A program made the position numbers and the translations under genes. The notes under the pieces were generated by a model. It did no database searches. It saw only the letters and a list, made by a program, of their open reading frames with translations, and was not told the DNA's origin. Of a DNA stretch of 37,084 nucleotides, positions 1 through 37,084 are shown one piece after another (position 1 is the first letter of the stretch; each line of letters opens with the position of its first letter). The stretch lies in assembly GCA_009778325.1 (NCBI GenBank), contig WRJZ01000027.1, positions 1 through 37,084 on the forward strand. Direction: 5' to 3'. Origin of the DNA: Candidatus Endomicrobium neocapritermitis (GTDB lineage: Bacteria > Elusimicrobiota > Endomicrobiia > Endomicrobiales > Endomicrobiaceae).

Positions 1-97
1 CTTTTAGATGTTCAAATCATTAAAAACGCTTTGCTCAAAGGAGTCCACTTTTAATTTTTTAATAGTCCTGTTTTAAAATTTAAATAACACGGCATAC
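1..97. other. Left edge, no assignable gene
   Basis: Frame 1 on the plus strand is open from base 1 to a TAA at 52-54 and would give a 17-residue tail ending in GVHF. It could be the C-terminus of a gene cut by the window edge, but 17 codons are too few to judge. Nothing else is visible before the inverted-repeat element that starts near 98. Confidence 0.25.
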
Positions 98-224
98 AAA
101 CGGCAATTAATAATTAACAAGTAATAAGTAATAATTTAGGTGTTTTCACGAAGTGAAAACTTATTAATAGATTTCGGCTTCGCCGAAATACAATAGTTAT
201 TACTTGTTAATTATTAATTGTATT
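98..224. repeat. Intergenic inverted-repeat element A (twin-hairpin core)
   Basis: The left arm (104-130) and right arm (197-220) are inverted copies, AT-rich, built on the 7-mer AAGTAAT. The outer left edge reads AAACGGCAATTAA. The core holds two hairpins: TTTTCAC-GAA-GTGAAAA (143-159), then the linker TTATTAATAG, then TTTCGGC-TTC-GCCGAAA (172-188). It lies 7 bases past the MATE stop codon and could act as its 3' structure, but there is no long T run typical of an intrinsic terminator. The first hairpin carries a compensated base-pair change relative to the other copies (A-T instead of G-C). Confidence 0.85.
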
Positions 225-231
225 TACTCTT

Positions 232-1641
232 TTAGCCGTCAATAATCTGCATTTCAATTACGCGCATTTTTTTCCATTTGTATGTTTTGTACCTTAAATA
301 AAATGATACTGCGAGGGCAATTGCGTAGAAAACTATTATACTCCAGCCCGCATACACTCCAAGCTTGAAAACTATTACGATAAGATATATAGGCACTGCG
401 GCTGCAAAAACCGAAAGAGTTATCAGAAGTTTCATGACAAAAGCCGTATCTCCGGCGCCTTTTATAGCCGAAGCGAATATAATATTCATCGGGTCAAAAA
501 TAGAATATAAAGCGACAAATCTCAACAAATTTATTACCATTGGGCGTAGTTGCTCTATGATTTGCGATTCCGCGCCTTTTGAAAACGGATATATAAAAAA
601 GTTCGGAATAAGAATGAACGCTAAAACCACAAATGTCACATAAACATATACGATATGCAAAGCGGTATAAACGCTTCTTTCGGCTAACGACGCTTTATTT
701 TTGCCTAAAAACTGGCCTACCAGTATTGACGTGGTGATTCCGCATCCTACCAAAGGCATAAAAAGCAGATAGTTTATGTTAAGCGCTATATTTGACGCCG
801 ACAGCTCAAGTTCGCCTATAGTTCCTATCACAAGAACAAAAAACGTAAATCCAGACATATCAAAGAAAAACTGCACTCCGTTTGGAAATCCGAACTTGAC
901 AAGTCTTTTTATAAAGCTGAAATCCGGAACAATTTTTCTTGTGTTATAAATTTTATTGTTCTTTTTAGAGACAATCAGAACCGTAAAAATCGCGAATGTA
1001 ACCATTGCTCCTATGATTGTCGCTAAAGCGGCGCCGGTTATTCCCAATTCCGGGAATCCGGCTTTTCCGAAAATAAGCAGATAATCGAAAATAACAGTTG
1101 CGATTATTCCTATAATATTTACAAGAAGTATTACTTTTGTTTTGCCTCTTCCTGCATAAAACCCCGATAATCCGGCAGCGGCAAGCGCAGGGAAAGCGCC
1201 GTAACACAAAACTTTAAAATACTTTACCTCTTCAACAATAATTGCCGGAGCATGCCCTATGAACGTAAAAATGTTTTCCGAAAAAAATGATATGAGCAGC
1301 AAAATAAAGGCGCCGATAAAAGCCAGATAAAAACTTTGCCATACGGACGGTCCTATAGATTTATATTCTTTCTTGCCGTAGTATTGAGAAACAAAAACGT
1401 CCACATAGCTTATCGTTCCTATAAAAATGCTCATGATGGAAAAATTAAGAACCCCGGCAGGAAGCGACGCCGCAAAAGCTTCTTTTGAGTGCCACGCCAG
1501 AAAAAATCTGTTGATAAAGCTTTGTATGGCCCACGCGCCAGTGGATATAATAAGAGGAAACGCTATTTTTAAAAAATCCAAATAGCCTCCGCGGCAGCTC
1601 CATCTTTTTTTTATTTTTTGAAATATGGATTTAATAACCAT
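232..1641 (-). CDS. MATE family efflux transporter
   Basis: This is a polytopic inner-membrane protein of about 469 residues with roughly twelve hydrophobic segments, the usual length of MATE (multidrug and toxin extrusion) Na+- or H+-coupled exporters. Family-like features are the N-terminal FPLIISTGAWAIQSFINRFF helix, the internal two-fold repeat, and the SAIKGAGDTAFVMK stretch late in the protein, which resembles the conserved G-x-G-D-T region. An upstream ATG at 1660-1662 is in frame, but I chose the ATG at 1639-1641. It has AAGGAAAA five bases upstream, and the seven extra residues are charged and unlikely to start a membrane protein. The substrate cannot be read from sequence. It is transcribed divergently from the 1937 gene from a well-formed promoter at 1672-1700. 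Element A follows its stop. Confidence 0.9.
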   Translation of the reverse strand: MVIKSIFQKIKKRWSCRGGYLDFLKIAFPLIISTGAWAIQSFINRFFLAWHSKEAFAASLPAGVLNFSIMSIFIGTISYVDVFVSQYYGKKEYKSIGPSVWQSFYLAFIGAFILLLISFFSENIFTFIGHAPAIIVEEVKYFKVLCYGAFPALAAAGLSGFYAGRGKTKVILLVNIIGIIATVIFDYLLIFGKAGFPELGITGAALATIIGAMVTFAIFTVLIVSKKNNKIYNTRKIVPDFSFIKRLVKFGFPNGVQFFFDMSGFTFFVLVIGTIGELELSASNIALNINYLLFMPLVGCGITTSILVGQFLGKNKASLAERSVYTALHIVYVYVTFVVLAFILIPNFFIYPFSKGAESQIIEQLRPMVINLLRFVALYSIFDPMNIIFASAIKGAGDTAFVMKLLITLSVFAAAVPIYLIVIVFKLGVYAGWSIIVFYAIALAVSFYLRYKTYKWKKMRVIEMQIIDG

Positions 1642-1671
1642 TGTTTTCCTTTTTTGACGCATAAAAAAATT

Positions 1672-1700
1672 ATTATATATTTATCTCGGCAAATTTACAA
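1672..1700 (-). promoter_or_regulatory. Sigma70-type promoter for the MATE gene
   Basis: On the minus strand TTGTAA (1695-1700) and TATAAT (1672-1677) are separated by 17 bases. The expected start is about 20-30 bases before the chosen ATG. Its -35 box lies only 9 bases from the -35 box of the divergent promoter at 1710-1738. Confidence 0.6.
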
Positions 1701-1709
1701 TTTTTTTGC

Positions 1710-1738
1710 TTGAAAATAGAACCATAAATAAGTATTAT
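1710..1738 (+). promoter_or_regulatory. Sigma70-type promoter for the 1937 gene
   Basis: TTGAAA (1710-1715) and TATTAT (1733-1738) are separated by 17 bases. Transcription would begin near 1745, leaving a leader of about 190 bases before the start codon. Confidence 0.55.
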
Positions 1739-1744
1739 ATTTAA

Positions 1745-1936
1745 GAAAGTTCACGCATGTTTTGTAACGGATTTTAAACAAAAACCGAGTAAAAGAAGTT
1801 AAGAAAATACGGATTTTGTTATTCGTGTTTGCGTTTGCAGCTTAAGCTTGCGCCGAAATTACCGGGCATGCCCTAAGGCAATCCCAATATAAAAAGGCGA
1901 AGAAGTAAAAAATGCCCAAAAATTAAGAGGTTCGAA
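1745..1936 (+). promoter_or_regulatory. Long untranslated leader, possibly structured
   Basis: About 190 bases separate the predicted transcription start from the ATG at 1937, with no useful reading frame. The leader holds the direct repeat ACGGATTTT (twice within about 60 bases), the near-palindrome GCAGCTTAAGCTTGC, the perfect palindrome GGGCATGCCC, and two more GCCC/GGC tracts before AAGAGG. I compared it from memory with common riboswitch cores (c-di-GMP-I and -II, c-di-AMP ydaO, SAM, TPP, cobalamin, THF, fluoride) and found no convincing match. Confidence 0.35.
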
Positions 1937-3145
1937 ATGAGAAAATTATTTTATTCCTTACTTGTTTTGTCCGTATGCTCGGTATTTTCATATTCGGAAA
2001 TATTCTATCTGAAATCTGGCAAAGTCATAGACGGAAAAATACTTTCGGAGACTGATGATTCCGTAACGGTCGCCTTGGCTGGAACCGGTATAAAACGTAA
2101 AATAATGCTCTATGAAATCGAAGAAGTTACGAAAACTCCTAGGGCGACTCCTTCGGTTTCACAGGCAAGAAGTGCAGCTGCCGTTACGCCGGAAGACGCC
2201 AGAACGCAGTTTACAAGCGGGCTGAAACAAGAGAATGCCGAAGGCGATATATACGTAAAGGATAACGCGTCCGGAGTTCTTGTTTTTAACGTTCAGGAAA
2301 CTGTCGTTGAAAAACCAAAAGCTTCCGCAAAACCTGCGGATGAAGACGGCGAATTTGACGCGGCTTTATTTTTACTCGGCGGCAGTTCCGATAATTCCGC
2401 CGCGCAAAAGCCTGAGGCAAGCCGGAGCGAATCGCAGGCTTCTTCCATTGCTTCTGATGAGCAGCCAAAAAAAGAAATTGAATCTGGGCAAAGCGAAGAT
2501 TACTCCTATGATGCTTCAATGTTTTTAGTTGATGACCAGCCGGTTCCGCTGTCAAAATCCGATAAAAAAGACGCCGAAGAAAGCGCTGCCGCGGAAAAGA
2601 TTACTTCCGATAAGCCTGAGAGCGAAACCTTTTTGGCGATTGCGCTTGATTTAAAAGGCTCTCATGTTTTTTCAGGCGAGGTTAATAACTCCGGTATTGA
2701 TAAAACAGAAAAAGCGGATTACGGAATAAGTTTGTCAGCCGAACAATACGGTTATGTAAGCAGATTTGCGGCTATAGGTTTGGGAATAGGATTCCAGTTT
2801 AAAAGATGCCTGGAGGAAAGTCCCGGAAGATTCGGTTTTCTTCCTTTGTACGGCGCTTTCAAAATGCGTTTTATAAGCGAAGAAGATTACCATTTCTATG
2901 CCGTAGCTCATTTGGGATATAATTTTCTTCTTGCAAATTCTGCGTATTTGGATAATAAAAGCGATGCCGGAGGAGGCTTGTATTATGCGGGAGGCTTGGG
3001 TGCTTCATACAACAGATACGTGTTTCAGGTGCTTTACTCTGTTAACAATGGTTCGGTAAAATATTCAAGTCCCTACGCCGTCGCGAGAGTCGATAAAGAC
3101 GTAAAGTATTCTAAAGTTGGTTTTTATGTAGGATATTTGCTGTAA
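1937..3145 (+). CDS. Secreted/outer-membrane protein with N-terminal GK(V/I)-x-GKI domain and C-terminal barrel-like domain
   Basis: The protein has 402 residues and no named family that I recognise. Residues 1-20 form a Sec signal peptide. Residues 22-65 (YLKSGKVIDGKILSETDDSV) resemble the small beta domain that opens many secreted proteins of delta-proteobacterial and Elusimicrobial type. Residues 70-230 are an acidic, Ser/Ala/Lys-rich linker containing two copies of a motif, EFDAALFL (139-146) and SYDASMFL (190-197), which recurs in the PorV-like protein at 4726. Residues 235-402 alternate short amphipathic strands with many aromatic and Gly residues and end YVGYLL, as expected for an outer-membrane beta-barrel of about eight strands. 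The start codon follows AAGAGGTTCGAA. A strong terminator closes the gene. Function unknown, probably envelope. Confidence 0.75.
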   Translation: MRKLFYSLLVLSVCSVFSYSEIFYLKSGKVIDGKILSETDDSVTVALAGTGIKRKIMLYEIEEVTKTPRATPSVSQARSAAAVTPEDARTQFTSGLKQENAEGDIYVKDNASGVLVFNVQETVVEKPKASAKPADEDGEFDAALFLLGGSSDNSAAQKPEASRSESQASSIASDEQPKKEIESGQSEDYSYDASMFLVDDQPVPLSKSDKKDAEESAAAEKITSDKPESETFLAIALDLKGSHVFSGEVNNSGIDKTEKADYGISLSAEQYGYVSRFAAIGLGIGFQFKRCLEESPGRFGFLPLYGAFKMRFISEEDYHFYAVAHLGYNFLLANSAYLDNKSDAGGGLYYAGGLGASYNRYVFQVLYSVNNGSVKYSSPYAVARVDKDVKYSKVGFYVGYLL

Positions 3146-3161
3146 AATAATACAAAAATAC

Positions 3162-3195
3162 AGCCCGCGGCTTTTATTAAGCCGCGGGCTTTTTC
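3162..3195 (+). terminator. Intrinsic terminator, possibly bidirectional
   Basis: A perfect 10-bp GC-rich stem, AGCCCGCGGC / GCCGCGGGCT, with a 9-base loop is followed by TTTTTCATTTT. It sits between the convergent 1937 gene and the lipoprotein gene. On the minus strand the stem is followed by GTATTTTTG, a weaker T tract, so it may serve both genes. Confidence 0.9.
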
Positions 3196-3215
3196 ATTTT
3201 ATATGTTTCTAAATT

Positions 3216-3665
3216 TTAATGAACAAGTTCAATGTCAACGTTGTCGGCTTCATTTTCATAATATCCTTCGGTATTTATGACTTTCCTAATCCTGCTTTCA
3301 TCAACACCGTGGTCCTTTATTTTATCCGAGATATTTTTTGCTCTTTGCCTGCTTAAATATGCAAAATTTTCGTCATCGGTTTCATGATACGGAACATTCA
3401 TGGTTACTGAAGTATTGTTTTTCAGATAGTCGGCAAGCTCTTTTATTTTGTCTTCGGATTCTCCGGAAATCTCGGCGGAGCCCTGTTCGAAAGTCATTAC
3501 TATTTTGCCGCTTTTATCAATACTACCTTCAATAACCGAATCCTGCTTCTGCGCTTGTGAAGCCGAAGCTAAGCTTCCCGTATTTTTTGCGGAATTCTCA
3601 TTTTTGGCCGAGCACGCGCTTACAAATACGAGCGAAATAAACGTCAAAAATATAAGATATTTCAT
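3216..3665 (-). CDS. OmpA-like domain lipoprotein
   Basis: The protein has 149 residues. The signal peptide ends in the lipobox FVSAC, so Cys18 should be lipidated. A short polar linker leads to an OmpA/Pal-like peptidoglycan-binding domain (about residues 52-149). The domain shows the FEQGSAEI strand, the TDDENFAYLSRQRAKNISD block that carries the Asp and Arg used by this family to hold diaminopimelate, and a GVDESRI turn. The HETDDEN loop is somewhat different from the canonical G-H-T-D, so binding is likely but not certain. The start codon follows AAGGGG with six bases of spacing. It is convergent with the 1937 gene and divergent from the 3799 gene. A role in tethering the outer membrane to peptidoglycan is inferred. 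Confidence 0.8.
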   Translation of the reverse strand: MKYLIFLTFISLVFVSACSAKNENSAKNTGSLASASQAQKQDSVIEGSIDKSGKIVMTFEQGSAEISGESEDKIKELADYLKNNTSVTMNVPYHETDDENFAYLSRQRAKNISDKIKDHGVDESRIRKVINTEGYYENEADNVDIELVH

Positions 3666-3698
3666 TAAAAACCCCTTTTATGCTGAAAGAATATGGTT

Positions 3699-3727
3699 AT
3701 GATATAAAAACTTTATAAAATATTCAA
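3699..3727 (-). promoter_or_regulatory. Promoter for the OmpA-like lipoprotein
   Basis: On the minus strand TTGAAT (3722-3727) and TATCAT (3699-3704) are spaced by 17 bases. The start codon is about 34 bases downstream of the -10 box. Confidence 0.45.
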
Positions 3728-3798
3728 ATTTTAGTACTATTATTTCTAATGAGGTTTTTATAGAAATTAAATTATATCTTAGCGCGGGAATATAAAAA

Positions 3799-4650
3799 AT
3801 GAAAATATTGTTATCTGTTATTATTGTTGCCGTTTCGGTAAGTTATTTGTTTGCATTAGAATTGTCCGGCAGAGTTGTCAATATTCAAACAAACGAAGGC
3901 CGGAATGATATAAAAATCACGGTTATTTCCGAGAAATACCCTTTCGAGGAATTCAAATCCGTTACTGACGCCGACGGAGTTTTTACCGTTTCGGGACTTA
4001 AAAGCAATACAAAATATGCTGTAAAAGCGGAAATATCCGATAAATTTGTTATTACTCCCAAGTCAGCCGTATTGCAAACCTCTAAGGCTGATATCAAAAA
4101 TTATAATTTTATTTATCATCCCAAATTTCCGGTTTCTGGAACAATAAGTTCAAATGAAATAAAAACTCCGGGTTTAAAAATAATGTTTAAATCGGGAGCT
4201 CCGTTTTATGACAGCTCGGTTGCTTATCCTGATGAAAACGGAAGATACAGCACCCGCGGGCTTATATACGGACAGGAGTATCGCGCGTATATAAGTTCCG
4301 ATTTTCAGGTTTACGGCATAAAAGGAGATAATTCAATAACAATATCAGAAAATAATATAAAAGATATTAAGATTGTCCGTGTTTTTCACGGTACGGGCAG
4401 GGTTTTTGATTCCGCCACAAAGGAAGGCTTGGCGGGCGTTGCCGTTCATGCCGTCAGCGCGGATGGCTCGCACGAAATTTCAGCCGTAACGTCTGCCGAC
4501 GGTTCTTTTGTTCTTTCAGGGCTGCATAATGGAGAAAATTATATTATAACCGCCAAACCTCAGCCGGGATTTGAATTTCCATATGAAATAAAAACAGGCA
4601 TTGTTAAGTCCGCCGTTACAGATTTAAACTTTCCTTTTATACCTAAATAA
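3799..4650 (+). CDS. Secreted protein with three carboxypeptidase-regulatory-like (Cna-B type) beta-sandwich repeats
   Basis: The protein has 283 residues. A Sec signal peptide (about 1-19) is followed by three immunoglobulin-like units of about 85 residues each, starting near residues 21, 110 and 200. Units 1 and 3 follow the pattern of CarboxypepD_reg/Cna-B domains: a (S/T)GRV start, a T-D-A-D-G-x-F-x-(V/L)-S-G-L centre (TDADGVFTVSGL and TSADGSFVLSGL), then a Y-x-(V/I)-x-A strand. Unit 2 is more divergent (YPDENGRYSTRGL). No enzyme domain is attached, so a structural or adhesive envelope role is likely. The ribosome binding site is weak (GCGGGAATATAAAA). There is no lipobox and no sorting signal that I can see. 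Confidence 0.75.
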   Translation: MKILLSVIIVAVSVSYLFALELSGRVVNIQTNEGRNDIKITVISEKYPFEEFKSVTDADGVFTVSGLKSNTKYAVKAEISDKFVITPKSAVLQTSKADIKNYNFIYHPKFPVSGTISSNEIKTPGLKIMFKSGAPFYDSSVAYPDENGRYSTRGLIYGQEYRAYISSDFQVYGIKGDNSITISENNIKDIKIVRVFHGTGRVFDSATKEGLAGVAVHAVSADGSHEISAVTSADGSFVLSGLHNGENYIITAKPQPGFEFPYEIKTGIVKSAVTDLNFPFIPK

Positions 4651-4725
4651 CAAGAATAAAGCGTTTTTCCACATTCTAGACTATACTTTTTAGAAAGACA
4701 ATTACTAAGTTTTTACAGGGTAACT

Positions 4726-6303
4726 ATGAGTATGAAAAAACTTCTATTGTCTCTGTTGCTAATCACGGCCGTTTCTTCGGCGGCTTTTTCTTCCGTTAAA
4801 AATTCAGGGCGTATAATAAATATCAATCCTTCGGTTCGCGCGGCAGCCATGGGTTATGCATACACCGCGAACACAGTCAACGATGCTTTCGGCATTTTTT
4901 CAAATCCCGCATATGCAGCGCCTTCTCCAATGCTTGGGTTCTCATATTCAACGGTTTTTAATGACGGTAAAAATTTTAGTGAAGAATCATACGGATCTTT
5001 TGCTTTTCTCTATCCCGGTTTATTTTTAGAAACTAACTTAGGAATTGCCGTTGTCTGTTCTTTGGAAGGAAATACGGAAAACGAGCAGGATGCCGCAGTG
5101 TATTTGAATTTATCAAGGCAAATAGGTTTTTTGAATATCGGCGCTAACGCAAAATATGTTAATTCAAAGTTTTACAGGGAAACTGACTATGATTTCATGA
5201 CGGCAGACGCAGGCATATCGGCGGTATTTGGAAAATTTACTTTTGGCGCCGCAGGATATAACCTTTTCGGTGAATTTAAAGATTTTAGAGGAAAAAAAAT
5301 AAATCCGTCTTTAAGCGCAGGCGCTGCTGTGGATTTCAATATAAAAGATTTAATATTTGAAACTGAAGCCGGGTTTGTGCAAAAAAATATCAATGAAAAT
5401 AAAATAAATCCTCGCGCCGGGCTTGAGCTTTTTTACCGTTTTGCCGCGTTAAGATGCGGTTACGAATATGACAAAGATTTGAAAGATAAAGGCTTGTTTT
5501 TTGCCGGGTTCGGACTGGACATAAAAGATATAATTTTTGATTATGCTTTTATTCCCGGTCAAAACGGCAGCGACGACGGAGATATTCATATGGCGGCGTT
5601 TTCTTACAGATTCCCGGCTCTGAAAGCCGACAATGAACAATATAAGCAGCAGATTAAGTATGAGAAACAGCAGGCAAAGCTCGACAAAAAGATAAAAAAA
5701 CAGCAGAAAAAAGTAGAGCGCGTTATGATAAAAGAAGAAGGAATTGACGCTGAACTTTTGAAACAGAAAAAGGCGAAAACCGCCGGCGGAGCTTTGCAGC
5801 ATGCCGGTTATAACGATTACGAACAAGAATTTTTTGCAGTTTTTACTCCGGAAGATGAAGATATTGAGAAATATGCGGAAACGGAAGAGAATGATTTTGC
5901 CTCGGACGTTTATTCGCCCGCGCTTAAACGTTCCGAAGCGCCGTCTAAAGCTCCAAAAGAAAAACAGGCGAAAACCAAGACTTATACTTCTAAAAAAATT
6001 AAAACAGTTTCCAAAAAAGATCAAATTGTCGAAAAAAACGATCCGGAAAAAGCGGATTTTAAAGTAACCTCAAAAGAGATGATGAAACAGGCCGAACTGG
6101 AAGCAAAAAAAGCGAAACTTGAAGCCTCAAAGGCTAAAATTAACGTTAAGGACAGAGACTTTGACGCGGCAAAATATATTATTGAAAATCCGGATAAGGA
6201 AAGCAGCGTAAAACAGCACTACGAACAGCCTACCAAAACGTCAAAAGACGATTTTGACGCCGCAGAATACCTTCGCGAAATGGAAAGAAGAAACAGTTAT
6301 TGA
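4726..6303 (+). CDS. PorV/PorQ-like outer-membrane protein with long charged C-terminal tail
   Basis: The protein has 525 residues. A signal peptide (1-22) is followed by a barrel domain of about 280 residues. It opens with the PorV/PorQ (UPF0164-type) signature: an R-A-A-A-M-G segment, a Y-T-A-N-T-V-N-D-A-F-G-I-F segment and NPA. From residue 305 it becomes Lys/Glu-rich coiled-coil and disordered sequence, with two copies of a motif at the end, DFDAAKYI (478-485) and DFDAAEYL (509-516), resembling those in the 1937 protein. PorV proteins shuttle cargo in type IX secretion, but related PorV/PorQ proteins occur without that system, so function is open. The tail is unusual for the family. The ATG at 4726 was chosen because AGGG lies five bases upstream; the second Met is too far. 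Confidence 0.75.
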   Translation: MSMKKLLLSLLLITAVSSAAFSSVKNSGRIININPSVRAAAMGYAYTANTVNDAFGIFSNPAYAAPSPMLGFSYSTVFNDGKNFSEESYGSFAFLYPGLFLETNLGIAVVCSLEGNTENEQDAAVYLNLSRQIGFLNIGANAKYVNSKFYRETDYDFMTADAGISAVFGKFTFGAAGYNLFGEFKDFRGKKINPSLSAGAAVDFNIKDLIFETEAGFVQKNINENKINPRAGLELFYRFAALRCGYEYDKDLKDKGLFFAGFGLDIKDIIFDYAFIPGQNGSDDGDIHMAAFSYRFPALKADNEQYKQQIKYEKQQAKLDKKIKKQQKKVERVMIKEEGIDAELLKQKKAKTAGGALQHAGYNDYEQEFFAVFTPEDEDIEKYAETEENDFASDVYSPALKRSEAPSKAPKEKQAKTKTYTSKKIKTVSKKDQIVEKNDPEKADFKVTSKEMMKQAELEAKKAKLEASKAKINVKDRDFDAAKYIIENPDKESSVKQHYEQPTKTSKDDFDAAEYLREMERRNSY

Positions 6304-6355
6304 TAAATTTGACAGCCCAGCTTTATGTTGGTACAATCCATATATAAATCAAAAA

Positions 6356-6480
6356 GAGTGAAGAGTGGAGAGTGAAAAGTGAAGATAATGAATTTTCGCT
6401 TTGCGAAAACATATAATAGGTTTCGGCTTCGCCGAAACGCAACATCTTCACTCTCCACTTTTCACTCTTCACTCTGTAGT
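6356..6480. repeat. Intergenic inverted-repeat element B (twin-hairpin core, 7-mer arms)
   Basis: Two 31-base arms (6356-6386 and 6444-6474) are inverted copies, each four 7-mers of the form RAGTGRA followed by GAT. The arms differ at only four positions, all purine transitions. The core carries TTTTCGC-TTT-GCGAAAA, a short linker, and TTTCGGC-TTC-GCCGAAA. The right edge runs into TGTAGTTAAAAAAAGGAG, which is the ribosome binding site of the next gene. Confidence 0.9.
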
Positions 6481-6497
6481 TAAAAAAAGGAGTCATC

Positions 6498-7373
6498 ATG
6501 AGAAAGCTGTTTTTGTGCTTTGCCGTCCTTTGTTTTGTTGCGGCGAATGTATGCGCAAAAGATGTCACAGGGCAGGTCAGAACTTACCATGTAGGAGATT
6601 TTGAGTTTATAGCTATCAAAGACATTGAAACGAACATGGGCAAGGCAATACTTCTTCAGCCGAACGCGGAAGTTGTTGCTAAAGTTATGGCTAACAACCA
6701 GAACCCTTCTTCAATAAACGCTTTTCTCGTAAAAGGCAACAATCACAAAATCCTTATTGATACCGGCATAGGCAGCGGCGGAAATGCAATGAATAATTTG
6801 CGAACTGCCGGCGTTGAGCCTGAAGATATAACGATTGTGTTATTAACTCACATGCACGGCGATCACATAGGAGGACTTATTACTCCGGAAGGAGAAAAGG
6901 TTTTTCCAAACGCCGTTATACGCATGCACGCGAAAGAGCTTGAATATTGGGTCGGCGACAATGCTAAAGATCCGGGAACGTCGGCTCTTGCGAGAAATGT
7001 CCGGTCCGTATACGGCGACAAAATTCAAACATTTAATTGGGGGGATGAGATAATTCCGGAAATAAAAGCATTGAGGGCTTCCGGCCATACTCCGGGACAT
7101 ACGATTTTTGAAATAAATTCCGACAATCAGAAAATGCTTGTCATAGGCGATTTAATTCATGTTTTAAAAGTACAGATTGCCGACCCGAATATGGCAGTCA
7201 CTTTTGACTTAAATCCCAGAGAAGCGATAGAGACAAGAAAAAAAGTGTTTAAAGACGTTTCGAAAAATAAAACAAGAGTTGCCGGTATGCATATTCCTTT
7301 TCCGGGAGTCGGCACGATAACGTCAGCAGCAGGCGGCGCGTATGAGTTTTCGCCTTCCGTTTCCGTAAACTGA
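6498..7373 (+). CDS. Secreted metallo-beta-lactamase-fold hydrolase
   Basis: The protein has 291 residues. A Sec signal peptide (about 1-20) precedes an MBL domain. The zinc motif T-H-x-H-x-D-H is complete (His118, His120, Asp122, His123), followed by SGHTPGHT and IGDLIH, which supply the further metal ligands. Similar secreted MBL-fold proteins include lactonases of the AHL-lactonase type and many of unknown substrate. Lactonase activity is possible but cannot be claimed. AAGGAG lies six bases before the ATG and is joined to inverted-repeat element B. An intrinsic terminator follows. It appears to be a single-gene unit. Confidence 0.85.
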   Translation: MRKLFLCFAVLCFVAANVCAKDVTGQVRTYHVGDFEFIAIKDIETNMGKAILLQPNAEVVAKVMANNQNPSSINAFLVKGNNHKILIDTGIGSGGNAMNNLRTAGVEPEDITIVLLTHMHGDHIGGLITPEGEKVFPNAVIRMHAKELEYWVGDNAKDPGTSALARNVRSVYGDKIQTFNWGDEIIPEIKALRASGHTPGHTIFEINSDNQKMLVIGDLIHVLKVQIADPNMAVTFDLNPREAIETRKKVFKDVSKNKTRVAGMHIPFPGVGTITSAAGGAYEFSPSVSVN

Positions 7374-7393
7374 ACAATAGTTTGATAATATTT

Positions 7394-7436
7394 AAACGCT
7401 TGCCTCAATTTTAATATGGGGCAGGCGTTTTTAATT
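7394..7436 (+). terminator. Intrinsic terminator after the MBL-fold gene
   Basis: AAACGC (7394-7399) pairs with GCGTTT (7425-7430). An inner TGCC/GGCA stem extends it, the loop is AT-rich, and TTAATTT follows. Confidence 0.7.
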
Positions 7437-7443
7437 TACGGCA

Positions 7444-7563
7444 AAAACGGCAGATGTTGGGATGATGGGAAGCTGAGAAGCTGAGTAACGGCAACAACTT
7501 AAACGACTGCAGCTCCTCTCAGCTTCTTCGCATCCCAACTTCTATTCTTCAATCTTCCCGTTT
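7444..7563. repeat. Intergenic inverted-repeat element C (8-mer arms)
   Basis: The left arm (7456-7485) holds GATG/GAAG-type 8-mers ending in two copies of GAAGCTGA. The right arm (about 7513-7555) holds the same units inverted, including CTCAGCTTCTTCGCATCCCAAC, of which 13 and 9 bases match with one 8-mer difference. The left edge reads AAAACGGCAGA and the right edge CCCGTTTG. The centre reads TAACGGCAACAACTT and lacks the twin hairpins. Confidence 0.8.
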
Positions 7564-7609
7564 GTTTTTTGCGTATATATATTATAAAATCTTTTATTCA
7601 GGTCTAATT

Positions 7610-8395
7610 ATGAAAACGAACTTTGTCGAATTAAAGAATGTTTCCGTCATACGCGGCGAAAGAAAAATTTTGGATAGTATTAATCTGACGATAAGCGGCA
7701 ATGAAAACACGGCTGTTATAGGACCTAACGGTTCTGGAAAATCGACGTTTATTAAACTTATAACAAGTCAAATTTATCCTTCTTATGACGGCGGCGATTC
7801 GGTGTGCAGACTGTTCGGAAACGAAAGATGGAACGTGTCGGATTTAAGAAGCAGTCTAGGGATAGTTACTAACGAGCTGCAATATGATTTTCACCGGGAT
7901 ATTACCGGTTTTGAGGCTGTTCTTTCGGGTTTTTTTTCAAGCATAGGCCTTTTTAATAATCATGCTGTCACAAAAACCATGAAAAATAAAGCTTCGCGGA
8001 TGACAGAGTTTCTTGAAATAGCTCATCTGCGCGACAGAAGGCTTGAAAGTATGTCGTCGGGCGAAGCCAGACGCTTTCTGATAGCAAGGGCTCTTGTAAA
8101 TGAACCTAAAGTTTTGGTTTTAGATGAGCCTTCCAACAGTCTCGACATAGCTTGCGCAGTCAAATTTCACGCGACAATGAGAAATATTGCCTCTGCCGGA
8201 ACAAAAATAGTTCTTGTTACGCATCTTGTGTCCGATATAATACCCGAGATTGGCAGGTTTATTTATTTTAAGGCAGGGAAAGTATTTGCCGACGGGCAGA
8301 GAAAAGACATATTTAACGGCTCAAAGCTTTCGGAGCTTTTTGACATGAGCGTCAATCTTACTGAAAAAAACGGCTTGTGCAGGCTGGATTGTTAA
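7610..8395 (+). CDS. ABC transporter ATP-binding protein (ModF/YlmA-like)
   Basis: The protein has 261 residues from the ATG at 7610. The reading frame extends 16 codons upstream, but that part lies in promoter-like DNA and the homologous domain begins at VELKNVSVIRG. All ABC motifs are present: Walker A GPNGSGKST, signature MSSGEARRFLIARAL (S-S-G-E rather than L-S-G-G-Q), Walker B VLVLDEP, D-loop SNSLD and switch His in VTHL. The sequence style fits the COG1119-type ATPases often linked to metal or molybdate uptake. No permease or binding protein is adjacent, so it is either an orphan working with distant partners or a regulator-type ATPase. It is followed by mprF after 14 bases, so the two are probably co-transcribed. 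Confidence 0.85.
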   Translation: MKTNFVELKNVSVIRGERKILDSINLTISGNENTAVIGPNGSGKSTFIKLITSQIYPSYDGGDSVCRLFGNERWNVSDLRSSLGIVTNELQYDFHRDITGFEAVLSGFFSSIGLFNNHAVTKTMKNKASRMTEFLEIAHLRDRRLESMSSGEARRFLIARALVNEPKVLVLDEPSNSLDIACAVKFHATMRNIASAGTKIVLVTHLVSDIIPEIGRFIYFKAGKVFADGQRKDIFNGSKLSELFDMSVNLTEKNGLCRLDC

Positions 8396-8409
8396 AGGAA
8401 TTAGTGTAA

Positions 8410-10980
8410 ATGAACAAATGGCTGAAAATTATTATAGCGCCGATAGGTTTAATTATTTTTATAGCGGCGATTGCGCTTCTTCATAACGAGTTAAAACATT
8501 TAAATTATGCGGATATCATCAACTCTTTAAAAGCCATCCCTTCCGCCAGAATCGGCATAGCGATGTGTCTGGCGATTTCATATTATATTCTTTTGGGCGG
8601 TTATGACATAGTCGCGTTCAAATATATTGACGCGAAAGTTCCTCTTAAATTTAAAGACATTTTTTTTACGTGCTTTGTAAGCAATGTGCTCGGTAGCAAT
8701 ACCGGATACTCCATGCTTTTCGGCGGGTCCGTAAGATACAGGCTTTATTCATTTCACAATGTTTCGATGGTTGACGTTACGAAGGTGCTGCTTTTTTCAT
8801 CGGCGACAATATGGCTCGGCCTTCTTGCCATAGGCGGATTATTTTTTACTTTCACTCCTGTTTCCCTTGCGGGAATAACAAAATTTTCTTTTACGACCAG
8901 ACCGATAGGAATATTATTTCTTACTATTTTATCGTCTTACGTGCTTCTCAGCATTTTTAAGTCAAAACCTGTTAAGTTTTTTAAGTGGCGGATAACTTTT
9001 CCCAATATAAAAATAGTCACCGCGCAGATAATTCTTGCCGCGGGAGACTGGATAATCGCTTCGCTTACGCTTTATGTGCTTATGCCGGCCGGAGAGATTC
9101 CTTATTTTATACTTATAAAAGTTTTTCTTGTTTCACAGCTTCTCGGGATATTGAGCCAGGTTCCTGGAGGAATGGGAGTTTTTGAAACAGCGATAATTTT
9201 TCTTTTGCCGCATGCGGCCGATAATCCGGCAGTTATGGGCGGCCTTCTCGCTTACAGAGCCGTGTTCTACTTTTTTCCTCTTGCGATAGCGCTGTTTATG
9301 CTCGCTTCTTATGAAATAGCCAGAATCAGCAAAACAATAGACGAAAAAACCAGAATTTTCGGAAAATCAATTTCTTCGGTTATAGTGCAGGTTTTGGCGA
9401 TGTCCACGTTTTTTGCCGGCATGATTGCGATGTTCAGCACTTCCACGCCGTACAGCTATGCGAAACTGCATGATTTGCTTAACTACATTCCAATGTGGCT
9501 TTTTGATCTTTCGCATTTTCTTTTAAGCACAACGGCTGCCGCGCTTTTGTTTATTTCAAGAGGATTGCAGCTAAGGATAAAAAATTCTTATGTGTGGGCA
9601 TGCGTTTTAATGGGCTTAACGATTGTGCTTTCAATATTGACTGCGCTGCCGTTAATGGTTCTTATCGGATTTATAATTTTGTTTGTGGCTTTGCTTTTTT
9701 CCAAAAAATATTATTACAGAGAAGTTGCGCTTGTGGACACGGCTTTCAGCCCGTGGTGGTTTTCTGCAATAGGCGGAGTGTTTGTTTTATCGGTCTGGAT
9801 AGGCTTTTTTGTTAACAGGCAGTATATTTTTTATTGGATACATTTGGAAGTTTTCTTTGAAAATATGTTCAGCCCGAGCGATACGGCAAGATTCTTAAGA
9901 GCTACCTTCGGGGTAGGCGTTATACTTATTATCGTGGCAATAGAGCAGTTTGTAAGAAACTTTTTCAGAAAACCCGTAGTGTTTGACGGACAAGACATTA
10001 AAAATATAGTTAACATGTCCGATTACTCTTATGCTTTTAACGCTTTATCCGGAGATAAAAAGTTTATTGTCAGCAAAGAAAAAGACGCTTTTATAATGTA
10101 TGCCCCGATGAGAAACAGCTGGATTGCTTTGGGCGACCCGGTAGGCAGCCCTAACGGAAAGAGCGAACTTTTATGGAATTTTAAAGAAATAACGGACAGA
10201 GAGGGCGTAAAGCCCGCTTTTATAGCGATAGACCAGAAAAATGTACAGTTTTACGACGACATAGGCCTTGATGTTTTTAACATAGGACAGGAAGCCAAAG
10301 TTCCTCTGAGGACGCTTCATAAAAACGAGAACACGATGACGTATTTCAATAAACTTACCGCGCAGGTTGAATCGGAAGGTTATGAATATGAGGTGATTCC
10401 CCCGGAAAAATTTAATGAAAATAAAGAAACATACGACACTATAAATAAAAAGTGGAAAGACAATTCCAGCTATATAGAAAGAAATTTTTTACCCGGAAAA
10501 TATGACGAATCTTACATGAAAGACATGAATTTCGGCATTGTGAAAAAAGACGGCAAGATGTGCGCTTTTTCCGTTATAGCGGCGTCAAAAAGCGGTTACG
10601 AAGCGTCAAGCGGGGTCGTCAGATATATGAACTGTACTCTGAATATTTTTGAATACCTGCTTTTTAAAAATATGCTTTGGGCAAAGTCAAACGGATATAA
10701 ATGGTTTGATTTGGGGCTTACTTACGCTCCGGATACCGATAATGACAATGATATCATGAAAAGATTCGCGAAGATGTTTATGTTTGCCGAGTATTTTAAT
10801 TACGATCTCGCAAAGCTCAAAGAATTTAAAGATAAATTCTGCCCCGTATGGCATAACAAATATGTCGCGGTTCATCCGGATAAATATATCAATATGTTTG
10901 TGGTAAACTTTTCGGCTCTGATAACTCCGCCGAAAGAAAAAAGTAAAAAATTATTTTTCAAAAGGCTTTTTGTAAAATGA
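8410..10980 (+). CDS. mprF: Bifunctional phosphatidylglycerol lysyltransferase/flippase MprF
   Basis: The protein has 856 residues, typical of full-length MprF. Residues 1-510 contain about fourteen membrane helices. The first part (to about 305) is the UPF0104/LPG-synthase TM domain, including the SQLLGILSQVPGGMGVFET segment characteristic of that family. Residues about 520-845 are the cytoplasmic DUF2156 (GNAT-like) domain that transfers an aminoacyl group from tRNA to phosphatidylglycerol; IALGDPVG and the WFDLGLTYAP region are visible. The product, lysyl- or alanyl-phosphatidylglycerol, lowers membrane negative charge and gives resistance to cationic peptides. Which amino acid is used cannot be read here. 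AAAGGA precedes the ATG. The stop overlaps the tilS start by four bases (ATGA), so translation is coupled. Confidence 0.92.
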   Translation: MNKWLKIIIAPIGLIIFIAAIALLHNELKHLNYADIINSLKAIPSARIGIAMCLAISYYILLGGYDIVAFKYIDAKVPLKFKDIFFTCFVSNVLGSNTGYSMLFGGSVRYRLYSFHNVSMVDVTKVLLFSSATIWLGLLAIGGLFFTFTPVSLAGITKFSFTTRPIGILFLTILSSYVLLSIFKSKPVKFFKWRITFPNIKIVTAQIILAAGDWIIASLTLYVLMPAGEIPYFILIKVFLVSQLLGILSQVPGGMGVFETAIIFLLPHAADNPAVMGGLLAYRAVFYFFPLAIALFMLASYEIARISKTIDEKTRIFGKSISSVIVQVLAMSTFFAGMIAMFSTSTPYSYAKLHDLLNYIPMWLFDLSHFLLSTTAAALLFISRGLQLRIKNSYVWACVLMGLTIVLSILTALPLMVLIGFIILFVALLFSKKYYYREVALVDTAFSPWWFSAIGGVFVLSVWIGFFVNRQYIFYWIHLEVFFENMFSPSDTARFLRATFGVGVILIIVAIEQFVRNFFRKPVVFDGQDIKNIVNMSDYSYAFNALSGDKKFIVSKEKDAFIMYAPMRNSWIALGDPVGSPNGKSELLWNFKEITDREGVKPAFIAIDQKNVQFYDDIGLDVFNIGQEAKVPLRTLHKNENTMTYFNKLTAQVESEGYEYEVIPPEKFNENKETYDTINKKWKDNSSYIERNFLPGKYDESYMKDMNFGIVKKDGKMCAFSVIAASKSGYEASSGVVRYMNCTLNIFEYLLFKNMLWAKSNGYKWFDLGLTYAPDTDNDNDIMKRFAKMFMFAEYFNYDLAKLKEFKDKFCPVWHNKYVAVHPDKYINMFVVNFSALITPPKEKSKKLFFKRLFVK

Positions 10981-11957
10981 GCGCATGGGAAATATTTCTT
11001 AAAAGCGCCGATGAAAGCTGCTTGGTTGAGCCCGGCGATAAAATTTTACTGGCTGTTTCCGGGGGGCCAGACTCAATATGCATGCTGCATCTTTTTTGGC
11101 GCACTTCGAAAAAAGTTAACATAGAGCTTGTCGCCGTAAACTTTGACCATGGTCTCAGAAAAGAATCTGCAAAAGAAAGCATTCTCGTAAAACGGCTTTG
11201 CGAAAAGCTTAATATTAAATGCGTATGCGAAAAATTAGACGTAAAAAAATACGCCGTAACCCGCGGCGTTTCAATTGAAACCGCCGGAAGAAATCTCAGA
11301 TACTCCAATCTTGAAAAAAGCGCCGTGAAATATAAATGCAATAAAATCGCTACGGCGCATAATGCCAATGACAATGCCGAAACCGTTTTAATGTGGCTTT
11401 TAAGAGGGAGCGGAAGTTTTGCCGGCATACCTCAGAGAAGAAATTTAACGAAAAAAATCGAAGTAATCCGCCCTGTTCTCGCCGTTAAGCGCAAAGATAT
11501 AGAAAATTATATAAAAAAACAAAAGCTTCCGTTTTGCATAGATAAATCAAATTTTTCCGATGAATACACAAGAAACAGAATAAGAAAGAACATAATTCCG
11601 GCTTTTGAGCGGATAAACCCTTGCGCTGTTGACCATATATACCTGTTAAGCAAAATTCAGGAGAGGGAAAACGCATATTTAGAAGAAATTTCAATCAATT
11701 TTTTGAAAAAATGCGCCAAAATATCAAAAAACAGGATTTTGCTTGATTTAACAAGCTTTTTACGGTATAATGAAACAATTAGATTCAGAATATTGAAAAA
11801 TATTATTCCGGACAAAAAATACGCCTTCCAAATTAACGCGGTTATGGCGAAAATTTTGTCAAAAGACCGGTCGGTTTACAAAATTTCGGGCGAGTGGAAC
11901 TTTAAAGTTCAAACGGATAAAAAAGCTTTATTTGAAAAACGGAAGAATGGCAAATAA
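10977..11957 (+). CDS. tilS: tRNA(Ile)-lysidine synthase
   Basis: The protein has 326 residues. TilS attaches lysine to C34 of the AUA-reading tRNA-Ile2, using ATP. The PP-loop motif S-G-G-P-D-S is intact (LLAVSGGPDSICMLHL, near residues 24-39). Further blocks are NFDHGLR, IATAHNANDNAETVLMWLLRGSG and the DKSNFSDEYTRNRIR segment, all typical of the N-terminal catalytic domain. It is shorter than the E. coli enzyme and lacks the full C-terminal domains, resembling short forms such as that of Aquifex. It overlaps mprF upstream and hpt downstream, so it is in the middle of an operon. The tilS-hpt-ftsH order is also found in Firmicutes. Confidence 0.95.
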   Translation: MSAWEIFLKSADESCLVEPGDKILLAVSGGPDSICMLHLFWRTSKKVNIELVAVNFDHGLRKESAKESILVKRLCEKLNIKCVCEKLDVKKYAVTRGVSIETAGRNLRYSNLEKSAVKYKCNKIATAHNANDNAETVLMWLLRGSGSFAGIPQRRNLTKKIEVIRPVLAVKRKDIENYIKKQKLPFCIDKSNFSDEYTRNRIRKNIIPAFERINPCAVDHIYLLSKIQERENAYLEEISINFLKKCAKISKNRILLDLTSFLRYNETIRFRILKNIIPDKKYAFQINAVMAKILSKDRSVYKISGEWNFKVQTDKKALFEKRKNGK

Positions 11958-12501
11958 TAAAGAAAAATATTTTATTGAAGTGCTTTTTCCGCAAGCCTTG
12001 ATACAAAAACGTATCCTTGAAATAGCTTCGCAGATTACAAGCGACTATGAAGATAAAAATACTTTGATAATAGCAGTTCTTAAAGGAAGTTTTGTTTTTT
12101 GCGCCGACCTTATCAGAAACCTCAACTTTATTTTTGCTTTCGATTTTATTTCTCTAAGTTCTTACTCCGGCGCTGTTACCGGCGGAAAAGTTAAAGTAAT
12201 ATCGGGCCTTAAGGAAAATCCCGAAGGCCGCGACGTTATTATAATAGAAGATATTGCCGATACGGGATATACTTTGGATTTTCTTCATAAAGAACTGGCG
12301 GCGAAAAAACCTAAAAGTATAAGAACATGCGTTCTTTTAGATAAAAAATGCGCGCGCGTGAAAGATGTTCCGATTGAATATGCCGGTTTTGAGATCGGCC
12401 ATGATTTTGTAATAGGCTACGGACTTGATTATAACGGTTTTTTCAGAGGGCTTCCTTATATAGGAATACTTCGTATGAATTCTGAAAATACACAAAAATA
12501 A
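11947..12501 (+). CDS. hpt: Hypoxanthine phosphoribosyltransferase
   Basis: The protein has 184 residues from the ATG at 11947. A TTG at 11932 is a possible earlier start; neither has a clear Shine-Dalgarno site, which fits translation coupled to tilS (11 bases overlap). The PRPP-binding loop VIIIEDIADTGYTL is a good match to E-D-I-x-D-T-G. LKGSFVFCADL and the late FVIGYGLDYNGFFRGLPYIGIL block are hallmarks of HPRT. It salvages hypoxanthine (and perhaps guanine) to nucleotides in the cytoplasm. Length matches the bacterial family (about 180). Confidence 0.95.
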   Translation: MANNKEKYFIEVLFPQALIQKRILEIASQITSDYEDKNTLIIAVLKGSFVFCADLIRNLNFIFAFDFISLSSYSGAVTGGKVKVISGLKENPEGRDVIIIEDIADTGYTLDFLHKELAAKKPKSIRTCVLLDKKCARVKDVPIEYAGFEIGHDFVIGYGLDYNGFFRGLPYIGILRMNSENTQK

Positions 12502-12537
12502 AATATAAGCATCGCCGGGTGCGGGAGAGGATTTGTT

Positions 12538-14463
12538 ATGAATATGAAGAAGAATAACGCGTGGTTTATCGCTTTTTGGATAACCCTTTTTATTATTATA
12601 TTTTCTCTTATGAATTCCGCAAGGAATAAAAATCAGATTATAGACCTTAAATATTCGGAATTTAAGCAGAATATAAGGGAAGGAAACATAAACAAGGTTG
12701 CCGTTGCGCCGAACCTTATTAAAGGTGAGTTCAGGGACAGCAAGGGCGAAAAGAAAGCGTTTAAAGTCGTGCCTATGGAAGATCCAGATTTAATAAAAGA
12801 TTTAGACCAGTATAATGTTCATGAATATTCGGGAATTGAACAAAGCGGATGGCTCGGCGCGCTTTTAATGAGCTGGGGACCGATACTTCTTCTTATTCTT
12901 TTTTGGTTATGGATATTTCGCGGGATGGCAGGCGGCGGAAAGCAGGCAATGGCGTTCGGGAAGTCAAAAGCAAAACTTGCCGGAAGCGGAAATACCAAAG
13001 TAACTTTTAAAGACGTTGCCGGCTGCGACGAAGCGAAAGAAGAGCTACAGGAGATTATAGAATTTCTGAAAAATCCCGCTAAATTTCAAAAGCTCGGCGG
13101 AAAAATTCCGAAAGGCGTTTTGCTGGCCGGCGCTCCCGGAACGGGAAAAACGTTGCTCGCAAAGGCTGTCGCGGGTGAAGCCGGCGTTCCGTTTTTTGCC
13201 GGAAGCGGTTCGGATTTTGTCGAGATGTTCGTCGGAGTAGGCGCTTCCAGAGTAAGAGATTTGTTTGACCAGGGAAGAAGATCCGCTCCGTGCTTATTAT
13301 TTATAGATGAAATAGACGCCGTAGGCAGACAAAGATTTGCAGGAGTAGGCGGCGGGCATGACGAAAGAGAACAGACTTTAAACCAGCTTTTGGTGGAAAT
13401 GGACGGTTTTGATTCAAAAGAAGGCGTTATAGTGATAGCGGCCACAAACAGACCGGACGTTTTAGACGCGGCTCTGTTAAGGCCCGGAAGATTTGACAGA
13501 CAGATATTCGTTCCTCAGCCTGACATTAAAGACAGGGAACAAATTTTGGGCGTTCATGTCAGAAGCGTTAAAGTTGACAAAGACGTTAATTTAAACGTCA
13601 TAGCAAGAAGAACGCCCGGCTTTGCCGGAGCCGATTTGGCTAATGTCGTCAATGAAGCCGCTTTGCTTGCCGCTAGAAAAAATCAGTCTACGGTAACGAT
13701 GAAAAATTTTGAAGACGCGGTTGAGCGCGTTATGGCCGGTCCGGAAAAGAAGTCCAGAGTTTTTAGCGAGCGCGAAAGAAAAGTTATCGCTTATCACGAG
13801 GCCGGGCATACCGTAGTCGGAAAATTTTTGCCGAATACCGATCCTGTGCATAAAGTAAGCATTGTTTCAAGGGGACAGGCTTTAGGATATACTTTAAATT
13901 TGCCCGAGGAAGATAAATTTTTGCATTCAAAGTCCGAACTTATGTCAAAAATAGCCGTACTGTTCGGCGGAAGAGTCGCGGAAGAACTTGTTTTTACCGA
14001 TATTACCAGCGGAGCTTCAAACGATATATCGCGCGCCACAAATATAGCTACGAGCATGGTTACCGAATTGGGAATGAGCGAAAAACTCGGACTTTTAGCC
14101 GTTAAAAAACCGTCCGGAGAAGTTTTCTTAGGGCGGGATTTGGGAAGGGAGAGCAAACATTCCGAAAAAATTTCCGAGCTTGTTGACGCCGAAATAAAAG
14201 ACATAATAGATGCCGCGCAAAAAACCGCAAAAAACATTTTAACCGAACACAGGAAAGAGCTTGATAAGCTTGCGGGATATTTGCTTGAAAGAGAAACTCT
14301 TAATGCCGAAGAAATCAACAAAATTATTAACGGTCAGGAGCTTGAAGCTTTTGTTAAAGAACAGCCCGCAAAACAAGAGGCTGGGAAAGAATCTTCCGGC
14401 GTAAATGAAGCTGAAAAAGAGCCGGTTATAAAAGGTGAAACTTTAAGTGAAGAAAACGTATAA
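12538..14463 (+). CDS. ftsH: ATP-dependent zinc metalloprotease FtsH
   Basis: The protein has 641 residues, the normal FtsH length. Two membrane helices (about 7-26 and 107-126) enclose a periplasmic segment. The AAA+ module has Walker A GAPGTGKT (about 198-205), Walker [10 protein letters not shown], and the pore motif [17 protein letters not shown]. The protease zinc site HEAGH lies near residue 420 and the third ligand region ([15 protein letters not shown]) is present. It degrades membrane and short-lived cytosolic proteins. GGGAGAGGA precedes the ATG; the second Met two codons later is also possible. The gap to hpt is 36 bases and folE starts inside its 3' end, so it belongs to the same operon. 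Confidence 0.98.
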
Positions 14464-15028
14464 ATTTGACGAGAAAAAAGCGCAGAAAGCCGTTAAGCTT
14501 CTTTTGGAAGCCTTCGGAGAAGATTTGGACCGCGAAGGCGTAAAGCGCACTCCAGAAAGAGTAGCGGAGTTTTATAAAGAAGCTTTGTCAGGTAATGAAA
14601 TTGACCCTTTAAAAATCGTCAAAGCTCATTATGAGACCGAAGATCACGAAGAAATAGTGCTTGTAAAAGATATCCCTTTTTATTCTCTGTGCGAACATCA
14701 TCTGCTTCCTTTTTTCGGCAAAGCGCATATAGCCTATATTCCCAATAAAGATAAGATTGTCGGCGTGTCAAAACTTATAAGGCTTGTGGAAGTTTTTGCA
14801 AACCGGCTGCAGCTTCAGGAAAGGCTTACGAAACAAATTGCAGACACAGTTATGAAAGCGGCAAGCCCGCAGGGAGTTATGGTTGTTTTGGAAGCGGAAC
14901 ATTTATGTATGACAATGCGCGGAGTAAAAAAGCCCGGCTCGCAGATGGTAACTTCGGCGATGAGGGGAGCTTTCATGAACGATGTCCGCACCCGTTCGGA
15001 AGCAATGTCGCTTTTAAAAAACAGTTAA
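14447..15028 (+). CDS. folE: GTP cyclohydrolase I
   Basis: The protein has 193 residues and starts with GTG at 14447, overlapping ftsH by 17 bases; AAGGTG lies nine bases upstream. FolE makes 7,8-dihydroneopterin triphosphate from GTP, the first step of the folate pathway. Zinc and active-site residues are visible in SLCEHHLLPFFGKAHIAYIP and in AEHLCMTMRGVKKPGS (Cys and His ligands). VGVSKLIRLVEVFANRLQLQERLT is the conserved central helix. folP, the later pathway enzyme, follows after an inverted-repeat element. The stop codon is the first part of that element's arm. Confidence 0.97.
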   Translation: MKKTYKFDEKKAQKAVKLLLEAFGEDLDREGVKRTPERVAEFYKEALSGNEIDPLKIVKAHYETEDHEEIVLVKDIPFYSLCEHHLLPFFGKAHIAYIPNKDKIVGVSKLIRLVEVFANRLQLQERLTKQIADTVMKAASPQGVMVVLEAEHLCMTMRGVKKPGSQMVTSAMRGAFMNDVRTRSEAMSLLKNS

Positions 15029-15223
15029 TAATTAATAGTGAATAGTTAATAGTTTAGGTGTTTTCGCGAAGCGAAAACGTATTAATAGATTTCGGCTTTG
15101 CCGAAATTTAATTTGTTTTTGAATCCTCGCCCCTTGCGGGAGAGGGTGAGACGAAGTCTCGGGTGAGGGGTTGCCGTTGTCGCGGATAATTGCATTCTTT
15201 AATATTAACTATTAATTATCATT
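15024..15223. repeat. Intergenic inverted-repeat element D with inserted second palindrome
   Basis: The left arm (15024-15055, AATAGTG/AATAGTT 7-mers) pairs with the right arm (15201-15223). The core has TTTTCGC-GAA-GCGAAAA, the linker GTATTAATAG and TTTCGGC-TTT-GCCGAAA. Between core and right arm lies an unrelated GC-rich double palindrome at about 15125-15170, listed separately, which makes this copy longer than the rest. The folE stop codon falls within the left arm and the folP ribosome binding site follows the right arm. Confidence 0.8.
15125..15170. repeat. GC-rich double palindrome inside element D
   Basis: Two hairpins in tandem, CGCCCCTTGCGGGAG-like and GAGACGAAGTCTC, are enclosed by outer CCTCGCCC / GGGTGAGG arms. 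The sequence is far more GC-rich than its surroundings. From memory it resembles a CCCTC/GAGGG palindromic repeat seen in many unrelated bacterial genomes, so it may be a separate mobile palindrome that landed in element D. Confidence 0.6.
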
Positions 15224-15231
15224 AGGAAGAT

Positions 15232-16410
15232 ATGATTGTAAGAAAAGCTTCAGCAAATAATTATGAAGATGTTTTAAAGCTTGTAAAAAGTACGGGCAGC
15301 GATAAATATGCCCATGCTCTTCTCGTAAAAAAAGGTTTATTTCAGCATATCGTCATTGAGAAAATAGATAACCGCGCGGCAAATATTTTAAAACAGGAAG
15401 CGCTCTCCTGCGGGGCTGAAGCGGCCGTAAGCGAAAACGTAAGCAGATTTAAAAAAGGTTTTTCGGATTTGGTATTGTTTGCAACAGCAAGGCAAGTTGA
15501 AAATCTTATAAAGAAGCTTAGCTTCCAGCCGTTCGGTCTTAAAGAAATTTCTCGTCAGCTGGAGATAATCTTAAAAGATTTACTTTTAAATAAAAAAATT
15601 TTTAAATATAAAAAATCCGCAATTGATCTTTCTAAAACGGCAGTTATGGGAATAGTTAATCTTGACCAAGATTCATTTTCGGGAGACGGTCTTACCGATA
15701 TAGGCGCTGCGGTAAAACAGGCTGTTTTTTTCGAGGAATCCGGCGCGGCAATAATTGATTTGGGCGCGGAATCTTCCCGCCCGGGAGCAAAGCCGGCAGA
15801 CGCCAAAACGGAAATAAAAAGGCTTATTCCCGTTTTAAAACTGATTAAGAAAAAAGTGAAAATACCGGTTTCCGTAGACACGTACAAATATGAAACCGCC
15901 AAAGCCGTTCTTGACGAAGGAGCGGATATTATAAATGACATATTTGCTTTAGGCAGAGGCAAAGACAAGCTCGCAAAAGTTATTGCGAAAACAAAAGCAG
16001 GTCTTATCCTTATGCACATGCAAGGGGTTCCTGCTGATATGCAGAAAAAGCCGTCATATAAAAACTGCGTTTCGGAAGTTTTTGAATTTTTGAAAGAACG
16101 CAGAGAATATGCGGTAAGTTTCGGCATTGATAAAGATTTTATTTCGGTTGATCCCGGCGTGGGTTTCGGAAAAACCGTTGAAAATAATATCGAGCTTATT
16201 AAAAATATGGGAGTTTTTTCTTCTCTCGGCTGCGTTACTGCCGGAGTTTCCCGTAAAAGATTCGTAAGAGCCGTTGCCGGAGAAGAGAAATCTTCTTTTA
16301 TAGCGGCAAATATTGCGGCGGCCTATTGCGGCGCCGATATTATAAGAGTTCATGATGTCGCAGAGACTGTCGAAGCTTTAAGAATTATCGATTCTCTCGG
16401 GAGAGGTTGA
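15232..16410 (+). CDS. folP: Dihydropteroate synthase with N-terminal extension
   Basis: The protein has 392 residues. The catalytic TIM-barrel occupies about 135-392. It opens with MGIVNLDQDSFSGDG, a match to the family's N-x-T/D-x-D-S-F-S block, and continues with IDLGAESSRPGA, VSVDTYKYETAKAVLDEGAD, LMHMQGVP, FISVDPGVGFGKT and GVSRKRFV. It condenses para-aminobenzoate with dihydropterin pyrophosphate. Residues 1-130 are an extra domain seen in long DHPS forms of several anaerobes; its role is unknown to me. AGGAAG lies just before the ATG. The stop overlaps the start of cdaA (TGATG). Confidence 0.95.
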   Translation: MIVRKASANNYEDVLKLVKSTGSDKYAHALLVKKGLFQHIVIEKIDNRAANILKQEALSCGAEAAVSENVSRFKKGFSDLVLFATARQVENLIKKLSFQPFGLKEISRQLEIILKDLLLNKKIFKYKKSAIDLSKTAVMGIVNLDQDSFSGDGLTDIGAAVKQAVFFEESGAAIIDLGAESSRPGAKPADAKTEIKRLIPVLKLIKKKVKIPVSVDTYKYETAKAVLDEGADIINDIFALGRGKDKLAKVIAKTKAGLILMHMQGVPADMQKKPSYKNCVSEVFEFLKERREYAVSFGIDKDFISVDPGVGFGKTVENNIELIKNMGVFSSLGCVTAGVSRKRFVRAVAGEEKSSFIAANIAAAYCGADIIRVHDVAETVEALRIIDSLGRG

Positions 16411-17183
16411 TGGATTCGTTAACTTTTTTTGAAATTTACACAAAATATATCGCGAATATACTTGATATAGGCATACTTGCGTTTCTGTTTTACAGGATAA
16501 TTTTAATAATTAAAGGCACAAGAGCCATACAAATTATTCTGGGCATTCTTGTAATTCTTGTTATAACGATTATTGCCGAAGATATTCTTCATTTAAAGGC
16601 TTTAACATGGCTTTTGAGCAACTTTTGGCTTGCGGCGGTAATTATTTTCACTGTTGTGTTTCAATTTGAAATCAGAGGCGTGCTTGCGCAGATTGGCAGC
16701 AATATATGGGGAAACAGCGGCAATATAAAAGATTCCTACATTAAAGATATTGCCGATGCCGTCGAAGAGTTGAGCGCCGCGATGTCCGGCGGCCTCATCG
16801 CGATTGAAAATGACGTCGGTCTTAAAAATTTTACCGAAACTGGCGTAACGCTTAACGCAGATATTTCAAAAGAACTGCTTCTGTCGATTTTTAAAAATAA
16901 ATCCGCTCCGCTTCACGACGGCGCGGTTATCATATATAATGAAAAAATCATCGCCGCCGGATGTTTGTTTCCGTTAAGCCATGATACCGACGTAAAACTG
17001 TACGGCACCAGACACAGGGCGGCGCTCGGTTTAAGCGAAATAACGGACGCTTTGATAATTGTAATTTCCGAAGAAACGGGACATATTTCCATCGCGCATA
17101 AAGGCAAATTGAAAAGCAATATAACAATTAATAAACTTAAAGAAATAATAGCTGACAGCGGCGGAGCGTTAAAGTCAAGATGA
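16410..17183 (+). CDS. cdaA: Diadenylate cyclase CdaA
   Basis: The protein has 257 residues. I place the start at the ATG 16410-16412, which shares a base with the folP stop and has GGGAGAGG upstream; a TTG one codon earlier is less likely. Three N-terminal membrane helices (about 10-85) precede the DAC domain. The catalytic motifs are intact: APLHDGAVII (D-G-A, near 166) and GTRHRAALGLSE (R-H-R, near 198). The enzyme makes cyclic di-AMP from two ATP, a messenger for cell-wall and ion homeostasis. The usual operon partners are cdaR and glmM. Here glmM is intact but cdaR is reduced to 35 residues. Confidence 0.96.
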   Translation: MDSLTFFEIYTKYIANILDIGILAFLFYRIILIIKGTRAIQIILGILVILVITIIAEDILHLKALTWLLSNFWLAAVIIFTVVFQFEIRGVLAQIGSNIWGNSGNIKDSYIKDIADAVEELSAAMSGGLIAIENDVGLKNFTETGVTLNADISKELLLSIFKNKSAPLHDGAVIIYNEKIIAAGCLFPLSHDTDVKLYGTRHRAALGLSEITDALIIVISEETGHISIAHKGKLKSNITINKLKEIIADSGGALKSR

Positions 17184-17287
17184 AAATAATAAATAAAATA
17201 TTCGCTAAAATCAAAAAAAACTGGCATCTCAAGCTTTTGGCATTAGGGCTTGCGGTTGCCGTCTGGTTTTACGCGATTTGCAGGTAA
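17180..17287 (+). pseudogene. cdaR: Remnant of cdaR (YbbR-domain regulator), N-terminal anchor only
   Basis: This 35-codon reading frame starts with ATG at 17180, overlapping the cdaA stop, and ends with TAA at 17285-17287. Its sequence includes KKNWHLKLLALGLAVAVWFY, a close fit to the start of YbbR/CdaR proteins: a charged patch, N-W-x-x-K-(L/I)-L-(A/S)-L, then a membrane helix ending in W-F/L-Y. All YbbR domains that should follow are missing; glmM begins four bases later and leaves no room. It could be a decayed gene, or a retained small membrane protein that also carries the glmM ribosome binding site (AGGTAAAAAA). The frame itself has no internal stop. Confidence 0.75.
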
Positions 17288-17291
17288 AAAA

Positions 17292-18671
17292 ATGAAATTA
17301 TTCGGAACTGACGGCATCAGAGGAGATTCGTCTAAATTTCCGTTTGATAACGATACGCTTTTTGTTATCGGCAAATCAATCGCGGAAATTTTAGGTGGAC
17401 AAAAGCGTATACTTATTATCCGCGATACGCGAGAATCCGGCAGGCGGATTCAGACCGCTCTTGCAAAAGGCATTGTAAGCGCCGGCTCAAAAGTTATTTT
17501 CGGCGGAGTGCTGCCCACTCCGGCAGCTTCGTTTTTATTAAAAAACGGCAAATATTCCGCGGGCATTGTTATTTCGGCCTCTCATAATCCTTATCAGGAC
17601 AACGGTATAAAAATTTTCAATTCAAAAGGAGCAAAGCTTACGGATGCCGTTGAAAATAAAATAGAGAAGAAAATTTTATCGTCATTGCAGATTCCGAATG
17701 ATAGACAACAAGTTCAACATGGCAAATCTGTTTCCTTAAACGTAAAAGAAGACGCTTCTCTTATGAAAAAATATGAACGGTTTGTTATAAAAAATTTCGG
17801 CAAAGGTTCTCTGAAAGGCAAAACAATAGTCAGCGACTGCGCTAACGGGGCTGTCTGCGAAAGCGCCGTGAATGTTTTAAGAAAGCTTGGCGCAACAGTG
17901 AAAGTTTTGAACGTTAAACCCGACGGAAAAAATATAAACCTGAGTTGCGGAGCTCTTCATCCCGAATTCGCGGCGGAAATGGTAAAGCAAAGCAAAGCTT
18001 TTTGCGGTTTTTGTTTTGACGGCGACGCGGACAGGCTTATATGCATAGATGAAAACGGAGATATTAAAGACGGCGATTTTTTTCTCGGTTCTATGGCTAA
18101 ATTCCTCAAAAGCAAAAAAAAGCTTAAAAATAACGTTTTAGTCACTACGGTAATGGCAAATATCGGTCTTATAAAAGCAATGAAAGAAGCGAAGATTAAA
18201 GTCATAACCTCCAAAGTCGGCGACAGGTACGTTCTTGAAGATATGAAGAAATATAAATCTTCTTTAGGCGGCGAACAGTCGGGGCATTTTATTTTCAGGG
18301 ATATTCTCGGTACCGGCGACGGACTTTTGAGTGCGGTTAAGCTGCTTGCAGCTTTAAATTCGGAAGGCAAAACAATGTCGCAGATGTTTTCGGGAATTGA
18401 AAAATTTCCCCAGGTGCTGGTTAATAAAACGGTGGAAAATAAAATTCCTTTTGAAAATCTGCCAAAGAGCTCGGATCTTATAAAGAAATATGAAAAAGAG
18501 CTTGGTTCAAACGGGAGAATACTTGTAAGATATTCAGGCACAGAAAATCTTTTAAGAGTGATGGTTGAAGGACAAAATATACAATCCGTAAAAAAAATGG
18601 CAAATGAAATAATTTCGTGCGCGGAGAAAGAGATTGCGGATCAAGTCCGCAATGACGATAACAGAGGATAA
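17292..18671 (+). CDS. glmM: Phosphoglucosamine mutase
   Basis: The protein has 459 residues from the ATG at 17292. The frame is open 14 codons further up, but that overlaps the cdaR remnant, and MKLFGTDGIRG is the standard family start. The phosphoserine loop SASHNPYQDNGIK, the metal loop DGDADR, GGEQSGHFIF and the C-terminal phosphate-binding RYSGTENLLRVMVEG are all intact. It converts glucosamine-6-P to glucosamine-1-P for peptidoglycan and LPS precursors. In Firmicutes CdaA/CdaR bind GlmM and regulate c-di-AMP synthesis. The last residues (IADQVRNDDNRG) are encoded by a palindromic repeat, an odd C-terminal extension. pdxJ starts directly after the stop. Confidence 0.97.
   Translation: MKLFGTDGIRGDSSKFPFDNDTLFVIGKSIAEILGGQKRILIIRDTRESGRRIQTALAKGIVSAGSKVIFGGVLPTPAASFLLKNGKYSAGIVISASHNPYQDNGIKIFNSKGAKLTDAVENKIEKKILSSLQIPNDRQQVQHGKSVSLNVKEDASLMKKYERFVIKNFGKGSLKGKTIVSDCANGAVCESAVNVLRKLGATVKVLNVKPDGKNINLSCGALHPEFAAEMVKQSKAFCGFCFDGDADRLICIDENGDIKDGDFFLGSMAKFLKSKKKLKNNVLVTTVMANIGLIKAMKEAKIKVITSKVGDRYVLEDMKKYKSSLGGEQSGHFIFRDILGTGDGLLSAVKLLAALNSEGKTMSQMFSGIEKFPQVLVNKTVENKIPFENLPKSSDLIKKYEKELGSNGRILVRYSGTENLLRVMVEGQNIQSVKKMANEIISCAEKEIADQVRNDDNRG
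18633..18652. repeat. Palindromic repeat within the 3' end of glmM
   Basis: ATTGCGGA (18633-18640) and TCCGCAAT (18645-18652) form an 8-bp stem with a TCAAG loop minus one base, followed by GACG. From memory the string ATTGCGGA-TCAAG-TCCGCAATGAC matches a palindromic repeat common between genes in several bacterial phyla. Here it is read in frame as IADQVRND. Confidence 0.6.
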
Positions 18672-19418
18672 ATGATTAAACTTGGCGTAAATATAGACCA
18701 CATTGCCACGATAAGGCAGGCGAGGAAAGAAGATTTTCCTAGCGTTACGGAAGCGGCGGCTTTATGCGAAAAAGCCGGGGCTGACAGCATAACGGTGCAT
18801 CTGCGCGAAGACAGAAGGCACATACAGGATAAAGACGTTTATGGCTTGAGAGAATCTTTAAGGACAAAACTTAATCTTGAAATGGCGGCAAGCGAAGAGA
18901 TAGTGAAAATAGCTTTGGACGTTAAACCGGATTATGTCTGCCTTGTTCCGGAAAAAAGGCAGGAAGTTACGACTGAAGGCGGAGTTGATGTAGCCGGGCA
19001 GAAGGCTAAGCTTTCGGATATTGTCGACAGGCTTAAAAAATCCGGAATAATCGTAAGCATGTTTATAGACGCCGACATTGAGCAGGTAAATGCGAGTTCT
19101 GAAATAAATGCCGACTGCATAGAGATTCATACCGGAAAATATGCCGAATATTTTAAAAAATTCGGCGCGGATCCAAATGAATTCCAATCCGAGATTAAAA
19201 GAATTTCAGACGCGTCCGCGCATGCGGTGTCAAAAGGCCTTATTTTGAATGCCGGACACGGATTGGATTATAAAAATTTGGAGGGAATTTGTAAGATTGC
19301 TTCAATGAATGAGTTTAATATCGGGTTTGCTATAGTTGCGGAATCTGTTTTTACGGGTCTTGAAAAAGCCGTAACGGATATGAAAAAATTAATAAAAAAG
19401 TATACCGGAGATATGTAG
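18672..19418 (+). CDS. pdxJ: Pyridoxine 5'-phosphate synthase
   Basis: The protein has 248 residues. PdxJ joins 1-deoxyxylulose 5-phosphate with 3-amino-2-oxopropyl phosphate to make pyridoxine phosphate. The start KLGVNIDHIATIRQAR is diagnostic; ITVHLREDRRHIQD, VCLVPEKRQEVTTEGG, IEIHTGKYAEYF and LNAGHGLDYKN are all family blocks carrying active-site Glu, His and Arg residues. The ATG abuts the glmM stop with AGAGG just upstream. It implies the DXP-dependent route to vitamin B6 in this organism. Confidence 0.97.
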   Translation: MIKLGVNIDHIATIRQARKEDFPSVTEAAALCEKAGADSITVHLREDRRHIQDKDVYGLRESLRTKLNLEMAASEEIVKIALDVKPDYVCLVPEKRQEVTTEGGVDVAGQKAKLSDIVDRLKKSGIIVSMFIDADIEQVNASSEINADCIEIHTGKYAEYFKKFGADPNEFQSEIKRISDASAHAVSKGLILNAGHGLDYKNLEGICKIASMNEFNIGFAIVAESVFTGLEKAVTDMKKLIKKYTGDM

Positions 19419-19477
19419 ACGATGAATATGCCGTTTCAAAATAAAAAAACATCTATAGTATTATAAGGATATAAAGC

Positions 19478-20209
19478 ATGGAACGGATTATATGCAAAAA
19501 TTATGACGAAGTGTCGCTTTTGGGAGCAAACATTTTCGCAAAACAAATAAAACAAAACCCAAAAAGCATTCTTGGGCTTGCTACCGGCTCAACGCCCGTA
19601 GGGATGTATAAAAAATTGGCAGAGATGTACAATAAAAACGGACTTGATTTTTCAGAAATCAGAACATTCAATCTGGATGAATATTATCCGATAAAGAAGG
19701 ATGACGAACAGAGTTATAATTTTTTTATGCGGGATAATTTATTTTCGCATATCAACATCAAACCCGAAAACGTGCATTTGCCAAACGGAGAAAGCGCTGA
19801 CCCGAAGGAAGAGTGTGCCGCTTATGAACAAATGCTGACGGATGCCGGAGGCGTAGATATACAGCTGCTGGGGGTCGGCGTTAACGGTCATCTTGGTTTC
19901 AATGAACCGGAAGATGAGCTTAAACTTGCAACCCATCTGACCAATCTTACTCCGAGTACTATTGAAGCTAATTCGCGTTTCTTTAAAAACATTGAAGATG
20001 TGCCGACCATGGCGCTTACCATGGGAATGGGGACGATCATGAAAGCAAAATCGATTCTTTTGCTGATTACCGGCGAAAATAAAGCTCCGGTCGCTAAAAA
20101 GCTTTTTTCAGGAGTTATCACAACAAGCCTTCCGGCCAGCTTTTTACATCTTCATCCTAATGCTACAGTGCTTTTGGACGAAGCTGCCGCAAGCTTATTG
20201 ACTGATTAA
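19478..20209 (+). CDS. nagB: Glucosamine-6-phosphate deaminase
   Basis: The protein has 243 residues, the length of the short, non-allosteric NagB of Bacillus rather than the 266-residue E. coli form. It turns glucosamine-6-P into fructose-6-P and ammonia. Family blocks are LGLATGSTPVGMYKKL, TFNLDEYYP, GVGVNGHLGFNEP (catalytic Asp/His/Glu region), and TMGMGTIMKAK. AAGGA precedes the ATG by eight bases. It acts opposite to GlmS in the amino-sugar pool that feeds GlmM, encoded two genes upstream. The 59-base gap after pdxJ holds no obvious terminator, so it may share the transcript. Confidence 0.96.
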   Translation: MERIICKNYDEVSLLGANIFAKQIKQNPKSILGLATGSTPVGMYKKLAEMYNKNGLDFSEIRTFNLDEYYPIKKDDEQSYNFFMRDNLFSHINIKPENVHLPNGESADPKEECAAYEQMLTDAGGVDIQLLGVGVNGHLGFNEPEDELKLATHLTNLTPSTIEANSRFFKNIEDVPTMALTMGMGTIMKAKSILLLITGENKAPVAKKLFSGVITTSLPASFLHLHPNATVLLDEAAASLLTD

Positions 20210-20286
20210 AACCGAAACCTATTAATAAGTTTTCGCAAAGCGAAAACACAATAATTATTAATTTTAAATTATTATTTGTTAATTGT
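20210..20286. repeat. Truncated inverted-repeat element E
   Basis: This copy is in reverse orientation to A, B and D. It retains ACCGAAACC (one side of a broken hairpin), the linker CTATTAATAAG, the complete hairpin TTTTCGC-AAA-GCGAAAA and an AT-rich arm ending GTTAATTG. The arm that should lie on the left is missing; the element begins directly after the nagB stop. Confidence 0.7.
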
Positions 20287-20299
20287 ACTTTGGGGTTTT

Positions 20300-20635
20300 A
20301 TGAACATAGGCATAGATATTGAAGAGGTAAAAAGATTTGAAAAGTACGTTAAAGATAAAGATTATCTTGAGCGTGTTTTTGCCGAAGAAGAAATTTCTTA
20401 CTGTATGCCGAAAAAAAATCCGGCGCAGCATTTAACCGCGCGGTTTGCCGCAAAAGAGGCTGTGTGGAAAGCTTTAAGCGCAAAAAACAAAAAGCTTATT
20501 ATTACGGATATTTCAATAAAAAACACTCAGTCGGGAAAACCTGAAGTTTATATAAAAAATAAAAGGTATAAAAAAATAGACGTTTCATTATCTCATACGG
20601 ATAAGTATGTTGTTGCCGTTGCCATGGCTTTTTAA
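20300..20635 (+). CDS. acpS: Holo-[acyl-carrier-protein] synthase
   Basis: The protein has 111 residues from the ATG at 20300 with GGGG just upstream; an upstream in-frame codon at 20276 lies in element E and is unlikely. AcpS transfers 4'-phosphopantetheine from CoA to ACP. Family blocks are GIDIEEVKRFEKY (metal-binding Asp), FAEEEISYC, LTARFAAKEAVWKAL (F-A-x-K-E-A) and VSLSHTDKYVVAVAM. It is followed closely by nnrD, as in many bacteria. Its TAA stop is joined to the start of inverted-repeat element F (TAACGGCAATT). Confidence 0.96.
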   Translation: MNIGIDIEEVKRFEKYVKDKDYLERVFAEEEISYCMPKKNPAQHLTARFAAKEAVWKALSAKNKKLIITDISIKNTQSGKPEVYIKNKRYKKIDVSLSHTDKYVVAVAMAF

Positions 20636-20710
20636 CGGCAATTACAAATTACTAATTACGAATTACGAATCAATGGCGACGGCAAAGGCAATTGCGAATA
20701 ATGACGCAGA
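20633..20710. repeat. Partial inverted-repeat element F (7-mer arm)
   Basis: The left edge TAACGGCAATTAC and four tandem 7-mers AATTAC(A/T/G) are present, then GGCGACGGCAAAGGCAATTGCG. The right arm is almost absent, so the element is truncated. Its arm is near-identical to that of element K (31396-31510). Confidence 0.7.
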
Positions 20711-20738
20711 GTGAATGAAATTTTTAGAGGGGTTTTTC

Positions 20739-21599
20739 ATGGACAATCAACAAGATATCAAAAATTTTATTTCCAAGCTTAAAAGAAAACCGGAAAGCCA
20801 TAAATATGATTACGGTCATGTTTTGGTTATAGCCGGTTCAAAAAATATGCCGGGAGCGGGCGTGTTGTGCTGTAATGCCGCGATGCGCTCCGGCGCGGGG
20901 CTTGTGACTTATGCCGTAAAAGAGAATTTTTTTGCTAATGCCTGTTCAATGTCGCGGCCGGAAACAATGTTTTTTGTATATGAAAGCGCTTCGAATATCA
21001 TTGAGTTTATCAAAAAAAGAAAAGTTTCTGCTGTCATTATAGGCCCAGGGCTGGCTGTCGAAAGTTCGCTGAGAAGATTTATAGAGAAAATTATTTTTTC
21101 CGTTGACATTCCGGTCATTTTAGACGCTTCCGGACTTGCGGTTTTTAATGAAAAATTAAAAAATCTGAAAAACGCGAAAGCCAAACTAATATTGACTCCG
21201 CATATGGGCGAGTTTGCGAATTTAATAAATAAGAGCGCCGACGAAATTGAAAAAAACAGAAATCATATATTAGACAGATTTACAGAAGATAATTCGTTTA
21301 TATGCGTTTTGAAAGGACACAATACGATTGTTTCCGATGGAAACGACGTATATGTAAATAATACCGGTACTCCCGCGATGGCAAAAGCCGGCAGCGGAGA
21401 TGTTTTAAGCGGAGTTATCGCGGCATTTTCATGCGTAAACGAAAATTTATTTGAAGCCGCGAAGTATGCCGTTTATTTTCACGGTTTAGCCGGCGAGATG
21501 GCCGAAAAAGAAAAAGGCAGCGGCGGAGTAACGGCAAGCGACATCGCAGAAAATATATGTTACGCGGTCAAAGAGATAACAAGTCAGCCGGGGGAGTAA
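20739..21599 (+). CDS. nnrD: ADP-dependent NAD(P)H-hydrate dehydratase
   Basis: The protein has 286 residues from the ATG at 20739, where AGAGGGG is six bases upstream; an ATG eight codons earlier has no such site. NnrD repairs hydrated NAD(P)H. This is the kinase-fold dehydratase domain only, without the NnrE epimerase domain found in fused proteins. Family blocks are YGHVLVIAGSKNMPGAG, AMRSGAGLVTYA, VIIGPGLA, ILDASGLAVF, LTPHMGEF and the catalytic TPAMAKAGSGDVLSG. acpS-nnrD adjacency is common. Confidence 0.94.
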   Translation: MDNQQDIKNFISKLKRKPESHKYDYGHVLVIAGSKNMPGAGVLCCNAAMRSGAGLVTYAVKENFFANACSMSRPETMFFVYESASNIIEFIKKRKVSAVIIGPGLAVESSLRRFIEKIIFSVDIPVILDASGLAVFNEKLKNLKNAKAKLILTPHMGEFANLINKSADEIEKNRNHILDRFTEDNSFICVLKGHNTIVSDGNDVYVNNTGTPAMAKAGSGDVLSGVIAAFSCVNENLFEAAKYAVYFHGLAGEMAEKEKGSGGVTASDIAENICYAVKEITSQPGE

Positions 21600-22751
21600 A
21601 TGACTATAGAAAATGAAATAATCCAAATCAGAAGGCACATACATAAATATCCTGAAACCGGCGGGAACGAATATAATACTGCGAAATTTATAGAGTCAAA
21701 ATTAAAAGAGTTTAAAATTCCTTATAAGCGTGTAGGTAAAACCGGAGTAGTCGGAATTATTAAGGGAGCAAAACCAGGTAAGACCGTTGCTTTGAGAGCG
21801 GATATGGACGCTTTACCTGTTCAGGAAGATAATACTATAGAATATAAATCAAAAAATTCAGGCGTTATGCACGCTTGCGGGCATGACGCTCATGTCGCGG
21901 TAATGCTTGGTGCGGCAAAGTTTTTGTCAAAAAAGAAAGATAATCTGGCAGGCAATGTTAAGTTTTTATTTCAGCCCAGCGAAGAAACCTCCGACGGAGC
22001 TGAAAGTCTTATAAAAGGCGGAGCATTAAAAAATCCCGAGGTTGATATGATTCTCGGCGCGCATGTGTGCCCGTGGATAAAGTCAGGAAAAATCGGCATT
22101 AAATACGGCGAAATGATGGCGGCTGTGGACAAGCTCAAAATATCATTCGAAGGCGAGATAGCTCACGGCGCATATCCGCATCTGGGAAAAGACGCTCTTG
22201 CGGCAGCAGCGATTTTTATAAATTCGGCGCAGTATGTTATTTCCAGAGAAAGCGACCCCGCCGATCCGGTTGTTATAACTTTCGGGAAAATAAAAGGCGG
22301 CGACGGATACAATATAATATGCGAAAATATTGAAATCGAAGGCACTGTAAGAACGCTCAGCAATAAAACGAGAAAGATTGTCAAAGAAAGTATTATCAGG
22401 AAACTTAAAGCCGTTGAGATTGCCTGCGGAGTGAAATATAAACTCAGCTATAAGGCTGTCGGAAGTCCTCTTATAAATACAAAAGAAATTACTAAATTCT
22501 GTCACAATACCGCAAAAGAGTTTTACGGGAAAGCGGATATTGTTATACTTGAAAAACCTTCAATGGGCGGAGAGGATTTTGCCGAATACCTGCATAAAGT
22601 GCCCGGTAATTTTATATATGTAGGCACATCGAAAAATAAAGCCACTTCATATCCGTGGCATCACAGCAATTTTAATATAGACGAAAACGCTCTTCCTAAA
22701 GCCGCAAAGTATATTGAGTATACGGTTGAAAAATTCTTAAACGGCAATTAA
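21600..22751 (+). CDS. M20 family amidohydrolase/peptidase
   Basis: The protein has 383 residues of the M20D type, which includes N-acyl-amino-acid amidohydrolases, IAA-amino-acid hydrolases and N-acetyl-diaminopimelate deacetylase-like enzymes. Metal-binding residues are visible in ADMDALPVQE, MHACGHDAHVAVML, FQPSEET and the late GGEDFAEY; the dimerisation domain lies at about 180-290. The substrate cannot be fixed from sequence. GGGGGAG lies immediately before the ATG, which directly follows the nnrD stop. The last codons, Asn-Gly-Asn-stop, are AACGGCAATTAA, the same string that begins element G, so the element forms the gene's 3' end. Confidence 0.92.
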   Translation: MTIENEIIQIRRHIHKYPETGGNEYNTAKFIESKLKEFKIPYKRVGKTGVVGIIKGAKPGKTVALRADMDALPVQEDNTIEYKSKNSGVMHACGHDAHVAVMLGAAKFLSKKKDNLAGNVKFLFQPSEETSDGAESLIKGGALKNPEVDMILGAHVCPWIKSGKIGIKYGEMMAAVDKLKISFEGEIAHGAYPHLGKDALAAAAIFINSAQYVISRESDPADPVVITFGKIKGGDGYNIICENIEIEGTVRTLSNKTRKIVKESIIRKLKAVEIACGVKYKLSYKAVGSPLINTKEITKFCHNTAKEFYGKADIVILEKPSMGGEDFAEYLHKVPGNFIYVGTSKNKATSYPWHHSNFNIDENALPKAAKYIEYTVEKFLNGN

Positions 22752-22859
22752 CAATTAATAAATAATAATGAACAATGTCGGAGTTTCGCAAAGCGAAACC
22801 TGTTAGTAAGTTTTCGCTTTGCGAAAACACAATAATTTTAAATTATTAATTGCCGTTTA
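22741..22859. repeat. Intergenic inverted-repeat element G between two convergent stop codons
   Basis: The left edge AACGGCAATTAA and the right edge TTAATTGCCGTTTA mirror each other, and both contain the stop codons of the flanking genes. Arms are AT-rich. The core, reversed relative to A, has TTTCGC-AAA-GCGAAA, linker CTGTTAGTAAG and TTTTCGC-TTT-GCGAAAA. It may act as a bidirectional 3' structure for both genes. Confidence 0.85.
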
Positions 22860-23684
22860 TTTGCTTTTGTCGTTCGGAAGTGCCATAATCACGTTTTGTC
22901 CGTCGCCCATCATATAAGCAGGAAGCCTGCCGTCCCACTTTTCAATCCATTTAAGTCCTATGATCTCTTTATTTACCGATTGTTTTAAAAGCTCTTGTTT
23001 TTTAGCTTCGGCTTCGGCAAGAAGTATCTGTCTCTTTTTTTCTTCTTCAGCCTGCATTCTCTGATATTCCGCTTTTTTGACTTTCTGTTCTTCTATCTGT
23101 TTTTCTTCGACAACTCTGTTAAACTCGTGTGAAAAATCTATATTTGTTATATTCACATTTTCAATTATTATATTGTACGGCGCAAGCTTTTGCGATAATC
23201 TTTCTTCTATTGCGGCTCTGAGATTTTCACGCTCAACAACAACCATTTCAACAGGCAGCTTTGAAATTGCCGCTTTTGCCGCTTCCTGAACAGCCGGTTC
23301 CACTACTTTCCAAAGATAATCGCTTCCGATATTTGTGTGGATATCGTTTACTTTGCTGTAATCCGGCCTGAAGTTTACAACTATTATCGCGTGCACGGAC
23401 TGCAAATCTTTTGACGCGGAGGTTGCTTTAAATTCCTGCCTCTGCGTTTTTACGTCATAATTAACTACTTTATGCATAACCGGAACTTTCAAATAAGTTC
23501 CTGCAGCAAAAGATTTTGTTTCTCCGGAGAAAATGTTTATGCGTACGCCTACATAGCCTACAGGCACCTGAAAGAAACTTGCCCACACCGCTCCGAAAAT
23601 CAGCAGCAAGACAGCCGCTATAACAACAATTTTAATAATTGCCTTTGTTTCATTATTCGGAAAATCAAATTTGTAAACATTCAT
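22857..23684 (-). CDS. SPFH/prohibitin-family membrane protein
   Basis: The protein has 275 residues. One membrane helix (about 17-38) anchors an SPFH domain (about 40-200) with the prohibitin-like blocks VGYVGVRIN, TYLKVPVMHKVVNYDVKTQRQEF and INITNIDFSHEFNRVVEEKQ. A coiled coil rich in Glu, Lys and Gln (195-240) follows. The tail LPAYMMGDGQNVIMALP is typical of bacterial prohibitin homologues. Such proteins form membrane rings, often around FtsH-type proteases; an FtsH is encoded at 12538 but the link is only general knowledge. AAAGGAG lies seven bases before the ATG. TATAAT at 23715-23720 (minus strand) is a likely -10 box, next to element H. Confidence 0.88.
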   Translation of the reverse strand: MNVYKFDFPNNETKAIIKIVVIAAVLLLIFGAVWASFFQVPVGYVGVRINIFSGETKSFAAGTYLKVPVMHKVVNYDVKTQRQEFKATSASKDLQSVHAIIVVNFRPDYSKVNDIHTNIGSDYLWKVVEPAVQEAAKAAISKLPVEMVVVERENLRAAIEERLSQKLAPYNIIIENVNITNIDFSHEFNRVVEEKQIEEQKVKKAEYQRMQAEEEKKRQILLAEAEAKKQELLKQSVNKEIIGLKWIEKWDGRLPAYMMGDGQNVIMALPNDKSK

Positions 23685-23738
23685 TGGCAGTCTCCTTTAA
23701 ATAAAATTTTGATTATTATATCAAATTCAGTGCGAAAA

Positions 23739-23853
23739 ACGGCAGATGCAAAGATGCGGGGATGCAGAGAAGCAGGACAAAGACTTTTTCCCCATATGCC
23801 GCTACGCCGTTGCTCCGCCTCTCCGCATCCCTGCCTCTTTGCATCTTGCTGTT
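23739..23853. repeat. Intergenic inverted-repeat element H (8-mer arms)
   Basis: Left arm AACGGCAGATGCAAAGATGC (23739 onward) and right arm (to 23853) match over about 38 positions. The differences are nearly all A/G transitions, plus one-base shifts; units are of GATGCAGA type. The centre reads GACAAAGAC...GCCGTTG. It lies between divergent SPFH and thiL, with the promoters of each gene immediately outside its ends. Confidence 0.85.
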
Positions 23854-23857
23854 GAAA

Positions 23858-23886
23858 TTGAGCTTTGAATATAAAAGTGATATAAT
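23858..23886 (+). promoter_or_regulatory. Promoter for the thiL operon
   Basis: TTGAGC (23858-23863) and TATAAT (23881-23886) are spaced by 17 bases. The expected start site lies only about five bases before the ATG at 23898, so the transcript may be nearly leaderless; no Shine-Dalgarno site is visible. Confidence 0.5.
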
Positions 23887-23897
23887 TCTCTTAAATT

Positions 23898-24887
23898 ATG
23901 AAGAATACAAATATGGCTTCGCTCGGCGAATTCGGGCTGATAGAAATTATAAAAAAGCAATTTTCTGGAACTGGCAAAAGCAAAAATATTGTCGCCGGTT
24001 TTGGAGATGATTGTTTTTGTTTTAAACCAGGTAAATCCGATATATGCGTTACAAAAGACATGCTTGTGGAAGATGTGCATTTTAAAAAGACGCTGATAGG
24101 TCCTTTTGATTTGGGATGTAAAGCCGTTGAGATTAATGTCAGCGATATAGCGTCTATGGGAGACGCGAAGCCGAAATATATTTTTATAGGCTTGGGCTGT
24201 CCCGCCGGAACATCCGCTGATTTTATAAAAAAACTTTATAGCGGAATGAAGAAGACATGCGATAAATACGGGGTAATTATCGCCGGAGGAGATACGGTTA
24301 AGGCGGGTAAACTTATAATTTCTGTTACCGTGATTGGCGAATGCGGAAAGAACATAGTTAAAAGAAGCGGCGCGAAAAACGGGGATTTTATTGGCGTTAC
24401 AAATACTTTCGGCGATTCTGCCGCAGGGCTTGCGCTTCTTACAAAATTCGGTGCAAAGCATAAATTTAATAAAGATCAAAAATTTCTGATTTCCAGGCAT
24501 AATATTCCCAAAGCGCGTTTGGCAGAGGCAAATAAAATTGCCGAATATATAACTTCAATGACTGACGCTTCCGACGGGCTTTATATATCCGTTGATTTGA
24601 TTGCAAAAGCAAGCGGTAAAGGCGCTAATATTTATATAGAGAGAATTCCGCTGTCACGGCAGTTAAAGAAAATTGAGCCCGATTTTTTTAAACAGACGAA
24701 GTCTGCTCTGTACGGAGGGGAAGATTTTGAGCTTGTTTTTACCGTGCCTGCCTCGAAAGCGCGTATTGTAAAACAGCTTGTGCCGGCTGTTTCATATATA
24801 GGAATCATAAACAATACAAAAAAGGTAAGATATTTTTATAATGGAAAAGAAGAGAAAACAAAATACTCGGGATTTAAACATTTCTAA
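23898..24887 (+). CDS. thiL: Thiamine-monophosphate kinase
   Basis: The protein has 329 residues. ThiL phosphorylates thiamine monophosphate to the active diphosphate. Typical blocks are LGEFGLIEII at the start, GFGDDCFCF (G-D-D), TKDMLVEDVHF, KAVEINVSDIASMGDAKP, GGDTVKAGKLIISVT and a late MTDASDGL and LYGGEDFEL. The second Met at residue 6 is an alternative start since most homologues begin close to GEFGLI. Its 3' end overlaps tsaE by 47 bases. Co-location with tsaE/tsaB is a common arrangement in bacteria. Confidence 0.95.
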   Translation: MKNTNMASLGEFGLIEIIKKQFSGTGKSKNIVAGFGDDCFCFKPGKSDICVTKDMLVEDVHFKKTLIGPFDLGCKAVEINVSDIASMGDAKPKYIFIGLGCPAGTSADFIKKLYSGMKKTCDKYGVIIAGGDTVKAGKLIISVTVIGECGKNIVKRSGAKNGDFIGVTNTFGDSAAGLALLTKFGAKHKFNKDQKFLISRHNIPKARLAEANKIAEYITSMTDASDGLYISVDLIAKASGKGANIYIERIPLSRQLKKIEPDFFKQTKSALYGGEDFELVFTVPASKARIVKQLVPAVSYIGIINNTKKVRYFYNGKEEKTKYSGFKHF

Positions 24888-25305
24888 ATCCGAAACTTTT
24901 ATTACGTCGGTTCCGCAGGAAACAAGAGATTTGGGCGGAAAGTTCGCGAAACTGCTTAAACGCGGCGATATAGTTTTTTTAAGCGGAGAACTTGGAAGCG
25001 GTAAAACTACTTTTACGCAGGGAATAGTTAAATCTTTCGGAAATAAAGGTTTTGCCAGAAGTTCCAGTTTTATTCTTGTAAATGAATATAGTGCAGTAAC
25101 CTGCAAATTGTTTCATTTGGATTTGTACAGATTAAATCCTGCGGATGTCCGGGATTTGGGGCTGGAAGAGTATCTTTTTAGCGGAAATATAGCGGTAATA
25201 GAGTGGGCGGACAGACTTGCCGATGCACAGGGCGATAATACATGGAAAGTTGAGATAGAAGCAAACGGCGATACCAGAAAAATAAAAATAGAGAAAATAA
25301 AATGA
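24841..25305 (+). CDS. tsaE: tRNA threonylcarbamoyladenosine biosynthesis ATPase TsaE
   Basis: The protein has 154 residues. The Walker A motif LSGELGSGKTTFTQGIV is characteristic (G-E/D-L-G-x-G-K-T-T). SSFILVNEY, LFHLDLYRL and LGLEEYLFSGNIAVIEWADR match the family. With TsaB and TsaD it makes the t6A modification of ANN-reading tRNAs. The start at 24841 gives a charged N-terminal extension of about 20 residues and overlaps thiL; AAGGTAAG lies about 12 bases upstream. The stop overlaps the tsaB start in ATGA. Confidence 0.93.
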   Translation: MEKKRKQNTRDLNISKSETFITSVPQETRDLGGKFAKLLKRGDIVFLSGELGSGKTTFTQGIVKSFGNKGFARSSSFILVNEYSAVTCKLFHLDLYRLNPADVRDLGLEEYLFSGNIAVIEWADRLADAQGDNTWKVEIEANGDTRKIKIEKIK

Positions 25306-25973
25306 AAATTTTAGCGGTTGAAACTTCGGGAAAAACTTTTAGCATAGCTTTAAACGAAAACGGCAAAACCGTTGTTGAGTTCTTTTATGACTGCGGACAT
25401 ATTCATTCTGAAATGATTGTTCCGGCCATAGAAAAAATTTTAAAAGATACCGGAAATACTTATAAAGATATAGATAAATTTGCCGTTTCAACCGGGCCGG
25501 GAAGTTTTACCGGCATAAGAGTAGGCATGACGGCAATAAAAATTTTTTCGCAAACTCTGAATAAACCAGTAGTTGCCGCGGATACGCTGACCGTTTTGGA
25601 AAAAGCTTTGGATATAAAAAATATCAGATATATTGCCGCCATAGATGCTTTGAGAGATGAAGTTTATGTTAAAACCGGTAAAAAAATTGTTATTAAAGAA
25701 ATAGATTCTTTTATCAGCGGACTGAAAAAATATAAAAATAAGATACTTGTTGTAGGCAATGCCGCTATGGTTTATAAGGATAAACTTGCCAAGAATCTCG
25801 GAGCATACAGCGTTTCTCTTCCGGAGTCGTTTCATATACCTAAAGCGTCTGTCTTGGCGTCTTTTGCGCAAACCCGCAGCGGAGTGTCTTTTGACAAAAT
25901 AGAGCCGTTATATATACGTCGTTCATGGGCGGAAGAAACGATTCCCAAAAGGAATAAACATGAGAACGGATAA
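25302..25973 (+). CDS. tsaB: tRNA threonylcarbamoyladenosine biosynthesis protein TsaB
   Basis: The protein has 223 residues. It opens ILAVETSGKTFSIALNENG, then shows HSEMIVPAIEKIL, AVSTGPGSFTGIRVGMTAIKIF and AAIDALRDEVYV, the standard TsaB blocks of the ASKHA fold. TsaB is the non-catalytic partner of TsaD in t6A synthesis. It overlaps tsaE by four bases. In many genomes rimI follows; here an unrelated membrane protein does. tsaD is not in the window. Confidence 0.95.
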   Translation: MKILAVETSGKTFSIALNENGKTVVEFFYDCGHIHSEMIVPAIEKILKDTGNTYKDIDKFAVSTGPGSFTGIRVGMTAIKIFSQTLNKPVVAADTLTVLEKALDIKNIRYIAAIDALRDEVYVKTGKKIVIKEIDSFISGLKKYKNKILVVGNAAMVYKDKLAKNLGAYSVSLPESFHIPKASVLASFAQTRSGVSFDKIEPLYIRRSWAEETIPKRNKHENG

Positions 25974-26571
25974 TTTACAAAAGAATTTTTTTATCGGCAG
26001 TTTTGCGGTTTTATTTTTTGTTATGGCGATAATGATTCTTACGGATAACTTAAGCGCCGGCGCGGTTTATTTACATGCGGCGCTGTTTGTTTTGTGTTTT
26101 ATTGCGGCTTTGTCGAATTTATATATCATACGAAAAAATGGCGGCGGCTGGAATTTTGCGTGGATTACCTTAAGCATTATTTTCCTGTTTATGATTTTTA
26201 ACGCTAAGCTTATGCTTTACGATAAAATAAGAAGCATTATATTTAATCAATATGATATGACGATGGACTATGCTTTTTGGGTAGATAAAACAAATTATAT
26301 TTTTGTGGACATGTTGTTTTTGGCTGTTATAGCCGCGCCTCTGATTATAGGCGAAATCAAAAAGAGTAAACTTGCTTTAAGTTATTTTATTGCCGCCATA
26401 GCATTTACGGCGCTTGCAGTTACAATAAATCTGATTGGCATTTCAGGACTTGGCGCTGCCATTCAAAATTTTTATGATATTTTTTGGAAAGTTTCGGAAG
26501 CAACGGCGCTTTTATTATTTTTAAATTCGTTTTTCTGCTCTGCGGTAACAGTAAAGGCAAGTAATAAGTAA
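25960..26571 (+). CDS. Uncharacterised multipass membrane protein
   Basis: The protein has 203 residues and about six hydrophobic helices (near 9-28, 33-52, 60-80, 107-126, 133-155 and 175-195), with a central polar stretch of about 25 residues between helices 3 and 4 (ring of Lys, Arg, Asp, Tyr around 82-105). I recognise no family. AAAGGAATAAAC lies just before the ATG, and the gene overlaps tsaB by 14 bases, so it is the last gene of the thiL operon. Its final codons (SNK-stop, AGTAATAAGTAA) look like the AAGTAAT arm units of element A, so its end may have been made by an inverted-repeat element. Confidence 0.75.
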   Translation: MRTDNLQKNFFIGSFAVLFFVMAIMILTDNLSAGAVYLHAALFVLCFIAALSNLYIIRKNGGGWNFAWITLSIIFLFMIFNAKLMLYDKIRSIIFNQYDMTMDYAFWVDKTNYIFVDMLFLAVIAAPLIIGEIKKSKLALSYFIAAIAFTALAVTINLIGISGLGAAIQNFYDIFWKVSEATALLLFLNSFFCSAVTVKASNK

Positions 26572-26573
26572 CA

Positions 26574-26684
26574 AATGACAACATTTGTGTTTTTGCTTAT
26601 CATCCTATCATCTTATCTTCTATTTACTACAGAAGAGAGGATAAGATGATAGGATGATAAGAGGTCAAACAACAATTGGCATTA
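26574..26684. repeat. Intergenic inverted-repeat element I (8-mer arms)
   Basis: A perfect 22-bp inverted repeat (26596-26617 and 26640-26661) is made of GATAAGAT / GATAGGAT 8-mers. Weaker outer complementarity runs through ACAACATTTGTG and CAACAATTGGCATT. The loop holds ACTACAG, a string also found at the edges of elements B, J and M. It sits between two convergent genes. Confidence 0.8.
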
Positions 26685-26696
26685 TCAATAGCTTAC

Positions 26697-27533
26697 TTAG
26701 TATTTATCCGAAGGTTCAAGTATATAAACCGTCACATCTCTGAACATCCACGACAACTCTTCCTGGGCATTGTTTACGCCTAAATCTATCCTGTTTCCTT
26801 TTATAAGGTTTCCCGTATCTCCGGCATAGCCGTAACCGTAACCGGAAATAAAAAGTCTTGTATTTAAAGGTATTACTTTGGGATCTACCGCGACGATTCC
26901 GCGCTGCATTTTTTGTCCCAGAAAAGTTACCGTTCCGTCGCCCCATGCCAGAGGATCGCCGGGATAGTAAGCGGTCGCAACCATTCTCATTCTAGGGGCT
27001 TTTGTTAAATCGTATATTTTTTCGACTTTATTATTATCGTCAAGCAGGGCGAGCCTATAGAAGTTTTTAGCGATGGTTCTGTCTCTTAATATTTCCCTGT
27101 TATGGAAAATTCCGTCGTGGTATGTTTCAATGACGTCTTTTGCGCTTGTTTTTTCAACGCCTTTTTGCAGTTCGACTTTTCTTAAATTAGAGTTATATCT
27201 TCTGCTCCATGTCATTCTGAAAGGAATATTTTCATTTATTTTTTTACTTTCTTTTACCACTCTGGTTATTTTTATTGTTTCAAGCGGTTTTACAGGTTTA
27301 CCAAGGTGTTTTGAGGCAAAATCGTGCTCGTCCAGCATAATGCCTTTTTTTTCCAGAATTGTTTTTAGCGGAATGTTTTTATAAGGCATAATCCGGTAGG
27401 TTTTATCGTCAGCCGTAATATGCGCGTGCATGCGGGTAAGTCCGATAAAAGCCAGCACTTTCGACAAAATAAATATGCCCAAGGATACTGAAAGAAGTTT
27501 TATGATTTTTTGAATTTCAATTTTCTTCTTCAT
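26697..27533 (-). CDS. G5/3D-domain cell-wall protein (YabE/YuiC-like)
   Basis: The protein has 278 residues. One N-terminal signal-anchor helix (about 10-30) is followed by a DUF348/ubiquitin-like stretch (YRIMPYKNIPLKTILEKKGI) and a G5-like segment (ITRVVKESKKINENIPF to about 165). The C-terminal 3D domain runs from about 185 (MVATAYYPGD, RGIVAVDPKVIPLNTRLFI, GYGYAGDTGNLIKGNRIDLG), with the three Asp residues that name the family, two of them the D of DTG and of RIDLG. This double-psi barrel fold is shared with MltA-type lytic transglycosylases, so peptidoglycan cleavage is likely. YabE-like proteins lie next to tatD in Bacillus as here. The start overlaps the radical SAM gene by 17 bases. 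Confidence 0.85.
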   Translation of the reverse strand: MKKKIEIQKIIKLLSVSLGIFILSKVLAFIGLTRMHAHITADDKTYRIMPYKNIPLKTILEKKGIMLDEHDFASKHLGKPVKPLETIKITRVVKESKKINENIPFRMTWSRRYNSNLRKVELQKGVEKTSAKDVIETYHDGIFHNREILRDRTIAKNFYRLALLDDNNKVEKIYDLTKAPRMRMVATAYYPGDPLAWGDGTVTFLGQKMQRGIVAVDPKVIPLNTRLFISGYGYGYAGDTGNLIKGNRIDLGVNNAQEELSWMFRDVTVYILEPSDKY

Positions 27534-28119
27534 CTAAATAAGGGCGCAGCCTGAAACCCACTCCCGCATTTTTTGCTATTTGTTCTACTTTTGACGTATC
27601 AAGCCCCGGCAGTTCAACTGCGGTAATAACAACAACGGGTATATACTCTTTTGCAAGTTTTGCGAAATTTATTATTTCATTAAAAGATTCTTCTTTAAAC
27701 ATAGGGCGGTTAAGAGCATTGTGCTCCTCAGGAGTTGTTCCGTTTAAACTTATTGAAATTGCGTCCACAAGCCCTTTAAGCAGAGGAAGAATATTTTTGC
27801 CGTGATAACGGTTGGCAAGGCCTGCCGTATTAATTCTTACTTTTCCGCCGTTGTCTTTTATCCATTTTGAAATTTTTATAACGTCTTCAAGATTTACCAA
27901 AGCGTCTCCGTAACCGCAAAATATTATTTCATCATACTTTTTCGGATCGCCTATGGAAGCGATTACTTCTGCGGCAGACGGTTCTTTTTCAAGTTTTAAA
28001 TCATTACCGCGAAAGTCATTGCTCCATTTATGTTTTATGCAGTAAGGGCATGCCATCATGCATTTGTTTGTTATGTTTAGATAAAGATTATTTCCGTAAA
28101 CATAAGAAATTGTATTCAC
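27517..28119 (-). CDS. TatD-linked radical SAM protein
   Basis: The protein has 200 residues if it starts with GTG at 28119. The frame is open 13 codons further, inside tatD, but CGGAGATTAAA just before the GTG is a strong ribosome binding site. The motif C-x3-C-x2-C (CMMACPYC) binds the iron-sulfur cluster. GNNLYLNITNKC, FCGYGDAL, VRINTAGLANRYHG and DAISISLNG fit the small radical SAM family that occurs with TatD (tatD_link_rSAM, TIGR04038 as I remember it). No substrate is known to me. It is encoded two bases after tatD and overlaps the 3D-domain gene. Confidence 0.88.
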   Translation of the reverse strand: MNTISYVYGNNLYLNITNKCMMACPYCIKHKWSNDFRGNDLKLEKEPSAAEVIASIGDPKKYDEIIFCGYGDALVNLEDVIKISKWIKDNGGKVRINTAGLANRYHGKNILPLLKGLVDAISISLNGTTPEEHNALNRPMFKEESFNEIINFAKLAKEYIPVVVITAVELPGLDTSKVEQIAKNAGVGFRLRPYLDEEEN

Positions 28120-28120
28120 T

Positions 28121-28885
28121 TTAATCTCCGATTCCGAACAATCTGACGGCATTTTCACAGGTTATTTTTTCCGCTTCTTCATAAGAAATATTTTTAATTT
28201 CGGCTATTTTTTGCAATGTTTCAACTATATACGCAGGCTCGTTTCTCTGACCTCTGTATTTTTGAGGCGCTAAATACGGGCAGTCTGTTTCAATTAAAAG
28301 CTTTGAAATATCGGTTTCCGACACAATCTGTCTTGCTTTATCGGATTTAGGAAAAGTTACAGGACCGTCAATCCCGAGCAAAAACCCCGTCTCAACAAGT
28401 ATTTTTGCTTCTTCCGGCGTCCCTGAAAAACAGTGTATTACGCCCTTAGGCAAGCCTTCATAATTTTTTAGTATTCTTATCAGTTCTTCATAAGCGCTGC
28501 GGCAGTGGATTACTAATGTTTTATTATATTTTTTCGCAATATCAAGCTGTTTTAAAAATACTTCTCTTTGCGTTTTACGTGGTGAAAAATCATAATGATA
28601 GTCCAATCCTATTTCACCTATTGCCACGGCTTTTTTTTCATGCAGTAAAAGTTCTAATTTTTCAAAATCTTTTTCACGGGCTTTAGCGGCTTCATGAGGA
28701 TGTATGCCGTACGAAATGAAAAGATTATCTTTTTTTACGAACTCGCCTGCTTTGTCCCAAAGCTCAGTTTCGCAAGCGATTTCAATGATTTTATTAACGC
28801 CTGACTCAAAAGCTCTTTTAAGAACTTCTTCCCTGTCCGCGTCAAATTTAGGGTCAGTTAAATGTGCGTGCGTGTCTATTATCAT
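28121..28885 (-). CDS. tatD: TatD family deoxyribonuclease
   Basis: The protein has 254 residues. TatD enzymes are metal-dependent hydrolases with 3'-5' exonuclease activity on DNA. Metal ligands appear in DTHAHLTD, GEIGLDYHYDFSPR, VIHCRSAYEEL, VIHCFSGTPEEA and LLIETDCPYL. AAAAGGAATCC lies before the ATG and is continuous with the edge of inverted-repeat element J. It lies downstream of metG, as in Bacillus (metS-yabD). Confidence 0.96.
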   Translation of the reverse strand: MIIDTHAHLTDPKFDADREEVLKRAFESGVNKIIEIACETELWDKAGEFVKKDNLFISYGIHPHEAAKAREKDFEKLELLLHEKKAVAIGEIGLDYHYDFSPRKTQREVFLKQLDIAKKYNKTLVIHCRSAYEELIRILKNYEGLPKGVIHCFSGTPEEAKILVETGFLLGIDGPVTFPKSDKARQIVSETDISKLLIETDCPYLAPQKYRGQRNEPAYIVETLQKIAEIKNISYEEAEKITCENAVRLFGIGD

Positions 28886-28900
28886 GGATTCCTTTTTTTA

Positions 28901-29026
28901 ACTACAGTTTGGAGTTTGAAGTGTGGGGTGTAAAGTTATTGTGTTTCGCCTTCAGCGAAACTTATTTTAGGTTTTCGCGAAGCGAAAACACACCCACTCC
29001 AAACTCCACACTTCAAACTCCAAACT
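28901..29026. repeat. Intergenic inverted-repeat element J (twin-hairpin core, 7-mer arms)
   Basis: Left arm (28906-28935) and right arm (28991-29026) share a perfect 21-bp inverted match built of GGAGTTT/GAAGTGT 7-mers; the right arm holds additional units. Core: TTTCGC-CTTCA-GCGAAA, linker CTTATTTTAG, TTTTCGC-GAA-GCGAAAA. Read toward tatD, the edge is CTGTAGTTAAAAAAAGGA, identical over 18 bases to the edge of element B. Confidence 0.9.
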
Positions 29027-29031
29027 TTATG

Positions 29032-30573
29032 TTATGCTTGTATCCGCGGGAATAAAACCTGTGCGGACTGAAGCTGCGATCCGGAAACAGAAAATCCTTT
29101 TTCAGGAATTATTTTATCTTTAAAATATTTTTTTGCCGTTTCTTCAATATTTCCGCCGGCTCCGCATGTGTTCCATGTTTTTTCGGCAATCTCCGGCATA
29201 AAAGGAAGCAGATGCATTGCGATTAAATCCGCTGCCTGTAAATATGAATAAATGCTGGCCGGCAGTTTGTCGGGATCGATTTTCGCAAGCTTCCACGGCG
29301 CGTCGTTTTCTATTTGCTGGTTTACAAGAGTTACAGCGTTTTGAAGATATTCCGCCGCTTTATGAAAATGGAGATTATTTAAAGCCGGAGCAAAATCATC
29401 ATTTAAAATTTTTGCGGCTTTTTTTACAAGTTCCAAATCGGGCTCACATCGCGGAACTTTTAAATCAAAATATTTTTCAGCCATTTTTATGGTTCTTGAA
29501 ACAAGATTTCCGAGATTGTTTGCCAAATCGACATTATACTTAAGCGTAAGCCCTGCCCAGGAAATATCGCCGTCAGGCCCGAAAGGTATAAGCGTGACGG
29601 CAAGGTATCTTGCGGCGTCAACTCCGAATTTTTCAACAAGCTCTTGCGGAGATATAACATTACCCAGAGTTTTAGACATCTTTGAACCATTTATAGTAAA
29701 AAAGCCGTGCGAATAAACTTTTTTAGGCGTTGCGAGCCCGGCACCAATAAGAATTGACGGCCATATGACTGAATGAAACCATAAAATGTCTTTTGCCATA
29801 AGATGAACGTCCGCAGGCCAGTATTTTTCAAACATTTCTTTATTGTCAGGATATCCTATACCTGTGACATAGTTAATCAAAGCGTCTATCCAGACATAAG
29901 CGGTTTGCGTTTTGTCAAAAGGAAGCGGAATCCCCCACTCGACGGCTGCTCTTGATATACTTATGTCTTCAAGCCCGAGTTTAAGTTTGCCGACTATTTC
30001 ATTGCGCCTTTCTTCAGGCTGTATTTCCAAATGTTCTTTATGCAAAGGGTTTGTTATTCTTTCAAGAAGCTCATCCTGAAAAGATGAAAGTTTAAAAAAA
30101 TAATTTTCTTCAGCCTGTAATGTCGGCTTTTTCTTGTGGTCGTGACAACAGCCGTTTTCGTCCAAATCTTTTTCGGCAATAAATTTTTCACAGCCTATAC
30201 AGTAAAGCGCTTCATACTCATTTTTAAAAATAAGCTTTTTGTCAAAAAGAGTTTGAATTATGGTTTGAACCGTATGTTCATGCCTTTTTTCTGTAGTGCG
30301 TATAAAATCGTTGTTTGTGATATTGAGCAACTTCCACGCAGCTTTAAATGCGGCGCTGATCTCATCGGAAAATTCCTGAGGCATTTTGCCTTTTTCTTTT
30401 GCAGCTTCCGCTATTTTCGCGCCGTGTTCATCTGTGCCTGTTAAAAAATATACGTCAAAACCGTTCAGCTTTTTCCAGCGTGCCAAAATGTCGGCGGCTA
30501 TAGTCGTATAAGAATGCCCTATGTGGGGAACGTCGTTGATGTAATAAATGGGAGTCGTAATATAGAATTTCAT
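29032..30573 (-). CDS. metG: Methionyl-tRNA synthetase
   Basis: The protein has 513 residues. The class I motifs are HIGHSYT (from residue 17) and KMSKTLGN (near 297), a KMSKT variant of KMSKS. A zinc-knuckle segment is CIGCEKF with later CCHDH. FLTGTDEHGAKIAEAA and AYVWIDALINYVTG are typical MetRS blocks. It ends after the anticodon-binding helices, lacking the C-terminal EMAP/Trbp111-like domain of longer forms. AAAGGACTCAAA precedes the ATG, which overlaps the ricT stop by four bases. Confidence 0.97.
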   Translation of the reverse strand: MKFYITTPIYYINDVPHIGHSYTTIAADILARWKKLNGFDVYFLTGTDEHGAKIAEAAKEKGKMPQEFSDEISAAFKAAWKLLNITNNDFIRTTEKRHEHTVQTIIQTLFDKKLIFKNEYEALYCIGCEKFIAEKDLDENGCCHDHKKKPTLQAEENYFFKLSSFQDELLERITNPLHKEHLEIQPEERRNEIVGKLKLGLEDISISRAAVEWGIPLPFDKTQTAYVWIDALINYVTGIGYPDNKEMFEKYWPADVHLMAKDILWFHSVIWPSILIGAGLATPKKVYSHGFFTINGSKMSKTLGNVISPQELVEKFGVDAARYLAVTLIPFGPDGDISWAGLTLKYNVDLANNLGNLVSRTIKMAEKYFDLKVPRCEPDLELVKKAAKILNDDFAPALNNLHFHKAAEYLQNAVTLVNQQIENDAPWKLAKIDPDKLPASIYSYLQAADLIAMHLLPFMPEIAEKTWNTCGAGGNIEETAKKYFKDKIIPEKGFSVSGSQLQSAQVLFPRIQA

Positions 30574-31379
30574 TTTGAGTCCTTTCTGTTTCTGTTTTTG
30601 ATTTCTTCTATCGTATAAGTTTTAAACTCTCTTTCGCCGAAGTCAACGGTTACGGTTTCTTTTATACAGTCAATCGCAGCAATTTTTGCTTTGCCGTTCG
30701 GCGTTGAAACCATGCTTCCTATTACAGGCAGACCTTTCTTTATGTTAATATAGTGTTCGTTTTCGTAAGATATGCAGCACATAAGCCTGCCGCAAAGTCC
30801 GGAAAGTTTTGCGGTATTCAAAGAAAGCTCCTGTTCTTTTGCCATATCGATGGTTACGGAGCTGAAATCTTTTAAAAAGCTTTGGCAGCACAAAACCTGC
30901 CCGCATGTGCCTATTCCGCCGACCATTTTAGATTCGTCTCTAACTCCTATCTGCACCATCTGTATTCTCGTTTTTAAAATATGTCCGAGGTCTTTTATAA
31001 GCTCTCTGAAATCAACTCTTGTTTCCGAGGTGTAATAAACAAAAAGCTTTGAGCGGTCAAACGTGTATTGTACGCACGTGAGTTTCATATCCAGTTCGTG
31101 GTCGTCCGCTTTATCGATTACTATTGCCTGGGCTTTAAGGTTTCTTGCTTCATTTTCTGCGAGCTTTCTTTTATCGTCTTCGGTAATTTTTCTTATGACT
31201 TTGCCTATAGGGTCTTTTCCTTTCTGCATATTTTTTTCGCGTTCGCAAACAATGCCCGCTTCAAGGCCGTGTTCCGTTTCAACAATAACCCTGTCGCCCG
31301 TTTTTAAATCCAAATGCCCGACTTCCGCATAAATCTTATCTTTAATTCTTCTAACCATTACTCCGACTGCTATTGGCAT
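30570..31379 (-). CDS. ricT: RicT/YaaT PSP1-domain protein
   Basis: The protein has 269 residues. The PSP1 domain fills the C-terminal two thirds, with cysteine clusters GTCGQVLCCQSFL and LSGLCGRLMCCISYE. In Bacillus RicT (YaaT) joins RicA and RicF in an iron-sulfur complex that affects RNase Y mRNA processing; RicA and RicF are not in the window. GGGAG lies six bases upstream of the ATG. holB is upstream, as in Bacillus, but separated by inverted-repeat element K. If RicT influences RNA processing here, the hairpin elements would be possible substrates, which is speculation. Confidence 0.93.
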   Translation of the reverse strand: MPIAVGVMVRRIKDKIYAEVGHLDLKTGDRVIVETEHGLEAGIVCEREKNMQKGKDPIGKVIRKITEDDKRKLAENEARNLKAQAIVIDKADDHELDMKLTCVQYTFDRSKLFVYYTSETRVDFRELIKDLGHILKTRIQMVQIGVRDESKMVGGIGTCGQVLCCQSFLKDFSSVTIDMAKEQELSLNTAKLSGLCGRLMCCISYENEHYINIKKGLPVIGSMVSTPNGKAKIAAIDCIKETVTVDFGEREFKTYTIEEIKNRNRKDSK

Positions 31380-31395
31380 GTTTATCTCCCGTTTT

Positions 31396-31510
31396 CAACG
31401 GCAATTACGAATTACGGGGACTTTGTCCCAATTACGAATTACGAATCAACGACAAAAAGCTTTTTAGTCTTTTATTCGTAATTCGTAATTTGTAATTTGT
31501 AATTGCTTTT
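31396..31510. repeat. Intergenic inverted-repeat element K (7-mer arms) with a small palindromic insert
   Basis: Arms of AATTACG and AATTACA units face each other (31398-31445 and 31471-31505), with the edge AACGGCAATTAC on the left and AATTGC on the right. The left arm is interrupted by GGGGACTTTGTCCC (31416-31429), itself a hairpin. The centre reads CAACGACAAAAAGC. It separates holB from ricT. Confidence 0.85.
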
Positions 31511-31512
31511 AC

Positions 31513-32484
31513 TCATATTTTCAACGTACTTGAATTATCTTTAATATCTTTTAAATCAAAAAATAAATTATCCAAAACCGTTTGCGCGTTTACGTTTTGC
31601 AGAAGCATCGCTCTTGAGCGTGTAAGCAAATCCAGCGAATCCGCGGCGCTTTTCGGGTAAAGCCTGAAATCTTTTTTTGCTTCGGCTGTCATTGCGTCAA
31701 TGTATTCTAACGCTTTTTCTCTGTCTCTTGAGAGATTTCTTGAAAGTTCAAGAATTTCGGAAATGTACATGTCTTGCGTTTTAAGCTTCAGCCACAGGGA
31801 AATTCCTTTGCTTTCATTTCCGTCAATAAGCTTTTCCGCTTCTTCAAGAGAACCTTCGCTCAGCGCAGCTATTTCCTGCGATTTATCCGCGGAAAGAGAA
31901 TGGTTGAGCATCAGGAAACTTGAAATTTGGTCTTGCTCCAGAGGCTGAAAAAATAATGTCTGCGACCGCGAAACTATAGTCTGGGGAATAGTTTCTTTGT
32001 GCCTGGCAGCTAATACAAGAATTGTATTTTCCGGCGGCTCTTCCAGCGTTTTCAGCAGACAGTTAGCTGCCGCTGCATTCATTTTTTCAGCAGGTTCTAT
32101 GACAAAAAACTTCCATTTTGCTTCATGCGCTTTTGTCGCGACTTCTTTTTGCATATGCCTTATGGTTTCAATTTTAAGCGTTTTTTGTTTTTCTAAATCT
32201 TCGTCAAGCATTTCAGCCTGCTTGGCGAAATCTATAAGATGAAAATCAGGATGAATGTTTTTGGATATCTTTTCGCAGTTTTGACATTTGCCGCACGCGC
32301 CGTTGTCGGTTTTCATAAAATCATTTGTCGTACAGTTAAGTATCTTGGCAAACTCCGCGGCCGTCAATTTTTTACCGACTCCGTTTTGCCCCATAAATAT
32401 ATAAGCATGCGGAATCTTCCCGCTTTTAATCTGACTCGCGAGAATTTTTTTTATTTTTTGCTGGCCAAGTATGTTTTCAAACAC
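31513..32484 (-). CDS. holB: DNA polymerase III subunit delta'
   Basis: The protein has 323 residues starting with GTG at 32484. An in-frame TTG six codons upstream touches element L; GTG is preferred because GGAG lies five bases before it and the product then begins MFENILGQ, the usual family start. The P-loop GQNGVGKK, zinc-site cysteines (CGKCQNC plus an upstream Cys) and SRSQTLFF sensor region are visible, and LLKTLEEPPENTILVLA is diagnostic. It is part of the clamp loader. tmk lies upstream, separated by element L. Confidence 0.93.
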   Translation of the reverse strand: MFENILGQQKIKKILASQIKSGKIPHAYIFMGQNGVGKKLTAAEFAKILNCTTNDFMKTDNGACGKCQNCEKISKNIHPDFHLIDFAKQAEMLDEDLEKQKTLKIETIRHMQKEVATKAHEAKWKFFVIEPAEKMNAAAANCLLKTLEEPPENTILVLAARHKETIPQTIVSRSQTLFFQPLEQDQISSFLMLNHSLSADKSQEIAALSEGSLEEAEKLIDGNESKGISLWLKLKTQDMYISEILELSRNLSRDREKALEYIDAMTAEAKKDFRLYPKSAADSLDLLTRSRAMLLQNVNAQTVLDNLFFDLKDIKDNSSTLKI

Positions 32485-32506
32485 AAACGCTCCAAGTTCC
32501 AATTTA

Positions 32507-32626
32507 AGATGCGGAGAGGCAGGGATGCAGAGATGCAGGGTAACGACAAAGACAAGGTAACGGCTTTGTTTTTGTATGTTTGCCGTTGCCTTTACTCTGC
32601 ATCCCTGCCTCCCTGCATCGCCGTTA
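32507..32626. repeat. Intergenic inverted-repeat element L (8-mer arms)
   Basis: Arms are made of GATGCAGG, GAGGCAGG and GATGCAGA units in the same order on both sides; the left arm has one extra unit. The centre reads TAACGACAAAGACAAGG...TTTGCCGTTGCC. The right edge, GCATCGCCGTTA, contains the tmk stop codon (TAACGGC on the minus strand). Confidence 0.85.
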
Positions 32627-33265
32627 TATCCGTTCGTCTATTTCCTTTTTTATCAAACCCCATGTTTTATTTACATCGGGATTTGTTTTAATAATTTTTA
32701 TTCTTTTCGGATATTTTTTCGCAAGCGCCAGATAACCTTTTCTGACGGCTTTGTGAAAGTTTAAGGATTCCCTTTCTATTCTGTCGCCGCTTTTTCCGTA
32801 AGATTCTTTATCCAGCTCTTTTGCTTTATTTACGCCCAAATCAGGATTTATATCAAGATATATCGTTATTAACGGCTTTAATCCGAAAGATGCCGCGCCG
32901 TTGAGTTTTTGTATAAGCGCGAGATCAAGTTTTCTGCCGTAGCCCTGATAAGCAACGGTAGCATCGGTAAATCTGTCGCATATCACAGCCTTGCCGCTTC
33001 TTAAAGCGGGAAGTATTATTTCCTGAATATGCTGCGCTCTTGCCGCTTCATACAGAAGCAGTTCGCTTAAAGGCACAAGATTTGAATCCGGTTCAAGAAT
33101 GATTTTTCTTATTGATTCCGCTAAAACAGTGCCTCCGGGCTCTCTTGTAAGTATTACAGGAAAACCTTTATTTTCAAGATACTCTTTTAAACGAAACGAG
33201 TGTGTGGTTTTGCCGGAACCTTCTCCGCCTTCAATAGTAATGAAAAGAGGGTTGCTTTGTTTCAT
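32624..33265 (-). CDS. tmk: Thymidylate kinase
   Basis: The protein has 213 residues. The P-loop is IEGGEGSGKTTH; LTREPGGTVLAESIR, DRFTDATVAYQGYGR (D-R-Y/F) and a LID region (SGDRIERE) complete the dTMP kinase pattern. It makes dTDP from dTMP. There is no clear ribosome binding site; TATAAA (33277-33282, minus strand) lies 11 bases before the ATG, with a poor -35 (TTGCCA at 15 bases), so the message may have a very short leader. tmk-holB-ricT is the Bacillus order. The TAA stop is shared with element L. Confidence 0.96.
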   Translation of the reverse strand: MKQSNPLFITIEGGEGSGKTTHSFRLKEYLENKGFPVILTREPGGTVLAESIRKIILEPDSNLVPLSELLLYEAARAQHIQEIILPALRSGKAVICDRFTDATVAYQGYGRKLDLALIQKLNGAASFGLKPLITIYLDINPDLGVNKAKELDKESYGKSGDRIERESLNFHKAVRKGYLALAKKYPKRIKIIKTNPDVNKTWGLIKKEIDERI

Positions 33266-33304
33266 TAGTATTCAATTTTATAAAAAATCAGCCAAAGTGG
33301 CAAG

Positions 33305-33416
33305 CAGAAACGGCAGAAGATTAGAAGTTCGGAAGCTCGGCAGCTTAGCAAAGACAAAAGATTTGTTGTTGCCGTTACCGAGCTGCCGAACTTCCGAGCT
33401 TCTGAACTTCTACAGT
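33305..33416. repeat. Intergenic inverted-repeat element M (8-mer arms)
   Basis: Units AGAAGTTC, GGAAGCTC and GGCAGCT(T/C) on the left (about 33322-33348) are mirrored on the right (about 33379-33410) with one extra 8-mer. The left edge is AAACGGCAGAAG and the right edge ends CTACAGT. The centre reads GCAAAGACAAAAG...GTTGCCGTTACC. It lies between divergent tmk and the acyl-ACP synthetase, with a promoter just outside the right edge. Confidence 0.85.
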
Positions 33417-33418
33417 AT

Positions 33419-33447
33419 GTGAAAAAAATGCGGAAAAATAGTATAAT
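33419..33447 (+). promoter_or_regulatory. Promoter for the acyltransferase/acyl-ACP synthetase gene
   Basis: GTGAAA (33419-33424) and TATAAT (33442-33447) are spaced by 17 bases. The -35 box begins three bases after the edge of element M. A second TATAAT-like string occurs near 33474. Confidence 0.45.
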
Positions 33448-33496
33448 ACGTACTTAGAATTTTATTTAAAAAAATATAATTTCGATTATAACAACA

Positions 33497-35887
33497 ATGA
33501 ATAAAATAAAAAGATTAATAGTAACTCTCCTGTTTCCGAAAACTCTTGCATTTGTTTTTGTTCTGCTGGTAGCTCTGATAACATTAACAATTTTAAGGTT
33601 TATTCCTCCTGTTTTGGGCACAACCCTTACGGCTGTTCTTCTCGCTCTGGTTGGAGTGCTTGTTTTTACAATATCGTTAAAGCCTGTCAGGGCATTGCAT
33701 GTTTTTATTTGGACTCTTAACCATACAGTCTATAAAATAAATACCGTAGGGCATGACAATGTTCCTAAATCTGGCGGAGCTCTTCTTGTTTCTAACTCCG
33801 TTTCGTATATAGACCATGCGATTATATTTTCGTCAATAAAAAGACCCGTAAAATTTTTCGTAGGAAAAGAATTTTCGGAGCATCCTTTTCTTAAACCCTT
33901 TATGACCCCTTCAAACAGCATTCCGATAGACGAAAACGGAAATCCGAAAGCAATGGGCAGGGCATTGAAACAGGCAAGGCAGGCGATACAAAACGGAGAG
34001 ATAGTTTGTATTTTTGCCGAGGGAGATTTAACTCATACCGGCAATATGCTTCCTTTCAAAAGAGGATTTGAGTTTATCGTAAGAAATCTGGATGTTCCTA
34101 TAATTCCGATTCATTTGGACAGAATGTGGGGTTCAACTTTTTCTTTCGTCAATAACAATCTTAAATGGAGTTTTCCGAAAACCGTTCCTTATCCTGTAAC
34201 TTTGAGCATAGGAAAGCCGATGCCTTCCGCATCGCAGCCGTTTCAGGTAAGGCTTGCCGTACAGGAGCTGTCGGCGGAAGCGTTTAAATTAAGAGGCGGC
34301 CGCCAAAAGAAACTTCATATAGGCTTTATAAACGAAGTAAAAAAGCATCCTTTTAAGTTTTGCGTTGCGGACACTTTGGGTTTAAAGCTTAATTTTGCCC
34401 AAACCATGACCGCGGCCATAGCTTTTTCACAAAAGATTTTTAAGGATAAAAAAGACGGGGAAATGGTGGGGATACTTCTTCCTACTTCAGTCGGGGCAGT
34501 TCTTGCCAATCTCGCAATAATGTTTGCCGGAAAGATTCCTGTAAATTTGAATTTCACGTCTTCAAAAGATATTTTACAGCAGTGCGTAAACCAGTGCAGT
34601 ATGACAAAAATTATATCTTCGCGCGCTTTTACGGATAAAATCAACATGCGCCATTTTGACGATATTATGATTTTTATGGAAGATTTGAAAAGCAGTGTTA
34701 AGCCTTTGCATAAACTTGCGGTTTTGGCGGCTGTTCTTTTGTTTCCCGGAAAGCTTTTGGTAAAGATGTTTGTTAAAGGCGACACAAAGAATATAGACGA
34801 TACCGCGACGATAATATTTTCAAGCGGCACTACGGGCGAACCGAAAGGCGTTATGCTTACGCACCAAAATATCGTTTCAAACATCGAAGCCGCTTATCTT
34901 GTCATAAAAATACAGGATGACGATATCGTTGCCGGCATTCTTCCTTTTTTTCATTCTTTCGGTTATACCGCTACAATGTGGCTTGCTCTGTATGTCGGAG
35001 TGGGGGGAGCGTATCACACAAGCCCGATGGATACTCAAAAAGTCGGCGAGATGGTTGAACAATTCAAATGCACGCTTATTTTTTCAACGCCGACTTTTTT
35101 AAACGCTTACCAGAGAAAGTGCACAAAAGAGCAGTTTGAAACTTTAAGAGATATTGTGGTAGGGGCCGAAAAGCTTAAAAATCAGCTTTCCCGGGATTTC
35201 TATAATAAATTCGAAAAGACGGTCTTTGAAGGATACGGCACTACTGAACTGTCTCCTATTGTTTCGCTTGGAATACGCAGTTTTGTAAATTCCAAAACCG
35301 GAAAAGTTCAGGTCGGAAATAAACCAGGAACGGTCGGGCATCCTATTCCGGGGGTTGCCGCGAAAATAGTGAATCAGGAAACTTTTGAGCTGATGCCTTT
35401 CGGCGGCGAAGGGCTGCTGCTGGTCAAAGGTCCGAACGTTATGAAAGGATATTTAAATAATCCGCAAAAAACCGCTGAAGTTATTAAGGACGGCTGGTAT
35501 ATTACCGGAGATGTGGCAATTATAGACGAAGACGGATTTATCGCCATAACCGACAGATTAAGCAGGTTCAGCAAAATAGGCGGGGAAATGGTGCCGCATA
35601 TTAAAATTGAAGAAGAAATACAAACGGTTGTCGGCAGCGATGAAAGGTTTTGTTTTGTCACTTCGGTTCCGGATGAAAAAAAAGGCGAGAAACTGGTTGT
35701 GCTCTATAAAGGCGAATACGACATAGATAAAATATGGAATGAGCTTTCAAGCAAAGAATTGCCGAAACTTTGGATACCAAAAAAAGAAAACTTCTATAAG
35801 ATAGAAGAGTTTCCGATGCTTGGCAGCGGGAAAACCGATTTTAAAAGGATAAAAGAAGTAGCTTTATCTTTTGCATACAATAAATAA
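33497..35887 (+). CDS. Fused acyltransferase/acyl-ACP synthetase (Aas-like)
   Basis: The protein has 796 residues. Two helices (about 12-70) lead into a PlsC-type acyltransferase domain (about 75-265), then an AMP-binding acyl-CoA/ACP ligase domain (about 275-795). The ligase motifs are complete: IIFSSGTTGEPKGVMLTH (near 439), GYGTTELSP, ITGDVAIIDEDGF, ITDRLSRFSKIGGEMV and the catalytic Lys in GSGKTDFKRI. The acyltransferase motif I should read N-H-x4-D but here reads N100-S101-VSYI-D106, so the catalytic His is replaced by Ser; motif III (FAEGDLTHTG) is near normal. In Aas this protein re-acylates lysophospholipids. No Shine-Dalgarno site is evident before the ATG. Confidence 0.9.
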   Translation: MNKIKRLIVTLLFPKTLAFVFVLLVALITLTILRFIPPVLGTTLTAVLLALVGVLVFTISLKPVRALHVFIWTLNHTVYKINTVGHDNVPKSGGALLVSNSVSYIDHAIIFSSIKRPVKFFVGKEFSEHPFLKPFMTPSNSIPIDENGNPKAMGRALKQARQAIQNGEIVCIFAEGDLTHTGNMLPFKRGFEFIVRNLDVPIIPIHLDRMWGSTFSFVNNNLKWSFPKTVPYPVTLSIGKPMPSASQPFQVRLAVQELSAEAFKLRGGRQKKLHIGFINEVKKHPFKFCVADTLGLKLNFAQTMTAAIAFSQKIFKDKKDGEMVGILLPTSVGAVLANLAIMFAGKIPVNLNFTSSKDILQQCVNQCSMTKIISSRAFTDKINMRHFDDIMIFMEDLKSSVKPLHKLAVLAAVLLFPGKLLVKMFVKGDTKNIDDTATIIFSSGTTGEPKGVMLTHQNIVSNIEAAYLVIKIQDDDIVAGILPFFHSFGYTATMWLALYVGVGGAYHTSPMDTQKVGEMVEQFKCTLIFSTPTFLNAYQRKCTKEQFETLRDIVVGAEKLKNQLSRDFYNKFEKTVFEGYGTTELSPIVSLGIRSFVNSKTGKVQVGNKPGTVGHPIPGVAAKIVNQETFELMPFGGEGLLLVKGPNVMKGYLNNPQKTAEVIKDGWYITGDVAIIDEDGFIAITDRLSRFSKIGGEMVPHIKIEEEIQTVVGSDERFCFVTSVPDEKKGEKLVVLYKGEYDIDKIWNELSSKELPKLWIPKKENFYKIEEFPMLGSGKTDFKRIKEVALSFAYNK

Positions 35888-35890
35888 AAA

Positions 35891-36007
35891 AGAAGCTTGG
35901 AGAGCTGGGAAGTTGAGAAGCTGTGAGGAGCTATGGTCGTTTCGTCTTTGACGTTGCCGTTGTCTTTACTCAACTTCCCAACTTCCCGGCTTCTCAACTT
36001 CCGCTTT
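35891..36007. repeat. Intergenic inverted-repeat element N (8-mer arms)
   Basis: GAAGCTTG, GAAGTTGA and GAAGCTG-type units on the left (35891-35925) are mirrored on the right (35968-36003). The centre reads GGTCGTTTCGTCTTTGACG...GTTGCCGTTGTC. It sits between two convergent genes. Confidence 0.8.
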
Positions 36008-36009
36008 TA

Positions 36010-37084
36010 TCATCTTTCCACCGCTATTTTTATTCTCTTTTCATTTCCGCTGCCGTCTTTCATATACACTATATACACTCCGCTGGCTGCTTTTTCGCCG
36101 GCATTATTTTTTCCGTCCCAAACCGCCATTCCGCTTGCGTCGGCTTTCAAATCTCTTACAAGCTGTCCCAACAATGTGTATATTTTTATGTGCGTTCCCG
36201 CAGGAATATTCGAAAAGTTCATCTTGGCATAATTCAGTCCTTTCGACGGCTGTATCGGATTCGGATAATATTTCACATTATCAAGAGAGACTTTATTTAT
36301 GACCGCTAGGTTGAAGCTGTTCGACGTCAGACCGTTGATTGTAAGCGTCAGCGGATGCGCGCCCGGAGGCGTAGCGGCCGTCGTATTGACGGTCAGCGTT
36401 CCGCTGTTGCCGGTGATCGTTACGCTGCCGGTCACTCCCGCCGGAGCGCCGTTTAATACAGCCGGGTATGTTCCGGCGGCGATACCTGCCGTAGTGACGG
36501 GAAATGTTGCCGAACCCGCCCTGCCTGCAGCCGGAGAGCCTGTCTGTTCGCCGACCAGAACCGTGGGCAGCGTCAGCCATATTTTAAAATCATGGTAGTA
36601 CACCTTGTCGTTGTAGGCTAAAACGCCTATAGAACCCGAATCGTACGTTTTATCTATGATCCGTGTAATAAACGTATTATTTACATATATATCAATTTGC
36701 TCTCCACGCATTACGAGCGTAACCTCCACATCTTCATTTGTAATATTAGCAGGAATCTGGATTGTGCTGTTGCTTATCATAGTTAAGGGATTTCCTTTAT
36801 GGACGGACAGAAAATTGTTACTTCTAATGATCACAAAATAACCTGAACCGGCGTGGCCTTTTGTCGGATCCATCCGCACGCCCAAAGCGATCCAATTATC
36901 AGAGTTTTTTACGCCCGTTATCCTCATTTTAGCGGAAACAATACCGTCTCTTACCGTAACACCTCTAAGATAGGCATACGGACTATTATTGGGATGTTCT
37001 TCTTCATGCGTCAGCTTTCCGTTAACGCACTTCCAAGTGCCTCTATACTGCGCGTTGCTTGCCGTAAACTGGTCCCAATTATCG
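36010..37084 (-). CDS. Secreted protein with concanavalin-like and Ig-like domains and C-terminal sorting/FlgD-type domain (5' end outside window)
   Basis: The frame is open to the right edge, so the N-terminus is missing; at least 357 residues are encoded here. The first ~175 resemble a LamG/DUF1080 concanavalin-like fold (DNWDQF, then alternating strands, VYYHDFKIWL at the end). An Ig-like module of about 85 residues follows (GAPAGVTGSVTITGNSGTLT), coded by visibly GC-rich DNA (36290-36560) unlike the rest. The last ~85 residues (YYPNPIQPSKG, IKIYTLLGQLVRDL, VWDGKNNAGEKAASGVYIVY) fit FlgD-Ig/type IX sorting-type C-terminal domains. A surface or exported carbohydrate-binding role is inferred. 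Confidence 0.75.
   Translation of the reverse strand, partial: DNWDQFTASNAQYRGTWKCVNGKLTHEEEHPNNSPYAYLRGVTVRDGIVSAKMRITGVKNSDNWIALGVRMDPTKGHAGSGYFVIIRSNNFLSVHKGNPLTMISNSTIQIPANITNEDVEVTLVMRGEQIDIYVNNTFITRIIDKTYDSGSIGVLAYNDKVYYHDFKIWLTLPTVLVGEQTGSPAAGRAGSATFPVTTAGIAAGTYPAVLNGAPAGVTGSVTITGNSGTLTVNTTAATPPGAHPLTLTINGLTSNSFNLAVINKVSLDNVKYYPNPIQPSKGLNYAKMNFSNIPAGTHIKIYTLLGQLVRDLKADASGMAVWDGKNNAGEKAASGVYIVYMKDGSGNEKRIKIAVER

Follow-up and report, generated by a model that had tools for sequence, protein, structure and literature searches.

The short open reading frame that separates cdaA from glmM in Candidatus Endomicrobium neocapritermitis probably encodes a genuine small membrane protein, here termed mini-CdaR, which represents CdaR in an anchor-only form and would supply CdaA with a fourth, detachable transmembrane helix, thereby setting the assembly or activity of this cyclase. 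We estimate the probability of this interpretation to be approximately 0.78. That the frame is translated, which way the peptide spans the membrane, whether it binds CdaA, and how strongly and in which direction it affects c-di-AMP synthesis are all deduced, from comparative genomics and published work on CdaR.

An anchor-only frame in the cdaA operon

The window, meaning the entire 37,084-nucleotide stretch of DNA that was analyzed, carries the gene order folP-cdaA-(35 codons)-glmM-pdxJ, wherein folP is recognized by its Pfam Pterin_bind domain. The HDGA and RHR motifs of the DAC domain are evident in an alignment of the cdaA product, and the adjoining glmM product carries mutase domains (Table 1), as in the classical three-gene operon in which cdaR resides directly 3′ of cdaA and ahead of glmM. 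The frame found at this location is intact, and its 35-amino-acid translation is MKIINKIFAKIKKNWHLKLLALGLAVAVWFYAICR. The ATGA sequence shared by the two genes suggests that translation of the peptide may be coupled to that of cdaA, and the same start offset of -3 relative to cdaA is present in 34 of 73 related loci.

A preliminary description of this region had reported that the frame overlaps the stop codon of cdaA, that glmM begins four bases past the stop codon of the frame, that the ribosome binding site of glmM is kept, and that all YbbR domains are gone. Each of these statements agrees with the data presented here, although the ribosome binding site is only a plausible AGG inside the final sense codon of the peptide. 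The extracytoplasmic YbbR domain of the CdaR family (PF07949) is lacking from the frame. The search for this domain elsewhere, as had been recommended, is positive in control genomes such as that of B. subtilis but yields no match in the genome analyzed here, which is 2.38 Mb in size and 100% complete. There are also no YbbR remnants 3′ of the mini-CdaR frame. Because the frame encodes only 35 amino acids and the genome lacks PF07949, we refer to the peptide as anchor-only CdaR-like and not as CdaR proper.

Table 1. Positions of features in the cdaA-glmM region of the window
Feature	Position	Strand	Description	Basis
cdaA	16410..17183	+	membrane diadenylate cyclase, CdaA_N three-helix domain and DAC	Pfam PF02457 (E=1.2e-39), PF19293 (E=4.8e-7)
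mini-CdaR	17180..17287	+	anchor-only CdaR frame, 35 aa	sequence, profile match, pN/pS
mini-CdaR start/cdaA stop overlap	17180..17183	+	ATGA	sequence
conserved transmembrane helix	17219..17272	+	signature Nx3Kx2[AS]x3[AS]x3W (N14 K18 A21 A25 W29), one conserved face	conservation moment
AGG of plausible glmM ribosome binding site	17282..17284	+	within final sense codon of the peptide	sequence and inference
mini-CdaR stop codon	17285-17287	+	4 nt before glmM ATG (17292)	
glmM	17292..18671	+	phosphoglucosamine mutase, gene 3 of the classical cdaA-cdaR-glmM operon	Pfam PGM_PMM I-IV

No family in Pfam or NCBIfam matches the peptide, and no solved structure matches either the peptide or the profile described below; relatives of CdaA among solved structures include one long entry (9g69), and no CdaR anchor was found among them. 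Other components of the pathway may also be encoded in the genome, for which a single TrkA_C protein and two DHH proteins are candidates only. No structural RNA or tRNA was found within the window. A separate observation concerns positions 8410-10980, which encode a seemingly ordinary 856-amino-acid protein whose C-terminal domain is of the phosphatidylglycerol lysyltransferase type (MprF-like), located upstream of a tilS-like gene.

Conservation of the helix within and beyond Elusimicrobiota

Comparison of this junction in about 85 loci of relatives reveals that nearly all CdaA loci examined in Elusimicrobiota carry a frame of 24 to 50 codons with a single helix 3′ of cdaA, or have this helix joined to CdaA itself. 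Each of the five genomes of the genus has the frame after cdaA. Among 21 pairs of related genomes, pooled pS is 0.351 and pooled pN is 0.076 (pN/pS 0.22; Fisher p=2e-42), and this coding constraint on the frame is as sought for a translated small protein.

A profile (A1) made from 51 short peptides, among them the one from the window, matches the mini-CdaR frame at E=1.4e-15, and no other place in the genome is matched by this self-inclusive profile at E<=1. Roughly 160 of 341 Elusimicrobiota genomes are matched at E<=1e-3, nearly always adjoining cdaA, which itself was found in 224 of the 341. Likewise, translation of the window in all six frames gives a single occurrence of the signature Nx3Kx2[AS]x3[AS]x3W, at 17219, and elsewhere the signature is located downstream of or within CdaA, with one off-target occurrence in the approximately 789 kb searched. 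Selection, profile specificity and these signature counts rule out a chance frame or a generic hydrophobic helix.

When information per position is followed along the helix, the best period is 100 degrees (p=0.0005), such that one helix face is conserved; K18, A21, A25 and W29 are some of the positions with the strongest signal. This periodicity is the pattern expected of a helix that packs on another helix. The N-terminal flank is more positive than the C-terminal flank in 40 of the 51 sequences, which is consistent with an N-in, C-out orientation.

The same profile recognizes the N-terminal helix of full CdaR proteins encoded directly after cdaA in other phyla. Among the segments searched, examples from Omnitrophota (L120), Desulfarculaceae (L121) and Pelovirga (L131) have E values near 1e-9 to 1e-10. 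On the basis of this profile match and the spacing of the signature, the anchor of mini-CdaR is homologous to that of CdaR. Mini-CdaR and the CdaR/YbbR proteins of Firmicutes and others thus have in common their place after cdaA, a single N-terminal anchor helix, the helix signature, and ATGA coupling in many loci. However, mini-CdaR carries no YbbR domain, is 24 to 50 amino acids long compared to about 130 to 550, and has nothing substantial outside the membrane.

Omnitrophota carry the helix in 177 of 237 genomes, and in the loci compared (L225-L255) it is encoded directly or shortly after cdaA, with pdxJ as the next gene in most. Among 150 listed frames from this phylum, measured from stop to stop, lengths are trimodal (76 up to 100 amino acids, 26 at 135 to 182, and 48 over 280), and about half are anchor-only. 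Thus, three length classes of CdaR (anchor-only, about 150 amino acids, and about 320 amino acids) exist within one phylum. YbbR domains are absent from 13 of 13 anchor-only genomes of Omnitrophota, whereas they are present in 13 of 13 genomes with full CdaR. A FastTree reconstruction of CdaA (227 rows) requires at least three changes between the with-YbbR and anchor-only states and at least four between the fused and split states, although these are rough counts given the weak deep support of the tree.

Gene neighbors and fusions to CdaA

We sorted 125 Elusimicrobiota CdaA loci by an automatic pass with hand assignment, in a set that contains some near-duplicate loci and a few from the same genome or species. 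These comprise 90 loci with a split anchor-only peptide, 14 CdaA-anchor fusions, 10 CdaA-anchor-YbbR fusions, nine with none, and two that were left unclassed. Only five of the 341 Elusimicrobiota genomes have YbbR at all, four of these as CdaA fusions (G081, G267, G276 and G277); for the fifth (G084), there is no CdaA in the stretch compared.

Fusions of CdaA to the bare helix occur in family f29, where in all nine genomes examined CdaA reads on through a linker into a final helix that carries the anchor signature, and then ends (L206-L210, L212, L217, L219, L221 and L224). The fused helix carries N268-K272-A275-[S/A]279-W283, with the same spacing as in the short peptides. In one f29 genome (G290), there is an additional CdaA (L214) that lacks a helix in its tail. 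Separate in-frame CdaA-anchor fusions are present in three genomes of the same family as the window (G026, G027 and G034) and in G195. Families f28, f20, f21, f26 and f14 have CdaA joined to both the helix and one YbbR domain, and the helix signature is again associated with the same kind of cyclase. These proteins differ from mini-CdaR in that they form one polypeptide with one YbbR domain and, in several instances, have a DHH phosphoesterase gene downstream instead of glmM. The Nx3Kx2[AS]x3[AS]x3W signature is common to the short peptides, to many full CdaR anchors, and to helix four of the CdaA fusions. For two of the natural fusions, AlphaFold predicts the extra helix with only moderate confidence (pLDDT about 50-70).

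The YbbR-bearing fusions are about 385 to 450 amino acids long (L085, L088-L090, L213, L215, L216, L218, L220 and L222). The DHH-type phosphoesterase gene lies immediately 3′ of several of them, possibly pairing the synthesis of c-di-AMP with its breakdown. One genome (G081) has both arrangements, with one CdaA accompanied by a separate anchor-only peptide (L061) and a second CdaA fused to YbbR (L085).

Among 73 loci, glmM comes next in 51, a phosphorylase gene in eight and pdxJ in six. The retention of the frame beside these other genes, together with the fusions, links the peptide to CdaA and not to glmM. In genus g8, whose reduced genomes are smaller than 1 Mb, cdaA is broken by stop codons and the adjoining peptide frame is eroded (L051, L081 and L086), which suggests joint loss of the system. 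There are also CdaA loci where the anchor peptide is missing. Family f8 (L072, L073, L077, L079 and L083) has gyrB directly after cdaA and no CdaR or anchor peptide nearby or convincingly elsewhere, and the peptide is likewise lacking at L201, L203 and L204.

Alternative explanations and proposed function

The preliminary description offered two alternatives for the junction: either the regulator was lost and its start kept for translational coupling, or a CdaA-binding membrane peptide is still made. If the frame were simply a device to carry ribosomes from cdaA to glmM, with a product that has no function, then the ATGA overlap, the glmM ribosome binding site embedded at the 3′ end of the frame, and the frequent presence of glmM as the next gene would be readily explained. 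This idea is very unlikely to be correct, as evident by the conservation of the amino acids on one helix face, by the persistence of the frame with other genes downstream, by the fusion of the helix to CdaA elsewhere, and by the same short frame ahead of pdxJ in Omnitrophota. Coupling to glmM as the sole reason for keeping the start does not agree with the comparative evidence, which sides with the second alternative, for which binding is predicted from genomics and from published two-hybrid work on full-length CdaR.

A decaying remnant of a recently truncated cdaR is hardly credible. The peptide does correspond to the N-terminal piece of CdaR without its YbbR part, but the short form extends throughout the genus, the family and most of the phylum under purifying selection, and no left-over YbbR sequence lies downstream. 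The earlier view that cdaR has been reduced to a 35-residue anchor is thus correct regarding the anchor-only frame found here, but not regarding a local reduction, since in most of the phylum the short form is what is normally present. Neither a complete cdaR in related genomes nor a complete copy at another site was found when these were sought in this genome and its family, and the proposed comparison of the junction instead returned a conserved short product with more synonymous than non-synonymous change. A functional peptide whose main partner is something other than CdaA, for example in recruitment of GlmM or in association with FtsH, is improbable, although less so than the preceding two explanations. 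GlmM is the other partner in the operon, and in one genome (G006) cdaA has been relocated before a pyrB-like gene (L033) while the peptide frame stays directly upstream of glmM (L180, G006:C34); moreover, an FtsH-type gene is located in the window, three genes upstream of cdaA. However, the several fusions and the retention of the peptide beside cdaA where glmM is missing favor CdaA as the partner.

Two-hybrid assays with full-length CdaR are reported to place the contact of CdaR on the membrane region of CdaA and that of GlmM on the cytoplasmic domain (PMC6368335, PMC8573169, PMC8316131). Full output of DacA in Chlamydia requires YbbR (PMC12422730), whereas for S. aureus no conclusive regulatory effect of YbbR was found (PMC6368335), and the mode by which CdaR controls CdaA is described as unclear (PMC8573169). 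From the fusions and these papers on CdaR, we infer that the peptide binds and modulates CdaA.

We propose that mini-CdaR would be translated in a manner coupled to cdaA and inserted as a single helix, such that its N-terminus, rich in Lys and Arg, stays cytoplasmic and hardly any of the peptide protrudes on the outer side. The conserved N/K/A/A/W face would then pack on the three-helix membrane domain of CdaA, so that the diadenylate cyclase would gain a fourth transmembrane helix, separable from the enzyme, by which its assembly or activity is set. The YbbR domains that ordinary CdaR carries outside the cytoplasm, and which are probably the sensing part, would be dispensed with. It is the fusions and the conserved face that lead us both to this role for the helix and to the view that, when YbbR was lost, an arm for sensing the outside disappeared and not the function.

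Small single-helix proteins such as KdpF, AcrZ and MgtR regulate membrane enzymes and transporters. Mini-CdaR is likened to these only by mode of action, in which a short conserved helix tunes a larger membrane protein, and differs in that its kinship to a larger regulator is visible. We found no description of an anchor-only or small CdaR, or of YbbR in connection with Elusimicrobia, in the open-access literature searched, and an earlier account may exist elsewhere.

All YbbR domains have been removed and the anchor kept over most of one phylum and in about half of the listed frames of another. That the anchor was retained in this manner and also fused to the enzyme on separate occasions indicates that the helix is the working part, and suggests that the essential part of CdaR is the anchor and not the missing outer domains. 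We would give even odds to the broader proposal that the essential core of CdaR is the helix alone, a fourth helix that CdaA requires for assembly or switching. This helix may be supplied in trans as a microprotein of 30 to 40 residues or in cis by fusion to the enzyme, or it may form the base from which a larger sensor extends. If so, two phyla would make c-di-AMP largely without an extracytoplasmic CdaR sensor, and would rely on a subunit that is too short for many gene finders. The anchor-only forms provide minimal constructs for studying the CdaR helix, and with mini-CdaR, an enzyme of importance in second-messenger synthesis would gain a further subunit in the form of a conserved small protein.
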